From Candidatus Poribacteria bacterium (lineage in GTDB: Bacteria > Poribacteria > WGA-4E > WGA-3G), in assembly GCA_028820845.1 (NCBI GenBank), contig JAPPII010000074.1, forward strand, positions 1-64,000: a stretch of DNA of 64,000 nt. Reading direction: 5' to 3'. Shown here in pieces: positions 1 to 64,000 of the stretch (the first letter of the stretch is position 1; every line of letters starts with the position of its first letter). The notes under the pieces were generated by a model. The model worked only from the letters and a program-made list of their open reading frames with translations. It was not told where the DNA came from and did not search any database. Position numbers and translations under genes: made by a program.

Positions 1-1
1 C

Positions 2-46
2 TGCCAGCAACTCAAATCACCCTCACTCAAATTTAACGCTGCGTAA
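2..46 (+). mobile_element. 3' tail of a transposase gene (truncated by window edge)
   Basis: The first bases read in one frame as CQQLKSPSLKFNAA followed by a stop at 44-46. A transposase remnant at 58341-58613 ends RQQLQNPTISINIA then stop, and both stops sit in the same GCGTAAGTCCTA context. The match of the last 14 codons and of the DNA after the stop suggests that the window opens at the 3' end of an insertion sequence of the same family. Only 15 codons are visible, so the assignment rests on the internal comparison alone. Confidence 0.45.
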
Positions 47-107
47 GTCCTATATAAATTTGGAATGGAAAAATTAGATATAGAAAGGACAAGGAAAGGA
101 AATAAAG

Positions 108-1010
108 ATGGCGAATGCAGACTACAAAATTGGTGTTGTAGGTGTCGGCAGAATGGGAGCGAACATCGCTCGACACCTCAATGATGAAGGGTTCAATGTC
201 ACTGCTGTATACGATGTCGCAAGCGAACGCGCAGAGGAGCTCGCGGCAGAAATTGAAGCAACCGCAGCTGGAGAACTCGCCAACGTTACGGTTCTCGCTG
301 ACTATATCATCACCGTGGTTACGGACGATGCGGCGATGCGGACAATTTTCTCCGACGCTGCCGACGATAGCCTACTCAAAGAGGCAACGGGCAAAGTCTT
401 TATTAACTGTGCAACGCTGAGTCCGCAGATCCACGTAGATATCGAACAACTCGCAGCGAAGCATGGTGCTGAAAGCCTTGAAGGATGTATGGCAAGTAGC
501 ATTACACAGGCACGCGAAGGGACGCTCTACCTAATGTGCGGTGGTAAAAAGGCAACATTTGACAAGGCACTCCCAATTCTGGAGTCAATGAGTGTTTCCC
601 TCCGGTACATCGGTGAAGCCGGTCAGGCAGCACAGGTTAAGGCACTCGTCAATATGGTCATGAACATCAATACAGCAGGATTGGCTGAAGGTCTCGGTTT
701 GGGTGCTGCACTCGGGTTGGATCTGGCGATGTTACAGGACGTTTTTTCACAGACCGGGGCAAACTCCCGTGTCTTAGAGACCGATGGAGAGGATATGGAA
801 GCACGGGATCATGAGTGTTATTTCTCGGCTGCGCATGCATCTAAGGATTCAGGAATCGCACTTGACTTGGCAAACGCTGAGGGGATTTCGTTACCTCTCG
901 CAGAAGCAACTAAGGCACAGTATGACCGCATGATTGAACTCGGATTGGGTGAGTTAGATAAGTCGGGTGTTGCTGAACTCACTTTCCCCGGACGCGGAGG
1001 GAAGAGCTAA
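108..1010 (+). CDS. NAD(P)-dependent beta-hydroxyacid dehydrogenase (3-hydroxyisobutyrate dehydrogenase family)
   Basis: Predicted cytosolic oxidoreductase of the 6-phosphogluconate / 3-hydroxyisobutyrate dehydrogenase superfamily, oxidising a beta-hydroxyacid or reducing the matching semialdehyde. The N-terminus carries the Rossmann dinucleotide motif G12-V-G14-R-M-G17. The family's catalytic lysine region is visible as GQAAQVKALVNMV, with K178 and N182 in the expected K-x3-N arrangement. At 300 aa it has the normal family length. The ATG follows an AAGGAAA ribosome-binding stretch. Three bases separate it from the next gene, so it is probably cotranscribed with the nucleotidyltransferase. 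The exact substrate cannot be read from sequence; glyoxylate/tartronate semialdehyde or succinic semialdehyde reductase activity is equally possible. Confidence 0.85.
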   Translation: MANADYKIGVVGVGRMGANIARHLNDEGFNVTAVYDVASERAEELAAEIEATAAGELANVTVLADYIITVVTDDAAMRTIFSDAADDSLLKEATGKVFINCATLSPQIHVDIEQLAAKHGAESLEGCMASSITQAREGTLYLMCGGKKATFDKALPILESMSVSLRYIGEAGQAAQVKALVNMVMNINTAGLAEGLGLGAALGLDLAMLQDVFSQTGANSRVLETDGEDMEARDHECYFSAAHASKDSGIALDLANAEGISLPLAEATKAQYDRMIELGLGELDKSGVAELTFPGRGGKS

Positions 1011-1013
1011 GCC

Positions 1014-1742
1014 GTGCTTAAAGGCGTAATCCTCGCAGGCGGACTTGGTACCCGTTTGCATCCCCTTACTAAAGTTACCAGTAAGCACCTCCTGCCTGTT
1101 GGTAATGAACCTATGGTGTTTCACAGCGTCAAACAGCTCACGACAGCAGGCGTTACCGATATTCTTATCGTGACGAATCCGCAATATGTCGGCGACTTTG
1201 TGAATGCCTTGGGCAGTGGAAAGGATTTCGGATGTGAATTCACGTATCGCGTGCAGGAGGAGGCAAAAGGTATCGCGCATGCCCTTGCATTAGCCGAGGG
1301 ATTTGCCAATAACGGCAGCATCGCCGTTTTGTTGGGGGACAATATCTTTGAGACCTCAATCCGGCATGCGGCCGATGATTTTCTCGCGCAATCGAAAGGG
1401 GCTCGTGTCCTGCTTAAACAGGTACCTGATCCAGAACGTTACGGTGTTGCCGTTTTGGATGGAAATGACCGCATCGTCGCAATTGAGGAGAAACCTGAGC
1501 GTCCGAAGAGTAATTATGCTGTAGTAGGGGTCTATTTTTACGATGTATCCGTGTTTGACATCATCCGTACGATTGAGCCTTCGGCACGTGGAGAGTATGA
1601 AATAACGTCTGTCAATAACGCCTATATGCAGCGTGGCGAGCTGGCATACAGTTTTGTGCAAGGAAAATGGATGGACGCAGGAACTTTTGATTCACTCAGT
1701 GAAGCGCATCAAATCCTTTTGAATGCATCGGATTGGCACTAA
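1014..1742 (+). CDS. sugar-phosphate nucleotidyltransferase (RmlA-like)
   Basis: Predicted to condense a sugar 1-phosphate with an NTP (typically glucose 1-phosphate plus dTTP) to give an activated sugar for surface polysaccharide synthesis. The signature GGLGTRLHPLTK at residues 9-20 binds the nucleotide phosphates. LLGDNIF at 107-113 supplies the metal-binding D109. EEKPERPKSNYAVVGVYFYD and GKWMDAGTFDSL are the sugar-binding and second acidic segments of the RmlA fold. It starts with GTG three bases after the upstream stop, so translation is likely coupled. At 242 aa it is the short form lacking the C-terminal dimer/allosteric extension of RmlA. The next gene is a polyprenyl-phosphate-type glycosyltransferase, consistent with a glycan pathway. 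Confidence 0.85.
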   Translation: MLKGVILAGGLGTRLHPLTKVTSKHLLPVGNEPMVFHSVKQLTTAGVTDILIVTNPQYVGDFVNALGSGKDFGCEFTYRVQEEAKGIAHALALAEGFANNGSIAVLLGDNIFETSIRHAADDFLAQSKGARVLLKQVPDPERYGVAVLDGNDRIVAIEEKPERPKSNYAVVGVYFYDVSVFDIIRTIEPSARGEYEITSVNNAYMQRGELAYSFVQGKWMDAGTFDSLSEAHQILLNASDWH

Positions 1743-1750
1743 GAGAGTAT

Positions 1751-2983
1751 ATGGACGAGAGACCAATTCTATCCATCGTGGTCCCGGTTTACAATGAAGA
1801 AGACAACATTCACCCCTTGCTTGAAAAAATTCAGGCGGTATGTGAGACAATCGGTGATACTTATGAAGTATTATTCGTTGACGACGGGAGTAAGGATACG
1901 ACTTTTGCAGTGCTCTCAGAACTGAGTAAACGGGTTCCGCAATTGGTCATCATTCGATTTAAAGAGAATGCCGGGCAGACAGCGGCGATGGCAGCAGGAT
2001 TTGAATTCGCACGTGGCGAACAAATTATTAGCATGGATGGCGATTTACAAAACGATCCTGCCGATATTCCGAAACTCCTTGAAAAATTGGACAAAGGCTA
2101 CGATTTGGTATGCGGGTGGCGGAAAGAAAGACAAGATAAATTCTTGACACGGCGTGTCCCCTCTATCGTTGCGAATTGGATAATCGGTAAGGTGACAGGG
2201 GTACCGATCCACGACAATGGATGTTCACTGAAAGCATATCGCGCTTCGGTTATCAAACAGGTGCCGCTCTATGGTGAAATGCACAGGTTCATTCCTGCGA
2301 TGTCCACTGTGGCAGGGGCGCGTATCGCTGAAATCGTCGTCACACATCATCCGAGACGTTTTGGTCAGAGCAAATATGGGCTCGGTAGAGTCTGGCGTGT
2401 AGCGTTGGATATTATAGCCTTCAAGCTTATCATCTCCGTCTTCGCACTACGTCCTGAAATACAGGAGCCTTCGCTCTGGCAACGGTTGTCCAATGTCCTT
2501 TTTAATCCGAAGCAGAGAGCTTTTCAAGCCGCGGCGTTCCTCAGTCTCCCTTTCTTCGTTTTAGGACGCATTTTGTTTGGCAACACTAATATTGCAGCGT
2601 TTAGCTGCTTCGGGACAGCTGTCGCGTTGTTGGTACTTGGATGGATAGCGGAAAATCAAATTCGACAAGCGAGCCAAGAACTATCAGACCTAAGTAAACT
2701 GGCACGCTTGTTTATTTTTCGATACAAGCGGCGACCCATTCGATTTTTTGGTCCTATCGGTGTTTTATTTTTCATACTTGGTGGCATTCTTTTAACAACG
2801 CCTATCCACTCTTTTTTCTTGCGAGTCTTAAACCTCGCAGAAATTCCGAATCTGGGTCCTATTTTCGTGGTTGGCGGGATTTTGATATTCTGCTGCGGCC
2901 TGTTTGGTGAACTCATCGCCTTCGCTAACGTCAGACACGTGAAAGATTATACAGTCGAAACACTTTTGAATACGGATGCGTGA
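1751..2983 (+). CDS. membrane glycosyltransferase family 2 (polyprenyl-phosphate sugar transferase-like)
   Basis: A GT2 catalytic domain is followed by a hydrophobic C-terminus. Visible motifs are VVPVYNEEDNI near the start, FVDDGSKDT, the metal-binding SMDGDLQNDP, and DNGCSLKAYR, all typical of DPM1/ArnC-like enzymes that move a sugar from a nucleotide to polyprenyl phosphate. After about residue 240 there are four to five hydrophobic segments (for example FLSLPFFVLGRILFG and GPIGVLFFILGGILL), so the protein is likely anchored in the inner membrane. A TTG at 1733 would overlap the preceding gene. I prefer the ATG at 1751, which has AAGAGAG just upstream and begins directly before the conserved first beta strand. 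Confidence 0.85.
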   Translation: MDERPILSIVVPVYNEEDNIHPLLEKIQAVCETIGDTYEVLFVDDGSKDTTFAVLSELSKRVPQLVIIRFKENAGQTAAMAAGFEFARGEQIISMDGDLQNDPADIPKLLEKLDKGYDLVCGWRKERQDKFLTRRVPSIVANWIIGKVTGVPIHDNGCSLKAYRASVIKQVPLYGEMHRFIPAMSTVAGARIAEIVVTHHPRRFGQSKYGLGRVWRVALDIIAFKLIISVFALRPEIQEPSLWQRLSNVLFNPKQRAFQAAAFLSLPFFVLGRILFGNTNIAAFSCFGTAVALLVLGWIAENQIRQASQELSDLSKLARLFIFRYKRRPIRFFGPIGVLFFILGGILLTTPIHSFFLRVLNLAEIPNLGPIFVVGGILIFCCGLFGELIAFANVRHVKDYTVETLLNTDA

Positions 2984-2992
2984 GGGAACACT

Positions 2993-4144
2993 TTGAATAA
3001 TTTGACTGATTCCAAATTGCGCCAGAGTCTGCGCGATGAATTTCCGGTAACCGAGACCTATATCTATATGAATCACGCCGGTGTTGCTCCACTATCGCGT
3101 CGAGTGCAAGCTGCGATGACTGACTTTTTGGAAGATGCGACTGTAAACGGTGCCGTGAACGCCAAACTTTGGGAGGCGGAAGCGGAAATCTGTCGAGGCG
3201 CAGCGGCACAACTCCTCAATGCCAACACAACCGAAATCGCCTTTATGAAGAATACGACACAAGGTATTCTCGTTGCGGCGAACGGTATCGATTGGCAAGC
3301 AGGGGACAACGTCGTCACAACAGCGGTAGAGTTTCCTGCGAACGTCTATCCGTGGTGGAGTTTGAAGGAACGCTATGGGGTCCAAACGCGTATGATACCG
3401 GAGCGCGCTGGACGCATCCAGGTCGAAGATGTGGCTTCCGCAATCGACGAGCGCACACGGGTTGTAACGATTAGCCACGTAGAATTCGCCTCCGGCTTCC
3501 GGAACGATATTCAGACACTCGGCGAAATTTGCCGAGAACGCGATATTTGGTTCGTTGTGGATGCCATTCAGAGTCTCGGAGCGATTGAAGTGAATGTCAA
3601 GTCCTGTAACATTGATATTCTCGCCGCCGACGGGCATAAATGGTTGCTCGCCCCGGAGGGTGCAGCGATTTTCTACTGTGCTAATGAGAAACGGGAACGC
3701 CTGATTAATACAAATGTCGGTTGGGCGAGTGTCGTGAATCCACGCGATTTCCTCAATTACGACCTAACACAGAAGCCGGATGCAACCCGCTTTGAAGAAG
3801 GTTCCTACAACAGCGTCGGATTGTATGGGCTCAGAGCTGCAATCGAATTGCTCCTTGAGATTGGTATTTCCACAATCGAAGGACACCTCTTGGAACTGAC
3901 AGGACATTTAATAGCCGGATTGGAAGCCAAAGGCTACCGCGTCATCACACCGCGAGCGGATTCAGAACGGGCTGGAATTGTCATTTTTGACAGTAAGCGG
4001 CTAACACCGACTGAAATCTATAATATACTGCTCGCTGAAAACATCGTCACTGCAGAGCGTGGAACCGGGGTCAGGGTTTCACCGCATTTTTACAACACAA
4101 CATCTGAAATTGGACGTCTCCTTGAAGTGCTACCAGACCTTTAA
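2993..4144 (+). CDS. class V aminotransferase (PLP-dependent, cysteine desulfurase-like fold)
   Basis: A 383-aa fold-type I PLP enzyme. Residues 213-218 read DGHKWL, with K216 the probable Schiff-base lysine; D190 in VVDAIQSLG would pair with the pyridine nitrogen, and H162 sits in TISHVEF. YMNHAGVAPLS near the N-terminus and NTTQGI around residue 87 are typical of the isopenicillin-N-epimerase / CsdA-like branch. The start is TTG at 2993, supported by GAGGG about seven bases upstream and by no better codon before the conserved N-terminus. It lies 9 bp after the glycosyltransferase in what looks like the same transcription unit. Substrate unknown; a cysteine-desulfurase role is less likely because no obvious mobile-loop active cysteine is seen. 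Confidence 0.82.
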   Translation: MNNLTDSKLRQSLRDEFPVTETYIYMNHAGVAPLSRRVQAAMTDFLEDATVNGAVNAKLWEAEAEICRGAAAQLLNANTTEIAFMKNTTQGILVAANGIDWQAGDNVVTTAVEFPANVYPWWSLKERYGVQTRMIPERAGRIQVEDVASAIDERTRVVTISHVEFASGFRNDIQTLGEICRERDIWFVVDAIQSLGAIEVNVKSCNIDILAADGHKWLLAPEGAAIFYCANEKRERLINTNVGWASVVNPRDFLNYDLTQKPDATRFEEGSYNSVGLYGLRAAIELLLEIGISTIEGHLLELTGHLIAGLEAKGYRVITPRADSERAGIVIFDSKRLTPTEIYNILLAENIVTAERGTGVRVSPHFYNTTSEIGRLLEVLPDL

Positions 4145-4169
4145 TGCTAATTTCAACTTAGGAAAAAAA

Positions 4170-5669
4170 TTGGAAACTCTACAGACACACAATAACATCC
4201 AGAATGATAGAGTGAGATCGGTTTCAAGAATTTGCCTATCGCTTATTCTTGTTTCTCTACTGATGCTCGGTGCTTGTACGATGCCCGGGGGCAATCAGAA
4301 GATTAGCAAGATTCGCCTCTCTATTCAAAACACGTTACCTCTCCACCGAAAAAAAGTCCCGATTGTGCTGACTGGTGCCCAACTCCGAAAGGTGAACCCT
4401 GATTTCACCTTCAAAGCGTATTCTGTTGTTACTGGAAAAGCACCACGAGAAGTGATGGTTCCTGCGCAAGCGGATGATTTGGACTATGACGGCGAACGCG
4501 ATCAACTTTGCTTCTTGTTGGACCTGGAGCCGGAAGAAACGAAAGAGATTTCAATCCTTTACGACCCGAATGTTAAGGCGACCTTAACGCTTGACATCAA
4601 TAAACAGACGCGCGCCGCAATCCTTCCTGAACTGAGTGCTGTCGCAGCAATGGAATCGAATTTGATTGCGTACCTCCTAAAACCAAACGGTGCCTTTATT
4701 GCGTACGGCAAAAAACGGTCGGAACTTTTTAGTGTGGATATAATGTTCCAACCCGAATTAGATTACGGGCGGCCAATCTCACCAGAACTCAGACACCATT
4801 TTGAGCAGAACGGGATCACGCTCTCCCAACAGGTGCAAATAGAGATAGAGAAACCCGAGCAGCAGTGGATCGCCCGCGACCTTGAGAACCAAGACGTTTA
4901 CTTTATCCGAAAATCGTCCAATAGTGCGGTTTCCGAACTCGGACAGGAGACTGCGGCAGCGGAGCAGTTGAGTGTCTCTAAATCCATCGGTTTATCCCTG
5001 AATGAACTCCTCAACTCTGAAACAGAGAAGATGGTTGCACTAACACCCTCGGAGGGGCTCATAGGTTTTGGAGGGATTGCATTATGGCACAAGGCGGATA
5101 GAAAAATGATTCCTCTGCCGACCGAAGGTGATTACATCCGGATCCTCGCCGACGGGGCTATTCGCTCTATCGTTCAACGGATTCTGCCAACGTGGGACAT
5201 TCAGGGTGAGGTCCGTCGGTTCATATCAACCACGTTTGTTTATGGCGAAAATCCGTGGATTGAGCATCATATCCATATTGATGGAGACCTACCGACGGAT
5301 TATGCTTTTATCACGGGTATTCCATATCCGAACGGTGCTTATGATGAGGATGTAAAACAGGGATGGGTTTGGAGTTGGGGAACGGATCCAAGCGGCATGG
5401 ATACACTCGGCGTTGCGCTCATCGTCCTCACCGGTCGCGATCCACAAGATGCCGGACTTGATGCATCACAAACCGAATTTTCGTCTTTACCTGTTATTCT
5501 AACCCCAAATGCGGATGGCAGACTTACCTATCGCACATTCGCTATCTGGGGCGGTGGTATTGATGGCATTGAGACCGAGGCAGAATTCGCACAGCACGTC
5601 CAGATTACGACGACCGCGCTAAAAACACCGCCACAAATTAAGTTCCTACCACCAGAGGAAGAACAATAG
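4170..5669 (+). CDS. lipoprotein, DUF4861-like
   Basis: A secreted lipoprotein of about 500 aa. I place the start at the TTG at 4170 because AGGA sits six bases upstream and the resulting N-terminus (basic residues, then CLSLILVSLLMLGAC) is a classic lipoprotein signal with lipobox LGAC. The mature protein would be lipidated on that cysteine. The body contains AMESNLIAYLLKPNGAF, FGGIALWHKADRK and IRSIVQRILPTWDI, resembling the arrangement of DUF4861 proteins found beside polysaccharide-degradation genes in other phyla. That family link is by eye only. No catalytic motif is recognised. It follows the aminotransferase by 25 bp and may belong to the same operon. Confidence 0.6.
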   Translation: METLQTHNNIQNDRVRSVSRICLSLILVSLLMLGACTMPGGNQKISKIRLSIQNTLPLHRKKVPIVLTGAQLRKVNPDFTFKAYSVVTGKAPREVMVPAQADDLDYDGERDQLCFLLDLEPEETKEISILYDPNVKATLTLDINKQTRAAILPELSAVAAMESNLIAYLLKPNGAFIAYGKKRSELFSVDIMFQPELDYGRPISPELRHHFEQNGITLSQQVQIEIEKPEQQWIARDLENQDVYFIRKSSNSAVSELGQETAAAEQLSVSKSIGLSLNELLNSETEKMVALTPSEGLIGFGGIALWHKADRKMIPLPTEGDYIRILADGAIRSIVQRILPTWDIQGEVRRFISTTFVYGENPWIEHHIHIDGDLPTDYAFITGIPYPNGAYDEDVKQGWVWSWGTDPSGMDTLGVALIVLTGRDPQDAGLDASQTEFSSLPVILTPNADGRLTYRTFAIWGGGIDGIETEAEFAQHVQITTTALKTPPQIKFLPPEEEQ

Positions 5670-5693
5670 TCAGGACTCACGCACTAAAAGTCT

Positions 5694-5720
5694 GGTAGGT
5701 GCGGTTTCTAACCGCACCGA
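5694..5720. repeat. intergenic palindromic repeat, family A copy 1
   Basis: A 27-bp element whose arms GGTGCGGTT and AACCGCACC flank TCT, preceded by GGTA. The same 27 bp occur at 39526-39552, and a one-base-longer copy lies at 58923-58950. It can form a 9-bp hairpin and sits in the spacer between a lipoprotein gene and a TPP enzyme gene. Confidence 0.85.
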
Positions 5721-5814
5721 TCCTGTGGCGGTAATCATCTTTGCTGTTGAAAAATTAGGTGTCTCAGCTCAATTTTGCGTAAATCCTGATAGTCTCAGAC
5801 GATTGGAGAAAATT

Positions 5815-6411
5815 ATGCTCATCAAAGAGGAGTGTCTACAGCTTATCGCAAATCGACGGACAGATGAAATTGTTGTCACAACCATGGGAACAACCGTGCC
5901 GTGGGGCAAAATATCAACACATTCGTTGGACTATGCCTCCGTCGGCAGTGCCATGGGACACGCCGCTGACTTCGCACTCGGCATCGCACTCGCTAAACCG
6001 GATAAGAAGGTTATTGTGCTTAACGGTGATGGAAGTATGCTGATGTGTTTAGGCACATTAGCGACAATTACTGCCCTAAACACACCACCGCCCAACTACC
6101 TTCTTTTCGTCTGTGATAACGGCACTTATGAGGTGACAGGCAATCAACCCGTCCCTGTTGGTAACGGCGGTTTCAGTTGGACGATGATTGCGAAAGGTGT
6201 CGGTTTTCAACAGGTTTATGAATTTGACGATGCAGACCAATTGGAAGCAGCACTTCCCAAAATCTGGAATGAGACCGGCCCTGTTTTTGTGAATCTGAAA
6301 ATCGCACAGGCGCACGAACCACCCCCTGATCGGTGGGGCGGTTTTTCATATCCCTATCTACAAGAATCTCTTGCTGAATCTACACATAAATTAAAAGAGG
6401 CACTGGGGTAA
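5815..6411 (+). CDS. thiamine-diphosphate-binding decarboxylase subunit (sulfopyruvate decarboxylase beta-like)
   Basis: A 199-aa protein consisting only of the C-terminal TPP-binding domain. The cofactor motif GDGSMLMCLG, followed about 27 residues later by CDNGTYE, matches the GDG-x(~26)-N signature. Such single-domain subunits normally pair with a separate pyrimidine-binding alpha subunit, as in ComD/ComE sulfopyruvate decarboxylase. No alpha subunit is visible next door, so the partner is elsewhere or the assignment is imprecise. The ATG at 5815 is chosen because GGAG lies six bases upstream; an upstream in-frame extension has no ribosome-binding site and overlaps repeat DNA. Substrate (sulfopyruvate, phosphonopyruvate or another 2-oxoacid) is undetermined. 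Confidence 0.75.
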   Translation: MLIKEECLQLIANRRTDEIVVTTMGTTVPWGKISTHSLDYASVGSAMGHAADFALGIALAKPDKKVIVLNGDGSMLMCLGTLATITALNTPPPNYLLFVCDNGTYEVTGNQPVPVGNGGFSWTMIAKGVGFQQVYEFDDADQLEAALPKIWNETGPVFVNLKIAQAHEPPPDRWGGFSYPYLQESLAESTHKLKEALG

Positions 6412-6452
6412 TAATAGGGCTTCGGTCACCTTGAAATTAGCGGTAGGTCTGG

Positions 6453-6520
6453 TTTGTAGTAGGGCAATTTATTGCCCGTTACGAACGCGTAGACGTGCGA
6501 TAAATCGCACTACTACGAAC
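6453..6520. repeat. nested palindromic repeat, family B copy 1
   Basis: The outer arms GTTTGTAGTAG and CTACTACGAAC are near-perfect inverted repeats. Inside are GGGCAAT/ATTGCCC and TGCGAT/ATCGCA hairpins. The 25 bp at 6456-6480 recur exactly, in inverted orientation, at 16566-16590, and CTACTACGAAC also recurs there. This 222-bp spacer otherwise holds no gene; the short open frame across it consists of repeat sequence. Confidence 0.8.
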
Positions 6521-6633
6521 ATACCTCTGAAAAAACTGAATGAAACAATAGGCACACGCCGTCATGCCGTTACACATTTTATTGTGCGTCGCAAGATAGT
6601 AGACACTGTCGTGCCGTAACTGACAGGACGATT

Positions 6634-7533
6634 ATGGAAAACTCAAAATTAGAAACCCGACGGATGGGACGTACGGAGATGCGTCCAAACGCACTCGCGC
6701 TCGGCGCGGCATGGCTCTGGCAGAAACCCGATGCTGAAGTTATCGGTGCAATCCGACGCGGTATCGAACTCGGCATTAACTATATTGACACCTATCCGGG
6801 ACATGCCGAACATCTCTGGAGTGAAGCACTCTCTGGTGGATTGCGAGAAGAGATTTATCTGCAAGCAAAGGTCGGCACGCACCCGGAACGTCGAAAAGAC
6901 TTCTCCGCAGATGGCACACGCTGGAGCGTCACAAACAGTCTCAAATCCCTCCGCACGGATTACCTTGATGCCGTGCTCATCCACGATCCGCTTGATATGG
7001 AAAGCGTCCTGGCACCCGGTCAAGCATTGGATACACTCTTAGAGATGAAAGCGGAGGGGTTAATTCGACATATCGGTGCGGGTGTGCGTTCGCATGAATT
7101 CCACAGGGAACTCATTGAAACCGGACATATTGACATTATCCTGACCTTCTTGGACTACACACTGTTATCGCAATCTGCAGCAGAGACAACGTTGCCCTTG
7201 GCGCGCCAGCACGATGTCGGTATCATCCTTGCGAGTCCGTTAGGTATGGGCAGTTTGACGGGGGTCGAGCCGGACCTTGAAACCGAACGCCGCCGTAATC
7301 CTGATGCCGAACCCAAGGCGCACGCCATGTGGCGATGGTGTCAGGAGCGCGACGTTAACATCCTCCATCTGGCAATGCAATTCTGTCTTGCAGCACCGAT
7401 AGACGGTGTTGTTATGTTTGGTCCTGCCGACAAGGCGCAAGTGGAAGATGGATATGAAGCGGCGACAGTTGATATTCTTGAAGACATTTGGGAGGCGTTT
7501 GAGATGGAATTCGGTATCAAACGCGGGATGTAG
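6634..7533 (+). CDS. aldo/keto reductase
   Basis: A cytosolic NAD(P)H-dependent oxidoreductase with the (alpha/beta)8 AKR fold, 299 aa. The catalytic tetrad can be placed as D52 (NYIDTYPG), Y54 or a nearby residue, K79 (LQAKVGT) and H117 (DAVLIHDPLD). IRHIGAGVRSHEF is the AKR strand-6 segment. The active-site loop at 50-60 is shorter than in standard AKRs, so the tyrosine assignment is less certain. The ATG follows GACAGGACGATT, a weak ribosome-binding site. It stands alone between a repeat-rich spacer and a convergent gene. Substrate unknown. Confidence 0.85.
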   Translation: MENSKLETRRMGRTEMRPNALALGAAWLWQKPDAEVIGAIRRGIELGINYIDTYPGHAEHLWSEALSGGLREEIYLQAKVGTHPERRKDFSADGTRWSVTNSLKSLRTDYLDAVLIHDPLDMESVLAPGQALDTLLEMKAEGLIRHIGAGVRSHEFHRELIETGHIDIILTFLDYTLLSQSAAETTLPLARQHDVGIILASPLGMGSLTGVEPDLETERRRNPDAEPKAHAMWRWCQERDVNILHLAMQFCLAAPIDGVVMFGPADKAQVEDGYEAATVDILEDIWEAFEMEFGIKRGM

Positions 7534-7558
7534 CTAATTGTCTGAGTTAGAATTTACG

Positions 7559-8164
7559 CTATGCTTTTTGTGATACCATGCTGGCGAGAATGCCGAGAAT
7601 TTTGTCACAGCGTTCCAGCATATAAGTTTCCATGTCAATGTGGAGTCGCTTGCCTTCCAATTTGAGGAAGAGCCAATGCGTCCCCGTTGTGGTAGCCCCA
7701 TAAACACATGAAATGTCGTTCTCTTGTTCGGTATTAAAGCGTTGCGCAGCGATCATCTCCGCGACGCACTGTCCAAGTCCTATTATGAGATCATCCTTTT
7801 TCGCTTCAATAAGGATGATAACAGGTGCCTCCAAATAATATTGATTTGGGGACAGACTCACCAAAAAATCACACACGCCAGTCAAGTCGTTTTCGGCATC
7901 AACATTGAAATCAATACCCGAAAAAAGACTGATGCGGTGTTCAAAGTGCTCCCGGAGTTCAACGAGTATATCGGCGACAATCATTTCTGACTTTGCCTTC
8001 TCTGTACCTATCGCAACGGCTAACGGGACCTTCTTTGCCAACGCCTTGATGAGTTCCGAACTCGGCTCCACCAACTCTGTTTTGGCAAAGAGGCCTATAG
8101 ACTGAACTATTTCCAATTGAAACGTTTTTTGTGCTGCTTGTAAAGTGAAATTGCTATAAGCCAT
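7559..8164 (-). CDS. putative PD-(D/E)XK nuclease-fold protein
   Basis: A 201-aa protein I do not recognise by name. A nuclease-like core is suggested by E60 (SEMIVADIL), D99 in LTGVCDFLVSL and the E-x-K pair E120/K122 in VIILIEAKKDDL, followed by an alpha helix with a conserved-looking GQCVAEMIAA. That order (E, D, ExK, helix) is the pattern of restriction-endonuclease-like folds, and the hydrophobic strand before ExK fits. The C-terminal half (YGATTTGTHWLFLKL) resembles solitary proteins annotated only as hypothetical in other bacteria. It is convergent with the aldo/keto reductase and 78 bp downstream of trpA. DNA cleavage is inferred, not shown. Confidence 0.55.
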   Translation of the reverse strand: MAYSNFTLQAAQKTFQLEIVQSIGLFAKTELVEPSSELIKALAKKVPLAVAIGTEKAKSEMIVADILVELREHFEHRISLFSGIDFNVDAENDLTGVCDFLVSLSPNQYYLEAPVIILIEAKKDDLIIGLGQCVAEMIAAQRFNTEQENDISCVYGATTTGTHWLFLKLEGKRLHIDMETYMLERCDKILGILASMVSQKA

Positions 8165-8242
8165 GTGTTGAGTCCTTTATGCGGTCTCGATATCCACCTT
8201 CACACATTGGAAGACAGGTAGATACAGAAACAGGATCACACT

Positions 8243-9043
8243 TTATGCTTTCACACCTGCTGTTAACTCCGATGCGAATCGTTTCACCGCATTAAGTAAT
8301 TTCGCTTCGTCGTTGATATGTTCTTCGATAACATTGACAATCGCACTTCCCACAATCACACCATCGGCAATCTCCGCCACCTGTTCTGCCTGCTCAGGCG
8401 TTGACACACCGAAACCGACACTGATGGGCTTATCCGTATGTTTTCGCAACTCCGCGATCGTCGGCGCGATTTCGTCTGACAACATCGCCCGCGCCCCTGT
8501 CACACCCGTCAGTGAAACACAATAGATAAATCCTGTACTGACCGATGCGATCAGTTGCATCCGTTCCGGTGGACTTGTCGGGGCAACCATGAAGATCGTA
8601 GCGAGGTTATATTGCGGTGCGATTTCAAGGAGCGATTGTGCTTGTTCTGGCGGTAGATCAGGAACAATTAAACCATCAACACCTACTTCGCATGCAGCCT
8701 TGCAAAACGCCTCTTCCCCCATCCGGAAAATTGGGTTATAGTAGCTCATCAAAGCGATAGGAATTTCCGTCTGTGGGCGGAGATCTGCCACCATTGCCAA
8801 AATCTGCTCCAGTGAGATACGATGTGTAAGGGCGCGTTCGCTTGCGCGTTGGACAGTCGGTCCGTCTGCGATTGGATCGGAGAAGGGGACACCGAGTTCG
8901 ATAAGGTCTGCCCCAGCTTCCTCGAGGGTGAGGAGAAGTTTGTCGGTAAGTTCAGGATTTGGGTCTCCAGCACAGAGGTAGGGCATAAATGCGCTGGCAC
9001 CTCGGTCTCGGAGTTCTTGAAATTTTTTGTCAATTCGATTCAT
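8243..9043 (-). CDS. trpA: tryptophan synthase alpha chain
   Basis: The 266-aa alpha subunit cleaves indole-3-glycerol phosphate to indole and glyceraldehyde 3-phosphate; indole is then tunnelled to TrpB. The catalytic pair falls at the classical positions: E49 in DLIELGVPFSDP and D60 in ADGPTVQ. The phosphate-binding GVTGAR and GFGVSTPEQ segments are present, and the length is standard. No trpB, trpF or other trp gene is adjacent, so the pathway genes are dispersed here. Confidence 0.97.
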   Translation of the reverse strand: MNRIDKKFQELRDRGASAFMPYLCAGDPNPELTDKLLLTLEEAGADLIELGVPFSDPIADGPTVQRASERALTHRISLEQILAMVADLRPQTEIPIALMSYYNPIFRMGEEAFCKAACEVGVDGLIVPDLPPEQAQSLLEIAPQYNLATIFMVAPTSPPERMQLIASVSTGFIYCVSLTGVTGARAMLSDEIAPTIAELRKHTDKPISVGFGVSTPEQAEQVAEIADGVIVGSAIVNVIEEHINDEAKLLNAVKRFASELTAGVKA

Positions 9044-9219
9044 TATGTATACGTGGGTCTCGGCTTCCTGTTGTGTTTTTTAAATTATACCCTGCAAGAA
9101 CCGAATTGTCAAGAGGTTGCTGGTTTACAAAACACTTAGCCGATTGCTATAAGCGTTTCCTCGATTTCGAGAGGTAGCTCAAAAAAAATAAAAGCGTTTC
9201 AATATTCTTGAATTTACTT

Positions 9220-11874
9220 TTAGATGAGTTCCACGTTAATAGCAGATAAACCCCCACCCTTCGCCGTATGATTTAGCTCAAATTCTACTCTTTGGTTTGG
9301 TTGCAGAGTACTAATAGATCGGTCATGAACCTCCTCTATATGCACAAAAATACTTCGTTCAAAACTATTTGATCTTATATAACCAAAACCTTTATCTTCG
9401 TCAAATTTAGTTACGACTCCTTGATACCATTGACCCATTGCAAATTCATAGAGACCATGTCTATATACAATCACTAGGCATTCTCTGATTTGCATATAGA
9501 TGGCATCTTTATCAAAGTCTTCTATTGTTCCTTCAAGCTGATGCCCATAACGAGTAACGGGAAACACTGTAATTTGCCTATTCTGTGCAGATTTAAGGAA
9601 CCTATCTTGGATACTAAGCCGTTCTTTTCGAGTGTGTGGGGGACCTTCTAGTTTTTCTCTTCTGACAGAATGCAAGGTTTCAATGTAAGGTTCCACCACC
9701 GGCCATGATGCCGATGAGCAAGCAAAAAGAATGCTTGATTTTTCTAATGTCTGCCTTTCATTGGAGCGATCAACACCTATGAATGTGTCAACAGATTGTT
9801 CGATTTTTGACAGTTCTACCGATTTTGTGTAAGTGACAAACACTGTGGGTTGGTAGTTATCTGATTGCAGCATTGAAACCCACCGTGGCTCAACTTTGGG
9901 TTTAGTCTTGGACTCTGATTTGGGTTTAGTCTTGGACTCTGAAGTATGGCCTGAGAGTTTGGTTTCACGTTCAACTTCAGGTTTAGTAACTCGACCAATA
10001 AAGTGTTCAGGGGAAGGCCATATCTCATGAAAACAGTCTAATAACATCCTCTCTCGCTGCCTAATTTGTGCTACGTCCCACGTGTTATTATTCTCATACT
10101 TTTCACATATCTCTTTGTTCAGTATAATATCTGCGTTATCACCTTCTGACAACTTCCTTTTTTTATCAAGAAACGAAAGTTGGTTTGGAAGATACTCCGT
10201 GCAAAAGACTAGATTCCCTATGCTAAATGAATTCTCTAGCCTATACTGTTTTAATGGAGGCATTATTTGCTGCACGGACAAAGCACTTATAGGTTGAATG
10301 ACACTCTCCTGATCATCGTCCCTAGTCCGGCGTAAAAAATCCTTAAGATAGAACGTGATTTCTTTCGGTTCCTCTGATGGATTTTCTTGATTCCAACTTT
10401 CAATCTTCCAAAGTTCAATTCGATATAAAATGTAACATAGCATATTCCAAGCAGGTATTTCAACACGGGGTCCGCCATGGCGTATTTGATATCCAACCCT
10501 CCGCAAACCATTCAAAACTGCACCATCATGTTGCCACCGTTTACCTTCACCTGGTTTGCCTTGCCGAAATAGAAATTCTGCAAATTCTTCAACTCTAAAT
10601 TTTCCAAATACTCTACTTGCAGATTCACCGCTGTTTTGATTGGGAATTAGGTGAGAAAAGAAATTGTTTATTCTTCTACATACATGCTTGTCTTCATTAA
10701 CTCCATTACGTAGTAAACCCCGCACGATGTAAGACTCCAACATAGTAAAAACCTTGGTAAGTTCACTATCACATAAGTCAACTTCATTTCTGATGAACAA
10801 CATGAATGGGTGCAAACTCGTAAGATTAAGATTGTCAAAAATAAGATTAAGATCCTCATGAAACTGTAGTCGGTAAGTTTTCATCTTAGGATCAGTCATT
10901 TCCTTATAAAACACCGCGTAATTTTTTAATTGCTCAAATTCATATTTAATATCCTGCTCATCGGTTAGTGCCTTACTATATTCCCAATATAACTCAAAAG
11001 GTTTTACGTTCTTTTCAAAACAATCAGGTCCCTGTTTTGCCATCAGAAACGACCGGAAAAACGATTCAAGTTTATCTTCATCCCAATACTGAGAATCGTT
11101 TTCAAAAACCCAGTAATCCTTATAGAAACGCTCAGCTTCATTTTCAGCGCGCAGGAACAGATCATTTCTCAGGTAATCGAACTCCGAAAGTTTCCTTCCG
11201 GTCGCATTAATCGACGCAAATACTTGTTCGGGACGCTCATCTTCACTACCGAGTTCTAGATTAACAAGCATAAAATTGTCTGTGATAGAACGGAATAGGC
11301 GACGCATTTTTTCAAAAGCGGGATTTTCTCCGAAATATTCTCGAATCACATTTGCAAAATGGATGTAAGCTCCAAGAATCCTATGCTCATCGGAATTTGC
11401 TCCGTTTTGCCTTTGCAAATACTCCTGCCAATACTCTCCAGAGATGACTTGCTTGAATGCAGGTTGATCGAAGTCTGTCGGAACAAATGTAAATTCATAA
11501 TCTGGATCGTCTATTAAGACATCTTCGTCATTTATTATGTATTTGGATGCAGCACTTGCCAATTTACTTTGTTGAGTATCATCATTTTGTGTTTGGCATA
11601 GATCCCTAATAACGCACAGGATGATTTGAAAGGTTGCAAGGCGTTGCTGTCCATCAATCACTTCATATGCCTTCTTGCCAATAGAACGCGTCACAATAGG
11701 CCCTGTGAAATGCGTAGGGTGATCTTCACTTCTTATTTGAAAAAGGATATCCTTCCAAAGGGTATCCCAATTTGTTTCATCCCAAACATAACGTCGTTGG
11801 TAGTGCGGCACTCGATAGTGCACATTACTACTAAACAATTCATCAATACTGTTAGCTTGCGCATTAATCGACAT
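9220..11874 (-). CDS. GmrSD-like DUF262 protein with DUF1524 remnant, Hfq-like domain and cold-shock domain
   Basis: An 884-aa multidomain protein. Residues 1-250 are a DUF262 (GmrS/ParB-like) domain: PHYQRRYVWDETNW at 23-36 and the nucleotide motif DGQQR at 74-78. Around 530-620 the outline of a DUF1524 (GmrD, HNH) domain persists (SIGNLVF, N-x-x-LSF, then IWPSP ending near 622), but the catalytic E-H of the usual 'EHIMPQ' is Q535-Q536, so the nuclease is probably dead. A basic linker with KSESKTKPK repeats follows. Residues 755-815 align with Hfq: IQDRFLK matches Hfq QDPFLN, GHQLEGTIEDFD matches the Sm1 motif, and VYRHGL matches VYKHAI. Residues 816-884 are a cold-shock domain with RNP1 KGFGYI and RNP2 IFVHI. 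A strong AGGAGG precedes the ATG. It is the last gene of a minus-strand cluster with a TIR-like protein and a shorter paralog. Confidence 0.85.
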   Translation of the reverse strand: MSINAQANSIDELFSSNVHYRVPHYQRRYVWDETNWDTLWKDILFQIRSEDHPTHFTGPIVTRSIGKKAYEVIDGQQRLATFQIILCVIRDLCQTQNDDTQQSKLASAASKYIINDEDVLIDDPDYEFTFVPTDFDQPAFKQVISGEYWQEYLQRQNGANSDEHRILGAYIHFANVIREYFGENPAFEKMRRLFRSITDNFMLVNLELGSEDERPEQVFASINATGRKLSEFDYLRNDLFLRAENEAERFYKDYWVFENDSQYWDEDKLESFFRSFLMAKQGPDCFEKNVKPFELYWEYSKALTDEQDIKYEFEQLKNYAVFYKEMTDPKMKTYRLQFHEDLNLIFDNLNLTSLHPFMLFIRNEVDLCDSELTKVFTMLESYIVRGLLRNGVNEDKHVCRRINNFFSHLIPNQNSGESASRVFGKFRVEEFAEFLFRQGKPGEGKRWQHDGAVLNGLRRVGYQIRHGGPRVEIPAWNMLCYILYRIELWKIESWNQENPSEEPKEITFYLKDFLRRTRDDDQESVIQPISALSVQQIMPPLKQYRLENSFSIGNLVFCTEYLPNQLSFLDKKRKLSEGDNADIILNKEICEKYENNNTWDVAQIRQRERMLLDCFHEIWPSPEHFIGRVTKPEVERETKLSGHTSESKTKPKSESKTKPKVEPRWVSMLQSDNYQPTVFVTYTKSVELSKIEQSVDTFIGVDRSNERQTLEKSSILFACSSASWPVVEPYIETLHSVRREKLEGPPHTRKERLSIQDRFLKSAQNRQITVFPVTRYGHQLEGTIEDFDKDAIYMQIRECLVIVYRHGLYEFAMGQWYQGVVTKFDEDKGFGYIRSNSFERSIFVHIEEVHDRSISTLQPNQRVEFELNHTAKGGGLSAINVELI

Positions 11875-12097
11875 CTCTAAATCCTCCTAATTTTACTTTC
11901 ATTTAGTACGAAAAACGACGGCTGCCAAATTTCATTAAAAAAAGCACGTATCGGTCATTTTACCTATAAGTGTATATAACCAGAGGGTCCTCACTCAGCA
12001 TTAGGGTATTTGACACCTGTCGAATTTGAGAAACAAAACTTGTCTTAACTTTACGAATTTTTGGTTTAAATAAACGGTAGCACTTCAAAGATCCGCT

Positions 12098-13624
12098 TTA
12101 AAGAAAGTAGGAAGGGGATGGCCACACAGAACTAAAAAGGCTAACAGGGCCATCAGATCCATCACCTAAAGCCAAAAGGTCAGCAATTTCTTGTAAAAGT
12201 TTCATATAGAGACCCCAATTTAGCGGTTTCTGGCCATACCGTTGCTCTTCATTCCCAGTCATTTGATAAAACATGTAAGTAATGAAATCCGCATTTTTGG
12301 AATTCACATTCTCAAAGGCAGTCGCAACATCCTTGTCGTCTGGCCAGCCCCCGCATGAATTATAAAGACATTTTGCGAATGAGTCTTTGGAGAAGCTGCT
12401 CTTGTCAGACATCACAGAAGAAAAGAAACCGTCTATCGCCTTGTAGCTGCTCTTAATTATCTGTGTATGACTATATGTTGCATCTTCAAGAACAAGCATT
12501 CGCCTCACTATATATGACTGCGCAAGCCAGCAAACTTCGTTTAAATCATTCTCCTGATTGTGCTTTACGTATAATAGGAATGAGTCCAAATCACGAAGGT
12601 TAAGATCTTTGCAAAACCTCTCGTGGGTCTTAAAACTTGTTTCACATCGTAACTGTCGATAGGAATTTGCCCATCTACTTAATTCTTGAAATTCATATTT
12701 GATTCCTTGTCCGGTGGTTAGTTCTTCTCTATACTGTTGATAGACTTCAAATGGTTTTACATTCTTTTCAAAACAATCAGGCCCCTGTTTTGCCATCAGA
12801 AACCTCCGGAAAAACGAATCTAACCTATGTTCCTTCCAATAATCTGGATCCTTTTCAAAATCCCAATGAGCCTCATAGAAATCCTCAGCTTTATTTTCAG
12901 CGCGTAGGAACAGATCGTTTCTCAGGTAATCGAACTCCGAAAGTTTCCTGCCAGTTGCATTAATCGAGGCAAATACCTTTGCCGGATGCTCGTCTTCACT
13001 ACGAAGGTTTATATGAATGAAACTGAATCTATCTGTAATGGAACGAAATAGTCGACGCATTTTTTCAAAATCGAGATTGTCTCCCACATATTCTTGAATC
13101 AGATTTGAAAAATGGTCATAGGCTTTAAGAATGCTATGCCCATCGGAATTTGTTCTGTTCTTCCCATACTCTTTGGAGGTGACTAGACTAAATGCAGGTC
13201 GATCATGTTCTGTCGGATTGAATGTGAATTCATAGTCAGGATCGTCTATTAAGACATCTTCGTCATTTACTATGTATTTAGCTGCAGAACGTGCCAACGT
13301 TCGTTTTTGAGGATCATCTTGTGTGTTGCATAGATCCCTGATAACACAAAGGATAATTTGGAAGGTTGCAAGGCGTTGTTGTCCATCAATCACTTCATAT
13401 GCCTTCTTACCAATAGAACGCGTCACAATAGGCCCCATAAAATGGGTTGGGTGGTTCTCCTCTTCTTGTTGTTCTTTTATTTTTAGTTGAAAAAGAATAT
13501 CCTTCCAAAGCGTATCCCAATTCATTTCATTCCATACGTAACGTCGTTGGTAAAGCGGCACTCGATAGTGCATATTACTACCTAACAATTTATCAATAAG
13601 AGAACTATGTTCATATAATAGCAT
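12098..13624 (-). CDS. short DUF262 protein (paralog of the adjacent gene)
   Basis: A 508-aa protein very similar to the N-terminal half of its downstream neighbour. It shares PLYQRRYVWNEMNWDTLW, VIDGQQRLATFQIIL and KVFASINATGRKLSEFDYLRN, and stretches of DNA are almost identical. The DUF262 DGQQR motif is intact, so NTP binding or hydrolysis is plausible. After about residue 330 the two diverge. The DUF1524 core seen in remnant form in the neighbour is missing here, yet the chain still ends with the equivalent WPSPSYF, as if the HNH region had been removed internally. It has no Hfq-like or cold-shock tail. AAGGG lies about seven bases before the ATG. It lies 131 bp after the 164-aa gene and 223 bp before the long paralog. 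Confidence 0.85.
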   Translation of the reverse strand: MLLYEHSSLIDKLLGSNMHYRVPLYQRRYVWNEMNWDTLWKDILFQLKIKEQQEEENHPTHFMGPIVTRSIGKKAYEVIDGQQRLATFQIILCVIRDLCNTQDDPQKRTLARSAAKYIVNDEDVLIDDPDYEFTFNPTEHDRPAFSLVTSKEYGKNRTNSDGHSILKAYDHFSNLIQEYVGDNLDFEKMRRLFRSITDRFSFIHINLRSEDEHPAKVFASINATGRKLSEFDYLRNDLFLRAENKAEDFYEAHWDFEKDPDYWKEHRLDSFFRRFLMAKQGPDCFEKNVKPFEVYQQYREELTTGQGIKYEFQELSRWANSYRQLRCETSFKTHERFCKDLNLRDLDSFLLYVKHNQENDLNEVCWLAQSYIVRRMLVLEDATYSHTQIIKSSYKAIDGFFSSVMSDKSSFSKDSFAKCLYNSCGGWPDDKDVATAFENVNSKNADFITYMFYQMTGNEEQRYGQKPLNWGLYMKLLQEIADLLALGDGSDGPVSLFSSVWPSPSYFL

Positions 13625-13755
13625 ATCTAAACCCTTTTTAGCAGAATTTGCGAGTTTTCAATAGACTCAGGCACTTTTTAATGTTATCGTATTTGCAAAT
13701 TTTTTGCAAGTTAAATTTTTTGAAAAAACCACGAATCGGCATGAGTCATTGATAT

Positions 13756-14250
13756 TTACACACTATCCTTTGTTTCCTCAAGGTCAGTTAAATCCTCAAC
13801 CCCAGCGATGTCTGCTAACATTTGAGAATACTTGCGTAACTCCGCCTGCAGCGCGTTGAGTTCTTGGCGGAAAACGGCACGTTCCGTTTCGTCCTCAAAG
13901 TCGCCTGCCAGACTTTTCCGATGCCACTTTGCTGTGAAAGGACGAACAACTTGATTAAGAACAACAATCGCGATTTTTGTGAAGTTTATACACTCTGGCC
14001 CGTGTTCTCTGATAACTTTTCTTGTGGTTGCAAACAGTGAATAGACGCTGTCTAAAGCCGTTTTTTCATCGCCATATTCAATAGGTAAGAGTTGTGCGGT
14101 AATCCGTGTTAACAATTCGATATAGAGTGCCCAGGCAGCGTTTTTGTCAGCTGCTTTTGGGGTCCACTCCATTTGTAGGAAAGGAGGCGTGATCTTCAGA
14201 GAAGACATTCCCCATTTTTCAAGCCAATTTGAGAATTTCATTTTTGCCAA
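13756..14250 (-). CDS. uncharacterised 164-aa TIR-partner protein
   Basis: I cannot name this protein. It is soluble, begins MKFSNWLEKWGMSSLKIT, and has a central largely helical region (WALYIELLTRITAQLL) and a charged, probably coiled-coil C-terminus (ERAVFRQELNALQAELRKYSQML). Its start overlaps the end of the TIR-like gene by 13 bp, which implies translational coupling and a stable functional pairing. A regulatory, adaptor or target-sensing subunit for the TIR protein is a reasonable guess; no catalytic motif is visible. Confidence 0.75.
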   Translation of the reverse strand: MAKMKFSNWLEKWGMSSLKITPPFLQMEWTPKAADKNAAWALYIELLTRITAQLLPIEYGDEKTALDSVYSLFATTRKVIREHGPECINFTKIAIVVLNQVVRPFTAKWHRKSLAGDFEDETERAVFRQELNALQAELRKYSQMLADIAGVEDLTDLEETKDSV

Positions 14251-14789
14251 CTATCTCCAGTACGGTTTTTGCCAAACAGTAGATCGGAATTATGGGGATT
14301 CAGATTCTCCTGTTTCCGCCGCTTGAAAGCTTCATGTATCCACGCTTGTACGAGATTAGGGTTGGTATGCCAATCGTACAATTTTGCATATCCGCATTCT
14401 GCATTACGATACAAACGCGGTGGTATAATATAGGGGTTGTATTTATCCCTACCATAATCGCAATGGGCAGGCAAAAAAATACCGATAAGTCCAGAACGGT
14501 CACTTGCCTTTGTGTGACTTATGCTCGCCGCAATTTCCCAATCTACGTGTTTTCTTTTCCACGTCTCTGTCCCAATCAAAACCACCGTCACCGTGGAATC
14601 TTGAAGGTAATCGTCCCGGATTATTTGACGGACAGTTTCTGTCTTGGTGTTGGGATCGATATCATCATCTTGAACGGATCTCGACTCCATGATGTGGTGA
14701 ACCTCTGAAAATAATTCTTCAAACAGATCTTTATACTTTTGATCGTTTTCATGATGGTAACTCACGAAAACCTTATGGCGATGAGACAT
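14238..14789 (-). CDS. TIR-like domain protein (DUF1863 / MTH538 type)
   Basis: A 183-aa protein made of a single TIR-like fold. The first strand KVFVSYHHENDQ, the segment STVTVVLIGTETWKRKHVDWE and the following helix match the TIR-like family (PF08937) to which the Thoeris sensor ThsB belongs. E85 in VDWEIAAS occupies the place of the catalytic glutamate of NAD-consuming TIR domains. The family is known to cleave NAD or make cyclic-ADP-ribose-type signals on infection; that activity here is inferred. No ThsA (SIR2/SLOG or Macro effector) is visible nearby. GGGGGA lies upstream of the ATG. It heads the minus-strand cluster, with the next gene overlapping its end. Confidence 0.85.
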   Translation of the reverse strand: MSHRHKVFVSYHHENDQKYKDLFEELFSEVHHIMESRSVQDDDIDPNTKTETVRQIIRDDYLQDSTVTVVLIGTETWKRKHVDWEIAASISHTKASDRSGLIGIFLPAHCDYGRDKYNPYIIPPRLYRNAECGYAKLYDWHTNPNLVQAWIHEAFKRRKQENLNPHNSDLLFGKNRTGDSWQK

Positions 14790-14822
14790 ATAAAATCCCC
14801 CGTTTTTATGTAAGAAGTCATA

Positions 14823-14851
14823 TTGAGTAAAACATAAGGATGTGGTAAAAT
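14823..14851 (+). promoter_or_regulatory. candidate sigma-70 promoter ahead of the IS remnant
   Basis: TTGAGT (14823-14828) and TAAAAT (14846-14851) are separated by 17 bp. It points into the decayed transposase gene and away from the TIR-like cluster. Five of six bases match consensus in each hexamer; function is inferred. Confidence 0.45.
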
Positions 14852-14924
14852 AGTGGAATTAGAGCAGATAGTTTATGTCTTTTTTTTCCGTTTAGATCGC
14901 TATTCCTTTATGAAAGGTGCTATT

Positions 14925-15796
14925 ATGTTAGAAGCAACTCAAAAGGAGACCCCAAGATACAAGGGTATTCCAAAGCAGGTTTCCCGCAAGGATTTTAATC
15001 GGTATATTTTGCCACATCTATCGAAACGCATCAAAGGTCCGAAGCCGAAACTCTCCTTCTATAAGATATTCAACTATATCCTCTATGTTTTACATACTGG
15101 CATGTAATGGGATCGACTCCGAACCCGGCGGAATGAACTCCATTGGTCGAATGTCTATAAATGGCATAATCGTTGGTCAAAAGACGGTTCTTATGAGAAA
15201 CTCTTTGAAGCATCGGTGATACATCTGCTGGAGACTGAACAACTTGACACGTCTCGTCTTCATGGAGATGGATCCAATATGGTCGTCAAAAAAGGGGCAA
15301 TGGCACTGGATATTCAGGACACAAACACCAGAAAGGTGAAAAAGAACTGACCATCACTGATAATCATGGATTCATCATTGCTTGGATAACGACGCACCCC
15401 GTCAACCAACATGATACAACGCTTTTGCCGCAAGCCTTTACCGGTCTTATGACCTTGAGTCATCGGATTGGCATGGATCTGAAGGCATCCGCGCTCACGC
15501 TGGATTCTGGGTTTGATTCTAAGGCGAATCATGACCTTATCAAAGCACATGGGTTGATTCCAGTGATCTATCCAAACCGGCGGAATGCTAAGACCCCTAT
15601 CGTCATTGCTCGTAAGTTCCGGTGGTTTAGAAAAGATTTATACAAAGACCGATATAAAGTTGAGCGAACTTTCGGGTGGCAAGACACTTATCGGAAGCTC
15701 GCACTGAGCTATGATAAACTCAAAGAAACGCGTTTAGGGTTTCGATATTTAGCATATTCTATGATTAACTTGCGTATAACTTTCAACAACTCTTAG
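14925..15796 (+). pseudogene. decayed IS5/IS4-type DDE transposase
   Basis: The first reading frame (MLEATQKETPRYKG...) has AAGG before its ATG and runs to an in-frame TAA at the codon after HTGM. Translation resumes directly as WDRLRTRRNELHWSNVYKWH, so this is a single nonsense change. A second lesion is a minus-one shift at the A6G4 tract near 15287-15296, after which the frame reads GNGTGYSGHKHQKGEKELTITD and then DLKASALTLDSGFDSKAN and KVERTFGWQDTYRKL. The last carries the DDE glutamate region. The A6G4 tract could be a programmed frameshift site in the intact element, but the nonsense codon makes this copy non-functional. Clear terminal inverted repeats were not found. Confidence 0.8.
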
Positions 15797-15893
15797 CGCG
15801 TACTCGCTATGAGTTCTAAAACTATACACATAATGTCCGGTTAGGAGTAAAAGGAAATGGGACCGTGCTACGACACATATAATGCCCGGAGGA

Positions 15894-16289
15894 CTAATCG
15901 ATCGATGCCTCAGTAATGAAATCCCTTTCCAACATAATAGTTCGCCTGACAAAATCAATCTGTAGGCGATATTCTCGTAGCAAATGGGTTCCTATGAGAA
16001 TTTCACTACCGACCACGAAGGTTGCCTCTGCCTGAATCATCTTGCCATCAAACGGAAAATTAACCCGGTAAAGTTCCTCCACGATCCTTTGCCCGCCAGC
16101 TAATACAGAAGTCACTTTTCCTATATATTGTGGGTTTAATCTATCTCGTAAAGCTTCAGACAGTTCCAAATCTCCGTTAAAACCTGTATCGATAGTCGCC
16201 TCCCAGGCTTGCCCCTCTATGGAGAGAGTGATTACTGGTACTCCTGCATCTGACACTCTTCCTTGAATCACCGTCGCCCACCTTTCCAA
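15894..16289 (-). CDS. retropepsin-like (clan AA) aspartic protease
   Basis: A 131-aa protein with the single-lobe aspartic protease pattern: the active-site triad D34-T-G in ATIDTGFNGDLELS, a flap-like segment, and the second hydrophobic-hydrophobic-glycine motif EILIGTHLL. Like retroviral proteases it would need to dimerise. Its start overlaps the end of the 83-aa gene upstream by 22 bp, so the two form a coupled pair. In bacteria such small clan AA proteins usually sit in two-gene cassettes of unknown role. Substrate unknown; a self-processing or partner-cleaving role is possible. Confidence 0.75.
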   Translation of the reverse strand: MERWATVIQGRVSDAGVPVITLSIEGQAWEATIDTGFNGDLELSEALRDRLNPQYIGKVTSVLAGGQRIVEELYRVNFPFDGKMIQAEATFVVGSEILIGTHLLREYRLQIDFVRRTIMLERDFITEASID

Positions 16290-16519
16290 AGATAGGCTTC
16301 GTAGCCGATACGTTCAAAGAAAAGTGGGGAAGTTAAGCCTTCAGTACTACGTTGTTCAACAATGTCTATTGCAGAATCGCCGAACCAAATTCGTCCGCTT
16401 TTCGGATCGATCCCAGCTGTCTGTCCAATACGGTCCGTAATATCGTGCTGTTTCTGGTATTCCGCCCAAATCTGCTTGCATTTGCGTGAGTCGGCTTCTG
16501 TCCAGTTTGAGTGTTTCAT
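16268..16519 (-). CDS. small partner protein of the aspartic protease
   Basis: An 83-aa protein that I recognise only as a conserved small hypothetical. The C-terminal half contains GRIWFGDSAIDI and ends in a basic KGGRR. The N-terminus is charged and helical (EADSRKCKQIWAEYQKQHD). AAAGGAGAAATC lies upstream of the ATG. It overlaps the protease gene by 22 bp. It may be the substrate, inhibitor or antitoxin-like partner of the protease; nothing in the sequence decides between these. Confidence 0.65.
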   Translation of the reverse strand: MKHSNWTEADSRKCKQIWAEYQKQHDITDRIGQTAGIDPKSGRIWFGDSAIDIVEQRSTEGLTSPLFFERIGYEAYLWKGGRR

Positions 16520-16565
16520 TATTGATTTCTCCTTTCCGTTGCAAGCTCAGTTTGAAACTTAGCAA

Positions 16566-16590
16566 AACGGGCAATAAATTGCCCTACTAC
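16566..16590. repeat. palindromic repeat, family B copy 2
   Basis: Exact 25-bp inverted copy of 6456-6480, with GGGCAAT/ATTGCCC arms, followed by the same CTACGAAC extension. It sits between the RHH-type gene and the 83-aa gene. Confidence 0.85.
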
Positions 16591-16596
16591 GAACGG

Positions 16597-16860
16597 TTAG
16601 GTCCCTATGTCTAATGCTTCATTAATGCGTTCATAAATCCATTCGTCAATAAGTTCGCCCGCTGGTATCCCGCGTTCCTCAGCAAGTTTTATCACGACCT
16701 TGGCATCTTCGGATGTTAGCCAAACAGAGACTTTGAATTCACCGCCCTGTTTCAAGAGCGTTCCCTCGCGTTGCTGCATCTCTTGGGCCACGAAGTATTC
16801 ATGGTCATCGTAGACATCTTCGTATTCTTCAACTTCGGGATCTATGATGTGTTTAAGCAT
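16597..16860 (-). CDS. small acidic ribbon-helix-helix-like protein
   Basis: An 87-aa protein. The C-terminal part KVSVWLTSEDAKVVIKLAEERG, then IPAGELIDEWIYERI, has the strand-helix-helix layout of CopG/Arc-type DNA-binding proteins, while the N-terminus is very acidic (EEYEDVYDDHEYF). It starts inside the end of the ATPase gene (8-bp overlap), so the two are coupled. It could be an autorepressor or antitoxin-like partner of the ATPase-nuclease. The RHH call is by eye. Confidence 0.6.
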   Translation of the reverse strand: MLKHIIDPEVEEYEDVYDDHEYFVAQEMQQREGTLLKQGGEFKVSVWLTSEDAKVVIKLAEERGIPAGELIDEWIYERINEALDIGT

Positions 16861-18472
16861 TCTCAGTGCTCCTATCTGAGGGCTTTTTTTGTATCACAGG
16901 AATGACATAACTCCGAATCGTGAAACCTTCCACCGTCTCTGTCTCTACCCGTGGTTCCGAGGCTTCACGGTGATCAAAGACGACATAGTACCCTTCTATC
17001 GCGTTCTCCAATTTGAGATACGCAGCGAGCTGCCTTTTGCCTGCTTGATATCGTCTCTCGCCTCTCCAAATCTTGGTCTCAACGATATATTTTCGTTGGT
17101 TGTAGACAATACAAAGATCTATCCGCCCACGACCCATTTGGACTTCAAGGAACATGTTGCCCCCCACCGCTTGGACGAACCCATCAAGGTAGGTGAGAAG
17201 GAGATGTCTGCCGACAGATTCTTGTGGCGTTTGCGGCACTTGCAGAATTTGAAAGCCTGCCCGCGCGATGAAGTCCCTGAAGTTATCAAGTAACGACTCC
17301 ATGTCAATCTGTCCCGTGTTCGTGAGGTAAGCCCGGAAACCTATGATGTTGTTTTCAGGGAAATATTTCTCCTCAAGCCCATTTACCGTAGGCTTGAATG
17401 CTTGTAGGATAGCATATAGGTAAATTGGGTTAGCAATGTCACACATATTGTCTGTGCCTTTGGAAATAACGCCATAGGTGGCAAGGATGTTGATGAGCTC
17501 ATCGTGCGGGTTGAAAGGTACCCCATCCTCGTGTGCTGTGATTCTCATCAGAATTTTTTCAAAGCGCGGATCTTTACGAATATTAGTTGTCAGATGCACA
17601 ATGTTGGTGTTTTGGCTGTAGAGGAGTTGTGTGTGTGCCGTTATAAAATGCGACATCGTGATCGTTTCCGCTTTCGGAATATCAAACTCCTCTGTGAGAA
17701 TCTGCGCGAGTCGATTGACAAGCACAGGTTGGCCGGCAGTCTGTTTATGAATAGATGTGATAACCGCTGGATTGAAGGTTTGGCCGACTTCATCCGTGTA
17801 TTGTCCAAGCAGGTCTTGTACTTCCTCTCGCGTGAAGTTCGGTAAATGGAACTCATCCTGGATATTGAACGGAGAGATGGATCGATCGTAGTTAAGTTGG
17901 TTGATACTCTTAACGCCGACAATGCTGACGCTATGGGGGCATCGCGGTTTACCAGCAATGTAGATGTGGCGGAGGGTGTGGAGAAAATCACTCAGTGCGG
18001 CTTGCGGAATGCCGTCAAACTCGTCGATAACGATGACAACCTTTTGCTCGTTACATTCAACGTCCAAAAAATTTGCAAACTCCCTAAAGAATTCCAACAG
18101 GGAAAGGTGATCGGCAAGCCCTGTATTTGTCAAAAATTCCGTTAAAGCATCTGAGGGAGCAATGTCACGGTGCTGGAAAACCTGTTCAATTCCTTGGCGA
18201 ATCTGTTGGTAGAGATGCCCGTAGAAAGTGGAAGGGGAAAGGTTTTTATAGATATCAAAATTCAGCGGAATCGGGAAATAGGTAGGTTCTTCTGTGATGA
18301 GTCTGTCCAAGGCACGCTGAAAGAAGGTCGTTTTACCGGTTTGACGCGGCGCAAAAATGACAATATACTTACCGTCTTTAATGCGGTTGATGAAATCGTT
18401 AATTTTCTCGATGCGTGCGACGACATAGTTTTCCGCTGGATGCACGGGACCTTGGGTGCCAAAACGTCTCAT
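16853..18472 (-). CDS. AAA-type ATPase with C-terminal PD-(D/E)XK nuclease domain
   Basis: A 539-aa protein. The N-terminus has Walker A APRQTGKTT (41-49) and Walker B VVIVIDEFDG (about 147-156), in the style of STAND/archaeal-type ATPases and AAA-ATPase-like (PF14516) proteins. A winged-helix-like middle follows. The C-terminus reads GRIDLCIVYNQRKYIVETKIW and then a basic helix with GKRQLAAYL, the D and E-x-K pattern of restriction-like nucleases. Proteins of this build are frequent in genomes rich in mobile elements and are thought to be defence or selfish factors; a specific activity is not known. It is coupled to the small RHH-like gene downstream. Confidence 0.8.
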   Translation of the reverse strand: MRRFGTQGPVHPAENYVVARIEKINDFINRIKDGKYIVIFAPRQTGKTTFFQRALDRLITEEPTYFPIPLNFDIYKNLSPSTFYGHLYQQIRQGIEQVFQHRDIAPSDALTEFLTNTGLADHLSLLEFFREFANFLDVECNEQKVVIVIDEFDGIPQAALSDFLHTLRHIYIAGKPRCPHSVSIVGVKSINQLNYDRSISPFNIQDEFHLPNFTREEVQDLLGQYTDEVGQTFNPAVITSIHKQTAGQPVLVNRLAQILTEEFDIPKAETITMSHFITAHTQLLYSQNTNIVHLTTNIRKDPRFEKILMRITAHEDGVPFNPHDELINILATYGVISKGTDNMCDIANPIYLYAILQAFKPTVNGLEEKYFPENNIIGFRAYLTNTGQIDMESLLDNFRDFIARAGFQILQVPQTPQESVGRHLLLTYLDGFVQAVGGNMFLEVQMGRGRIDLCIVYNQRKYIVETKIWRGERRYQAGKRQLAAYLKLENAIEGYYVVFDHREASEPRVETETVEGFTIRSYVIPVIQKKPSDRSTENA

Positions 18473-18611
18473 TTTCCCCTCCCTTAGCAGTGTATTCTTT
18501 TATATTTTTCTTTCCTTTTTTTGCTAAAGGATACCATGAAAACTTTGCCTATGTCAAATTGAATTCACGGGTTTTAGAGCAGACGAATGCACGTAAAACT
18601 ACAATAAAGAG

Positions 18612-18633
18612 GGCGAGGCACGAAGACCTCGCC
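18612..18633 (-). terminator. candidate intrinsic terminator downstream of clpB
   Basis: GGCGAGG and CCTCGCC pair around an 8-base loop. On the minus strand the stem is followed by CTCTTTATTGT, a moderate U-rich tail. It lies 24 bp past the clpB stop codon. Confidence 0.65.
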
Positions 18634-18656
18634 TTGCATGGTTTGTGTCAGCTAAA

Positions 18657-21239
18657 TCACGCCTTCCTGAAAACGAACCCTTCACCTTCAAAATCCACAG
18701 CAATCGCATCACCGTCCTGGCAGTTACCCTCTAACATCTCAATAGCCAACGGATTGAGAATATCGCGCTGGATTGTCCGTCGGAGCGGACGTGCGCCGTA
18801 GACAGGATCAAATCCACGTTTCACCAACTCCGCGTTCGCAGGTTCTGTGAGTGTCAAGGTCATCTCCTTCTCCGCGAAGCGAAGACTCAGCTGCGCCAGT
18901 TCCAGTGTGACAATCCGCTGCAACGCCTCAATGTCGAGCCGGTCAAAGATAATCAGATCGTCAATACGGTTCAGGAATTCCGGTGGGAAATGTGCTTGTA
19001 CGGCTTCCACTACCTTACGCCGAATTTCCTTTCCGTCCAAGAGCGCATCACTAATCCATTGACTACCGATATTGGAAGTCATAATAACAACCGTGTTCTT
19101 GAAATCGACTGTGCGTCCTTGCCCGTCCGTCATTCTACCGTCGTCGAGCATCTGGAGTAAGACGTTGAACACCTCTGGATGCGCCTTCTCTACCTCGTCG
19201 AGTAAGATGACACAATACGGATGTCGTCGGACTGCCTCTGTGAGCTGCCCGCCTTCGTCGTAGCCGACGTATCCCGGCGGCGCGCCGATGAGTCGCGAGA
19301 CGGTGTGTTTTTCCATGTACTCGCTCATGTCGATACGCGCCATAGCGTTTGCGTCGTCGAAAAGGAACTCCGCAAGCGATTTGGCGAGGTGCGTTTTGCC
19401 AACACCCGTCGGACCCATGAAGAGGAAAGAACCGAGCGGACGATCCGGGTCGCCGAGGCCGACGCGGGCGCGCCGGATTGCGTTAGAAACAGCACTCACT
19501 GCTTCGTCCTGTCCAATGACCTGTTCGCACAGGCGTTCTTCCATGTGAAGGAGTTTCTGCGTCTCACCTTCCATCAACCGATAAACAGGGATACCCGTCC
19601 ATTTCGCTACGATTTCGGCAATATCCTCTGCACTGACTTGCTCTTTCAACATCTGTGTGCCGTGCGCATCTGTTTCCAGGGCTTCTCGGATGGTGCTGAG
19701 TTGGGACTCCAGTTCCGGTATTTTGCCGTATTCCAGTTCTGAGGCTCTACCGAGATTGCCCGAACGTTTGGCTTGTTCCGACTCAATACGGAGTGCCTCA
19801 ATCTGTTCCATGAGTTCACCGATCTGCATCAAATTCGCCTTTTCGTTCTGCCACGTAGCTTTCAGGGCGTTTGCTTTCTCTTTAAGTTCAGCAAGTTCAG
19901 CAATCAGTTTTTCAAGTCGTTGTTGGGACGCGGTGTCCTCTTCTTTCTCCAATGCTTGCTGTTCGATTTGGAGCTGGATGATACGGCGTTCCACCTCGTC
20001 AATTGCCTCCGGCACGCTATCGATTTCAATCCGCAGGCGCGATGCCGCTTCATCCACCAAATCCACGGCTTTATCGGGTAAAAACCGTTCCGAGATATAG
20101 CGTTTTGAAAGCGTCGCAGCAGCAACAATTGCATTGTCCTGAATTTGCACGCCGTGATGTGTCTCATAGCGTTCCTTCAAACCCCGCAGGATCGCAATCG
20201 TGTCTTCCACCGACGGTTCTTCAACCTGTACGGGCTGGAATCTGCGTTCCAAGGCGGCATCCTTTTCAATATGTTTACGATACTCATCGAGCGTGGTTGC
20301 ACCGATGCATCGGAGTTCACCGCGCGCCAGTGCCGGTTTGAGCATATTCGAGGCATCAACGGCACCTTCCGCGGCACCCGCACCGACAATGGTATGCAGT
20401 TCGTCAATAAACAGAATGACTTGTCCTTCTGCCTGTTCTATATCGGCAAGGACAGCTTTCAATCTGTCCTCAAATTCACCGCGATATTTACTGCCGGCAA
20501 TAAGTGCGCCTAAATCGAGTGCAATGAGCCGTTTCTCGCGAAGGCTTTCTGGAACATCGCCGTCAGCGATGCGTTGTGCGAGTCCTTCCACAATCGCCGT
20601 TTTCCCGACACCGGGTTCACCGATGAGCACGGGGTTGTTTTTCCGCCTGCGGGAAAGGACTTGCATCACACGACGAATTTCATCATCACGTCCGATAACC
20701 GGATCGAGTTTTCCTGAAATCGCTTCTTGCGTTAACTCTCGACCAAATCGGGTGAGTGCCTGATACTTATCCTCTGGATTCTGATCGGTTATCCGTTGGT
20801 TGCCACGGATGTCAACGAGTGCCTTGAGGATTTTATCTTTCGTTACACTCGCTTCCCGAAGGATTTTGCCGACCTCGGTTTGCTTAGCTTCAGCACACGC
20901 GATCAGGAGATGTTCTGTACTGACGTATTCGTCTTTAAGTGCCGTTGCCTCTTTGAAGGCACCGTCTAATACGGATTGCAGTGCAGGAGCAATACGCATT
21001 TCAGCTGCCGCGCCTTGCACATTGGGTGTCTTTTGAACGAGATCCTCAATTGCTGAGGTAATTCCGGGAATATCAGCACCTAATTTCTGGAAAATCGGTG
21101 TGACAATTCCGTCAGTTTGCCCAATGAGAGCCAACATCAGGTGTTCAACACCCAGTTCGGGGCTTTGGGCATCTGAGGCTAAACTTTGTGCTGTCTGGAG
21201 TGCTTCTTGTGCTTTAATTGTAAATCTATCAAATCTCAT
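18657..21239 (-). CDS. clpB: ATP-dependent protein disaggregase ClpB
   Basis: An 860-aa Hsp100 chaperone that, with DnaK, pulls proteins out of aggregates. The order is complete: N-domain ([16 protein letters not shown] and its repeat), NBD1 with Walker A GEPGVGKT near 205 and [15 protein letters not shown], a long coiled-coil middle domain (about 405-525), NBD2 with Walker A GPTGVGKT near 605, and the C-terminal small domain with YGARPLRR. The coiled-coil M-domain separates it from ClpA/ClpC. Expression is normally heat-inducible; here an inverted repeat lies upstream but no HrcA-type CIRCE site is recognised. Confidence 0.98.
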
Positions 21240-21294
21240 AATATGCCTCCTATATTGTTTCTATTTTATTCAAAGTGTATTCAAATCAGTTCTA

Positions 21295-21316
21295 CATAGA
21301 TGTAGCAAAATCTATG
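21295..21316. promoter_or_regulatory. inverted repeat upstream of clpB
   Basis: CATAGAT and ATCTATG arms are separated by 8 bp, about 55 bp before the clpB start. It may be an operator for a heat-shock or other regulator. It does not match the CIRCE consensus. Confidence 0.35.
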
Positions 21317-21351
21317 CCACTTTTCTCTGGACGTTGAGATTGGATAGTTGA

Positions 21352-21430
21352 GGGTAGGGACAGGTTTTGAGCCTGCCCAATATATTCTTTTTTGTGCCTG
21401 TCCAATATAGGTATCCGCAAGGGATACCCC
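21352..21430. repeat. hairpin-rich intergenic repeat cluster
   Basis: The spacer between clpB and the ADP-ribosylglycohydrolase gene contains the near-palindrome GGACAGG-TTTTGA-GCCTGCCC, a second partial copy (TGCCTGTCC) and the hairpin GGTATCC-GCAAG-GGATACC at 21410-21428. These resemble other spacer repeats in the window in layout but not in sequence. No gene is visible. Confidence 0.55.
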
Positions 21431-21528
21431 TACGGTTGATCGTGTGACACTTTGGCATCCTATGTGCTAAATTGGCAGGGAGAATGAGTTAAATTAGGAC
21501 AATTTGGTATAGGTGAGTTGTCGCAGGA

Positions 21529-22317
21529 TTAGTTATTGACCGTCCGATACATCTCTCGGATCAGTTCTACGATGTCCGGTGCTTTGGGCAAGAGGAAACG
21601 GTTCTCTGCTTCTGTTTTAATGGCTTCGGGAATTCCGTGTAGTGCTTCAGCGATCGCGCCTGCGATTGCGCCGAGCGTATCCGAATCACCGCCTAAAGAG
21701 ATCGCATTGCGTACAGCATCTTCATAGTCCTCTGATTCCAAAGCGCACGTGACGGCTGGCGGGACTGTACCTGGGCAGGTCATATCAAAAGCGTAGTCGG
21801 ATCGGATAGCGTCCACTGTCTGCGTCAAGTCGTAGCCGTATTCGGTAGTGATAACCTCGCGAATGCTTGCGACACTTTCACCGCGATAGGCGAGCCAGAT
21901 GGCGTGAGTTGTTGCCTGTGCCCCTTTTACCCCTTCCGGATGGTCGTGGCTGATAACGGTTACTTTCTCTGCATCGAGAAGTGCAGCGTTGAGGTCATCT
22001 CGATTCAGAAATGCCGTTGGCGAGACGCGCATTGCTGCGCCGTTACGGAGGGTGCAATTGGGTGTGTCCGCCTCGGAAGCGATCCACTGTTTGAATATTT
22101 GACTGAAACCGCAGTTTGGATACCGACGACCCCATTTACGCATCGTCTCTGCTGGTGGAAGATTGTGTAAAAGCGCATCAGCGACGGCTGTCGTGCAAAC
22201 CGAGTCATCTGTGAAACGACAGTTGTCACTGAAGAGAGGAAAATCTTTGGTTTTGATCCGGCTATCTTTCGGTTCATAGATGGAACCGACAATGTCTCCG
22301 ATAATTGCGCCTAACAT
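21529..22317 (-). CDS. ADP-ribosylglycohydrolase family protein
   Basis: A 262-aa protein of the DraG/ARH fold, which removes ADP-ribose from proteins, nucleic acids or small molecules using two metal ions. The N-terminal metal site appears as CRFTDDSVCTTA and the C-terminal one as SLGGDSDTLGAIAGAIAEAL, both typical. It follows the terminator of the LamG gene pair and reads on the same strand, with its own spacer. The substrate is not predictable. No matching ADP-ribosyltransferase is seen nearby, although the TIR-like protein 7 kb away handles related chemistry. Confidence 0.92.
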   Translation of the reverse strand: MLGAIIGDIVGSIYEPKDSRIKTKDFPLFSDNCRFTDDSVCTTAVADALLHNLPPAETMRKWGRRYPNCGFSQIFKQWIASEADTPNCTLRNGAAMRVSPTAFLNRDDLNAALLDAEKVTVISHDHPEGVKGAQATTHAIWLAYRGESVASIREVITTEYGYDLTQTVDAIRSDYAFDMTCPGTVPPAVTCALESEDYEDAVRNAISLGGDSDTLGAIAGAIAEALHGIPEAIKTEAENRFLLPKAPDIVELIREMYRTVNN

Positions 22318-22334
22318 GTTTTGAGCCTCTTCAT

Positions 22335-22372
22335 TAAAAAATGTAGGGCGAAGGCATCATACCTTGCCCTAC
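22335..22372 (-). terminator. intrinsic terminator downstream of LamG genes
   Basis: TGTAGGGC-G-AAGG pairs with CCTTGCCCTACA around a 7-base loop. On the minus strand the stem is followed by TTTTTTAA, a good U-tract. It lies about 28 bp past the stop of the LamG gene ending at 22400. Confidence 0.8.
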
Positions 22373-22399
22373 AACATACAAGCACAAATTAGATAAATA

Positions 22400-23236
22400 C
22401 TACCGCAGCGTGCGTTGTGCCTTGATGTTCGCCCATGTTGTGGTGAACTTGTCTTGCGGTTCAACACTTACGACTGCTTCGGCGTATTCAGCCAAATCGG
22501 CTTCATCGAAAGCAGAATTATAGACGATGAGTTCATCTACACTACCGCCGAAGTAGTGGACATCCGTGCCTGAAATCACTTCATCGTGAAAAACGGTGTC
22601 GCCATTGACCTTACCGATAGCGATAGCGGCACCGTGCCCATACATTGCCCCGCCGTCTTCATTGGCGATGAGTTCGCCGTTAAGCCACAGTTCAAATTTT
22701 TCGGCTTCAACTGCGTTCGTGGTGTCGCGTAACACCAGAGCCACGTGATACCACACCCCTGATTCTATGGCGACAGCGGGCCACGCGCCATCCCAGTTGT
22801 ATTCTGCTCGGTTCCATGCGCCGACATAAACCTCTCCGTCGAAGACGTAGAGATTAAAGCCTCGTGTTGCACCGCCTTCTTCATAAAGCGTCTGCTTATG
22901 GTCGGCGATATCTACATCATCGCAGTTAAAGTAACAGGCAATCGTCCGATCCGAGTAGAAATCGGGCTGTGCAATGGTATTAATACCCACGTCATTGGGG
23001 AGGTGGACCCCATCATCTATGCCGTCGAAACGTAAAGCTGAACCGACAGGACCCTCAACGATTTCGGGGTCCCCCACAATTGTGCCATCTAAACCTTTCC
23101 CAGAGGTATCGACGACATCTAAGTCTTCAAGACTCCACTTACCTTCAACAGTCGCTTCGTCTTTTGCTGCATGAGTGGCTGCAGTAATAAATATAAGTAA
23201 AATACTCAATACGAAAATGGAACGATATTTTACCAT
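22400..23236 (-). CDS. secreted LamG / concanavalin A-like lectin-fold protein (copy 1)
   Basis: A 278-aa secreted protein. The N-terminus is a signal peptide (FVLSILLIFITAATHA). The body is one LamG-like jelly roll: the typical start EGKWSLEDLDVVDTSGKGLDG, then ALRFDGIDDGVHLP, GVWYHVALVLRD with the usual W-x-H, and ending YFGGSVDELIVYNSAFDEADL. It finishes with a short tail, DKFTTTWANIKAQRT, shared with the next gene and echoed in the protein at 55218-56015. It is about 60% identical by eye to its upstream neighbour, so a tandem duplicate. Glycan or surface binding is the usual role of this fold; the ligand is unknown. Confidence 0.88.
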   Translation of the reverse strand: MVKYRSIFVLSILLIFITAATHAAKDEATVEGKWSLEDLDVVDTSGKGLDGTIVGDPEIVEGPVGSALRFDGIDDGVHLPNDVGINTIAQPDFYSDRTIACYFNCDDVDIADHKQTLYEEGGATRGFNLYVFDGEVYVGAWNRAEYNWDGAWPAVAIESGVWYHVALVLRDTTNAVEAEKFELWLNGELIANEDGGAMYGHGAAIAIGKVNGDTVFHDEVISGTDVHYFGGSVDELIVYNSAFDEADLAEYAEAVVSVEPQDKFTTTWANIKAQRTLR

Positions 23237-23290
23237 TATGACGATCTCCTTTATGGATTTTATTGTTGAACCTCAGTCTGAGAGCTGAGG

Positions 23291-24127
23291 TTAGTTTTCA
23301 GTGCGTTGGGCTTTCAGGTGTCCCCAGGTGGTTGTAAATTTGCCCTGCGCTTCGACGCTCAAGGGCGACGCGAGTTCTGTAAAATCTGCCTCGTCAAAAG
23401 CGGAGCCATAGACAAGAACTTCGTCGATTATACCACCAAACCAGTCAACATCAGTTTGACCAGCACCGGTACCATCATGATAGACAGTGTTCTGGTTGAG
23501 ATGACCGATGCCGATATCGTCAGAATGTGCGTGCAACTGTCCACCCTTTTCTTGGGCGATACGTTTGCCATCTAGCCACATTTCAAACTTATTACTTTCT
23601 ACCTTCGCTGCACCGTCGCGAATCACTAAGCCGACATGATACCACCGCTTTGACTTAACCTCTGCGAAGGGCCATGCCCCGTTCCAGTTGTACTCGGCGC
23701 GATTCCATCCGCCGACATAAACCTTACCGCCATGCACGTAGATGATTAACCCGCGTGTCGCGCCGCCTTCTTCAAAAATTACCTGCTTTCGATCATCAAT
23801 CTTCACGTCGTCGCAGTTGAATAATGCAGCGACCGTCCGGTCGGTATAGGGGCCACCGGTGTTAATATCCGCGGAATCTGGCAGTTTAATACCGTCACTT
23901 TTGCCGTTGAACTTCAACGCTTTTCCAGAGATACCCTCGACAGCTTGCGGTTTTCCAGCGAAATTACCATTCACACCTTTCTTTGAAGCATCTTTGGCAT
24001 CTCCATTATTAAAATCCCAGATCGCGGCAACTGTCCCTTCATCGCGCTGTGCGCTTACGGGTTCGATGGGGAACAACACACATAGCAGTAGAGCAACACA
24101 TCCTATAGAAACAAATACACGAACCAC
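23291..24127 (-). CDS. secreted LamG / concanavalin A-like lectin-fold protein (copy 2)
   Basis: A 278-aa paralog of the gene 54 bp downstream. Signal peptide VSIGCVALLLCVLFPIEPVSA, then a LamG domain: AAIWDFNNGDAKDASKKGVNG, ALKFNGKSDGIKLP, KRWYHVGLVIRDGA, DWFGGIIDEVLVYGSAFDEAD. The tail is GKFTTTWGHLKAQRTEN. The paired genes probably form a dicistronic unit ended by the hairpin at 22335-22372. Duplicated LamG secreted proteins fit a host-associated or particle-attached life style; direct function is unknown. Confidence 0.88.
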   Translation of the reverse strand: MVRVFVSIGCVALLLCVLFPIEPVSAQRDEGTVAAIWDFNNGDAKDASKKGVNGNFAGKPQAVEGISGKALKFNGKSDGIKLPDSADINTGGPYTDRTVAALFNCDDVKIDDRKQVIFEEGGATRGLIIYVHGGKVYVGGWNRAEYNWNGAWPFAEVKSKRWYHVGLVIRDGAAKVESNKFEMWLDGKRIAQEKGGQLHAHSDDIGIGHLNQNTVYHDGTGAGQTDVDWFGGIIDEVLVYGSAFDEADFTELASPLSVEAQGKFTTTWGHLKAQRTEN

Positions 24128-24292
24128 TTTTCTTCTCCTTGTGAGATTCCTCCCTTTCTATTGAATATGGAGGTTAGAATGTCTTTGCGGCAGATATTTC
24201 ATGCCCCAAATTGCTGATTTACGATGTTTCTTGCATTATTCAAAATTGTTAGAATTTTGTCAAGTTAAAATCTGGAGATTCGGAAAAAAGCA

Positions 24293-24322
24293 TTGACGTT
24301 AACTCGTATTTTAAGGTATGCT
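24293..24322 (+). promoter_or_regulatory. candidate promoter for the LRR gene pair
   Basis: TTGACG (24293-24298), 18-bp spacer, TATGCT (24317-24322), about 130 bp before the chosen ATG. It lies in the 325-bp divergent spacer between the LamG pair and the LRR genes, which otherwise shows no gene. Confidence 0.4.
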
Positions 24323-24452
24323 TTATTTCTCAGCACTACACGGATTTTATTTTTAATTTGAAAATTGATTGTCAATCACATCAGCAATAGAAAAGGAGTT
24401 GAACCTAAATTTTGCCCAAACACCGAGAGCCAAATTGGGTTATTTTTGTATT

Positions 24453-26621
24453 ATGCCACTTACGAAAACGAAACAGATACTGATTCACCTATTCATGTTC
24501 AGCGTGACGGTGTGCTTGATATTTCCACCAACGGCACCCGCACAGACCGTTAATGTTCCAGACACTGGCTTGCGAGCTGCTATTAATGAAACACTCGACA
24601 AAACACCCAGTGCCGCAATTACGGCAGATGAGATGGCGACGTTGGACCAACTTGATGCAGTTGACAGAAGCATCCGAGATTTGAACGGACTGGAAGCTGC
24701 AGCAAATCTGAGGAGTGTAGAACTTCGTCATAATCTAATATCGGACTTATCACCCCTCACAAGATTGATTCAGCTGCATCACATAAATGTGGAGGATAAC
24801 GTGATATCCGACTTATCACCCCTCTCAGGTCTGATTAACTTGGAGGAATTGCATGTTCATCATAATCTAATATCCGATCTCTCGCCGATTAAAGGGTTAA
24901 TCAACTTAAGAGAACTAAATATCTCACATAATGTGATAACCGATTTATCACCGATCTCAGATTTGATAAGGCTTGATCGGGTGTTGATGAGCGAGAATCC
25001 GTTAGCAGACCTGTCCCCGCTTACGGGTTTAATCAGCCTGAGGCGTTTTCACTCTTCGGGCACGCCTATACTAAACTTGTCTGCCTTGACGAAGTTACCG
25101 AAGTTGCAGGAGTTAGATATTGGCAGCGGGGAAATTTCCGATCTCTCTGTTTTGGAAGGGTTCACAACCTTGAGAGAACTCTATCTTGCAGATAACGAAA
25201 TTTCGGACCTCTCGCCATTGGCGACATTAACGGGACTGACACATCTAAATCTTGAAAATAACCAGATATCTGATGTTTCCCCGCTTGCATCTTTGTCCAA
25301 CCTGACCCGTATTGAACTTCAAGATAATGAGATAGTAGACTTTTCGCCGCTGGATGTCTTCCCTGAGAGTGTCACTATCGTTGGAAACAATAATCCTGGA
25401 TTCGCAGGCAATGCGCCAAAAATACAGGGACCTTGGTTGTGGGTTATCGTGCCAACAAACGGACTGTCGGGCTCAAGGGCAGCCGCTTCTCAAACAGATT
25501 TTCTCTCACAAGTCAGTGGTGGCAGCATGACAGAATTAAGGATTGCAAGACAGGGAGCGATGGAAGGAGATGCCGTTGGGGATAAAGTCTGGACATTAGG
25601 GAGAATCCCCAGAAAGGGTGGCAATAACATCAATGAACTCGTGAATACCATCGGCTTAGGCACCGGTAATATAGATCACCATGTCGTTTACGGTTCTATA
25701 AACCTCGATTCGCCACGCGTACAAAATACACGGATGTTTGTCGGCAGCGGCGATGCTGTTAAGGTCTGGCTCAACGGTACATTGGTCCATACCAACGCCG
25801 TTGACAGAGACGCGGACGGTTACAAAGAGAATTTCCCTGTTACGTTAAGAGCCGGAACAAACGCCCTCTTGATCGCTGTCTACGAAGGTGAGGGGTGGTG
25901 GAGCGGCTTTTTCGGATTTGAGAGTGGGACGGACTACACCGTATGGACCCAGAGTCCTCCAACTCCTATAGGCTTCGTCCGGGTGGCGGATGTAAATGAA
26001 GATGGAATCGTGAGTATTTTGGACCTGATTTTTGTAGCACGTGATTTTGAAAGAAACAAACCGACAAATCCACGATCGGATGTGAACGGTGATGGAAGGG
26101 TTAACATCTTAGACCTTAACTTTGTCGCAAGCAATATAGACGCGACGATACCCGCCGCGCCTTCTAACTTTATATTCGGTCAACTCTCTCCAGAAACGCT
26201 ACGGGCATGGATAGCACAAGCACACGCCGAGAACGACGGTTCCCTTGCTTTCCAACAAGGCATCGCGAGTCTCCAACGGCTTTTAGCCGCTCTGATGCCG
26301 CGTGAGACACAGTTGCTCGCTAATTATCCGAACCCCTTCAATCCAGAGACGTGGATACCGTATCAACTCGCAACGGCTGCCGATGTTCAGATCCGTATCT
26401 ATGCAGCGAATGGCACTTTAGTCCGGATATTAGATTTTGGACATCAACCCGCAGGTATCTACCAACAACGGGATCGTGCGGCATATTGGGATGGTAAAAA
26501 TGAGATGGGTGAATCTGTCGCGAGCGGGGTCTATTTCTATACATTGTCCACGGAGTCTACACGCGACTCCGTTACTGCTGGGGATTTCACTGCGACTCGT
26601 AAAATGTTGATAGCAAAATAA
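24453..26621 (+). CDS. secreted LRR protein with dockerin-like repeats and C-terminal sorting/FlgD-like module
   Basis: A large secreted protein (about 722 aa from the ATG at 24453). The start is chosen because it gives a clean signal peptide (KQILIHLFMFSVTVCLIF...PAQ), though no good ribosome-binding site precedes it; TTG codons at 24369 or 24399 are alternatives. After a PDTGLRAAINETL segment come about eleven 22-residue internalin-type leucine-rich repeats of the form LENNQISDVSPLASLSNL. A beta-rich domain follows, then two calcium-loop repeats DVNEDGIVSILDL and DVNGDGRVNILDL, which match dockerin type I. The end, ANYPNPFNPETWIPYQL to YFYTLSTESTRDS, is a FlgD/T9SS-type module. It is 13 bp before the cohesin-bearing gene. 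Confidence 0.88.
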   Translation: MPLTKTKQILIHLFMFSVTVCLIFPPTAPAQTVNVPDTGLRAAINETLDKTPSAAITADEMATLDQLDAVDRSIRDLNGLEAAANLRSVELRHNLISDLSPLTRLIQLHHINVEDNVISDLSPLSGLINLEELHVHHNLISDLSPIKGLINLRELNISHNVITDLSPISDLIRLDRVLMSENPLADLSPLTGLISLRRFHSSGTPILNLSALTKLPKLQELDIGSGEISDLSVLEGFTTLRELYLADNEISDLSPLATLTGLTHLNLENNQISDVSPLASLSNLTRIELQDNEIVDFSPLDVFPESVTIVGNNNPGFAGNAPKIQGPWLWVIVPTNGLSGSRAAASQTDFLSQVSGGSMTELRIARQGAMEGDAVGDKVWTLGRIPRKGGNNINELVNTIGLGTGNIDHHVVYGSINLDSPRVQNTRMFVGSGDAVKVWLNGTLVHTNAVDRDADGYKENFPVTLRAGTNALLIAVYEGEGWWSGFFGFESGTDYTVWTQSPPTPIGFVRVADVNEDGIVSILDLIFVARDFERNKPTNPRSDVNGDGRVNILDLNFVASNIDATIPAAPSNFIFGQLSPETLRAWIAQAHAENDGSLAFQQGIASLQRLLAALMPRETQLLANYPNPFNPETWIPYQLATAADVQIRIYAANGTLVRILDFGHQPAGIYQQRDRAAYWDGKNEMGESVASGVYFYTLSTESTRDSVTAGDFTATRKMLIAK

Positions 26622-26634
26622 AGAGGAGAAAAAT

Positions 26635-29600
26635 ATGAAACGTCTCATCAAAATCGGACTCTTATGTGTGCTGATCGCAGGCTATCAAACCGTTGCGGCA
26701 CAACAAGACATCGCACAGCAAGCTTATCTTATCCTTGAACAAAACTGCCTCAGCTGCCACGGACCCCACGGTGCTTTTACAGAGCAAATCGTTATTGAAT
26801 CCGCAGCAGGTTTAATCGATTCTGGTGCGGTTGTGCCAAGCAACCCACTGCAATCTGAACTCTATACGCGCCTCACGCATCCCGACCCCACGAAACGGAT
26901 GCCCTTAGGGAGTCAACTTTCAGATGACGCGATTGCAACGATCAGCAACTGGATTCAGGCAGGGGCACCGAGTTGGGAAATCCAACACGATGTCAACTTC
27001 ATCTCTACCGATGCTATGCTCACAACCATCCAAAATCACTTGAACACGCTGGATGCCTTTAATCGTCCCTTCGCACGCTATTTCACGACCACGCATCTCT
27101 ATAACGCCGGCAATGGACCCGAGGCTCTTGCAGCGTATCAAGTCGCCCTCTCAAAACTCGTCAACAGTCTCTCCTGGGGATTCCAGATTACCAACCCACA
27201 ACCGATTGACCCAGCTGAGACGATTTTCTACATCGACCTGCGGGATTACGAATGGGACACTCGCAACGCATGGACGCAGATTGAAGCGGTTTATCCATAT
27301 CTGATTGATTTTGACGCAGTTACACAAGCGCCTCTCTATAGCAAACTCGTACTCCTCCGGCAAGAAATGAACTGTGAAGTGCCGTTTGTATATGCCGATT
27401 GGTTTCTCGCCACGGCATCCTTACCTCCCCTCTACCACGACATCCTCGCACTCCCTGAAACAGAGCAGGAGTTGGAACGAGAACTCCGCATAGATGTTGA
27501 TCGGAATATCCAAAGTGCCCCAGGGGTGCGCGTCTGGCGTGCCGGCACCAACGATTCAGGTGTCTCGAATCACAATCGGGTTGTAGAACGCCACACCTCC
27601 CCGTATGGTGCGTATTGGAAGAGCCACGACTTCGCAGGGAGTGCGGGTGCACAGAATATCTTCACGCATCCGTTGTCTTTCGAGCGGGATGGGGGTGAAG
27701 TGATCTTCAATCTGCCGAACGGGTTACAGGCATACTACATTGCGGACGGTTTCGGGAATCGGATAGATGTTGCGCCGACGGAGATTGTATCGAATCCAGC
27801 GGCGAGTGATCCTGCTGTGCGTAATGGTCTGTCGTGTATCGGTTGCCACACGGAGGGAATGAAAGATTTTGAAGATGGTGTTCGATCTGTGATAGAGCAG
27901 ACGGTGTCTCCGGTTTACGATAAGGATCATGCGTTGCGTCTGTATGTGGAAAACGCGGTGATGGGTGTGCTTGTTGCTCAGGATACGTCACGTTACAAGG
28001 CTGCGTTGGAATCGACGGGTGGTGTATTTGGGGGTATAGAACCTGTGCATCGGTTCTATGAAGAGTTTCATGGACCTATTGAGGCATCCTACGCCGCTGC
28101 TGCCGTCGGTTTAGAAACAGAAGCCTTCCTCTCGGAAATTGCGGAGAAGTCGAGTTTACAACGTCTGGGTTTGACGGGTCTGTTGACGGGTGGCAATGTG
28201 AAGCGCGATGCGTGGACGGCTCAGTTCTCGGAGGTGATTTCGGCACTCAATTCTGAAGATACGCCGCCGCCTCCACCACCTCCACCGCCTCGTCCCTCGT
28301 TTACTGGTGATCTCATCCCGGATCCAAATCTTCGTGAGGCAATTGCAGAGACACTTGGTAAAGCACCGAATGAGCCAATCACTGAGGTAGATTTAGCGCG
28401 GTTGACGCGTATTGATGCCGATGAGAGGGGCATCACTGATTTGACGGGGCTTGAGCATGCTACAAGATTGGAACGGATAGAATTCCGGCACAATGCAATA
28501 TCAGACCTCTCGCCACTGAAGGATCTAACACGACTCAATAACATCAAACTCCGAGGGAATAGAATCACCAATGTGTCACCGCTCGCCAACTTGACTAATG
28601 TTGATTGGTTGGGGCTTGAGCAGAACGCAATTACCGATTTATCCCCGCTGCGAAAATTAATAAAATTGAATGGGATCGGGATTGATGGCAACCCTATATC
28701 GGATGTCTCGCCCCTGGCGAGTCTCATCAGTCTGGATCGTCTAAATGCTTGGCGTACACCTATATCGGATTTTTCTGTGCTGGCAAGGTTACCGAGACTG
28801 CGATGGATAGAATTTGGCAACGATAGACTTGTATCAGCGATTCCAACCCTGAAGGGGTTAAGAGCATTGGAACGATTGGAAATCCACGGCTGCAGCATTT
28901 CAGACCTTTCTCCGTTAGCGGAATTAACACAACTGGAGTGGTTAGAGTTGGTGAATAACTTGATCTCTGATGTGTCTCCGTTAGCGAAACTCACAAATTT
29001 GAAAACCCTGAATCTGGATGCCAACATCATATCCGATCCATCTTCCCTTGCAGCCCTAACGGACTTGGAGGTGCTGTACCTTGAAAACAATGTTATATCC
29101 GATGTGTCGTCCCTTGCAGGGTTCAAAAACTTAGAGCGACTTGACCTCCGCAATAATGCCATATCTGATTTTTCGCCGCTGAGCGCATTGCCTGACGAGA
29201 CTTTTGTCCGTATGGAGGGCAACCCTGGATTCCCGTCAGGCGGTCCGAAAATAACGGGTCCTTGGTTATGGGCGATAGTACCTGGCACACGGCTTGAAGA
29301 CAACGTAGATTTTCTGGCGTTCGCGACTGACGGTGGTGCTACGGAAATAAAAGTCGCTACCAACGGTGCTAAGGAAGGAAAGGCTGTCGGAGATAGTAAA
29401 TGGACGCTGCATCGGCTGTCTTCTTCTGGTGGTGATAATATAAATCGAATGACCGCTGCGCTCGGTTGGGGAACACGTGAGGAGATATACGACCATATCG
29501 TCTACGGCTCGGTCATCTTGGACTCACCCGAAGAACAACAAACAACAATGCTCGTCGGGAGTGATGATGCCGTCAAAGTCTGGCTCAATGGTGAGGTGGT

Positions 29601-30537
29601 TCACCAAGCCTTTGTTGGGCGCGGTGCTAACGATTACCAAGACTTTTTTCCTGTCACCTTGAAACAAGGGAAAAATGCTCTGTTAGTCGCGCTTGACAAC
29701 CACGGGCATGGTGGGTTTAGTGGCTTCTTTGGGTTCGCACCGGATGCCAAATATGAGGTCTTCCAACCGGGTATTAATTTCACCTTTTCCACGGAAACGA
29801 CGCAGGTTGAGGTCGGGGACACGTTCACTGTGAATCTGATAGTGGAAAACATTGACAATTTAGCGGGATGGCAGACAGATATCGTCTTTAACCCGACTGT
29901 CCTGAGGGCACTGAGCGTGACGGAGGGGGATTTCCTAAAACAGGAGGGGGGAGACACCTTCTTTGAAAACGGCACGATTAATAACACCACCGGTAAAATC
30001 ACAGGTTTGCAGGCGGTGCAACTCTCCAAAGGCGAGATGGACAGATACGGTGTGCTTGTCTCTGTGAGATTCACAGCCATCGCAAATGGCGAAAGCCAAC
30101 TCACAGTGGCTAATTTCCAAGCGGGTTCCAGTAGAGGTGAGAAGATTCCTGCAAGGCTCTCAGAGATAACGATTGTTGTGGGAAGCGGTACCCCGGCTGC
30201 GCCCGTGCTTCTTCCCGAAGAGACTGCCTTGTTTGCGAACTACCCGAATCCGTTCAATCCAGAGACATGGATACCCTATCAACTTGCCGAGTCTGCCGAA
30301 GTCACGGTGCATATCTATGCGACGAATGGTGTATTGGTTCGGACGTTGGCTTTGGGACATCAAGCTGCGGGTATCTATCAGGGGCGAAGCCGTGCGGTGT
30401 ATTGGGATGGTAGGAACGAAGTCGGAGAGCCTGTGGCAAGTGGAATCTATTTCTACACATTGTCCACGGAGTCCACACGCGACTCCGTTACTGCTGGCGA
30501 TTTCACAGCTACCCGCAAGATGTTGATACGGAAATAG
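26635..30537 (+). CDS. giant secreted haem-binding LRR protein with cohesin-like domain
   Basis: A 1300-aa protein with signal peptide (KIGLLCVLIAGYQTVAA). A first CxxCH haem site is CLSCH at 38-42 and a second is CIGCH near 401-405, so the N-terminal 500 residues are probably a periplasmic or extracellular c-type cytochrome-like domain. A proline run (about 542-550) links to some twelve internalin-type LRRs (about 560-860), a beta domain also found in the preceding protein, and a cohesin-like domain at about 1044-1182 (VEVGDTFTVNLIVENIDNLAG, FNPTVLRALSVTEGDFL). The C-terminus repeats the FlgD/T9SS-type module NYPNPFNPETWIPYQL. AAGAGGAG precedes the ATG. Dockerin in the neighbour and cohesin here suggest that the two bind each other. 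Confidence 0.87.
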   Translation: MKRLIKIGLLCVLIAGYQTVAAQQDIAQQAYLILEQNCLSCHGPHGAFTEQIVIESAAGLIDSGAVVPSNPLQSELYTRLTHPDPTKRMPLGSQLSDDAIATISNWIQAGAPSWEIQHDVNFISTDAMLTTIQNHLNTLDAFNRPFARYFTTTHLYNAGNGPEALAAYQVALSKLVNSLSWGFQITNPQPIDPAETIFYIDLRDYEWDTRNAWTQIEAVYPYLIDFDAVTQAPLYSKLVLLRQEMNCEVPFVYADWFLATASLPPLYHDILALPETEQELERELRIDVDRNIQSAPGVRVWRAGTNDSGVSNHNRVVERHTSPYGAYWKSHDFAGSAGAQNIFTHPLSFERDGGEVIFNLPNGLQAYYIADGFGNRIDVAPTEIVSNPAASDPAVRNGLSCIGCHTEGMKDFEDGVRSVIEQTVSPVYDKDHALRLYVENAVMGVLVAQDTSRYKAALESTGGVFGGIEPVHRFYEEFHGPIEASYAAAAVGLETEAFLSEIAEKSSLQRLGLTGLLTGGNVKRDAWTAQFSEVISALNSEDTPPPPPPPPPRPSFTGDLIPDPNLREAIAETLGKAPNEPITEVDLARLTRIDADERGITDLTGLEHATRLERIEFRHNAISDLSPLKDLTRLNNIKLRGNRITNVSPLANLTNVDWLGLEQNAITDLSPLRKLIKLNGIGIDGNPISDVSPLASLISLDRLNAWRTPISDFSVLARLPRLRWIEFGNDRLVSAIPTLKGLRALERLEIHGCSISDLSPLAELTQLEWLELVNNLISDVSPLAKLTNLKTLNLDANIISDPSSLAALTDLEVLYLENNVISDVSSLAGFKNLERLDLRNNAISDFSPLSALPDETFVRMEGNPGFPSGGPKITGPWLWAIVPGTRLEDNVDFLAFATDGGATEIKVATNGAKEGKAVGDSKWTLHRLSSSGGDNINRMTAALGWGTREEIYDHIVYGSVILDSPEEQQTTMLVGSDDAVKVWLNGEVVHQAFVGRGANDYQDFFPVTLKQGKNALLVALDNHGHGGFSGFFGFAPDAKYEVFQPGINFTFSTETTQVEVGDTFTVNLIVENIDNLAGWQTDIVFNPTVLRALSVTEGDFLKQEGGDTFFENGTINNTTGKITGLQAVQLSKGEMDRYGVLVSVRFTAIANGESQLTVANFQAGSSRGEKIPARLSEITIVVGSGTPAAPVLLPEETALFANYPNPFNPETWIPYQLAESAEVTVHIYATNGVLVRTLALGHQAAGIYQGRSRAVYWDGRNEVGEPVASGIYFYTLSTESTRDSVTAGDFTATRKMLIRK

Positions 30538-30540
30538 CGA

Positions 30541-30684
30541 TTAGCGGTCAGTGGTCAGGGTGCTTCGCTTTCAGCGGTCAGCCCAGAGAACGTTGTGGAT
30601 ATTACCTAAGAGGGAAACCCCCACACGATCTACTGACTGCTGATAGCCGAAAGTGAGCGGAGCGAACGCCCTGATGGCTGACTG
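30541..30684. repeat. GGTCAG-rich dispersed intergenic repeat
   Basis: The spacer repeats variants of TAGCGGTCAGTGGTCAG, TCAGCGGTCAGC and the reverse GCTGACTGCT. Related text recurs at 34500-34605 and 53311-53345. No coding potential is seen. Confidence 0.6.
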
Positions 30685-31059
30685 CTATTTGCTGTAATAA
30701 CCGAGGAAGGCGATATCGCGTAAACCGCGGAAAAGTTGACGACGGATGCTAAGACGACTCCGCGCCCAACCCTCTATATATCTTATTGCGTCACCTATGC
30801 CGAGTTGTGTAAAGACGCACAATTTCCCGATGAAAAGCGGTGGACCCCATTGAAATAGATGGATTCCAAGACGGATCCGCGTCCGTAGCGGTTTGGGCAA
30901 CTGCTGAACGAACCCATCAATTCTAATGATGGATATCTCCAATTCTGAGTCGTTTGGAACCCCGACCATATAGGCACACACGGACGTGAGAATATCGTGT
31001 TCAACTTGCGTAAAAAAGTAGGTTCCGTTTGAAGTTGCTCTATGCATCGGCTTGCTCAC
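30685..31059 (-). CDS. small uncharacterised protein, coupled to the TIM-barrel gene
   Basis: A 124-aa protein whose start overlaps the end of the upstream isomerase-like gene by 20 bp. NGTYFFTQVEHDILTSVCAYMVG at the start recalls the opening of gluconate-2-dehydrogenase subunit 3-like proteins ('F-x-x-E-x-x-x-L-x-x-x-C'), but the rest (LPKPLRTRIRLGIHLFQWGPPLF, RLSIRRQLFRGLRDIAFLGYY) only vaguely fits; similar segments are found at the N-terminus of some GMC-oxidoreductase-associated proteins. The family call is weak. No signal peptide or clear membrane span. Confidence 0.55.
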   Translation of the reverse strand: MSKPMHRATSNGTYFFTQVEHDILTSVCAYMVGVPNDSELEISIIRIDGFVQQLPKPLRTRIRLGIHLFQWGPPLFIGKLCVFTQLGIGDAIRYIEGWARSRLSIRRQLFRGLRDIAFLGYYSK

Positions 31060-31957
31060 TTGATAGCGATTCGCACAATTCTCGGGCTTCTATCACGGGT
31101 TCCGCTGCACAAGGACGAATTTCCAATACCTTTAGCATCTCTGCGGACAGCTCCGCGAAGATTTTGTCCCATTCGAGGTCCCCTGTTCCTGGCGGATGGT
31201 ATGCCTGAAGCCCTTGCAAGTCGTGCAGGTTCACACCGACGAGGTGTTCTGAATAGTGCTCAAGCCATGTATCTGCCCAGCAAACACCGAGTCTTTCCTG
31301 TAACGCGGCGTGTCCAATGTCGTGCCAGTAGCGCATCGGGCTGCCGTAAAATTCCTCAAAGAACAATCCAACTTCGTCAAAATTCGGGATTTGGTAGTAG
31401 TGCGGACGGTTTTCAATAGCGATACAGAGTTCCATCCGCAGCGCAGATTCATTGAGCGCATCGAGACTCCGTAGAACCGCGTCTTGGTGTTTTGCTGCTT
31501 TCCGTTTTCGCCATTCAGTGGCTTCCGTCACTTTCTGATCAAAGGCTTCAAATTCACGCTCACCGTAATTGTAAAGTTCAGTCATCAGGTAGGACCGGTC
31601 GTAGGTATCGACCTCACCGAGATGCAGAACGACGATTGGCGTTTCCAATTCAACGGCGAGTTCCATCGTTTGGATCGTACGTCGGACCGCCTCCTGTCGT
31701 TCGTCTGCATTCAAACTGGAAAGTAAAATTTTGTCTGCGCCTGCCTCTGTTTGGGACGTTCCGGGAAGGATGGGACAAAAATTGTGAATGGAGCATGGCG
31801 GATTTTCACGGAGGTACGGCTTGAGTTGTTCCACCTGATCCGGCGTGAGATGTCTACTCAGTTCGAGCTTCTCAAAACCCAGCGTTTTGAGTTCATCAAA
31901 GAGTTCGGCACCGTCTGACTGATTCAAGGCATTCCACATTGTTGAGATTGCTAACAT
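31040..31957 (-). CDS. sugar phosphate isomerase/epimerase-like TIM barrel protein
   Basis: A 305-aa xylose-isomerase-like (AP endonuclease family 2) TIM barrel. Metal-binding residues expected in the family can be placed: IVVLHLGEVDT, LCIAIENRPHYYQIP (glutamate), RYWHDIGHAALQ (aspartate and histidine) and VGVNLHDLQG (histidine). These enzymes isomerise or epimerise sugars and related polyols. It begins 2 bp after purN ends on the same strand, and a small gene overlaps its 3' end, so the three probably form one operon. The substrate is unknown. Confidence 0.85.
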   Translation of the reverse strand: MLAISTMWNALNQSDGAELFDELKTLGFEKLELSRHLTPDQVEQLKPYLRENPPCSIHNFCPILPGTSQTEAGADKILLSSLNADERQEAVRRTIQTMELAVELETPIVVLHLGEVDTYDRSYLMTELYNYGEREFEAFDQKVTEATEWRKRKAAKHQDAVLRSLDALNESALRMELCIAIENRPHYYQIPNFDEVGLFFEEFYGSPMRYWHDIGHAALQERLGVCWADTWLEHYSEHLVGVNLHDLQGLQAYHPPGTGDLEWDKIFAELSAEMLKVLEIRPCAAEPVIEARELCESLSSEQADA

Positions 31958-31959
31958 AA

Positions 31960-32562
31960 CTACTCCACAATTACCTTTCGTCCTTCAACTCTTAGTTTCC
32001 CTTGTGCGTACCATTTAATCACTTTCGGATAGAGTTTGTGCTCCTCAATCTGAATGCGATTGTGTAGGCTCTCCTCGTCGTCCGTATCGAGTACCGGAAC
32101 AGCCGCCTGTGCGATAATGGGTCCAGAATCGACACCTTCATCAACAAAATGAACGGTGACACCCGCAATTTTTACACCATAAGCCAAGGTATCAGCGACC
32201 GGATGTGCCCCTGGGAATGCTGGTAATAGCGTCGGATGAACGTTAATGATGCGATTTTGGTATTTTCGGACAAAGGGGGGTTGGAACAACTTCATAAAGC
32301 CCGCAAGGACAATCAGCTCCGCGGCATGTTGTTCGATAATCTTTGAAATTTCTGCGTCAAAATCGACGCGATTCTCAAAATCTTGGGCCCTCACAACGTG
32401 TGTGGGTATACCGGCACGTGCTGCGCGTGTGAGCGCGTACGCCTTCCGCCTGTCACTAATTACAGCTGCTATGTCAATACCACTTGTTTTATTTTCATGT
32501 AGCTGCTCAATCAGGGTTTGGAGATTTGTTCCACTTCCAGAAACAAGAACTGCGATTTTCAA
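31960..32562 (-). CDS. purN: phosphoribosylglycinamide formyltransferase
   Basis: The 200-aa enzyme transfers a formyl group from 10-formyltetrahydrofolate to GAR in de novo purine synthesis. The N-terminal phosphate loop VSGSGTNLQ is intact. Catalytic residues fall as N107 and H109 (IINVHPTLLPAFPG) and D145 (VDEGVDSGPII), as in the E. coli enzyme N106/H108/D144. The length is standard. No other pur gene is adjacent; it shares a transcription unit with the isomerase-like gene. Confidence 0.97.
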   Translation of the reverse strand: MKIAVLVSGSGTNLQTLIEQLHENKTSGIDIAAVISDRRKAYALTRAARAGIPTHVVRAQDFENRVDFDAEISKIIEQHAAELIVLAGFMKLFQPPFVRKYQNRIINVHPTLLPAFPGAHPVADTLAYGVKIAGVTVHFVDEGVDSGPIIAQAAVPVLDTDDEESLHNRIQIEEHKLYPKVIKWYAQGKLRVEGRKVIVE

Positions 32563-32616
32563 TTTTTTAAACGATTGCTCCTGAGCTGCCCTTCCGTTGT
32601 CAGGGCAGATGTCCGA

Positions 32617-32659
32617 TTGTTAAGGAACCTTTTTGAACCTAAGATAGGGTTCTTAACAA
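32617..32659. terminator. imperfect hairpin between the vWA gene and purN
   Basis: TTGTTAAGGAACC and GGGTTCTTAACAA form an imperfect stem with a 17-base loop, in the 150-bp spacer after the vWA gene. No strong U-tract follows on the minus strand, so terminator function is uncertain. Confidence 0.35.
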
Positions 32660-32712
32660 TTTTAGGTCGTTGCGGACAACGGACGCAACGCCCATATTTA
32701 ATAATTAAAAAA

Positions 32713-34491
32713 TTACCAATACAGATTGTTTGTTGTGTGTCCTTCTGGGATGGGCACCCATACACCGCCAGTTTTGTGCGCGACCTGCTGCTGAAAATCG
32801 TCGTAAGTGCCAACAACACTGACAAGGACACGTTTTTGCTGTAACATTTGAATAATTGCGAGCGGTGAGTATTCACCATCTGCTGGCTCATCTGTAATCA
32901 AGATAAAATACGGCTGCGCATTTGAACGGAGTTTAAGCCGCCGCAGTCCCTCAGCGACGGCATCTAACAACATTTCGTTTTCTTGGCACGGCAATTCGAC
33001 GATTTTCCGAATCTCTTCCAGTGTTTGTGGTGGGTTGAACACGTTCACAATGTTCACCGATGCCCGCGATCGGAAACGCACCACACCTATTTGGTAATCT
33101 ATAAAGGCGTTATCCCAATCACGAACGATGATGTCGAGTTGTCGCAGAAAATGTGGCAGTTTTTCGTCCATGCTCTTGCTACTGTCAACAAACAACACAA
33201 TATCAACCGGTGTGCTGCTACCATGCTGGAGTAGATCGCTGCCGATTTTTGTAACATTTGCCCATTGGGCATGGCGGAGGGATGCCGCTTTGCTTCGCGG
33301 TGTCTTTTGAACATTGATTCGTTGCGCTATTTGCGGCTGCTGTGCTTCAGGAATGACATGCCACTTACCACCTGTTTTCGCAGCGAGGATTTGGTGTTCA
33401 TCAATAGGAAGTCCAAGCACGTTCACATAGATGCCGGACTCTCGGCAATACGCGATTGCGTCTTCGACCGCCAATCCGTCTCGACTTGTCAAAGCTTCAT
33501 CGGTAACAAGAATAAAATGCCTTTTAGATGTCGGGCGGAATCGGAGTTCCTTGACGGTTTGTACAATAGCGTCCAGTGCGTGTTCGTCTTGATGTACGTC
33601 AATCGCTTGAAGGGTGCGCTTGTATTCAGTGAAACTCTTTGTGAGTTGAAAAACGCTGATTCTGTTTCGGTTTTTATTTGCCCAGAATTCCGTTACCCCC
33701 AGGGCGTAGTCTATTTTGGAGGCTTTGTATACGTCTACCATCTCCTTAAGGTGTTCTACGACAGATTTGATATTATCGCGCATACTCCCACTGGCATCGA
33801 TAACGAAGACGACATCAATGGGGCCACCGTCGCTTGTTTCGACAATCTCTCGCCCCAGTTTTTCCATAAGTCTTGAAAACGGGACGTGTGGGAGTGCTTT
33901 CCGTTTTTCACGTATTTCTGCTAACTGTGCTGGAGAGAAACTCACCTCTTCTTCGATTATTTTAATCGGCACAACTTCTGTGGTGCGTTGGGCGCGCGGA
34001 GGACCCGGACGTTTCACACCGAAAGTCTTGTTTCCTGCTGGACTTGCGGCTTCCGTTTTGGACAAATTTCCCTTGATGTCCCGAAGGTTCCGAGTTTCCG
34101 TGCTGACCTCGTTCCAGTTCTGTTCTGCGATACTGAGAGCGGTTGATGGCTCCTCTTTTTCTACTTCAGCATCCAAGTTGCGTCCTAAGGCGGGACGCGG
34201 CGTTTCAGGGGTTATCGGGACAGGGGCTGCTAAAGATGGCACGGATTCGCCAGTACTGACTTGTGGCGAGATAGGTGCTAATTCACGTGTAGGCGCGCTA
34301 AAACGGGGTGAGACCTTTTTCAGCAGTGGTTTTGGTTGGACAGTGTGTTCTGCTGAAATCAGTTCCACCGCAAGATTTACTTTCTCCGACGCTATCGGTT
34401 GGTTCTGGACGGCGATGTAGAACGTCGTGATCAGGAAAAAAAAGTGGAATATTAGCGAAATGAATAATGCTTTCCGAGTTACAGATTTCAT
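32713..34491 (-). CDS. membrane-anchored protein with two vWA domains
   Basis: A 592-aa protein. An N-terminal hydrophobic span (LFISLIFHFFFLITTFYIAV) anchors it with the bulk probably outside the cytoplasm. A proline- and charge-rich linker to about residue 215 is followed by two von Willebrand A domains. The first has MIDAS motif DASGSM in DVVFVIDASGSMRDN, the second DSSKSM in DIVLFVDSSKSMDEK; both fit D-x-S-x-S and end with a ILVTDE / ILITDEPADG strand. It is the last gene after an ECF sigma factor and anti-sigma factor on the same strand, which suggests envelope-stress or surface-complex regulation. Ligand unknown. Confidence 0.87.
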   Translation of the reverse strand: MKSVTRKALFISLIFHFFFLITTFYIAVQNQPIASEKVNLAVELISAEHTVQPKPLLKKVSPRFSAPTRELAPISPQVSTGESVPSLAAPVPITPETPRPALGRNLDAEVEKEEPSTALSIAEQNWNEVSTETRNLRDIKGNLSKTEAASPAGNKTFGVKRPGPPRAQRTTEVVPIKIIEEEVSFSPAQLAEIREKRKALPHVPFSRLMEKLGREIVETSDGGPIDVVFVIDASGSMRDNIKSVVEHLKEMVDVYKASKIDYALGVTEFWANKNRNRISVFQLTKSFTEYKRTLQAIDVHQDEHALDAIVQTVKELRFRPTSKRHFILVTDEALTSRDGLAVEDAIAYCRESGIYVNVLGLPIDEHQILAAKTGGKWHVIPEAQQPQIAQRINVQKTPRSKAASLRHAQWANVTKIGSDLLQHGSSTPVDIVLFVDSSKSMDEKLPHFLRQLDIIVRDWDNAFIDYQIGVVRFRSRASVNIVNVFNPPQTLEEIRKIVELPCQENEMLLDAVAEGLRRLKLRSNAQPYFILITDEPADGEYSPLAIIQMLQQKRVLVSVVGTYDDFQQQVAHKTGGVWVPIPEGHTTNNLYW

Positions 34492-34499
34492 TTTTAGTA

Positions 34500-34605
34500 G
34501 TTGTTAGCGATCAGCAGCCAGATAGAGGACGTTGTAACTGGTAATACTCACAACGATCTGTTGACCACTGAGAGGTGACGCAAACCACTGTCCCGTAGCT
34601 GACGG
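34500..34605. repeat. GGTCAG-type dispersed repeat, second location
   Basis: Carries TTAGCGATCAGCAGCC, CTGTTGACCACTGAGAGG and GTAGCTGACGGCTATT, related to the spacer at 30541-30684. It lies between the anti-sigma and vWA genes. Confidence 0.5.
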
Positions 34606-35220
34606 CTATTCTGCTGAAAGGTTGGTCGTTAGTAAACGTTTAGGCGGATCGCGACGAATTACCTCAAAGGATATTAACTTCTCGTTGTGCAGCGCATCCG
34701 ACTTCTTCCACGCATGTGCCGATTGTCCAAATCTGTCACTGCGCGGTGGGTAGAGCGTCACACCGACCATCGTAAAGACACAGAAGGTTAGGGCAAATAT
34801 GTAAATCGGGCTGCGCGTCTGAATATTCTGGCGCAGTTTGTAAGCCAATATTGAGAGATGTCGGAACCATTTTGTGGGAGAGGTTTCTAACCCTGGCACC
34901 AAACTTTGCACGACGCGAGACCAACGGGACGTTTGTTGTTGATGTTGTGTTATCTCTGATACACGCGTCATAACACCCGCTAAAAAGTCAGTAGAGACTT
35001 CTACTTCTCCGCTTTGACGTAGAAATTTATCGGTTTTTCGCAACCGCTGCACGTAATCGGCACAGGTCCCGCATTTTTTGAGATGCTGCTGGATGAGGTA
35101 GCGTTTCCATGCTGGCAATTCTTTGTCAATATAAGCAGACAACTCATCTCGACTCGCAATTTGTGTTTTGCATGCTAAGTTGTCCAAATGTGGAAATTCG
35201 GTATTTTTATATTTTCGCAT
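34606..35220 (-). CDS. anti-sigma factor with zinc-finger (zf-HC2) domain
   Basis: A 204-aa predicted inner-membrane anti-sigma factor. The cytoplasmic N-terminus carries the ZAS motif H46-x3-C50-x2-C53 in QQHLKKCGTCADYV, which binds ECF sigma factors. A single membrane span lies at about 142-160 (YIFALTFCVFTMVGVTLY), followed by a short outer domain. It is 126 bp downstream of the sigma gene and shares a related leader with it. AAGGA precedes the start. It is expected to hold the sigma factor until an envelope signal arrives. Confidence 0.88.
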   Translation of the reverse strand: MRKYKNTEFPHLDNLACKTQIASRDELSAYIDKELPAWKRYLIQQHLKKCGTCADYVQRLRKTDKFLRQSGEVEVSTDFLAGVMTRVSEITQHQQQTSRWSRVVQSLVPGLETSPTKWFRHLSILAYKLRQNIQTRSPIYIFALTFCVFTMVGVTLYPPRSDRFGQSAHAWKKSDALHNEKLISFEVIRRDPPKRLLTTNLSAE

Positions 35221-35230
35221 TTTTTAATTA

Positions 35231-35284
35231 TTCCTTGCGGTTCGTTGAGGTGTGCCAGGGTTTTGATGTTCCTTTCCGTAGACC
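35231..35284 (-). promoter_or_regulatory. leader element shared with the sigma gene (anti-sigma copy)
   Basis: Read on the minus strand it begins GGTCTACGGAAAGG and ends CCGCAAGGAA just before the anti-sigma ATG. The same two blocks, 41-42 bp apart, precede the sigma factor gene at 35939-35991. It includes the ribosome-binding site and may hold a promoter or mRNA leader. Confidence 0.55.
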
Positions 35285-35346
35285 TGAAGAAATACCCAAG
35301 CAAAAACCCCGCCATTTCATTTCGGGCTACACGCTTTTGCTGATGA

Positions 35347-35928
35347 CTATTCCCCTATTCCCGCTTTAATGAGTAATTTTTTCATCTTTTGCCGAGCACG
35401 GTGGATGAGTGCTTTCACGGCACCCACTGAGCAGCCGAGGATTTCTGAAACCTCTTCGTAGCGTAAATCTTGATAAGTCACGAGTGTCAGTGCCACGCGT
35501 TGGTTTTCTGGTAGCTGTGCAAATGCTTTACGTATAATTTGTTGCTGTTCCTTTTTCTCTAATAGAACATCGGGCATATAACGAGTATCGCGCATTATAT
35601 CTGTATGATAGACATCTTCGCCTTCCTCAACAAGGTCTTCAAGGTAGTACGTATTGCGTCGTGAACGGTTTCGCACCTCGTTTCGACACAAATTAGTGGC
35701 GATGGTGTAGAGCCAACTTTTAAACGATGCCCTCGGTTCATAACGACTTGCGCTTTTAAAGACCCTTAGGAACGTTTCTTGCGAGAGGTCTTCGGCGCGG
35801 TGGTAGTCATTAAGGGAGCGATGGATGTAGTTAATCAACGGATTTTGATAGCGTCTGACCAACAACTCGAACGCGCTCATATCCCCTTTACAACATTTCA
35901 TCATCAAATCTTCGTCTGAAACAAACAT
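35347..35928 (-). CDS. ECF-type RNA polymerase sigma factor
   Basis: A 193-aa sigma-70 family member with only regions 2 and 4. Region 2 is seen in RAEDLSQETFLRVFKSA and FKSWLYTIATNLCRNEVR. Region 4 is LPENQRVALTLVTYQDLRYEE, then VSEILGCSVGAVKALIHRAR, a typical helix-turn-helix that reads the -35 element. The next gene on the strand is a zinc-finger anti-sigma factor, forming a classical pair. The shared leader upstream of both may be the autoregulated promoter. Confidence 0.95.
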   Translation of the reverse strand: MFVSDEDLMMKCCKGDMSAFELLVRRYQNPLINYIHRSLNDYHRAEDLSQETFLRVFKSASRYEPRASFKSWLYTIATNLCRNEVRNRSRRNTYYLEDLVEEGEDVYHTDIMRDTRYMPDVLLEKKEQQQIIRKAFAQLPENQRVALTLVTYQDLRYEEVSEILGCSVGAVKALIHRARQKMKKLLIKAGIGE

Positions 35929-35938
35929 TTTTCTATTG

Positions 35939-35991
35939 TTCCTTGCGGTGCGTTTAGGCGTGATTTACGGTAAGGCATCTTTCCGTAGACC
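35939..35991 (-). promoter_or_regulatory. leader element shared with the anti-sigma gene (sigma copy)
   Basis: Minus-strand GGGTCTACGGAAAG and CCGCAAGGAACAAT blocks, directly before the sigma ATG. Paired with the copy at 35231-35284; see there. Confidence 0.55.
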
Positions 35992-36013
35992 CAGCCCGGC
36001 GCGATACTTGGGC

Positions 36014-36571
36014 TTACGCGCGCTGGTCAAGAGATGAATGAAGGTTCAACTTAAGGCGCATCGCAGTTTTGTAGGCAGTGACTGCCTCGCGTCGCTTTCC
36101 TTGGAATGTATAGACTGCCCCAAGTTCGGAGTGTAATTCCGGGTGATTTGGGATGAAACGGATAGCGCGTGTGTAAACGTCAACCGCTTCATCGTAGCGT
36201 TTAAGCAAACGATAGGTTGCTGCGAGATTTAGATGTGCTGTTGCTTCGCTCGGTTCGCATGCCACCGCCATCTTGTAAGCGTCTATCGCGTTTTCGTACG
36301 CCTCAATCATAAAATAAGCCAGGCCGAGATGGAAATGTGCCTCCGCCGATTCACGATTATGTTGAATTACCTGCTGGAATTCTTCAATCGCTTTTCCGAA
36401 ATCTCGTGCTTTTAAAGCATCCGCGCCCTGTTTCAGATGTTTCGCGACGGTTTGGTGCGTGTGAATATCAACACGTCCCCGCTGGATGAGTTCCTTTTGC
36501 AAGCCGCTGGAAGATACCTCAGCGTCATCAGATGTTAGCGCGCGTCCTGCATCAGTTTTTCTGTCTTTCAT
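36014..36571 (-). CDS. tetratricopeptide repeat protein
   Basis: A 185-aa soluble protein with an arginine/serine-rich N-terminus followed by about three to four TPR units, such as AKDFGKAIEEFQQVIQHNRE, AEAHFHLGLAYFMIEAYENA and AATYRLLKRYDEAVDVYTRA. TPR arrays mediate protein-protein contacts. It lies between the ECF sigma unit and the FGE-like gene on the same strand and could be part of either. No signal peptide is visible, so a cytoplasmic scaffold is likely. Confidence 0.88.
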   Translation of the reverse strand: MKDRKTDAGRALTSDDAEVSSSGLQKELIQRGRVDIHTHQTVAKHLKQGADALKARDFGKAIEEFQQVIQHNRESAEAHFHLGLAYFMIEAYENAIDAYKMAVACEPSEATAHLNLAATYRLLKRYDEAVDVYTRAIRFIPNHPELHSELGAVYTFQGKRREAVTAYKTAMRLKLNLHSSLDQRA

Positions 36572-36614
36572 GCTGCTTTCCCTATAAGCAGAAGGCTGGA
36601 TTCACTGTCTAATC

Positions 36615-37520
36615 TTACTGCGCGATGCGGAATCCAATCACGAACTCTGCGTATCCGTTGCTGAAGAAATCGTAACTCGTGCAAGTGCTATAGTCGTGAT
36701 TGTAATACCATGCACCCCCACATGCTACACGAAAATTCTCATCATCATCGTAAGCCGTGTCTGTCCACTCCCAGACGTTGCCGACCATATCGTAGCATCC
36801 AAAAGGACTCACACCGTCTCTGAATGCAACGACCGGGGTTGTCGTTCCCGCGCCAAGTTCAGCCGTATTGCATCGCGGTTTGTCAATTTCATAGCCCCAC
36901 GGAAAGAGCCTATCATCGGGACCGCGTGCAGCGTATTGCCATTCCTGAAACGTCGGCAATCTACCACCGGCATAACCGGCGTACGCTTCTGCTTCTTCAC
37001 ACGTAACCCACACAACAGGATGATCGCCTCTGTTTTCTGGATACCTACCGTCCGTCCAGTCCTGCGGAGGTGTATGTCCAGTATCCTGAACGAACCGTTC
37101 ATATTGCGCGTTGGTTACAGGATAGACCCCTATCCTAAATTCATCAACTTCTAACGGTGCGCGTTCCTCACCGATACAGGCGATGCCGGCAGGGATATAA
37201 ACAGTTGCATCTAACGCTTGTAGTGCCGCCTCTCGGACCTTCTCATCTTCATGTCCAAGTGCGTAACCGAGTGGCGAGATAACTTCCCCAACCGGTGGTG
37301 TTGTCAATTCCGGCATCGCCTCCCAACTGAGATCGGTGCTGAGTAGGATCCGAGCTGCGTCAGATAGCGATGCGTCGAAGTGCCATGTCCAGTAATCTTG
37401 GCATAGTTTTTGGAAGGCATCCGGCGCGTTGCTTTCTAAGAGGGCAATGCGAGATTCTTTTGGCTTTGTGATATTCAGGATATTTTTCGTTGAAACGCCG
37501 TTGGTGCTTTCCATGTTCAT
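36615..37520 (-). CDS. formylglycine-generating-enzyme-like (SUMF1/DUF323) domain protein
   Basis: A 301-aa protein. After an N-terminal helical region of about 120 residues it contains the FGE-sulfatase fold: FRIGVYPVTNAQYERFVQDTGH, HPVVWVTCEEAEAYAGYAGG, RLPTFQEWQYAARGP, DMVGNVWEWTDTAY and the closing FVIGFRIAQ. The conserved 'RGGSW' is CGGAW here, and a second cysteine follows in STCTSYDF. The family includes sulfatase activators, EgtB-like sulfoxide synthases and non-enzymatic ligand binders; no sulfatase gene lies nearby, so the role is open. The start could be either of two close ATG codons (residues 1 or 3). Confidence 0.85.
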   Translation of the reverse strand: MNMESTNGVSTKNILNITKPKESRIALLESNAPDAFQKLCQDYWTWHFDASLSDAARILLSTDLSWEAMPELTTPPVGEVISPLGYALGHEDEKVREAALQALDATVYIPAGIACIGEERAPLEVDEFRIGVYPVTNAQYERFVQDTGHTPPQDWTDGRYPENRGDHPVVWVTCEEAEAYAGYAGGRLPTFQEWQYAARGPDDRLFPWGYEIDKPRCNTAELGAGTTTPVVAFRDGVSPFGCYDMVGNVWEWTDTAYDDDENFRVACGGAWYYNHDYSTCTSYDFFSNGYAEFVIGFRIAQ

Positions 37521-37553
37521 TATGATAGCATAAAGAGATCGTTTTTTGCAAGC

Positions 37554-38258
37554 CTAATCCAACCCTAAAATTTTGGGGATTTCAGCCAACGAAGCCACCT
37601 CGTAATCGGGTTGCGTTTCTGTATCATTCGGGACCCCTTCACGATTGAGCCAGACAGAAGGCGCGCCAACGTTCTTTGCACCCGCAACATCGTTTTCGAG
37701 AGAGTCTCCTACATGTAGCATTTGCGTCAATTCACAGCCTGCGCGTTCTGCGGTAATCTCGAAGATTTTTGGATGAGGCTTCTCGACCTGCACATCTTGG
37801 GAAAAAACAACGAAAGCAAAACGTCCGTCGAGTCCACAGCGTTCTGGATAGGTGTTCCCGTTCGAGAGCAATCCGAGTTTGAAATGCGGTGCCAGAATGT
37901 CGAAAGTCGGGACGACATCAGGATATAACTCTATGTCTTCAAACCGATGTTTCCGATATATCGCATTCAGATGGGCAGCGAGTTCTTTATCTGGGCAACC
38001 GACGTGTTCGAGCGTCCGCTCAAATGCGCCTCGCCGAATTTCTTCTAAGCTCCAGACTTTACCCTTCACCTCTTCGGCAAATTGTTCACGAATCGCAATC
38101 ATTTCGTCGATTGTCAGGTTTAGGACGCGCGGCGTCGGTCGCTGTTTCTGCAGCGCCGCGAGTGTATGTTTGAGGGAATGACGCATGACTTTATGGAAGT
38201 CCCACAAGGTCATGTCGCCGTCAAAAGAGATTGCCGAAATTTGCAAGATGTCCTCCAT
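37554..38258 (-). CDS. HAD-superfamily hydrolase
   Basis: A 234-aa phosphatase-type HAD protein. Motif I is ISFDGDMTLWD (DxDxT), with the nucleophile aspartate in the first position; motif II is the LGLLSNGN strand, motif III the lysine in VEKPHPKIF, motif IV GDSLENDVAGAKNVG. Such proteins cleave phosphate from small metabolites; the cap region is of the C1 helical type. It ends 33 bp before the FGE-like start and begins 7 bp after the NTF2-like gene on the same strand, so the genes are likely cotranscribed. Confidence 0.93.
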   Translation of the reverse strand: MEDILQISAISFDGDMTLWDFHKVMRHSLKHTLAALQKQRPTPRVLNLTIDEMIAIREQFAEEVKGKVWSLEEIRRGAFERTLEHVGCPDKELAAHLNAIYRKHRFEDIELYPDVVPTFDILAPHFKLGLLSNGNTYPERCGLDGRFAFVVFSQDVQVEKPHPKIFEITAERAGCELTQMLHVGDSLENDVAGAKNVGAPSVWLNREGVPNDTETQPDYEVASLAEIPKILGLD

Positions 38259-38264
38259 TAGAGA

Positions 38265-38651
38265 TTAGGATACCGGAACGCCGATAGAGGCGTGAATCTG
38301 GGCGAACTTCCATGATGCGTCAGTCTTTTCCAAGACCCCCGTCATCCGCATCACGAATTCCTCCGGTGTACCTTGCCATCTGAGTCGCCAGACTTGGCGC
38401 GTGTAGAACCACGCGGCAGCGTCGCGTTCCTGCACATCGAGGTTAATAAACGTGATGCTGAAATCCTCAGTGCTTGCAACGTGATTTTGGTAATACGCGG
38501 CGATTTCTGCACTGCCCTCAATAACTTCATCAGCATCGGTGCCAATCTTGACGTAATGGGAAGCAGGCAGCATCATTGCAATGAGGGTTTCAGCATCTCT
38601 GGCAACGAGTGCGTCAAAATACGCTTGGACGGTATCATGCACATTCGGCAT
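38265..38651 (-). CDS. NTF2-like / SnoaL-type protein
   Basis: A 128-aa alpha+beta barrel protein: VQAYFDALVARDAETLIAMM, IEGSAEIAAYYQNHV and the closing VLEKTDASWKFAQIHASIG match the ketosteroid-isomerase / DUF4440-like pattern. I start it at the ATG at 38651 because CACAGGAATC lies eight bases before it; an upstream in-frame ATG lacks a ribosome-binding site. It overlaps the TenA/CADD-like gene by 17 bp, indicating coupling. The family covers enzymes and ligand-binding proteins; no active site is assigned. Confidence 0.82.
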   Translation of the reverse strand: MPNVHDTVQAYFDALVARDAETLIAMMLPASHYVKIGTDADEVIEGSAEIAAYYQNHVASTEDFSITFINLDVQERDAAAWFYTRQVWRLRWQGTPEEFVMRMTGVLEKTDASWKFAQIHASIGVPVS

Positions 38652-39225
38652 CGTGGATTCCTGTGAGTGCGTTCCATAAAGCGACACTCATCTGTTCACA
38701 CGCTTGGATAACGGTGGCGTGTGACTCCGATGGCAATTCAGCGATTCGCTCAAGCAGCATCTCCGCTTCATGGTCGTTGTGCGCATGCGTTTCAAAATAC
38801 GTTTCTACTGTTTTCGGGAGTTGGTAGAACGCTTTCAGCCCTACTAATTTCGATTGCGCTGTTGCCGGTTGCTGTGCCTCAAAGGCATAGAGGGCACCGA
38901 GTGCCGTAGTGCGTTCGGAGAAGAGTTCGTTTGCGGTTTCGACAAGGGTTTTCACCTCCGGAATCTCTGCGTCAGAAATGGTCGTGTCGAGTCCGATCGC
39001 GAAGTCAGCCCACAAGTCGATGTGTTCGATCTCTTCTGCTGCAGTTTCGGCATCCCCGACGGCTTCCCATCCATCCGGCACGGTGGATATGAAAGCACCG
39101 TACTCACTGGCATAGGAACGCAGTGCGCTGAGTGGCAATTCGCCAGTGCTCCACGCTTGATAAAATGGGTGATTAAGCAGATTATGGTCTGTGATTTTAC
39201 TGTCTAATGCGTGTTTGAAATCCAT
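38635..39225 (-). CDS. TenA / CADD-like haem-oxygenase-fold protein
   Basis: A protein of about 196 aa with an all-helical haem-oxygenase-like fold. It opens LLNHPFYQAWSTGELPLSALR, a close match to the TenA/PqqC/CADD N-terminus. Possible metal or substrate ligands are EEIEHIDLWADF, YAFEAQQPATAQSK and FETHAHNDHEAEML, with acidic and histidine residues placed as in diiron members such as CADD, which makes p-aminobenzoate. Iron dependence is inferred. The ATG at 39225 (GGAG 11 bases upstream) is preferred to a GTG at 39273 with no ribosome-binding site. Confidence 0.78.
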   Translation of the reverse strand: MDFKHALDSKITDHNLLNHPFYQAWSTGELPLSALRSYASEYGAFISTVPDGWEAVGDAETAAEEIEHIDLWADFAIGLDTTISDAEIPEVKTLVETANELFSERTTALGALYAFEAQQPATAQSKLVGLKAFYQLPKTVETYFETHAHNDHEAEMLLERIAELPSESHATVIQACEQMSVALWNALTGIHDAECA

Positions 39226-39437
39226 CAAATTGGTTACTCCGTTTCTTTTTTTCTGGGTAAAATTCAACAGCACGGCGTTGTCTTTAGGGACTGGTGAACC
39301 TGAAACCGAAAGGAGCCGTCTGTGAGATGTTTTTAGTATAACATAGGGTGGGTATCGGTGTCAAGAAACGGTTATCAATTTCTTATTTGTAGGAGGGGTT
39401 TGGAACCCCGACTGCTGACAACCAGATAAAAATCATT

Positions 39438-39465
39438 TTGAATTAAACGAGAAATTTGATATAAT
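39438..39465 (+). promoter_or_regulatory. candidate sigma-70 promoter
   Basis: TTGAAT (39438-39443), 16-bp spacer, perfect TATAAT (39460-39465). It would read into the small membrane-protein operon starting at 39646. The rest of the 420-bp spacer (39226-39645) holds a GGGGTTTGGAACCCC hairpin near 39400 and the family A repeat, but no gene. Confidence 0.5.
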
Positions 39466-39525
39466 AATCTTATACCATTTCTAAAAGTTTATCTCGCATT
39501 AACCGAACCCACTCACGTCACACCC

Positions 39526-39552
39526 GGTAGGTGCGGTTTCTAACCGCACCGA
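39526..39552. repeat. intergenic palindromic repeat, family A copy 2
   Basis: Identical over 27 bp to 5694-5720 (GGTGCGGTT-TCT-AACCGCACC core). It lies in the 5' leader of the following operon, where the hairpin could act on the mRNA. Confidence 0.85.
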
Positions 39553-39645
39553 GCAGTGCTGAAAAATAGCCAACCTTTTAAGAGGAATTATCAATTAGAA
39601 TTGGTATTAGTTAGTCGGAGGCACTGTTTGCTGAAGAGGATTACT

Positions 39646-39987
39646 ATGACTGAAGAACAAAGATCCATCTTCGATCTTGCAGAATCACTGACCGATATAG
39701 CACGATCAGACGCGTTGCAAAGTGTCTCAGGATGGCGATGGACAGTATTCGGTGTGATTCTCGGTATTGTGCCTGCTATTAATGTCATCCTATTGGGTGT
39801 ATTCACCGTTATTGTAAGTGTCTTGACCCCCAACATAGATTTGTCATCGTCGAAACGATTGGCGTTTTATTTCCAAAATCCGGCGTGCTATACAGCAGAA
39901 TACCGAAAAACAGCAAAAAGGTTGCGGTGCATGCGGACGCTCTATGGATGGCTTGCTGGTGTTATTATTTTAAATTTCTTCTTTTGA
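39646..39987 (+). CDS. small membrane protein with two predicted spans
   Basis: A 113-aa protein starting at MTEEQRSIFDLAESL, with GAGGA about six bases before the ATG. Two hydrophobic helices (WTVFGVILGIVPAINVILLGVF and LYGWLAGVIILNFFF) flank a basic central loop. I do not recognise the family. It is 19 bp before the DUF202 gene and probably in one operon with it. Confidence 0.7.
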   Translation: MTEEQRSIFDLAESLTDIARSDALQSVSGWRWTVFGVILGIVPAINVILLGVFTVIVSVLTPNIDLSSSKRLAFYFQNPACYTAEYRKTAKRLRCMRTLYGWLAGVIILNFFF

Positions 39988-40006
39988 CGGGGAAAGAGAG
40001 ACACGA

Positions 40007-40333
40007 ATGGTAGATGAATCGAGACCTTATACAGGTTTAGAAGACCAGCTTATCTTACGAGATCATCTCGCTGCGGATCGGACTATCCTCGCAAATGAGC
40101 GGACTTTCCTCGCGTATATCCGTACGGCGTTGACGCTGTTCGTGGCAGGTTTATCCTTCGTGCATCTCAAGATATTCGATTCACACATTGTTGAGGTGAT
40201 TGGTGTTATTTTCATTTTATTGGGCATTGTTACTTTTTTTTTGGGACTCGTCAGATACAAGCGGATGCAGGGACTGATTCGTAAAATTAAACAAGAAGAA
40301 CTGAAAGCATTAGAGGAAAAGAATTCACCATGA
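40007..40333 (+). CDS. DUF202 family membrane protein
   Basis: A 108-aa protein. DHLAADRTILANERTFLAY, then RTALTLFVAGL, is the diagnostic opening of DUF202 (YidH-like) proteins, and two membrane helices follow, then a basic, helical C-terminus. The exact role of the family is unknown. Its stop overlaps the next start by four bases (ATGA), which indicates translational coupling with the dehydrogenase. Confidence 0.9.
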   Translation: MVDESRPYTGLEDQLILRDHLAADRTILANERTFLAYIRTALTLFVAGLSFVHLKIFDSHIVEVIGVIFILLGIVTFFLGLVRYKRMQGLIRKIKQEELKALEEKNSP

Positions 40334-41355
40334 GAATAAGAGAAGTTGTTGTAACCGGTCAGAACCAAGTCGAACTACAAACTGCCGATATAGACGCACC
40401 AAAGCTCGCTGCCAACGAGCTCCTGATAGACACGGAATATACGTTTATCAGTAGCGGAACGGAACTTGCGAACTACACCGGCAGAGAACCGAAGGTTTTT
40501 CAAAAAGGTGAATGGTGTGAATATCCGTGGCGTTCCGGCTATGCGAATGTCGGCATCGTCCGTGAAGTGGGTGCCGGTGTTACCCGTGCTGCACCGGGGG
40601 ATCGGGTTTTTACTTACGGACGGCACGCTTCGACAATTTCCTATTCACAGGACCGGTTGGTCGCGCCTGTCAAGCAAGCCATGGATCCGGCTGTCGTTGC
40701 GGCATCGCGGATGGCGGGTGTTGCTATGACTGCGATTGTTGTCGGTGAAATTGGTGCGAATCCATGGGTTGTTGTTTTTGGATTAGGACTCGTTGGGAAT
40801 TTGGCATCGCAGATGTTTCGGATTCACGGGTGCCGTGTTATTGGTGTAGACCCGGTAGCGGAGAGACGCAAACTTGCCGAGCGGTGTGGGCTTGAATGGA
40901 CTGTCGGCGGTAGTGCTGACGAAGCACAAGCGGAGATTCAGGAGATTACGGACGGTGATCTCGGCAATATTACCGTTGATGCTGTCGGGCATAGTGCCGT
41001 CGTTATGCAGGCACTTAAGGCAACGGCTAATCACGGGCAAATCATCATCCTCGGTTCACCGCGTGTTAGGGTCGATGGCAATCTAACGGAACTGCTCTCC
41101 GACACGCATTTGCGGTGGATTACTATTCGTGGGGCATTAGAATGGTGCGTTCCGATGTATCCTGACATCGGCAACAGGACTTCTCAATGGAGTAAGCAGC
41201 AAACCATTTTTGACTGGATGGCACGTGGGCAGCTGCACGTTGCGCCACTAATCTCTCACCGACTCAAACCGGAGCAAATTAAGCAGGCTTACGACGGCCT
41301 CCTCAATGAACCGAATATATATACAGGGGTTGTTTTAGATTGGACCTCGGACTAA
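40330..41355 (+). CDS. medium-chain zinc-type dehydrogenase (BchC/threonine-dehydrogenase-like)
   Basis: A 341-aa MDR-family oxidoreductase: N-terminal GroES-like domain (EYTFISSGTELANYTG, SGYANVGIVREVGAGV, PGDRVFTYGRHAS) and a Rossmann domain with VVVFGLGLVGNLASQM for NAD(P). The usual catalytic-zinc cysteine early in the chain is replaced by SSGTE, as in the zinc-poor branch that includes bacteriochlorophyllide dehydrogenase-like proteins. It is coupled to the DUF202 gene. Substrate unknown; zinc dependence is doubtful. Confidence 0.86.
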   Translation: MRIREVVVTGQNQVELQTADIDAPKLAANELLIDTEYTFISSGTELANYTGREPKVFQKGEWCEYPWRSGYANVGIVREVGAGVTRAAPGDRVFTYGRHASTISYSQDRLVAPVKQAMDPAVVAASRMAGVAMTAIVVGEIGANPWVVVFGLGLVGNLASQMFRIHGCRVIGVDPVAERRKLAERCGLEWTVGGSADEAQAEIQEITDGDLGNITVDAVGHSAVVMQALKATANHGQIIILGSPRVRVDGNLTELLSDTHLRWITIRGALEWCVPMYPDIGNRTSQWSKQQTIFDWMARGQLHVAPLISHRLKPEQIKQAYDGLLNEPNIYTGVVLDWTSD

Positions 41356-41379
41356 ATTGGTAATCAGGAGAGAAATATT

Positions 41380-42270
41380 ATGGGAAAAACAGCACTGTTC
41401 CAGAACTGCATCCAATCTGAATTGCCGCCAGGACTCAAGTCAAGGCTGGATAAGAGGCAAGTGACAGATATGGCGTTCTCACCCGATGGCACGCGACTCG
41501 CTGCCGGGGGCGATGGACGTATCTGGATATACGACGTGGCAAGTGGCGCGCAATTCGCGATGCTTTCAGGCTATACAGAAAACATCCGCGCATTGGCGTT
41601 TGCGCCGAATAACACGCTACTTGCCAGTGGAAGCGAAGACAATACACTCCGACTCTGGGATACTGCCACGGCGCGTGAAGTATTGACACTTGCTGGGGAT
41701 TCCAATTTAGTGCAGGCATTGGCGGCTTCGTCACCTGATGGTGTACCGCTACCGAGTTGGGACCCACGGACAGAGAGGCTCCTTGCTACCTCTAATGAAA
41801 ATCCTGGGCGTGTGAGAAGTTTAGCCTTTTCACCCGACGGCACAACCCTCGCAAGCGGTAGTGCCGATGGGCGGATACGATTGTGGGAAGTGGAGACGGG
41901 CGCAATCTTGACATCTTTCTCAGTGCATGATGGACTCGTCTTGGCTTTGGCGTTTTCCGCCAATGGTGAAATTCTCGCAAGTGGCGGTTCGGATACACTC
42001 GTTCGGTTGTGGGATTTAGACAGCCATCGTTTGCTCGCTAATTTGAGAGCGCATACTGATTCAATCAGTGCATTAGCGTTTTCTAATGACGGTGAAATTC
42101 TCGCAAGTGGCGGGCGGGATCGCTACCTACAATTATGGGATGCGCATACCAAAGAGCTTCTGTCAACATTTCCGGTCCAGGAAGGTGTTATTCGGGAGTT
42201 AACATTTTCACCGGATGGTGAGAAACTTATGTGTGCGACCCGTGAAGGTTTCCTGCTTATAAGGGAGTGA
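41380..42270 (+). CDS. WD40 repeat protein
   Basis: A 296-aa protein made almost entirely of about six WD40 blades, each with the pattern RALAFAPNNTLLASGSEDNTLRLWD and DDSISALAFSNDGEILASGG-type strands ending in LWD. No signal peptide is visible, so it is probably a cytoplasmic interaction platform. It follows the dehydrogenase by 24 bp. A six-blade propeller is unusual but the last blade may be completed by the C-terminus. Confidence 0.9.
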   Translation: MGKTALFQNCIQSELPPGLKSRLDKRQVTDMAFSPDGTRLAAGGDGRIWIYDVASGAQFAMLSGYTENIRALAFAPNNTLLASGSEDNTLRLWDTATAREVLTLAGDSNLVQALAASSPDGVPLPSWDPRTERLLATSNENPGRVRSLAFSPDGTTLASGSADGRIRLWEVETGAILTSFSVHDGLVLALAFSANGEILASGGSDTLVRLWDLDSHRLLANLRAHTDSISALAFSNDGEILASGGRDRYLQLWDAHTKELLSTFPVQEGVIRELTFSPDGEKLMCATREGFLLIRE

Positions 42271-42280
42271 CATATACACA

Positions 42281-42297
42281 CGGTAGGCGAGGTTTCA
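42281..42297. repeat. half-copy of the GGTAGGCGAGG repeat at a gene end
   Basis: GGTAGGCGAGGTTTC, the left arm of the element at 51973-52022, overlaps the stop codon of the convergent transglutaminase-like gene. It may be a truncated insertion that supplied that stop. Confidence 0.45.
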
Positions 42298-43182
42298 TGA
42301 GGATTCGGCTATCCGTTCACAATCTACTGCCACAGTTAATTCATGCGTGCCGCTGCCAAAGACAACCCCCTTGAGCGGTGTTACGTCCGCATAGTCTCTC
42401 CCCCAAGCTACAGTAATATGTCGATCTGTCGGTATTTGGTTATTTGTTGGATCGAAATCTATCCAACCGAATTGCGGAAGATAAACAGAAAACCAGGCAT
42501 GAGAAGCATCAGCACCCGCTAACGGTTTTTGGTCGGCTGGCGGGTCTGTCTCAATGTAGCCGCTAACATAACGCGCAGCGAGTCCTAAAGCGCGAAGGCA
42601 GCCAATACCGAGGTGCGCAAAGTCTTGGCAGACCCCGCGGCGGTGCTTTAGGACATCTACGAGCGGGGTAGCAATTGTCGTGAAGCCGGGATCATAGGTG
42701 AAATCAGTATAGAGGCGAGCGGTTAAATCTTCGACGGCTTCGAGGAGCGGTCGTCCATTGGTGAACGATTTTTCAGCGTAATCGTGAAGCTCAGGCATCA
42801 CTGGAACCATTGAGGACTTGAGGATATACTGACGCATCTCCAGAATTTCTGGATCTAAATCCGTGTGTAACTGCCGATGCGCCTCTTCCCAAGATAGGTG
42901 TTCCGCGAAATCTCGTTGTCGTTCTCTGCCTTTGACATCTACATGACTGGTAACTGTTATGGTGAGTTGGTTGTGGGGCTGCTGGATTGTGAAGTAGTAG
43001 ACGGTGTTTCCGAAAAAGTCTTTGCGTTCTCGACACTCCTTCGGTTCAGGTTCAACGGTGAATTGGCTGTCGCTGCACTCCTGATAGGCGAAGTTGCGCG
43101 GGGTCAGGCGTGCTTCGTTGTAACAGAGGTTCACCGGATGGGTATAACTGTATTCAGTTTTATGCGTAATTTGATAGTTCAT
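42295..43182 (-). CDS. transglutaminase-like protease-fold protein
   Basis: A 295-aa protein with an N-terminal Bact_transglu_N beta domain and a transglutaminase core. The triad is visible: C in HRRGVCQDFAHLGIG, H in ADASHAWFSVYLP, and D in GWIDFDPTNNQ. Bacterial members act mostly as peptidases or amide-bond transferases. It is the last of five minus-strand genes with ATP-grasp and alpha-E partners. In such clusters the protease is thought to process or cross-link the peptide made by the ATP-grasp ligase. Confidence 0.9.
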   Translation of the reverse strand: MNYQITHKTEYSYTHPVNLCYNEARLTPRNFAYQECSDSQFTVEPEPKECRERKDFFGNTVYYFTIQQPHNQLTITVTSHVDVKGRERQRDFAEHLSWEEAHRQLHTDLDPEILEMRQYILKSSMVPVMPELHDYAEKSFTNGRPLLEAVEDLTARLYTDFTYDPGFTTIATPLVDVLKHRRGVCQDFAHLGIGCLRALGLAARYVSGYIETDPPADQKPLAGADASHAWFSVYLPQFGWIDFDPTNNQIPTDRHITVAWGRDYADVTPLKGVVFGSGTHELTVAVDCERIAESS

Positions 43183-43184
43183 GT

Positions 43185-43226
43185 GAATAGCGAACCGCGA
43201 ATAGCGAACCGCGAATAGCGAACCGC
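43185..43226. repeat. three exact 14-bp tandem repeats
   Basis: GAATAGCGAACCGC is repeated three times without interruption between the transglutaminase-like and ATP-grasp genes; the last base touches the stop codon of the upstream gene. It may be a protein-binding iteron or replication-slippage product. Confidence 0.85.
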
Positions 43227-45946
43227 TAATTGCTATCTGTTGTAGTTAGCTGCTGCGGTCTCTGGACATGACTGAAGTAGGTTTGCGTCAGTACGTCAGA
43301 AATGTCAACCAATATTTGTGCGAGCCGAACGAGGAGTTTTTCTAACCCTCTCCGTTGTGTTGTGTGTTCTGAGTGTTCAGCGAGGTCCATCGTATTAGAA
43401 AGCTGCAGCTGCGTGAGAGCCTCAAGAATAAGTTGTTCTTCCTCACTAAGCCGGTAACCGAGTTTTTCTCTTGGTAGCGCACGGATTTGTTCTTCAAGTC
43501 GTTTGAGTTGATAGAGAAGCGAGCGCGGATTTTCATCATCAAGAAGCAATAACTCAAGAACTGTCGGAAAGTGAAGTGCCGAACGGTATCGACTCCGATA
43601 AGTAATCAGACTTTCGGTGGCAGCGAGGACAGATTCAAGCAGCAGATCTTCAATCCACTCATCTTTCACAGCAACAAGACTCGAACGACACAGCACGATG
43701 AGAAGGAGTGCCCGTTCAATACGCCGTCCGATATCCAAACTAATCCAACCGATTGTCTGCGTCATGCTTTCAGCGTTCAACCCACTCAGGGCTGAGAGAA
43801 AGATCATGAGTTGATCGAGCGAAGCCAATTCCGCTTCTTGTAACACAAGGTCTGTTAGTATCTGTGCGCTTGTGTCTCGGTCTTCGGGAATGCTCTTTTC
43901 GAGCGTTGTGCATAGATTCTCAATGCCGTTCATCACGCGCCATGTATCCGTCGACCAGCGGTCACGAACTGCGTACGCCGCACTTACGAGTGCCTGAAGC
44001 GTTGACACCAAACTCCCGCTATTTTCTGTATTGAGCATGATCGAAAGGATCTCGTTTCCTAACGACTGTTCACTGTTGTTGGCGAAATTTGGGTGAGAGG
44101 AGGTTAAGCCGGTTAAGGAACGGAGCATGCTGCGGAGGTAAGTGAGTTCCGAGACTTCTCTGGCATCTTCGCCCAAGGTTTCAGTAAGGCGTTGGGAGGG
44201 TGACACCCGTCCTAAGCGCGAAGTTTCTAAACCCATCTTGCCCATTTTCGCTTTATCGAGCATAATCCGAAGTAGCCGCGCTTGCCCCTCAGCGCGTTCT
44301 GCATAGCGTCCGACCCAGAATAGGTTTTCAGCGGCGCGACTCGATAGTCCGACAGACGCGCTCGCGGTTTGTATGCGTCCGGTTCGCTGTTGCCATAAAC
44401 TGATGTGGGGTTCTGGTTCAGGCGCGAGGACCCAAGTATCTTTACTAACGCCACCATCTCGAATCGAAATTGTCAGTTCCGCTTTTTCACCTGCACATCG
44501 CGTGAGTCCGCCCGGCATCACGGCGTATCCCTCTTTTTCCCGAAATAAAAAGTTACGCAGAATCGCGCGGCGCGGTTCGAGTTTACCGTCAATCAGGGAA
44601 GGTGTCGTAGAGAGATGGACATGCTCCTGCCCGACATAGAGATGCGGTTCAGCGTTAATTCGATCACGGAGTGCGTCGAGTTCAACACTACTGAGTTTCA
44701 TTCCAAACAAGGAGCGTCCGCCACGTTGACGATGGATCGGTTTGATGACCAATTTTCTAAGGTTCGTTAACACATACGCTTGTTGTTTGGGGTGTCCGCA
44801 CCACCACGTAGCAACAGAGGGGAGTCGTAGGTCTTCACCTATTAGCCGTTTTGAGATATTTGGTAGAAACGGCATCAAACCCGGATTTTCCAAAACGCCG
44901 CTGCCCGGAGGATTTATCACAATTACATTTCCCCGTCGAATGACTTCCAGCAATCCAGCAACACCGAGTCGTGAATCTTGTCGGAGTTCCAACGGGTCAC
45001 AGAAGGTATCATCCACCCTGCGCAGAATAATATCAACGGGCCGTAAGCCGTCAATTGATTTCAACCAGACCCGTCCGTCCCACACCGTCAAATCATCACC
45101 TTGCACCAAAGTGTAGCCGAGGTAACTCGCGAGGTAGGCGTGCTCAAAATAAGTTTCATTAAGTGGACCAGGCGTTAGCACGACAACGTGTGGGTTGTCT
45201 ATCTGGCGCGAGGCAATACGTGTGGCGTTTTCCAGTTGCCCGCGTTGATATTGTAAGGGCATGTCCAGTATACTGTTCTGTAGTGAACGAAAAAAGAAGG
45301 AGAGTCGATGAACACCGACTTCGCCGAAAAGATGTGGTAGTGCGCGGGCAAGCGCGGTTCGGTTTTCCAGTGCGTAGCCTGCCCCCGATGGTGCTTGTGT
45401 GCGATCACTGAGTACCCACATTTTACCATCCGGTCCTCTCGCTAAATCGGCGGCGTAATTCAAGAGAAACGGAAGTCCAGGGGCAGTAAGCCCGACACAT
45501 GCCCGTAGGAAACCCGCATGGGCATAGACCACTTCTGGTGGTATCAATCCCTCCTTAATTAAAGTGCGTTCCCCGTAGAGATCCATCAAAATTAGGTTTA
45601 GGAGTTCCGCACGTTGTCTGAGTCCAACAGAGATGGTCTCCCAGTCAGCATTCGAGATAATGAGCGGAATGGGATCCAACGCCCACGGGCGATGTCCGTG
45701 TTGTTCGCCGTGTACCACATAAGTGACCCCATTCTCACGAAGCAGACGTTGGACCTCTTCGTGCCGAGATTCCATCTCCGTGAGTCCGAGGGTGTCGAGT
45801 GCCTGCATGAAGGTGTGCCAGTGTGGATTGATGGATTTATCTCGGTTTAGCATCTCATCAATCTGTTCACCGTGAGGAGCATCGGCGCGTTTCGTGCTAT
45901 AACTGCCCTTAATCACCTTCCAATTTGTTGTGTCTGTTCGTTGCAT
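43226..45946 (-). CDS. fusion of circularly permuted ATP-grasp ligase and alpha-E domain
   Basis: A 906-aa protein. The N-terminal ~520 residues form a circularly permuted ATP-grasp type 2 domain (DUF404/DUF407): RALPHLFGEVGVHRLSFFFR, VVLTPGPLNETYFEHAYLA, NVIVINPPGSGVLENPGLM and the closing RDGGVSKDTWVLAPEPE. The C-terminal ~350 residues are an alpha-E (DUF403) helical domain beginning SSRAAENLFWVGRYAERAEG. In the genes upstream the same two domains are separate proteins, so this is a paralogous fusion. ATP-grasp enzymes of this type are predicted to form amide bonds on peptides. Confidence 0.9.
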   Translation of the reverse strand: MQRTDTTNWKVIKGSYSTKRADAPHGEQIDEMLNRDKSINPHWHTFMQALDTLGLTEMESRHEEVQRLLRENGVTYVVHGEQHGHRPWALDPIPLIISNADWETISVGLRQRAELLNLILMDLYGERTLIKEGLIPPEVVYAHAGFLRACVGLTAPGLPFLLNYAADLARGPDGKMWVLSDRTQAPSGAGYALENRTALARALPHLFGEVGVHRLSFFFRSLQNSILDMPLQYQRGQLENATRIASRQIDNPHVVVLTPGPLNETYFEHAYLASYLGYTLVQGDDLTVWDGRVWLKSIDGLRPVDIILRRVDDTFCDPLELRQDSRLGVAGLLEVIRRGNVIVINPPGSGVLENPGLMPFLPNISKRLIGEDLRLPSVATWWCGHPKQQAYVLTNLRKLVIKPIHRQRGGRSLFGMKLSSVELDALRDRINAEPHLYVGQEHVHLSTTPSLIDGKLEPRRAILRNFLFREKEGYAVMPGGLTRCAGEKAELTISIRDGGVSKDTWVLAPEPEPHISLWQQRTGRIQTASASVGLSSRAAENLFWVGRYAERAEGQARLLRIMLDKAKMGKMGLETSRLGRVSPSQRLTETLGEDAREVSELTYLRSMLRSLTGLTSSHPNFANNSEQSLGNEILSIMLNTENSGSLVSTLQALVSAAYAVRDRWSTDTWRVMNGIENLCTTLEKSIPEDRDTSAQILTDLVLQEAELASLDQLMIFLSALSGLNAESMTQTIGWISLDIGRRIERALLLIVLCRSSLVAVKDEWIEDLLLESVLAATESLITYRSRYRSALHFPTVLELLLLDDENPRSLLYQLKRLEEQIRALPREKLGYRLSEEEQLILEALTQLQLSNTMDLAEHSEHTTQRRGLEKLLVRLAQILVDISDVLTQTYFSHVQRPQQLTTTDSN

Positions 45947-46017
45947 CTTGTTTTCTGCTTAGTTTAGATAGGTGTTGACGACTTTCCCACGGCTAAAAAC
46001 CAATCGCTAACCACCAT

Positions 46018-49000
46018 TCAACCTGAAGAAGTCCTACGAAGATCCAATGTATACGGATATTCAGCGTTTGTCTCTTCTGGCGGCACAGCCATCGGACCCG
46101 GAGACGTGCCTTCCGTCAGAAAGTATCCAGTGGTTGTTCCCGACGGTTGCGGTTGAATAACGCCCGGTGTGTGTCCATCTGCGCCAAAACGACTTGTCCG
46201 GCGCCCCTCTGCTTCGTAAGCGTTAACTGGGAAAGTATCGTAATGTCTTCCACCCGGATGTGAGACGTGATAGGTACAACCGCCGATTGCCCTACCGTTC
46301 CATGTGTCGATGATGTCAAATACGAGTGGAGAATGTATACCGATCGTCGGGTGCAATGCTGATGGCGGTTGCCACGCTCGGTAACGGACCCCGCCAACGT
46401 ATTCTCCGTGCGTTCCCGTATTGTGGAGAATTAAACGCCGTCCGTTGCATGTAACAATATATCGCGAGTCCGTCAGTCCACGGACCTTCACCTGCACCCG
46501 TTCAACAGAAGAATCGACGAAACGAGAGGTCCCTGCCCGTGTCACTTCCTCACCTAACACGTGCCACGGTTCAATTGCCATCCGTAATTCCAGTTCAATA
46601 TCTCGGACGTTTACAACGCCCAATTTTGGGAATCGGAATTCAAAGAACGGGTCAAGCCACGCCATCTCAAATGGATACCCCGCTTCTTGAAGTTCGCTCA
46701 CCACTTCTTGTATATCGGCGCGAACGTAATGGTGGAGCATAAATCGGTCGTGTAATTCTGTGCCCCAGCGCACGAGTCTACCTTTATAGGGGGTCTTCCA
46801 AAATTTGGCGATGAGTGTCCGAATCAGAAGCATCTGAACAATGCTCATCCGTGCGTGTGGTGGCATTTCAAAAGCGCGCATCTCCAATAGTCCGAGTCGC
46901 CCGCTCGCTGTATCCGGCGAGTAGAGTTTATCAATGCAGAACTCGGCACGATGCGTGTTCCCTGTAAGGTCCACCATCAAATGTCGCAGCAACCGGTCGA
47001 TTAGCCAAGGTGGTGTCTTTTCTGCTTCGCCGTTGGATGCTTCTCCCTTCCCAGTAACAGGTGGGGCCCCCGGTATCTGCTCGAAAGCGACTTCGAGTTC
47101 ATAAAGTTGCTCATCGCGCCCCTCGTCTACACGCGGTGCCTGACTCGTCGGACCGATGAAAGCACTGGAGAAGAGATACGATAAACCCGGGTGATGCTGC
47201 CAATATGTGACGAGACTCCGTAACAGATCGGGTCGTCGTAAGAGTGGGCTATCAGCAGGTGTCCGACCGCCGACGATAATGTGGTTACCGCCACCGGTGC
47301 CGGTGTGTCTGCCGTCTAACATGAATTTCTCAGCACTCAGTCCTGCCAATCGTGCTTGCGCGTAAAGCGTTGTAGTGTTGTGGACGAGTTCGTTCCAATT
47401 TTCTGCAGGGTGGATGTTTACCTCAATCACACCGGGATCGGGTGTCACACTCAACGACTGAATTCGCCAATCGTGCGGGACCTCATAGCCTTCGATAATC
47501 ACCGGCATATTTAGGGCTTCAGCGGTTGCTTCCGTCGCTTCAAGGAGTCTCAAGTAGTGTTCTAAATGCGTTAGCGGCGGCATAAATATGTGCAATCGCC
47601 CGTCACGCGGTTCAACGCAGAGTGCCGTTTGAAAAATCGTCTCTTCTTCCTCGTCTTTCGGCATTGGTATGCTTTGTGAGTTTGTTTGCACCGATGCGTC
47701 TAAATGCTTCTCGCGTGGTTCAAAAGGATCGCGCTCATAGACCTCTTCTCGCTCTTCAGGCGGCACCCACTCCATCGATTCCAAAGGTAGACGGAGTCCT
47801 ATCGGTGAATCGCCGGGAATTAAGAACATGCGTCCATTCTTGAAGTTCCACGCACAGCTTTCCCACTTCTCCTCTGCAAGATTCCATCGTATCGGTAACG
47901 CGTAGCCAATCGGTTCACCGAGGGTTTCTGTTTGTAGCAGCTCGGCGAGTCGATGACGTTCGGATGCTTCTTTAAAGTCAAAGTCGAGTGGATCAATATT
48001 GGTAGGAAGTCTGTTCTCTGTCCAGAGAAAAAAGAGGGCATCTTCATAAGCCGGTATCATTGAGTCTGGTGTAATTTTCAATAGTTCCGTAAGGTGGCGC
48101 GTCCATCGTTCAGCCTCTTGGACACCGAACCCATAATCCTTGTGAGGTTCAGTGAGCAGTTTGTCGTTCTTCCAGACAGGCACCCCGTCTTTCCGCCAAA
48201 AGCAGCCGAACTTCCAACGCGGTAACGGTTCACCCGGATACCACTTCCCCTGTCCGTGATAGAGGGCACCCCCGGGTCCGAAACTATCCCGCAAGCGTCG
48301 CAAGAGTCCTGCGCCTAACGCTCTTTTTTTTCGGCTGTCCGCTTCCGTGTCCCATTCTGGACTCTCTGTATCGTCAATGGATACGAAGGTAGGTTCGCCT
48401 CCCATTGTCAACCGAATGTCGTGCTGGATTATATCTGCGTCCACTTGTTGACCGAGGGCATTAATATCTGCCCACTGTGTTTCCGTATAGGGTTTTGTCA
48501 CGCGCGGGTCTTCGTGGATACGTTGGACGGTGTTGGTATAAGTAAATTCTGTTTCGCACGGGTCTGTATAGCCGGTAACGGGGGCAGCGCTCACTGGATC
48601 GGCTACGCACGCTAACGGAATATGACCCTCACCGGCAAGTAAACCCGATGTTGGATCCAGCCCTATCCACCCTGCGCCGGGGGCGTAGACTTCACACCAC
48701 GCATGTAGGTCGGTAAAGTCTTGCGGCGGACCGGTGGGTCCATCAACAGGTTTCTGATCAGCGACGAGTTGGACGAGGTAACCTGAAACGAAACGAGCCG
48801 CTAAACCGAGATGCCGTAAAATCTGAACGAGGAGCCACCCTGTATCTCGACAGGAGCCAATCTGTTTTTCTAACGTCTCCTCACAAGACTGCACGCCGGG
48901 TTCCATGCGGATTGTGTATTTTATCTTTTGCGAGAGCGACCTGTTGATGTCAACGAGAAAGTCAATGAGTTTCTCCTGCGTCCGAGGAATATCTGCCAGT

Positions 49001-49389
49001 AGTGCTGTAAGGAGGGGGCCATTTTCTTTGATTTCAAGAAAAGGCGTTAGTTCTTCTTTAAGTTGTGCTTCATAGTCAAACGGGTAGTGCTCAGCATTCG
49101 ATTCGAGGAAAAAATCGAACGGGTTGATAACGGTCATATCCGCCACAAGGTCTACTTCAATAGACAGGGCACGCGTGGGTTCGAGGAAAACGACGCGCGC
49201 TTGGTAATTCCCGAACGGGTCTTGCTGCCAGTTGATGAAGTGATTCTCCGGTTCAATCTTGAGCGAGTAGGCTTCAATCGGTGTACGGCAGTGGACTGCA
49301 GGTCTCAATCGAAAAACATGTGGAGACAAATTAACAAGCCTGTCGTAACGATAGAGTGATTTGTGGTTGATAGCGACACGGATTGCCAT
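46018..49389 (-). CDS. large transglutaminase-like protein with DUF2126
   Basis: An 1123-aa protein. Residues 1-90 are a transglutaminase N-terminal beta domain (HKSLYRYDRLVNLSPHVFRL). A core follows with catalytic C in KQIGSCRDTGWLLVQ, H in TDLHAWCEVYAPGAGWIGLD and D thereafter. From about 320 onward a DUF2126 domain runs to the C-terminus (for example HDIRLTMGGEPTFVSIDD, RHTGTGGGNHIIVGG, VRWGTELHDRFMLHHYV). DUF2126 is often fused to this transglutaminase and has been viewed as a glutamine-synthetase-like (COOH-NH2 ligase) fold. The protein sits between ATP-grasp and alpha-E genes in the cluster. Confidence 0.9.
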   Translation of the reverse strand: MAIRVAINHKSLYRYDRLVNLSPHVFRLRPAVHCRTPIEAYSLKIEPENHFINWQQDPFGNYQARVVFLEPTRALSIEVDLVADMTVINPFDFFLESNAEHYPFDYEAQLKEELTPFLEIKENGPLLTALLADIPRTQEKLIDFLVDINRSLSQKIKYTIRMEPGVQSCEETLEKQIGSCRDTGWLLVQILRHLGLAARFVSGYLVQLVADQKPVDGPTGPPQDFTDLHAWCEVYAPGAGWIGLDPTSGLLAGEGHIPLACVADPVSAAPVTGYTDPCETEFTYTNTVQRIHEDPRVTKPYTETQWADINALGQQVDADIIQHDIRLTMGGEPTFVSIDDTESPEWDTEADSRKKRALGAGLLRRLRDSFGPGGALYHGQGKWYPGEPLPRWKFGCFWRKDGVPVWKNDKLLTEPHKDYGFGVQEAERWTRHLTELLKITPDSMIPAYEDALFFLWTENRLPTNIDPLDFDFKEASERHRLAELLQTETLGEPIGYALPIRWNLAEEKWESCAWNFKNGRMFLIPGDSPIGLRLPLESMEWVPPEEREEVYERDPFEPREKHLDASVQTNSQSIPMPKDEEEETIFQTALCVEPRDGRLHIFMPPLTHLEHYLRLLEATEATAEALNMPVIIEGYEVPHDWRIQSLSVTPDPGVIEVNIHPAENWNELVHNTTTLYAQARLAGLSAEKFMLDGRHTGTGGGNHIIVGGRTPADSPLLRRPDLLRSLVTYWQHHPGLSYLFSSAFIGPTSQAPRVDEGRDEQLYELEVAFEQIPGAPPVTGKGEASNGEAEKTPPWLIDRLLRHLMVDLTGNTHRAEFCIDKLYSPDTASGRLGLLEMRAFEMPPHARMSIVQMLLIRTLIAKFWKTPYKGRLVRWGTELHDRFMLHHYVRADIQEVVSELQEAGYPFEMAWLDPFFEFRFPKLGVVNVRDIELELRMAIEPWHVLGEEVTRAGTSRFVDSSVERVQVKVRGLTDSRYIVTCNGRRLILHNTGTHGEYVGGVRYRAWQPPSALHPTIGIHSPLVFDIIDTWNGRAIGGCTYHVSHPGGRHYDTFPVNAYEAEGRRTSRFGADGHTPGVIQPQPSGTTTGYFLTEGTSPGPMAVPPEETNAEYPYTLDLRRTSSG

Positions 49390-49419
49390 ATCTGTCGTGC
49401 TCCTTCCTGCAAACTTCCC

Positions 49420-50403
49420 CTACAATAGCGGCTGTTCCTCAGTAGCAGATTGTCCGTTGACAGGTCGCAAGGCGAAGAAGGTCTTGTGGATATCTTCACC
49501 GACTAAGTTGAGCTTGGTTTGGAATGCGTCCAGAAACTCGTGCAAACCGCTGGATAGCACCTGTTTGACTTGGGCGTACGCAAATTCTGCTCGGAGCTGC
49601 CCCAACCGCTGCTCTGCTGAATTGGAGAACGTTTCCAACGGGGTTCCAGAGATGGCGTGCAATGATTCTTCTGCCTTGGAGAGACAATAGAGCACTGAGC
49701 GCGGAAATTCACGGTCTAACAAGAGAAAAGCAACAACATCGTCTGGGGAGATGAGTCCGTAAGTACGGCGGTACATCTCGAAACCGCTGGCGGAGTGGAG
49801 CAAAGCCCCCCACTGAATATCGTCGAATGGGGTGTTCACATCCCAGATAGATGGCAGTAGGATAAAATATTTAACGTCAACGATTCTTGATGTTTTATCA
49901 GCACGCTCAATAAGCCGTCCCAATTGACTGAAATGCCATCCTTCGCTATGCGACATGATATTATCTGTTAGTCCCATAAAGAGATGCGATGCGAGTTTGA
50001 TTTCTCTGAAGAACTCATGCGGTTCTGCCATTGCCCATTTTTCCGAAGTGTTGGTGACTAACAGATAGGCATCGTTTAACTGTTCCCACATCTCCGATGA
50101 GATATTTTCCCGTATTGACCGAGCGTTTTCACGCCCAGCCCGCAGGCAAGAGACGATTGAATTCGGATTTTCAGTGTCAAATGCCAGAAATCTAATCACC
50201 GCTTCGCGGGAGGCATCGCCGTAGCGTTCAGCAAACACCTCGTCGTCGCCTGTCGTGGCAACGAGCGGTTCCCACTGTGCTTGTATACCGACTGGCATGT
50301 CGAGAATAAGGTGCAAGTTGACGTCAACAAATCGGGCAACGTTTTCGGCGCGTTCGATATAGCGGCTCATCCAATAAATTGATTCTGCGACGCGACTGAG
50401 CAT
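49420..50403 (-). CDS. alpha-E (DUF403) domain protein
   Basis: A 327-aa all-helical protein starting MLSRVAESIYWMSRYIERAENVARFVD, the signature opening of alpha-E proteins. Function unknown, but the domain is nearly always next to, or fused with, circularly permuted ATP-grasp ligases. It follows the ATP-grasp gene by 9 bp and precedes the DUF2126 gene by 30 bp. A strongly similar domain is fused to the second ATP-grasp in this same cluster. Confidence 0.92.
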   Translation of the reverse strand: MLSRVAESIYWMSRYIERAENVARFVDVNLHLILDMPVGIQAQWEPLVATTGDDEVFAERYGDASREAVIRFLAFDTENPNSIVSCLRAGRENARSIRENISSEMWEQLNDAYLLVTNTSEKWAMAEPHEFFREIKLASHLFMGLTDNIMSHSEGWHFSQLGRLIERADKTSRIVDVKYFILLPSIWDVNTPFDDIQWGALLHSASGFEMYRRTYGLISPDDVVAFLLLDREFPRSVLYCLSKAEESLHAISGTPLETFSNSAEQRLGQLRAEFAYAQVKQVLSSGLHEFLDAFQTKLNLVGEDIHKTFFALRPVNGQSATEEQPLL

Positions 50404-50412
50404 AGCTCCCTC

Positions 50413-51855
50413 CTATTCTGGACCTGACAAGACCCACGTATCCTTACTACCGCCCCCTTGGGACGAGTTGACGACCAACGAGCCTTTCTTGAGAGCGACC
50501 CGCGTTAATCCGCCCGGTAGCACATAGATGTCTTCGCCGTAAAGGATAAATGGGCGCAGGTCAACGTGTCGTCCTTCGAGGTGGTCCTCAATAAGCACCG
50601 GGACGCGTGAAAGCGAGAGCGTCGGTTGCGCGATGTAGTTGCGCGGATTGTTTTTAATGCGGTCAGCAAACTCTTCTTGCTCTGCCCGAGTCGAGTGTGG
50701 ACCAATCAGCATCCCATACCCGCCAGACTGGTTGGCTTCCTTCACAACGAGTTCGTCGAGATGCTCCAAAACGTATTTCCGATCTGAATCCTCCCAGCAC
50801 ATATAGGTCGGGACATTTGGGACGATAATATCTTCGCCGAGATAGTACTTGATAATCTCTGGTACGAACGAGCAGACAACTTTGTCGTCAGCGACACAGG
50901 TGCCGGGCGCATTGACGAGCGCGATGCGTCCGGCTTTGTAGACATCCATTAAACCCGGAACACCGAGCATTGATTCAGATTTGAAGGCTTTCGGGTCGAG
51001 AAAATCGTCGTTGATTCGCCGGTAGAGGACATCGACGCGTTCAAATCCTTTTGTGGTTCGAGCGTGAACGAACCCGTCCATCACGACGAGATCGCGTCCC
51101 TCGACTAATTCGACCCCCATCTGTTGTGCGAGAAAGGAGTGCTCGAAGTACGCAGAATTATAGATACCTGGTGTAAGAAGGGCAACTGTAGGGGACGGCA
51201 CTCTATCGGTTACGAGGTAGCGAAGCATATTTAGCAGGTGACTCGGATAATCCTCCACAGGTTGAATCTGCGACATCCCGAAGATCTGTGGAAACGTCCG
51301 TTTCATTAACTGCCGATTTTCCACCACATAAGAAACCCCGGATGGACAACCGAGGTTATCTTCCAAGACGTAGAATTGCCCATCGCTATCGCGCACTAAG
51401 TCTGTGCCAGTGATATGACACCAGATACCGCGTGGCGGGTCTAAACCGATGCACGGCTTCAGGTATCGTTCTGATGAAAGCACGACATCTGAGGGAACAA
51501 CCCCGTCTTTGAGGATTTTCTGGTCGTGATAAACGTCGTCGATGAATAGGTTGAGTGCGTGGATACGCTGTTTGAGCCCGCGTTCTATCCATTCCCATTC
51601 AGTGGCATCGATAATCCGTGGGATAAGATCAAAGGGAAAGATTTTTTCGATCCCTTGTTCATCAGCGTAGACATTGAAGGTTATGCCCATCCGAAGCAAG
51701 GCGTATTCAGCGGCAATTTGACGACGATTGAGTTCGCCATCAGGAAAACTTTCAATCCGCTCCATCAACATCTGAGCGGCAGGACGCGCACTCCCGTCTG
51801 GCGCGAACATCTCGTCATAGAATTCTTCAGTGTCGTATCCATCAAATCCTGTCAT
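50413..51855 (-). CDS. circularly permuted ATP-grasp type 2 protein
   Basis: A 480-aa stand-alone ATP-grasp ligase (DUF404/DUF407). Motifs include TGTDLVRDSDGQFYVLEDNLG and CPSGVSYVVENR, VALLTPGIYNSAYFEHSFLA, YRRINDDFLDPKAF, IALVNAPGTCVADDKVV and the ending VNSSQGGGSKDTWVLSG. Acidic residues in FYVLEDN and NDDFLDP are candidates for metal-ATP binding. It is the first gene of the five-gene cluster and, in related loci, is predicted to add amino acids to a peptide or peptide-like substrate. The substrate is unknown; no obvious precursor peptide is seen nearby. Confidence 0.92.
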   Translation of the reverse strand: MTGFDGYDTEEFYDEMFAPDGSARPAAQMLMERIESFPDGELNRRQIAAEYALLRMGITFNVYADEQGIEKIFPFDLIPRIIDATEWEWIERGLKQRIHALNLFIDDVYHDQKILKDGVVPSDVVLSSERYLKPCIGLDPPRGIWCHITGTDLVRDSDGQFYVLEDNLGCPSGVSYVVENRQLMKRTFPQIFGMSQIQPVEDYPSHLLNMLRYLVTDRVPSPTVALLTPGIYNSAYFEHSFLAQQMGVELVEGRDLVVMDGFVHARTTKGFERVDVLYRRINDDFLDPKAFKSESMLGVPGLMDVYKAGRIALVNAPGTCVADDKVVCSFVPEIIKYYLGEDIIVPNVPTYMCWEDSDRKYVLEHLDELVVKEANQSGGYGMLIGPHSTRAEQEEFADRIKNNPRNYIAQPTLSLSRVPVLIEDHLEGRHVDLRPFILYGEDIYVLPGGLTRVALKKGSLVVNSSQGGGSKDTWVLSGPE

Positions 51856-51972
51856 TGCAGGAGCCTCCTCTACCTTGATGCTACCTCAAGCATATTATTT
51901 ATCTGTGATTATCCTATCACACTTTGGCGTATTTGTCCAAATTTTAGTTATTGTCAGATTCTCTCAAAAATA

Positions 51973-52022
51973 GGTAGGCGAGGTTTCGTTTGGGAAACCC
52001 CCAAGCAAAAACACCTCGCCTG
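51973..52022. repeat. long nested hairpin repeat
   Basis: Outer arms AGGCGAGG and CCTCGCCT enclose an inner stem GGTTTC/GAAACC. It shares the GGTAGGCGAGG left arm with 42281-42297 and resembles 57537-57565. It lies between the convergent-tail ATP-grasp start region and the PhyH gene; the surrounding 205-bp spacer has no gene. Confidence 0.75.
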
Positions 52023-52060
52023 TCACAATGTATCAATAATCCTGAATTCACTGCCTGGAT

Positions 52061-53224
52061 TTAGACAGCCGTTTGAAAGGCTTCCCATGCGTCGCCCGCT
52101 GCTGCGGCTTGACGTTCCAACTCCGTACACCACCCGGCGACTTTCCCGGATTTAATCTGTCGGATATCAAAGCCAGCATATCTATCCTCAAGCGTGTCTC
52201 CGAGTTTCTGGGTTTCTGCCCACCGGTCCCACGCTGTCTGCATCCAGGCGTGTGGCAGTGCCTCCCGGACGGCGGGATCGAGTTGCCACGCGCTTCGTGC
52301 ATCCGCAACCGATGGCTCACCAGCAGGTTCACCTGACCATTTCGACCAACCGATTGAGAGTGTGTTACGCTCACGTTCAGGCACAGTGTGTCCTGTGTGA
52401 ATGTTGTTGCCATTGCGGATGAGTGCCTCTCCTGGCTTGAGCCGAATAGCGACCTGATCCGGCAACGGATCCTTCCCATTCCAACTCGGTGTATATGGAA
52501 CGCCTTGATCCTTCATCGCCTGTGGGAGTAGGACATCATGCTCAAACGGTGTGCGCCATCGGTGATGGCTCCCCGGAATCAGTTCGTGGCATTCGTCGTC
52601 CGTGAGTGCCAGAAACATGCTCACGCCGTTCCGTTCCTTAATTCGCTTTTCGTTGCTTTCTTGAATCTCTTTCCAGCGAATCCGTTCTACTTCTTCGGAA
52701 TAGTCTTCAGGTGTGTTTCCTCGGATTTCCCGTTGTGAGAAATAACCTGCGCCGTCCCCCCACCATGTCACGTCTCTATGCCAACTGGGTCCGTTTTCGT
52801 TCCGTCGAGGGTTTGCCCACAGCAACATACCACTAAATGCCATGTCCTCAGGTTGAAGCCCGTGACACCAAGATGCAACAAAGTCGAGGAAATCCGAAGA
52901 GCCGTGGAACTCGGCGAAACTCGACTCACCGAAAGCGGGATGGATAAGTCCTCGGATTGCCCACGGTTCATCTTCCGCGGCGCGGTGGACATAACCCTTT
53001 GAGCAGTCGATGGTGTCGTAGACGTTTTCCGGGGCAGTTGCATCGGTAACACGCCGACCCGCCTCTCGAAGGATAGGAATCCAAGGGTTATCGACAAAGT
53101 CGTTGATAATAACAAAACCGTGCTCCTTCAGGTATGCCAACCTTTCAGGTGTGGCACCCGGAGCCGAAAGTTCAGGTTGGAAATCTGCAAACGCTGTGGC
53201 GCGATAAGTCTTTTTTGTGCTCAT
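52061..53224 (-). CDS. phytanoyl-CoA dioxygenase family protein
   Basis: A 387-aa predicted Fe(II)/2-oxoglutarate oxygenase, longer than the two PhyH proteins downstream. The metal triad is placed as H-x-D in GPSWHRDVTWWGDG and a distal histidine in GNNIHTGHTVPERERNTLS, with the arginine nearby for the 2-oxoglutarate carboxylate. The N-terminus LAYLKEHGFVIINDFVDNP is typical for PhyH. Substrate unknown; small-molecule or lipid hydroxylation is the family norm. It is transcribed away from the tandem PhyH pair. Confidence 0.9.
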   Translation of the reverse strand: MSTKKTYRATAFADFQPELSAPGATPERLAYLKEHGFVIINDFVDNPWIPILREAGRRVTDATAPENVYDTIDCSKGYVHRAAEDEPWAIRGLIHPAFGESSFAEFHGSSDFLDFVASWCHGLQPEDMAFSGMLLWANPRRNENGPSWHRDVTWWGDGAGYFSQREIRGNTPEDYSEEVERIRWKEIQESNEKRIKERNGVSMFLALTDDECHELIPGSHHRWRTPFEHDVLLPQAMKDQGVPYTPSWNGKDPLPDQVAIRLKPGEALIRNGNNIHTGHTVPERERNTLSIGWSKWSGEPAGEPSVADARSAWQLDPAVREALPHAWMQTAWDRWAETQKLGDTLEDRYAGFDIRQIKSGKVAGWCTELERQAAAAGDAWEAFQTAV

Positions 53225-53310
53225 TATAGCTCCTCCATGTTAGACAGGGACTTTGAACCAGCAACGACGCTATTTTAGCACATTTCGCGTATTTCTCAAA
53301 ACTTTAGTGC

Positions 53311-53345
53311 TGGCTATCAGTGGTTAGCAATTGGCTGTCAGCAAT
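53311..53345. repeat. GGTCAG-type dispersed repeat, third location
   Basis: GGCTATCAGTGGTTAGC and GGCTGTCAGCAATCGG, related to the spacers at 30541-30684 and 34500-34605. It lies between divergent PhyH genes. Confidence 0.45.
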
Positions 53346-53374
53346 CGGCGGACAATGAACGGTTTGGGTTCGGT

Positions 53375-53403
53375 TTGACTTTATTTAGCTGCTATGTTAT
53401 ATT
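53375..53403 (+). promoter_or_regulatory. candidate sigma-70 promoter for the PhyH/LamG operon
   Basis: TTGACT (53375-53380), 17-bp spacer, TATATT (53398-53403), about 60 bp before the first tandem PhyH gene. Near-consensus hexamers and spacing. Confidence 0.6.
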
Positions 53404-53463
53404 ATCTCTATCACCTCAATAGAATAACCTGCCATTTCCGAAGCTTTACAACAGGAGAGCGTA

Positions 53464-54306
53464 ATGGGTACAGAATCAACACCACAAGAGAGACGTTTCG
53501 CGTTAAGTGCGGATGAGTTGGCATACTGGAACGAGAACGGTTATCTCGTCCGTTTGAACGTCTTCACGCCTGAAGAGAACGACGCGTTCCGTCAGGTTGC
53601 TGAAGACATTGTTGATGGCAAACGTCCGTTTCCACCCCAACACATTGATCGGAACGCGCTCGTCAAAGACGGAAAAGTTGAAGAGCAAGGCATCTATGCG
53701 ATGCACAAAATCCATTTTCCGAGCTGCTACGACCCAGAATTCCTTGCCCGTGTCCGGGACACCCGTCTCACTGATCCGATCGTTGACATTCTCGGTCCGG
53801 ATATCCTCGGTATTAACACGCTCTTTATCTGGAAAGCACCGAAGATTGGTCTCGGTTTCCCGTGGCACCAAGACAAGTTCTACTTCCGTTCTCGATTTAA
53901 TACGGAGACGACTGTCGGAACGTGGACGGCGATTGATCCGGCAGATACAGGGAACGGGTGTCTCTACGTTATTCCGGGCAGCCACAAATGGGATATTTTT
54001 CAGCACGATGATATTGAAGGTTCACAACAGCAGGAATTCAAACTGGCGCGCGGCGTGCGCGACGAGGACGGTGTTGCGATAGAGGCACCACCGGGTGCGG
54101 TGATCTGGTTCCACAGCCACCTCTTGCATAAGAGTACGGATAACCATAGCCTGCGGTTTCGTCGGAGTTTCGTTTCCCATTACCTCAGCGCACAGGCGGA
54201 GTGGTCGAATGGTCGGAGAGGACAACCGGTCATGTGGGTTCGCGGTGAGACCTTTCCCGGCAAGGTTAACGAAGTGAGACGCGAGGTCATCCCCATCTCT
54301 GAATAG
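53464..54306 (+). CDS. phytanoyl-CoA dioxygenase family protein (tandem copy 1)
   Basis: A 280-aa Fe(II)/2-oxoglutarate oxygenase. The iron ligands are H135 and D137 in FPWHQDKFYF, with distal H222 in SHLLHKSTDN and R231-R234 for 2-oxoglutarate. ACAGGAGAGCGTA gives a good ribosome-binding site before the ATG. About 80% identical by eye to the next gene, so a recent duplicate. A near-consensus promoter lies upstream. Confidence 0.93.
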   Translation: MGTESTPQERRFALSADELAYWNENGYLVRLNVFTPEENDAFRQVAEDIVDGKRPFPPQHIDRNALVKDGKVEEQGIYAMHKIHFPSCYDPEFLARVRDTRLTDPIVDILGPDILGINTLFIWKAPKIGLGFPWHQDKFYFRSRFNTETTVGTWTAIDPADTGNGCLYVIPGSHKWDIFQHDDIEGSQQQEFKLARGVRDEDGVAIEAPPGAVIWFHSHLLHKSTDNHSLRFRRSFVSHYLSAQAEWSNGRRGQPVMWVRGETFPGKVNEVRREVIPISE

Positions 54307-54330
54307 GTGTGAACTTAACAGGAGACAGTA

Positions 54331-55194
54331 ATGCACACAGAATCAACACCACAAGAACGGTGCTTTGGCTTGAGTGCTGACGAGTTAGCACATTGGGACG
54401 AAAAGGGATACCTCGTGCGTTTAGGCGTATTTTCGTCTGAAGAGAACGATGTCCTTCGTCGAGTCGCCGAAGACGTTGTGGACAAGAAACGTCCATATCC
54501 CTCTACAAACATTAATCAGAACGCGCTCGTCAGAGACGGGAAAATAGAAGAACAAGGCATCTATGCGATGCACAAAATCCATCATCCGAATTGTTACTGC
54601 CCGGAATTCCTCACACGTGTCCGCGACCCCCGTTTAACTGATCCGCTCGTTGATATCCTCGGTCCAGACATCCTCAGCATCAACAATCTGTTTATCTGGA
54701 AGGCACCGAAGATTGGTCTCGGTTTCCCGTGGCATCAGGACAAGTTCTATTTCCGCAATCGGTTTAACACGGAGACGACTATCGGAACGTGGACGGCTAT
54801 TGACCCTGCAGATCGTGAGAACGGGTGTCTCTACGTTGTCCCGGGTAGCCACAAATGGGATATTTTCCAACACGATGACCTTGAAGGTTCACAACAACGG
54901 GAGTTCAAATTGGCACGCGGGGTGCGCGATGAAGACGGCGTTGCGGTAGAGGTGCCGCCGGGGGCAGTGATCTGGTTCCACAGTCATCTTTTACACAAGA
55001 GCACGGACAACCACAGCCTACGGTTCCGACGGAGTTATGTTATTCACTACCTCAGTGCTAAAGCGGAATGGTCCCGTCCTGAAGCACGCAATAGCAGGAA
55101 GCAGCAACCCGTGATGTGGATTCGCGGTCAGACCTACCTTGACAAGGTCCACGAAGTCGAACGCGATGTACGACCCGTTTCAGAATTCGAGTGA
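54331..55194 (+). CDS. phytanoyl-CoA dioxygenase family protein (tandem copy 2)
   Basis: A 287-aa paralog of the previous gene, 24 bp downstream, with the same FPWHQDKFYF H-x-D site and the distal SHLLHKSTDN segment. Its C-terminus has a short insertion (SRPEARNSRKQQPVMWIRG) compared with copy 1. ACAGGAGACAGTA precedes the ATG. The stop lies 23 bp before the LamG gene, so the three are probably one operon. Substrates may have diverged between the copies. Confidence 0.93.
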   Translation: MHTESTPQERCFGLSADELAHWDEKGYLVRLGVFSSEENDVLRRVAEDVVDKKRPYPSTNINQNALVRDGKIEEQGIYAMHKIHHPNCYCPEFLTRVRDPRLTDPLVDILGPDILSINNLFIWKAPKIGLGFPWHQDKFYFRNRFNTETTIGTWTAIDPADRENGCLYVVPGSHKWDIFQHDDLEGSQQREFKLARGVRDEDGVAVEVPPGAVIWFHSHLLHKSTDNHSLRFRRSYVIHYLSAKAEWSRPEARNSRKQQPVMWIRGQTYLDKVHEVERDVRPVSEFE

Positions 55195-55217
55195 CAAAAC
55201 TACGAAAGGAGCGAACA

Positions 55218-56015
55218 ATGCTTACAACTCTATGGAAGTCAGCTGCGATAACATTGGTGGTATTAATCGGCACGCTGTGCAGCATTTCTATCTGTGCAGC
55301 GGATGTATTGGAAGACGCACTCGTTGCTGTATGGCTTTTTGATGAGAATCAAGGTCTTGAGGCAGCGGATGCCTCCGGTAACGGTCATGACGGCGATATT
55401 AAAGGGGCAAAATGGGTTCAGGGCAAAATAGGGGCGGGTCTTGAATTTAACGGTGATGGCAATATCGTAGAAATCCCACATGACGCTGATTTCGATCTCA
55501 CGGAATACACAATATCCGCTTGGATCAAAACGGAACCGACGGGTCTCTGGCAAACTGTAATCGGGAAGGAACCTGTTGCGGGGAACCCCAGGAATTACGG
55601 TATCTTTGTTGCGGGTAATACGAAGCTGCTCGGCGTGAACTACACGACTGCGGGGGCATGGAAGACAGCGTTTAGTAAGACGGTTGCTGCAGACGGCAAG
55701 TGGCATCACGTTGCTGCGACCTTTGACGGCAAGGTGCTTCGGGCATATTTTGACGGTGTGATGGAAGGCGAAACGAAAACCGAAATTCCACCCGACCACA
55801 ATACAGAACCCGTCCGAATCGGACGCTGGGGCAATCCGAGAGGCGATTATTGGTCAGGGATGCTTGATGAGGTTGCCATGTTCAATCAGGCGTTGACGGA
55901 AGATGAGATTCAGGATATTACGATGAATATGCGGGATGCGTTGGCAGTTGAGGCGATGGGGAAACTTGCGGTGGCGTGGGGGGCATTGAAGCACTCAGGG
56001 ACTCAACGACACTAA
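55218..56015 (+). CDS. secreted LamG-domain protein
   Basis: A protein of about 265 aa with an AAAGGAG ribosome-binding site before the ATG at 55218; an ATG-like codon at 55191 overlaps the preceding gene and lacks one. Signal peptide AAITLVVLIGTLCSISICAA, then a LamG/concanavalin A fold: AVWLFDENQGLEAADASGNG, IEIPHDADFDLTEYTISAWIK, DGKWHHVAATFDGK and DYWSGMLDEVAMFNQALTEDE. The tail GKLAVAWGALKHSGTQRH matches in shape those of the LamG pair at 22-24 kb. It is downstream of the PhyH pair. Confidence 0.87.
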   Translation: MLTTLWKSAAITLVVLIGTLCSISICAADVLEDALVAVWLFDENQGLEAADASGNGHDGDIKGAKWVQGKIGAGLEFNGDGNIVEIPHDADFDLTEYTISAWIKTEPTGLWQTVIGKEPVAGNPRNYGIFVAGNTKLLGVNYTTAGAWKTAFSKTVAADGKWHHVAATFDGKVLRAYFDGVMEGETKTEIPPDHNTEPVRIGRWGNPRGDYWSGMLDEVAMFNQALTEDEIQDITMNMRDALAVEAMGKLAVAWGALKHSGTQRH

Positions 56016-57056
56016 TCCAAACCGTAATTTATGGGGTTACGAGATTGGCATGATTTTTTATCTTCAGTTCCGTCGCGGTGACATCTCTGTAGCCATAGGG
56101 AATCAACGGTATTCATGCCTTATGGCATGAACCGGGGTTCAGCGGCATAGTGATTCATAGTTTTCATAGTTTTCATAGTAACGTTCTGACAATTGCAGGT
56201 TTAGAACCCTCATAAAGTCAGGTGTGACGTGGGTTTGTCGGGTTACTATGAAAGTGTTGTTTTTTTGGTGTTACTATGAATCTGCATTTTTCGTTTCTCA
56301 GCATTATGCTTGTAACGCTAATGGTGGCGTGGGTTTAGACGGCTTTCTCGTTTTAGCGGTTTTGAGAGGTTACTATGAAAGTGCTGTCGATCTGTTTTGA
56401 TGTTGAATCAGCCTATTCTTCGTAAAAACGGACGTGAATATGGATTTAACTTAACGATATATTTTTGGTAATTTCCCTTAAAAATGTTACACTGGTGTAA
56501 CATTTTGTGTCGGGTGTGTAACGTTAGAGAACATAGTGGCCATAAGGGTTTGTTGATGTTTAATTTTTCTGTTGAAAAAAATAATAAGTCCGAAAAGTGT
56601 AACATTTTTTGTGGCTATTGGAAACCGTCGGAAACCATTGTTTGTAGGTTGATACACTATTCCCTCTTTGGAAAATCTTATGATATATTATACTATTTTT
56701 ACCAACCTATGTCAAGTTAAAATGAGTTATGAGTTATGGGTCGTGAGTTGCAGGTAGGTGTTCCAGAGGATTTAATGTCAACAACTTTACGCATCCCTGT
56801 TAGCACAAAGGCATTCAATTTTCCAATATTTTACATTCTGGATGCCCCAACTTGTTGGGGAGTGTGTGCTATCCGGAATCTCCTTCCAATGCTGACGAAA
56901 CCAGTAAAAACAACAGAATCAGTAAGAATTCTATCCAATTTTCCTTTAACATCTTAAACATATTGTCTCCTTATCCAATCTTAACAATCTCCCCAGTTGT
57001 TTCCTTATATCATTGATTGAAGTGCATACGCGTATTTAGACCACAATTTCGCAAAG
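56016..57056. other. gene-free kilobase rich in palindromes and short repeats
   Basis: No credible gene is seen in these 1041 bp. It holds the perfect palindrome TTCATGCC-TTAT-GGCATGAA (56112-56131), several GTTACTATGAAAG motifs and their inverse TTTCATAGTAAC between about 56155 and 56385, the GTGTAACA palindrome at 56483-56508 and AT-rich DNA beyond. It looks like decayed mobile-element or plasmid-like DNA. Confidence 0.6.
56483..56508. promoter_or_regulatory. perfect 12-bp inverted repeat with extra half-site
   Basis: AAAATGTTACAC and GTGTAACATTTT flank a 2-bp centre. A third identical half, GTGTAACATTTT, lies at 56597-56608, and a GTGTAACG variant in between. This is the form of a dimeric regulator or Rep binding site; no such protein is identified nearby. 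Confidence 0.6.
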
Positions 57057-57375
57057 TTAAGATAAGTTTTTTCGTTGAAATTCCATAGGTGTCAAATGGT
57101 TTCCTAACGCCGCATGTGGGTGTTTCTGGTGATACACCTGTCTGATAAATGATCGATGCGTTCTCTTGCCTCGGTAATATCCTCGTAATCTCGGATCAAC
57201 CTTTCCGCATACCCGTTCTCCCCAGGATGCCCTCTGTGTGCTAATGAAATCTCAATACCGTGGTGTTTGAGCACCGAGAGATAAGCGGTTGAAAGATATT
57301 GCACGCCTTGATCGGAATGATGGCTCTCTGGAAGGCTTTGGTGTAAGGCAGCTTGGAGCGGTTTCAAGGTGTTTC
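57057..57375 (-). pseudogene. IS3-family transposase fragment (integrase core)
   Basis: The minus strand reads LKPLQAALHQSLPESHHSDQG, then VQYLSTAYLSVLKHHGIEISLAHRG and ENGYAERLIR, which hold the second aspartate (HSDQG) and the glutamate (ENGYAERLIR) of the IS3 rve DDE core. The 5' part of the gene is missing beyond about 57375. A frameshift near 57140 moves the tail RQVYHQKHPHAALGNHLTPMEF to another frame, ending at 57057. It is a dead fragment beside the toxin-antitoxin genes. Confidence 0.85.
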
Positions 57376-57536
57376 GCAAATCTGCCGAACCGAATATGAA
57401 GAAGCGTTGTGCCCTGTTTCCACCATTTCTCGTTTCTCTGACGAGGTTAGTTCAACTAAGATGTCCTTAAGCATAAGGCATGGTAGCGTTGGCACCTGCG
57501 AACTATGGTAAAACATACAATTACCTTTACACTTGA

Positions 57537-57565
57537 GGTGGCGAAGTTTCCTAACCTCGCCAGCG
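57537..57565. repeat. imperfect copy of the nested hairpin repeat
   Basis: GGCGAAGTT and AACCTCGCC around TCCT, one mismatch in the stem. Related in layout to 51973-52022 and to family A. It sits between the IS3 fragment and the antitoxin gene; the rest of that 230-bp spacer holds no gene. Confidence 0.55.
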
Positions 57566-57606
57566 GTGTGATAGGTTTTTGCTTCTGTTGAAACGTCCAC
57601 TTATTT

Positions 57607-57942
57607 TCATAATTCACCATAAAACGCAACCACCCGCTGTTGCCCTTCTCTGTCTTCCGAGGGCGTAATGCGAATCTCAATATCGCGGTTGAATCGATTC
57701 AGAAACGTCAACAGCCGTTCGACGCTATAATGATTAAACTTTCCTTTTTTGAGTCGTGAGATTTCAGGCTGCTTCACGCCGAGAATCTTCGCCGCTTCCG
57801 CTTGGGTGAGCTGACGATCTTCTATAATCTGAAACACTTCAAACCCAAGTGTCGCTTTGAGAAACAGTTCGTCGGCGTCCGGCAAGTCTAAATCCTTAAA
57901 CACATTGCCAGAACTCTTTTCAAATTCAATCTTCTTGCTCAT
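57607..57942 (-). CDS. HigA-type XRE-family antitoxin
   Basis: A 111-aa protein with a helix-turn-helix at about 45-66 (LTQAEAAKILGVKQPEISRLKKG), followed by a segment typical of antitoxins that neutralise RelE/HigB toxins. It overlaps the toxin gene by 17 bp and is second in the operon, the HigBA order. It is expected to bind and inhibit the toxin and to repress the operon promoter. Confidence 0.9.
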   Translation of the reverse strand: MSKKIEFEKSSGNVFKDLDLPDADELFLKATLGFEVFQIIEDRQLTQAEAAKILGVKQPEISRLKKGKFNHYSVERLLTFLNRFNRDIEIRITPSEDREGQQRVVAFYGEL

Positions 57943-58300
57943 AACTCTTCTCCAGTTCCTGCGCCATTCTGAGGCGTTTCTTGATAAGGTCTACGTCTTT
58001 CTTGGGGGTCTGAATGCCGCGCCTTGATTTTTTCTGAAAACAATGCAGCACATAAACCCGCGCTCCAATTTTCACGGCATACACGGCACGATACGTGTCC
58101 GTCCGATAATCGGCTCGTATCTCAAAAACCCCTGAGCCAACGCCCTTGAAGGGTTTCGCTGCAGGAGACATGCTTCCCGCCTGTGCAATAAACAGAGCGT
58201 CCCCTATATCCTTTTGAACGGACTGCGGAAATTCTTTCAGATGTGCCTTAGAATCCCCGACCCATATAGCGTCTCTTAAGTTCAGCCTTTCGTGATCCAT
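57926..58300 (-). CDS. HigB/RelE-like toxin (phage-derived Gp49-like, DUF891)
   Basis: A 124-aa small basic protein. GVFEIRADYRTDTYRAVYAVKIG, then VYVLHCFQKKSRRGIQTPKKD, matches the DUF891/HigB fold, with the YRAVY strand and the FQKKSRRG basic segment used for ribosome or mRNA contact. Such toxins cut mRNA on the ribosome. The ATG sits directly at the expected start of transcription from the promoter at 58306-58334 and has no ribosome-binding site, so the message may be leaderless. It is followed, with overlap, by the antitoxin gene. Confidence 0.9.
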   Translation of the reverse strand: MDHERLNLRDAIWVGDSKAHLKEFPQSVQKDIGDALFIAQAGSMSPAAKPFKGVGSGVFEIRADYRTDTYRAVYAVKIGARVYVLHCFQKKSRRGIQTPKKDVDLIKKRLRMAQELEKSYEQED

Positions 58301-58305
58301 AATGT

Positions 58306-58334
58306 ATTATAACCAAATGGATATAATAGGTCAA
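58306..58334 (-). promoter_or_regulatory. near-consensus promoter of the toxin-antitoxin pair
   Basis: On the minus strand TTGACC, 17-bp spacer, perfect TATAAT. It ends about six bases before the toxin ATG, implying a leaderless mRNA, and abuts a transposase remnant on the other strand. Confidence 0.7.
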
Positions 58335-58340
58335 GCATCT

Positions 58341-58613
58341 CAATCCGATGTCGAAGCGACCGAGCAAAAGTGTCGGCTGCGGTGGAAGATTGAGCAACTT
58401 CACCGGGAACTGAAGCAGACCACAGGGATCGGCAAGTGTCGCAAGCATCGTGCCCAACGCAATCATATTGCGTGTTGTTTATAGGTCTGGGTGAGTTTGA
58501 CGCGCACAGCGCGTGCAGCGGGTCAAACGATTTATCAACTCAAAGCAAGTTTACTTGAGGATTACATCCGACAGCAACTGCAAAATCCTACTATTTCTAT
58601 TAATATTGCGTAA
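58341..58613 (+). pseudogene. 3' remnant of an IS4/IS701-like transposase
   Basis: The plus strand reads SDVEATEQKCRLRWKIEQLHRELKQTTGIGKCRKHRAQRNHIACCL, hits a TAG, and resumes in frame as VWVSLTRTARAAGQTIYQLKASLL to a TAA at 58611-58613. WKIEQLHRELKQTTG with the conserved glutamate (HREL) is the C-terminal DDE motif of IS4-like elements. The 5' part is gone. The terminal sequence matches the window's first 46 bp. Confidence 0.8.
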
Positions 58614-59020
58614 GTCCTAAATGGTTTATATGCTGAGTCGAAAGGACAATTTATAAGAACATTATCGGTATAATGGGCTGATCTCATGAATCCTTACAAT
58701 CGCGTTGAGTTTCGGGCAAGTTTTCGCAATGTGAAATTATTCAAACTTCTAATAATTATGCCATAAATCCGCTGGTATATCAAGGGATTTTTACAACTTT
58801 TTCAGGCATATTTCGTTTTCCACTCTTTAGCCTCGTAGCGGCGGCATGTTTATAGAAAAACGTTCCATACGCCTTAGCCCCAGCGGGGCGGCACGTGTTA
58901 GTATCAGTTGCAGCCCATAATAGGTAGGTGCGGTTTCCTAACCGCACCGGACACTACCTAAACATTGCCTTACTTTTTAGACTTCGGTAAACGTTCCATA
59001 TTCATAATATCCTGACTAAA
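58614..59020. repeat. intergenic region with family A copy 3 and further hairpins
   Basis: No gene is seen in these 407 bp. It contains a GTAGCGGCGGCATGTTTATAG block near 58835, the hairpin GCCCC-AGC-GGGGC at 58877-58889, and family A repeat copy 3 at 58923-58950 (one base longer in the loop than the other two copies). Confidence 0.7.
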
Positions 59021-59863
59021 TCACATTTTAGGATTCCATGATACTTCTCCGCTTTCAGATGCGGTTTTCTTTTCCCAACCCAACAGTTTGGCTATAGGTT
59101 TTATATCTTTTTCAGATATATCTTGAAGATTCATCAAGTCGAAAATGGCTTTCCCGATACTTTCAAGTAGCATGCTATTAGGGTTAAGAGTTTCATATTG
59201 TGGTAGTCGTCCATTGAAAATGAATGTAAGTCCGCCCTGAATATATCCATTCGTGACGAGTTCAAAACAATCGTGCAGTAATTTGGATAGTTCCAATGGA
59301 TGATCAAGTTGAGGATTAAGTTGCAAATCTCTAAGTGCGTCTTCTCCCTTCTCTCTCCTACCAACCATGCTCAAAATACAAAGATGCTGGTAGGTAAGTT
59401 GCTCAGCAGATTTTATGATTTTATGACTCAAATCTGCACTGATTTCCTGCTCAAAAACACTATTCTCATAAATCTTTGCGATATATCGAGCCTTCTTTTC
59501 CTCTGGTTCTCTCTGAACTTTCAATACCATATTTTCCAGCACTTCTTCAGCGTCCGCCCTTCCCGTATGATTTTTATCGAAAAAACCATCCTCACGGGGG
59601 TTCTCGTTTTTTAAACGTTCGCGAATGCCTTCAGCTGCCAATATTAATGCACTACCTACCCGCAAATTTTCTCTCGGACTCAACATGCGCTCGGCATATT
59701 CCTGTCCAATATTTTTCAACGAATTGGCTAATGTGGGAATTCCTATTTCAAGGACCTCTTCTGGGATTATGCCTTGTAAAGTGTTTGACGCAAGGGGACT
59801 ACCTATTATAGAACCATATTCTATAACCTGCTTTATTAGTTTTAAACCAGCGTTATCTGACAT
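59021..59863 (-). CDS. uncharacterised protein of a methyltransferase-linked module
   Basis: A protein of about 280 aa from the ATG at 59863, which has TAGGAGATTTAGA upstream. It is mainly helical, with an N-terminal hydrophobic stretch (IEYGSIIGSPLASNTLQGIIP), the middle REPEEKKARYIAKIYENSVF and the segment QLTYQHLCILSMVG. The order of these features recalls a family of helical proteins found next to restriction and conflict genes, but no family name can be given. It is 46 bp downstream of the zinc-ribbon gene on the same strand. Confidence 0.65.
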   Translation of the reverse strand: MSDNAGLKLIKQVIEYGSIIGSPLASNTLQGIIPEEVLEIGIPTLANSLKNIGQEYAERMLSPRENLRVGSALILAAEGIRERLKNENPREDGFFDKNHTGRADAEEVLENMVLKVQREPEEKKARYIAKIYENSVFEQEISADLSHKIIKSAEQLTYQHLCILSMVGRREKGEDALRDLQLNPQLDHPLELSKLLHDCFELVTNGYIQGGLTFIFNGRLPQYETLNPNSMLLESIGKAIFDLMNLQDISEKDIKPIAKLLGWEKKTASESGEVSWNPKM

Positions 59864-59909
59864 TCTAAATCTCCTATGTAATAGTTCCCTTGCAATCCAA
59901 TCTCTCAAT

Positions 59910-60575
59910 TTAGAATAAATTTTTCAGAAGTGGTTCAGCAACAGACCAAATAGAAGCAACGCTTCCGGTATTCGTTAATATTTTTTCTAAGGCGGAAATA
60001 GCAGTTTGTCCCATGGTCGGCTGCAATTCTGACTTTGGAGTAAGAGCTTGATTTGACAAAAATGATAGCCACTCAAGTGCTGAGTTCTTATCTTCTGCTT
60101 TAATGTCAGTGGCATCTAAAATAGCTTGAGTAAGTTGTTGGAGTATATCGGCTAATTCTCGTTTGTTTTCAGCTCGCATTGCGTGCATATTAACATCAAG
60201 TTTTCCAATATTTCCAGTGTTAATGGTCCCTACAACGCTATTATCAACTCGTATATTATGATACATAAAATCCCCTGTTTTTATTGTATTTGGCATAGGT
60301 ATATGAATGCGTCCTTTTTTATACCCCAAACCTATGCTATGTTCTAATTCTTCATTTTGATAATTCAATATTGAGGCCTCTATAACCCAATCAAGGTAAT
60401 TAGCCTGTTGAAGCTTTGAATAACAGTCTACACAAAGATGGTTATCCGCTACTTCCAATATCGCTGGTTTTTTGCATTGACTGCATTTCTCAGGCATTTT
60501 CGTCGTCTTTTTATTTTTAGAGGGTCGTAGCAATTCTAAAATATGTTTCAAAATGAAATCCTTATTCCTCAACAT
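59910..60575 (-). CDS. zinc-ribbon protein of a methyltransferase-linked module
   Basis: A 221-aa protein. C31-x2-C34 and C48-x2-C51 in KCSQCKKP and LCVDCYSKL form a zinc ribbon. The middle has VDNSVVGTINTGNIGKLDVNM, a glycine/asparagine beta pattern met in bacterial conflict proteins, followed by a helical region. Its start overlaps the end of the methyltransferase gene by 14 bp, so the genes are coupled. A second ATG at residue 27, directly before the ribbon, is possible. Function unknown; a DNA- or RNA-binding partner is plausible. Confidence 0.7.
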   Translation of the reverse strand: MLRNKDFILKHILELLRPSKNKKTTKMPEKCSQCKKPAILEVADNHLCVDCYSKLQQANYLDWVIEASILNYQNEELEHSIGLGYKKGRIHIPMPNTIKTGDFMYHNIRVDNSVVGTINTGNIGKLDVNMHAMRAENKRELADILQQLTQAILDATDIKAEDKNSALEWLSFLSNQALTPKSELQPTMGQTAISALEKILTNTGSVASIWSVAEPLLKNLF

Positions 60576-63519
60576 ACCAACTCGGAAAAGGAATCCCCTT
60601 CAGCTTAAGCTTCGCCAACTCTGCATCAAGATTGCATGGATCCTTTTTCTCACCTTGGATACTTGGTTCAGCGCAAAGCATCTCACGCAAAGTCTGCATA
60701 GATGCGAGGACACCTATATCTTTAATGCCAAGTACTTCCGTCAGTAGGTCGGTATCCAATTCGTGTCGGACAGAATCGTGGGCGCACTCGTTGACGGGTA
60801 GCATCCGCTTATACTTCAAACGTTCAAAGAGTGTATCAGCATTTGCTAACTGTTTTTCAGAGAGTTTACGAACATCTAACGTTGGTAGTGTTTTTAATGT
60901 CTGCTGGCGCAGTGTTCCGCGTCCCATATCCTGTTTACTGCTGTGTAACCAGTGGCAGAAAAAGCCTAATGTTGAGTTGCACCACAATGTCCACGCAATT
61001 TCGTGTCGCGAGTCGTTGAGTAAAACATTTATCATTGATCGGATCCCAATGGAGGGATCCTGAGTAAAGGAGGATATAATTGAATTTGAAGTAAATCTCA
61101 GATTGATATGATAATGGGTTTTACTCATGCAGTCTAAGGCTCGTTTAACTGTAGCGTTTTCAGTTGAACGAGGTATCGCTTTAGAGTCTGGCAAGGCAAC
61201 CATGGTTCGTTGTAAAGGCGCGTTAACTTTCCATAACGCATCGTAACCATCACTGTTAGGTTCCCATCCTTCTACCATAATAAATGGTCCGTCTTTTCTG
61301 TACAGGTCAGCTGATCCAATTTTTGCTATATCTTGCATTCTGCAGATGTCAATCGGAATAGGTTCTCTTGCCATCGGAAGATGTAATTCTCCACCAGCAA
61401 GTTTGTGTGCACTCTGTAGCAATGCCATTGATCGCGCCCGTGTTGCAACCCACTCTACGCCATCTTTAATGGGACAATCTAGCATTTGCCCATTGTTTGT
61501 ATCTCCCATACTGATAATATCACCACCGTTTGGAGCATCTTCGAGTTTCCGAATGCTTTTACTCCGAAGGATCTGATTTGCGATTTCCATGGCTTCAAGT
61601 GGTTTTTGGGGGCGCTGTTTTAGACAAACAAATTTCCCGCGGCCTGTATTTTCCCCGATGCCCTTCGTTGCGACGACAATACACTCCGCCTTTTTGGTAT
61701 CTGCAGAGAAGGCACAATCCTCCGCCTTCCTTTTAGGTATAGTAATCACGACTACGTTGTGATATTCGGTTGCCCACATATCCCTAATTTTCTGTGTAAT
61801 AGGTGACCTCAATACTGTCAACAGTAGAATAAATCCCATCGTCCCACCACGCTTAAGTTTCTTGTCCGCAAGATCAACGAAATTGGGCGCAAATTCAGAA
61901 ATGCCCGATGCTACTCTTCTGTCTTTAGGTTTCAAGGCAGCCTGCATTGCTTTCTGGTCTTCGTTTGGACGATCATACCCTTGGAATGTAGACTTTGGGA
62001 CTTCAGTGTTGCTATCTGCTCCTGGTCTCGTGAAAGGTGGATTTTGAATAACCACATCGAATTCACCGTGCTGGAACGCCTGCTGGAGTTTAACTACCGT
62101 ATTCTCCTCGCCCCCAATTTGTTCAGCATCAATGTCCAATAGCGATACATCATCAAGCAACTCCAATGAGCCAATTGCGTAACTGCCATCATCCATAAGT
62201 CCGTATGGTGCTGTAAGTATCCGGGTGCCAGCGATTTTGGTATCTGCATGTGTGCTTGCAAGCGCAGCTGCTGTCAAGTGTGTCGCGTTGGGCATAATGT
62301 CTGCACCACCGATGTTTTCCTCAAGCATCCGCTGATGAATATTTTTACCGTTCCCACCTTGCTGTTCATACAGAGATAGGATACGCTGATAAACTCCATT
62401 AAGAAGTGCTCCCGTTCCACAAGCAAAATCCGCCACTTTCGGAAGTTTACCTTTGGGCAGTTCAGGCAACACAAGCGTTGACAGCAGTACGGCACTTTCT
62501 GGTAAGGTGTAATTCGCCTTAACATATTTCCTATCGGTGATGAGTTTTTGGAAAACGATGCCAGCGAGTTCGTGAATCTGTGCGATTCCGGTGTCAACGA
62601 GGTCTCTGGCTGCTTCGCAGAGGAGGGTTAAGACGGGTTTGACTAACCTATCATCAGTGGCGAGTGCCTCAACGAGATAGCGAGCATCTTCAAAAATAGG
62701 ACGGTAATTGACTTTTAGGATAGTGTTCCAGTCGGCGATAACATCGGCGTAGTCAATTGTTGGCAGGAGTTGCCGAAGTGAACGGACGGATTCCATCTCT
62801 GCTTTGCCAGCAAGCGAACTCTGAAAAATGAAGGCATCCGTGATAATCAGGGCTGCCATGCGGAGGGTCTGTAAATTAAGTTTTTCTTCTTCGTCATTTT
62901 TATCTTTGGAGAAAACTTCTTGGTGAAGAATCGTCTCAATTTTGGTCCCAATAGCACGATGATCGGCGATTGCGTCTTCAAGGAGGTGGGCTGCGCTGTC
63001 AATGCTATATTCTAAGTCCTTTGCTGCCTGTTCGAGTTGAGAGTTAGGCATTGCGCCGACGTGCAGCGCATTGGCAATGTCTCCCACTGTGCCTGTTGCC
63101 CATCCATTTTTAGGAAAGTGTCCGACGGTGCCTCTGAGAGTACTGATGAGTTTGTATTGTAGGTCGTCCGCCTCACGGAGTTGCAGATTGATGTCGCGTC
63201 CCGGCATCGTCTTAAAACGCTCAGGATACAGAATCGCCATGACGTTGTTCAGGGTTTTCGTGGCGGTATGGTATTCGGCTTCGAGTTCGTAGACGAGTCT
63301 GGTTTCGGCTTGTTTGATGAGGTTTTTGGCGTTGGTAGTTGTGGCGAATTTGGCTTCGATGCCGATGGGTTCTCTGCCGCGTTCAATCACGAGTGCGTCG
63401 AGTTCACTGTTGCCTTTGATGAAGGCGTTGACTTCTGTTTCGAGTTCCCATCCGTGACGCATGTTCCGTAAGATGTTCACCAATTCATTTGTAATTGTTG
63501 TTTCGCGTCGGTTTGGCAT
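60562..63519 (-). CDS. N-6 DNA methyltransferase with N-terminal nuclease domain
   Basis: A 985-aa protein. The N-terminal ~100 residues show a PD-(D/E)XK pattern: NSELDALVIERG (D41) and IGIEAKF (E55, K57). The centre is a gamma-type N6-adenine methyltransferase with motif I VADFACGTGALLNG near 360 and motif IV VIQNPPFTRPG near 492. The C-terminal ~250 residues resemble a target-recognition region. This nuclease-methylase fusion fits a type IIG/L-like restriction-modification enzyme. AGGAAATACC precedes the ATG. It is followed by the zinc-ribbon gene with a 14-bp overlap, suggesting a three-gene module. Confidence 0.88.
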   Translation of the reverse strand: MPNRRETTITNELVNILRNMRHGWELETEVNAFIKGNSELDALVIERGREPIGIEAKFATTTNAKNLIKQAETRLVYELEAEYHTATKTLNNVMAILYPERFKTMPGRDINLQLREADDLQYKLISTLRGTVGHFPKNGWATGTVGDIANALHVGAMPNSQLEQAAKDLEYSIDSAAHLLEDAIADHRAIGTKIETILHQEVFSKDKNDEEEKLNLQTLRMAALIITDAFIFQSSLAGKAEMESVRSLRQLLPTIDYADVIADWNTILKVNYRPIFEDARYLVEALATDDRLVKPVLTLLCEAARDLVDTGIAQIHELAGIVFQKLITDRKYVKANYTLPESAVLLSTLVLPELPKGKLPKVADFACGTGALLNGVYQRILSLYEQQGGNGKNIHQRMLEENIGGADIMPNATHLTAAALASTHADTKIAGTRILTAPYGLMDDGSYAIGSLELLDDVSLLDIDAEQIGGEENTVVKLQQAFQHGEFDVVIQNPPFTRPGADSNTEVPKSTFQGYDRPNEDQKAMQAALKPKDRRVASGISEFAPNFVDLADKKLKRGGTMGFILLLTVLRSPITQKIRDMWATEYHNVVVITIPKRKAEDCAFSADTKKAECIVVATKGIGENTGRGKFVCLKQRPQKPLEAMEIANQILRSKSIRKLEDAPNGGDIISMGDTNNGQMLDCPIKDGVEWVATRARSMALLQSAHKLAGGELHLPMAREPIPIDICRMQDIAKIGSADLYRKDGPFIMVEGWEPNSDGYDALWKVNAPLQRTMVALPDSKAIPRSTENATVKRALDCMSKTHYHINLRFTSNSIISSFTQDPSIGIRSMINVLLNDSRHEIAWTLWCNSTLGFFCHWLHSSKQDMGRGTLRQQTLKTLPTLDVRKLSEKQLANADTLFERLKYKRMLPVNECAHDSVRHELDTDLLTEVLGIKDIGVLASMQTLREMLCAEPSIQGEKKDPCNLDAELAKLKLKGIPFPSWYVEE

Positions 63520-63530
63520 GGTATTTCCTG

Positions 63531-64000
63531 TTACCTCGCGGGCTGATCCGGCGGTTGCGGTTGGGAATCGAATCCATAAATCCGACGCATCGTTGGTGTA
63601 GCGCGTTCAACGACTTCCGGTTTCAGGTGATGCACAAAATCGAACATCGGCTTCACAAAAGAACGACAACAGAAACATATTAACGCGATACGTTGTTTGT
63701 CGGTTTTATTCGCACCCGCAGAGTGCCAAATTGCACCGTTGAACAGGAACACAGAGCCTTTCGGAGCAGATAACCGGACTTCGTCGGGATGGTAGGTCGT
63801 GCCGGGAGGCGGTTTTTTCCGATGGAGATGGATGCCCGGGACATGACGTGTGCCGCCGTTTTCTGGCGTGAAATCGTCGAGAAGCCAGAGACTGTTAGCG
63901 ACCAACGGGAAACTGGGGAGCGGTTCCGGCATTGTTCCTACGATATGATCGACGTGGTAGCCGCCATCAGTTGCCCCCGGGGCGATGATGTTGGAGGTGA
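63531..64000 (-). CDS. phytanoyl-CoA dioxygenase family protein (5' end beyond the window)
   Basis: The reading frame stays open past the internal ATG at 63932 to the window edge: upstream codons read NIIAPGATDGGYHVDHIVGT. That supplies the H-x-D iron site (YHVDHI), so the gene truly starts beyond the window. Downstream are SLWLLDDFTPENGGTRHVPG and the distal histidine in GAIWHSAGANKTDKQR. Its stop lies 11 bp before the methyltransferase ATG. Substrate unknown. Confidence 0.88.
   Translation of the reverse strand, partial: TSNIIAPGATDGGYHVDHIVGTMPEPLPSFPLVANSLWLLDDFTPENGGTRHVPGIHLHRKKPPPGTTYHPDEVRLSAPKGSVFLFNGAIWHSAGANKTDKQRIALICFCCRSFVKPMFDFVHHLKPEVVERATPTMRRIYGFDSQPQPPDQPAR

Follow-up and report, generated by a model that had tools for sequence, protein, structure and literature searches.

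The defence systems GmrSD, BrxU, SspE and DndI read marks on DNA and then cut or nick it, and the locus described here raises the question of what a relative of these enzymes may do when its nuclease has lost the catalytic residues and its C-terminus carries domains of RNA-binding type. The gene in question (gene B, 9220..11874, minus strand, 884 aa) lies in the window, that is, the whole stretch of 64,000 nucleotides analysed, and its host is a Candidatus Poribacteria, a sponge-type bacterium. Its ATG is preceded by a good Shine-Dalgarno sequence (AGGAGG), and its product consists of a DUF262 domain, a degenerate HNH domain, a Sm-like domain, an Hfq domain and a cold-shock domain (CSD), in this order. 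A first-pass annotation had described it as a GmrSD-like protein that lost its HNH catalytic pair and gained Hfq-like and cold-shock domains, and the motifs it relied on were found at the positions given: QQIMP at 535-539, IQDRFLK at 755-761, VYRHGL at 803-808, KGFGYI at 828-833 and IFVHI at 842-846.

The N-terminal assignment is as clear as had been claimed. DUF262 (GmrSD_N, PF03235) was matched by Pfam with an E-value of 3.8e-32 at residues 11-240 (11155..11844, minus strand), and the nucleotide-site motif DGQQR is intact at residues 74-78 (11641..11655, minus strand). Farther along the chain, a remnant of DUF1524 (GmrSD_C, PF07510) was detected at residues 551-612 (10039..10224, minus strand) with 19.2 bits for a cut-off of 23, the match covering the second half of the profile only. 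The full-chain AlphaFold model had a mean pLDDT of 83.6, and its residues 1-626 were matched by VIA to DndI (9jfl) with a Z of 21.5 over 523 aligned residues (rmsd 10.2), and to SspE (6jiv, 7drs) with Z values of 17-18 and rmsd of 19-20. Profile comparison with DndI gave an E-value of 5.7e-35.

Where HNH relatives have their catalytic E-H pair, the alignments and a motif scan located Q535-Q536 (10267..10272, minus strand). In the alignment, VQQIMP of gene B stands against TLEHIYP in DndI and TIEHVAP in SspE, and live relatives carry EHIMP, EHVMP or EHIIP at the QQIMP site by both alignment and motif scan, in such a way that the proposed loss of the HNH pair holds against all of them. On the second strand, gene B retains the GN (SIGNL, 551-555) and has lost the LN after it. 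A single HNH change in DndI, N541A, abolishes protection (PMC11662687), so that, by analogy, DNA cutting by the HNH site of gene B is unlikely. The DGQQR motif was intact in every DUF262 paralogue covered by the motif scan (the L039 protein, without its N-terminus, lies outside it). In DndI and SspE, DUF262 hydrolyses NTP upon recognition of the mark and thereby permits the HNH to act (PMC11662687, PMC13251355); the R87A change in DndI reduces phage resistance (PMC11662687), and NTP hydrolysis in SspE drives a conformational switch (PMC13251355).

The end of gene B was then compared with known folds. The Hfq domain occupies residues 755-807 (9454..9612, minus strand; Pfam E 1.8e-6, 27.9 bits for a cut-off of 27) and the cold-shock domain residues 818-882 (9229..9423, minus strand; Pfam CSD E 6.3e-15), NCBIfam concurring with Pfam on both, and the latter bears RNP1 KGFGYI and RNP2 IFVHI. 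A family profile of the Hfq segment retrieved a solved Hfq from the PDB at an E-value of 1.4e-11, which, together with the match of the AlphaFold model to Hfq, argues that the similarity is more than chance. Modelled alone, the C-terminal part reached a pLDDT of 92.7, and Foldseek placed it at an rmsd of 0.7-1.8 Å from Hfq crystals and matched it to CspA/CspE with E-values of 2.6e-5 to 4e-5. The chain end was matched to CspA by VIA with a Z of 13.5 and an rmsd of 1.4 over 69 residues. Pfam, NCBIfam, the PDB profile and the AlphaFold/Foldseek matches thus confirm the Hfq-like and cold-shock domains of the first-pass annotation, and the outcome that it had named as a refutation, a lack of Sm/Hfq or cold-shock matches, did not occur.

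Ahead of them, at residues ~664-720 (9715..9885, minus strand), AlphaFold placed a helix followed by five strands with a pLDDT of 83-97, an order that recurs in the Hfq domain. This segment found no match by sequence among the solved structures of the PDB, hhalign gave it a probability of 0.4% against Hfq, and the VIA lists for the tail were filled by cold-shock domains, in such a way that VIA hardly probed it. Because it has no sequence tie to Hfq, a second Sm-like domain preceding the Hfq domain, and with it the tandem, is a predicted fold only.

From its domains, the tail of gene B would be a nucleic-acid-binding element whose ligand is probably RNA. Cold-shock domains and Hfq are also able to bind single-stranded DNA. 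Against RNA counts that several canonical RNA-contact residues are changed: in alignments made by eye, the position of Hfq F42 is occupied by D, and those of CspB W8, F30 and F38 by K, I and I.

Upstream of gene B on the same strand lies gene A (12098..13624, minus strand, 508 aa), a paired DUF262 paralogue with an intact DGQQR and no tail, whose HNH core is deleted and whose last helix is kept. The A-then-B order on the same strand was found in seven pairs (the window, L034, L035, L037 twice, L038 and L041), with gaps of 44-164 bp in the other loci and of 223 bp in the window. These sequences indicate that gene B is the second half of a pair conserved in Poribacteria, formed by a short untailed partner and then a tailed protein with a dead HNH. 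The two genes of the window compare at 63% over residues 6-413. In each pair compared, the likeness was greatest in the first ~300 residues (74-90% at residues 51-100) and the proteins diverged beyond, and this confinement fits DUF262 parts that have to match each other. An apparent remnant of an IS3-like transposase end was seen by eye between both genes at 11960-12040.

Gene B is no lone oddity, being a member of a Poribacteria-wide set. The same domain order was found in L033 and L034, so that two Sm-like domains and a CSD follow a dead HNH in three loci, the window included. A CSD alone follows the dead HNH in L037, L038 and L041 (L038 and L041 as judged from the tail sequence), and S1 domains do so in L035 (seven) and L037 (three); extra copies of CSD or Sm-Hfq were found in the tails of L036, L039 and L104. 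The last is an 1126-aa DUF262 protein (L104:3715-7095, plus strand) with Sm-Hfq-CSD twice in tandem. In other genomes the same architecture persists at 46% identity. For the family of the window, 49 out of 59 genomes gave some match, mostly to DUF262 alone or to the tail module alone. A scan of a genome collection for the tail, based on short conserved peptides and sensitive to close relatives only, returned three loci, all from Poribacteria, and the Sm-Hfq module was absent from the other long DUF262 proteins of Poribacteria at 20 further loci.

The tail is an exchangeable part, made by two Sm-like domains and a CSD, by a CSD alone, or by three to seven S1 domains; like the paired gene A and the first Sm-like domain, this exchange goes beyond the first-pass annotation. 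The DUF262 domain of gene B groups with that of gene A and with genes of L035 and L034 (bootstrap 100), and its tail is nearest to those of L033 and L034; these different nearest kin show that tails or N-termini were exchanged.

The loss of the nuclease and the presence of a tail go together to a large extent, although they are separable. Among full-length proteins, the gene A partners left out, 11 had a dead HNH and a tail, none a dead HNH without a tail, three a live HNH and a tail, and 10 a live HNH without a tail (Fisher p 1.5e-4, a value that ignores kinship). The HNH residues were lost in 11 out of 11 proteins with a degenerate HNH and a tail, and the live untailed proteins terminate directly after DUF1524. 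The live tailed ones are L040 (Sm-Hfq) and L042 and L021 (CSD-like), and their existence means that tail and dead nuclease can be separated; the "probable dead nuclease" of the first-pass annotation stands for gene B itself. In the tree, live proteins group together (UFBoot 85), and the dead ones also fall into one group, with weak support (57), which is possibly a single clade, so that the association could stem from one event or a few.

Between clpB and trpA, the A/B locus forms an insert of low GC: genes A and B have a GC content of 39% (34-36% at third positions) for about 51-52% in clpB and trpA. The flanking genes are common to L033, L054 and L055, with clpB/trpA bounding the site in the window and in L054. 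The dead tailed form occupies the shared site in the window and L033, and a live-type DUF262-DUF1524 protein does so in L054 (as a split ORF) and L055. By its occupants, the place between clpB and trpA looks like a variable defence-type site. No effector conserved beside the A-B pair was found among the loci compared, no Ssp or Dnd modification genes were named among the Pfam-annotated neighbours, and no linked non-coding RNA was found by Rfam at an E-value of 0.5 within 8000-18700.

Other genes of the locus were also inspected. A ThsB-like TIR gene (14238-14789, minus strand) overlaps a 164-aa gene without known domain (13756-14250, minus strand), both upstream of gene A on its strand; no ThsA was found among the annotated neighbours of this TIR gene that would make a Thoeris pair, and the TIR gene was discarded as part of the system as it appeared in the window locus only. 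An AAA_35 ATPase whose C-terminal part weakly resembles NERD/PD-(D/E)XK lies at 16853-18472 (minus strand), and a related gene adjoins the DUF262 genes of L034. Adjoining trpA, a 201-aa protein (7559-8164, minus strand) matched the PADLOC family PD_DExK with an E-value of 2.6e-50, and an apparent DDE transposase fragment, an IS remnant, was noticed by eye farther up at 15425-15796. A viral origin was dismissed, the tail having no relative in IMG/VR and phage records matching DUF262 only partially.

Taken together, these data suggest that a defence protein has been diverted from the cleavage of modified DNA and now senses RNA or single strands. Our preferred reading, to which we give a probability of around 40%, is that A and B are a nuclease-dead derivative of the GmrSD/DndI/SspE group, in which an NTPase switch is governed by a nucleic-acid-sensing tail. 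Gene A would contribute a DUF262 NTPase without HNH and gene B a second one with the degenerate HNH fold and the tail of two Sm-like domains and a cold-shock domain; our guess is that the resemblance of their DUF262 domains lets them join in a complex. The tail of gene B may then detect RNA or other single strands associated with infection, as S1 arrays or a cold-shock domain by itself would do in the sister systems, and its binding would alter NTP hydrolysis at the DUF262 sites. The output would be the NTPase switch, in place of DNA cutting, leading to arrest of the infected cell or to recruitment of another effector. The simplest reading is that RNA or single strands trigger an NTPase switch, since the HNH is lost in both A and B, the NTPase sites are kept and a tail has been added. 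What points to a possible defence role of the pair is its family, its site and its neighbours. If this reading is true, the NTPase is the core of a DUF262 system and RNA becomes possible as its trigger.

The main rival, unlikely in our opinion, holds that the Sm/Hfq part serves assembly, as an adaptor, and does not sense RNA, and that proteins with the same tail (DUF262 proteins, the Sacsin-type ATPase, UvrD helicases and short Sm-Hfq proteins) co-assemble through Sm rings. It draws on the spread of the Sm-Hfq module, which is also found on Sacsin-type ATPases beside a SNF2 helicase, on UvrD-GrpE-like proteins (with S1 domains in two out of three) and standing alone in short proteins of 176-296 aa, a gene for such a short protein lying near a SNF2 helicase and Sacsin-type pair in L045, L047 and L051. 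The effector-associated domains (EADs) of multicellular bacteria have been proposed as homotypic adaptors (PMC7159879), and the partial loss of RNA-contact residues would also agree with a structural role. However, the sister systems carry S1 arrays or CSDs, which are nucleic-acid binders and form no rings, and the short Sm-Hfq gene is absent from the genome assembly of the window. Rather improbable is that DNA restriction persists, with a live DUF262-DUF1524 enzyme cutting in trans, the tail holding single strands and A/B acting as regulators: the genome does keep such an enzyme (G000:C114, EHIIP), and the CSD is generally known to bind ssDNA too, but the enzyme is distant (30% over residues 8-131) and unlinked, and the HNH was lost together in A and B, as though cutting were unneeded.

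Most genomes of the group own a core protein of ~320 aa with a CSD at its start and an Hfq-like sequence at its end, apparently the group's own Hfq/CSD protein (L103:9198-10151, minus strand, with orthologues in L105 and L106). Its existence means that the fusion of gene B could belong to RNA control, in which case A and B would be RNA proteins with a housekeeping or regulatory role outside defence; we consider this quite improbable, as the pair has a patchy presence, a low GC and a variable site shared with DUF262-DUF1524, TIR and AAA-NERD genes. The same core protein and gene B are the only two CSD proteins found in the window genome, and this could be read as an integrated decoy, in which the tail with two Sm-like domains and a CSD mimics the core protein in such a way that phage factors attacking the latter trigger DUF262. 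Such a decoy is very improbable, given the low similarity between both (32% in the CSD), the different domain order and the S1 tails of sister systems. Finally, the lost catalytic residues and the IS remnant seemingly present between A and B might indicate a decaying, functionless restriction gene pair, but this is hardly credible with both ORFs intact, DGQQR intact in all copies scanned and an architecture conserved in other genomes.

With respect to known systems, DndI (PDB 9jfl, PMC11662687) resembles gene B in its DUF262 with DGQQR, its helical middle part and its HNH scaffold; by contrast, gene B has Q-Q for E-H, a 260-residue Sm-Hfq-CSD tail and a paired paralogue, and no Dnd modification genes were annotated next to it. 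SspE shares the DUF262 fold and DGQQR but has a live HNH, senses phosphorothioate DNA and lacks an RNA-type tail. The type IV restriction enzymes GmrSD and BrxU share the Pfam pair PF03235 and PF07510, whereas in gene B PF07510 is below its cut-off, the catalytic pair is lost and an RNA-type tail is added; the extra domains listed in a survey of GmrSD are DUF4268, DUF4357 and DNA_binding_1 (PMC4619093). Dazbog, Menshen and PD-T4-2 (PMC10952713), compared by description, resemble A/B as DUF262 proteins without the DUF1524 nuclease, but no tail of the gene B type is described for them in PMC10952713, and Dazbog and Menshen were not among the best 25 PADLOC families. The NTP-dependent conflict systems of PMC7159879 also place OB-fold S1/cold-shock RNA-binding domains on defence-type proteins, but their core enzymes are others, and Hfq and DUF262 are unmentioned there. 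In the literature searched, no system with the domain order of gene B was found, in agreement with the earlier claim, nor any description of DUF262 with Hfq, S1 or CSD. Within this literature the combination of DUF262 with Hfq/S1/CSD thus appears new, S1 and CSD being already known as RNA-binding parts of conflict systems (PMC7159879); Hfq gains a place in defence-type fusions, and a modular set of tails is indicated. Two candidates from elsewhere were discarded: an apparent fusion of Hfq and CSD from a Rhizobium plasmid (H29) was spurious, the alignment having run into a plain cold-shock gene, and for DUF262 with S1 on plasmids the named proteins among the matches listed were ribosomal S1 or S1-domain proteins.

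More speculatively, and in our view improbably, Poribacteria may use common RNA-binding tails (Sm/Hfq, S1 arrays, CSD) on unrelated defence enzymes as a shared sensing or Sm-ring code, affecting DUF262 pairs, UvrD-GIY-YIG pairs and Sacsin-type ATPases; in many cases a short enzyme would be accompanied by a paralogue with a tail. If true, such a code would turn DNA-directed enzymes into RNA-triggered immune switches.

Several loci outside the DUF262 set carry related modules. In L046:4178-10079 and L063:4008-11388, a short UvrD-GIY-YIG helicase is followed by a longer tailed UvrD paralogue with a GrpE-like region, an Hfq-type segment and S1 domains, the same short-then-tailed logic as in the DUF262 genes. 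The short Sm-Hfq gene near the SNF2 helicase and the Sacsin-type protein was located in L045:7739-15857, L047:5002-12750 and L051:232-10504, a site common to many Poribacteria genomes and otherwise often occupied by a type ISP restriction enzyme; the Sacsin protein of L045 and L047 itself bears the Sm-Hfq module. A T5orf172/GIY-YIG-type protein (L065:9142-10044, minus strand) has a C-terminal cold-shock domain by Pfam, and a further protein with a CSD match (L111:26-697, plus strand) seems to resemble it in its N-terminal part.

What the first reader, a model, noticed from the sequence alone, without database searches (positions are those of the whole stretch)
12098..13624. The short DUF262 paralog seems to have lost the HNH region but kept the chain end
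The two DUF262 proteins share near-identical DNA over the first ~300 codons and similar pre-ATG leaders. The short one lacks the DUF1524 core but still ends WPSPSYF, equivalent to IWPSPEHF at about 618-624 of the long one. So one paralog is a bare GmrS-like module and the other a GmrS-like module plus RNA-binding tail. They may form a mixed oligomer.
Basis: seen in the sequence. Interest (0 to 1): 0.62.

Follow-up and report, generated by a model that had tools for sequence, protein, structure and literature searches.

The report
Nuclease-dead DUF262 pair with RNA-binding tail
Two neighbouring genes in a poribacterial genome resemble a known anti-phage DNA-cutting enzyme family, but both seem to have lost the cutting site, and one has gained RNA-binding domains instead, which suggests a defence-type sensor with a different output.

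Summary
The core observation holds. The short gene (12098-13624, -, 508 aa) is a DUF262/GmrS protein without an HNH core whose chain end matches the end of the DUF1524 region in its neighbour (9220-11874, -, 884 aa). Two details need correcting. The shared DNA is 80% identical, not near-identical, and stops abruptly at codon ~306. The long paralog has also lost the catalytic His (EHIMP reads QQIMP), so neither looks like a nuclease.

Relatives show a recurrent type: seven tandem short+long pairs in six of 84 genomes of the phylum, with the HNH histidine in 0 of 14 paired proteins against 66 of 67 unpaired ones. Five of seven long partners have RNA-binding tails by Pfam (Hfq-like+CSD, CSD, 3xS1, 7xS1; one below cut-off); two have no Pfam hit. 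The DUF262 halves tend to group by locus while the C-terminal halves keep short/long identities, as expected from gene conversion and consistent with (not proof of) a hetero-oligomer. NTPase motifs are intact.

Best reading: a TgvAB-like two-gene NTPase sensor that exchanged DNA cleavage for an RNA/single-strand-binding output. Output, target and oligomer are inferred. New variant of a known kind.

The parts
12098..13624 (-). short DUF262 protein, 508 aa
   Evidence: GmrSD_N E 2.4e-31, no GmrSD_C
12908..13591 (-). DUF262/GmrSD_N NTPase-type domain of the short protein (DGQQR at residue 80, QRRYVW at 26, FASIN at 218)
12707..13624 (-). half of the short gene shared with the long gene (codons 1-306; 71.7% aa, 80.3% nt, dS 0.51)
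12104..12124 (-). terminal WPSPSYF, equivalent of the last DUF1524 helix
9220..11874 (-). long DUF262 protein, 884 aa
11155..11844 (-). DUF262/GmrSD_N domain of the long protein
10039..10224 (-). degenerate GmrSD_C/DUF1524 remnant (19.2 bits, cut-off 23; only profile positions 79-136 match)
10267..10272 (-). QQ (residues 535-536) where unpaired relatives have the EH of EHIMP; ends a predicted strand in the model
10000..10020 (-). WPSPEHF, end of the DUF1524 remnant in the long protein
9454..9612 (-). Hfq-like domain (27.9 bits, cut-off 27)
   Evidence: low model confidence
9229..9423 (-). cold-shock domain (55.2 bits, cut-off 27)
   Evidence: fold match to CspA-type proteins Z ~12

Best explanation
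The two genes encode the subunits of a nuclease-free, two-component DUF262 system. SHOWN by sequence: both subunits keep the DUF262 NTPase motifs; the short one has lost the HNH core and kept the surrounding helices; the long one keeps an HNH scaffold without the catalytic His and carries an Hfq-like and a cold-shock domain; such tandem pairs recur, and the long partner usually has an RNA-binding tail (Hfq/CSD, CSD, or repeats of S1). SUPPORTED: the DUF262 halves of a pair exchange sequence (gene conversion) while the C-terminal halves stay distinct. INFERRED: short and long assemble through their DUF262 parts into a hetero-oligomer; NTP binding/hydrolysis, triggered by a phage-related nucleic-acid signal as in DndI, SspE or TgvAB, changes the conformation; instead of releasing a DNase, this exposes or clamps the RNA/single-strand-binding tail, which binds transcripts and blocks their use. 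Least certain step: whether the tail is the output or part of the sensor.
For: Tandem short+long pairs: seven in six genomes of the 84 held for the phylum: window 508+884; G071 597+892; G078 535+1212; G070 576+805 and 600+895; G044 562+773; G036 363+778, the last short one truncated. HNH histidine: 0 of 14 paired proteins, against 66 of 67 unpaired full-length ones; 4 fragments dropped, 3 unpaired 'long-like' proteins counted apart (0 of 3). A lone EHLAS hit in one paired protein lies in an N-terminal helix, and the KEHLHP of another lies in its tail. Three DUF262 motifs present in 14, 14 and 13 of 14 paired proteins. Tails: CSD over cut-off in the window and G071; S1 over cut-off with 7 and 3 stretches; CSD below cut-off in G070a; none found in G044 and G036. 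Topology: the DUF262-half tree joins window short and long at 100/100 and rejects all shorts as one clade (p-AU 2.4e-6); the C-half tree rejects the window pair as sisters (0.003) and the G078 pair (5.6e-8). dS 0.51 in the shared half against 1.8 in the rest. Purifying selection, dN/dS ~0.34. Fold: best solved relatives DndI Z 20.1 and SspE ~16 for the short protein; DndI Z 20.2 for the long one.
Against: No activity, binding or complex was tested, and a complex cannot be folded with these tools. Two of seven long partners have no recognisable RNA-binding domain. Hfq-like or CSD tails also occur on two unpaired proteins with an intact EHIMP/EHVMP (L062, L068), so the tail does not imply nuclease loss. 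G070b and G078 pairs do not show their own partner as nearest DUF262 half, and the G071 group is not rejected as a clade in the C-half (p 0.083). The clades for some tests were named after the tree was seen. The 14 paired proteins are related, so 0 of 14 is not 14 independent losses. A CSD can bind ssDNA as well as RNA (family knowledge).
Confidence: 0.42

Rival explanations
1. An ordinary TgvAB-type (type IV) restriction pair in which cleavage still occurs by a degenerate or relocated nuclease site, or in trans by one of the intact DUF262-HNH paralogs elsewhere in the genome; short and long act as sensor/regulatory subunits.
For: TgvA and TgvB both carry DUF262 and both are needed (PMC11411939, passages). 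The window's genome holds five more DUF262 matches; four of them were read and have EHI or HHI motifs.
Against: TgvB needs its His and Asn (H571A and N602A abolish defence), and the long protein lacks the His. All nine DUF262 pairs of other kinds seen on viral contigs keep an EH motif in one member (seven of nine printed). No further DUF262 gene with an intact motif lies next to the seven pairs in the stretches read; the other neighbours were not scanned for nucleases, apart from those in the window.
Confidence: 0.2
2. The RNA-binding tail is part of the sensor (it detects phage RNA or single strands) and the effector is the DUF262 NTPase itself, e.g. by depleting NTPs, with no nuclease.
For: Intact DUF262 motifs in the pairs; tails vary (Hfq/CSD/S1) while the NTPase halves are the conserved part, as expected for a changing sensor and a constant effector.
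Against: No precedent met in the papers read for NTP depletion by DUF262; variable tails fit a changing effector just as well.
Confidence: 0.17
3. A decaying defence locus: duplicated GmrSD genes that lost their nuclease and are on the way out, with no present function.
For: The G036 short partner is truncated and the window neighbourhood holds an IS-like remnant (by eye).
Against: Both window ORFs are intact, dN/dS between the paralogs is ~0.34, motifs are kept in 13-14 of 14 proteins, and pairs of the same layout recur at two chromosomal sites.
Confidence: 0.12

Closest known systems
TgvAB of Vibrio cholerae VPI-2 (two-gene GmrSD-like type IV system)
   Same: Two adjacent genes, both DUF262; one partner is DUF262 without DUF1524 (PMC11411939 passages).
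   Different: TgvB has a working DUF1524 His-Me site that is essential; here neither protein keeps it, and the long partner has an Hfq-like/CSD tail.
DndI and SspE (phosphorothioation-sensing DUF262-DUF1524 nickases)
   Same: Best solved folds for both proteins (Z ~20 for DndI); DGQQR NTPase motif.
   Different: Single proteins with an essential HNH (DndI N541A loses defence; PMC11662687 passages). DndC is present in only 3 of 6 pair genomes.
BrxU / GmrSD single-chain type IV enzymes
   Same: DUF262 plus DUF1524 layout; BrxU matches both models more weakly (Z 10.1 long, 6.0 short).
   Different: Intact nuclease in one chain; the GmrSD survey lists DUF4268, DUF4357 and DNA_binding_1 as extra domains, no Hfq, CSD or S1 in the passages read (PMC4619093).
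Cold-shock domain effectors such as the retron Se72 effector family
   Same: CSD used in a defence setting; the long protein hits NF038236 weakly (27.6 bits, cut-off 82).
   Different: There the CSD is a small separate protein (62-position model); here it is the tail of a DUF262 protein. The retron role is recalled, not read.

Membership tests
GmrSD / type IV modification-dependent restriction enzymes | DUF262 with QR, DGQQR and FxxxN motifs | tested here: met
GmrSD / type IV modification-dependent restriction enzymes | DUF1524 His-Me/HNH site with catalytic His | tested here: not met
   absent from the short protein; QQ in place of EH in the long one
GmrSD / type IV modification-dependent restriction enzymes | cleaves modified-cytosine DNA | not testable with these tools
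   needs biochemistry
TgvAB | two adjacent DUF262 genes, one without DUF1524 | tested here: met
TgvAB | second protein with an intact DUF1524 nuclease | tested here: not met
DndI / SspE | DUF262 plus helical linker fold | tested here: met
   Z 20.1 and 20.2 to 9jfl, rmsd 8.6 and 10.6 over 453 and 521 residues
DndI / SspE | HNH nickase site | tested here: not met
DndI / SspE | phosphorothioation genes in the same genome | tested here: inconclusive
   DndC in the window genome but in only 3 of 6 pair genomes, 27 of 84 overall
Hfq / Sm-like | Hfq domain over the curated cut-off | tested here: met
   27.9 against 27 bits, marginal; the NCBIfam Hfq equivalog cut-off is not reached
Cold-shock domain | CSD over the curated cut-off | tested here: met
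   55.2 against 27 bits

The most novel reading that the evidence does not exclude
Poribacteria have turned the DUF262 restriction scaffold into an RNA-directed immune machine: paired, nuclease-dead NTPase subunits whose sensor halves are kept matched by repeated gene conversion, and whose output is a swappable RNA-binding tail (Hfq+CSD, CSD, or arrays of up to seven S1 domains) that shuts off transcripts rather than cutting DNA.
Probability: 0.25. Interest if true: 0.78.

Novelty: new variant of a known kind. Interest (0 to 1): 0.55.

Why it matters
In the systems read about here (GmrSD, BrxU, SspE, DndI, TgvAB), DUF262 is a switch for a DUF1524 nuclease. A recurrent pair that keeps the switch, loses the nuclease in both subunits and usually gains RNA-binding tails would show that the switch can be rewired to another output. 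The authors of the TgvAB paper left open why TgvA is needed at all; a pair whose DUF262 halves are kept alike by gene conversion makes the hetero-oligomer idea testable.

Tried and rejected
Rfam and tRNA scans of the window: nothing. TIR/164-aa neighbours as obligate partners: rejected, since among the seven pairs only the window has them (the contig-broken G052 locus does too) and the 164-aa gene occurs without DUF262 in many places. Phosphorothioation as the obligate signal: not supported. Relatives outside the phylum: one genome-contig scan found only two poribacterial loci; plasmids gave 155 records, none covering 80% of the long protein; viral contigs gave only other DUF262 types. PDB sequence search: no hit for the short protein and only CSD/Hfq for the long one. 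Literature: searches listed no paper that I could recognise as describing a DUF262 protein with an Hfq or CSD tail or a nuclease-dead DUF262 pair; only listings and passages were read, and preprints and most subscription journals are not held. The G009 DUF262 array is broken and distant and was left out of the counts. A numbering slip: the two window DUF262 proteins were given without their start Met, so residue numbers there are one too low; parts are corrected.

Full report
WHAT IS THERE. The window is from a poribacterial metagenome-assembled genome: the only named relatives found are Candidatus Poribacteria records, and the window is G000:C74:1-64000 of a 5.69-Mb assembly. On the minus strand lie a short DUF262 gene (12098-13624, 508 aa) and, 223 bp downstream, a long one (9220-11874, 884 aa). 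Both have a strong GmrSD_N match. The long one adds a sub-threshold GmrSD_C match (19.2 bits, cut-off 23), an Hfq match just over cut-off (27.9 against 27) and a clear cold-shock domain (55.2 against 27).

THE ALIGNMENT. Over 304 aligned codons of the first half the two are 71.7% identical in protein and 80.3% in DNA; over 187 codons of the second half 32.6% and 52%. The change is abrupt near codon 306-310. The synonymous distance also jumps, from 0.51 to about 1.8, so the contrast is not just stronger selection on the first half.

THE CHAIN END. WPSPSYF of the short protein lines up with WPSPEHF at 619-625 of the long one. In an alignment of 26 DUF262 proteins this terminal tryptophan helix closes the DUF1524 region in all rows but two truncated ones. 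The short protein keeps the helices before and after the HNH core; 25 of its residues (468-492) stand against about 107 of the long protein (504-610). The AlphaFold2 model (14 aligned sequences, mean pLDDT 79.8) has no strand after residue ~206, so there is no sign of a hidden HNH.

THE LONG PARALOG IS DEAD TOO. Unpaired relatives of the same branch read L/IEHIMP or a close variant before GNL; the window's long protein reads SVQQIMPP at 533-540, at the end of a predicted strand, and its GmrSD_C match starts only after that segment. Across 88 DUF262 ORFs read in 81 stretches (the window plus 80 loci), after dropping 4 fragments, a motif [EH]H-hydrophobic is found in 66 of 67 unpaired full-length proteins (the exception reads IERVMP), and at its place in 0 of 14 paired ones and 0 of 3 unpaired long-like ones. 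The regular expression also caught EHLAS in one paired protein, but that lies in an upstream helix, not at the motif column; KEHLHP in another lies in the tail. As a control, nine DUF262 pairs of other kinds on viral contigs each keep an EH motif in one member (L102's first member reads IEHIRS).

A RECURRENT TYPE. Seven short+long tandem pairs occur in six of 84 genomes of the phylum: window, G071, G078, G070 (two), G044 and G036 (short partner truncated). Two more loci look like the same arrangement cut by contig ends (G057 C85/C80 and G052 C62/C116). Long partners carry Hfq-like+CSD (window; G071 with the Hfq part below cut-off), CSD (G070a, below cut-off), three S1 (G070b) and seven S1 (G078); two (G044, G036) have no Pfam tail hit, although their tails align with the G070a one. 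Such tails are not confined to dead proteins: L062 (Hfq) and L068 (CSD, below cut-off) have an intact EH motif.

CONCERTED EVOLUTION. In the tree of DUF262 halves the window's short and long are sisters (100/100), and the G070a/G044/G036 shorts are sister to their longs; all shorts as one clade are rejected (p-AU 2.4e-6). In the tree of C-terminal halves the shorts group together (six rows 78/93; four of them 98/93), and window short+long as sisters are rejected (p 0.003), as are the G078 pair (5.6e-8) and the G070a/G044/G036 group (0.021); the G071 group is not (0.083). The window's long protein is 46% identical to the G071 long one in the C half but only 41% in the normally better conserved DUF262 half, as expected if its DUF262 half was exchanged. 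Not every pair fits: the G078 and G070b halves have nearest neighbours in other loci. Gene conversion between the two genes of a pair is the simplest account. It suggests, but does not show, that the two halves must match physically.

FOLD AND MECHANISM. Both models match DndI best (Z 20.1 and 20.2, with large rmsd) and SspE next. In DndI and SspE the DUF262 part senses the DNA mark and its NTP hydrolysis controls the nuclease part (PMC11662687, PMC10952713; passages); BrxU dimers come apart on NTP binding. In TgvAB both DUF262 genes and the HNH site are needed (PMC11411939, passages). From this I infer an NTP-driven hetero-oligomeric sensor whose output is no longer DNA cleavage but the RNA/single-strand-binding tail. 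What is sensed is open: DndC is in the window's genome but in only 3 of 6 pair genomes, so phosphorothioation cannot be shown to be the general signal.

CONTEXT. The window pair sits between trpA and clpB (names by family knowledge from the translations). In 26 genomes of the genus with both genes on one contig at that site the spacing runs from 152 to 9616 bp, the window being the largest; G081, with the two genes far apart, and genomes with them on different contigs were left out. DUF262 genes of other kinds also lie at this site (L063) or beside its trpA (L061). The G078, G070 and G044 pairs sit at another shared site, near a histone-deacetylase-like gene and a methyltransferase-pheT pair (names by eye). 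This is the behaviour of an accessory element in a hotspot.

VERDICT. The pair is a new, nuclease-less variant of the DUF262 two-gene systems, of clear interest if its RNA-directed output can be shown.

Noticed in passing
window 13756-14250 and 14238-14789 (-): A ThsB-type TIR protein (3.1e-21) overlaps a 164-aa gene with no family in Pfam, PADLOC or NCBIfam. The 164-aa protein is strongly conserved (24 of 84 genomes, many 77-90% identical) and has a TIR hit in 10 of 20 loci checked.
   Followed up: partly
window 9043-18660: The trpA-clpB interval is a variable insertion site: 152 to 9616 bp in 26 genomes with both genes on one contig.
   Followed up: partly
window 16853-18472 (-): AAA protein with a weak C-terminal NERD/PD-(D/E)XK match; 63-82% identical copies lie near DUF262 genes in L051 and L056.
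   Followed up: no
window 14853-15796 (+): Two short ORFs that look by eye like pieces of an IS transposase, between the TIR gene and its upstream neighbours.
   Followed up: no
L050:6700-10338: 1212-aa DUF262 protein with seven S1 domains and a dead HNH remnant.
   Followed up: partly
L134:1408-3474 (-): The only unpaired full-length DUF262-DUF1524 protein of 67 without the His: it reads IERVMP where relatives have IEHVMP.
   Followed up: no
L101-L105, L109: Another kind of DUF262 pair on viral contigs: first protein with LEHIHA (L102 IEHIRS), second 721-785 aa without such a motif.
   Followed up: no
G077:C72:30994-32738: A DndC match lies directly beside a DUF262 gene, as in DndI-type loci.
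   Followed up: no
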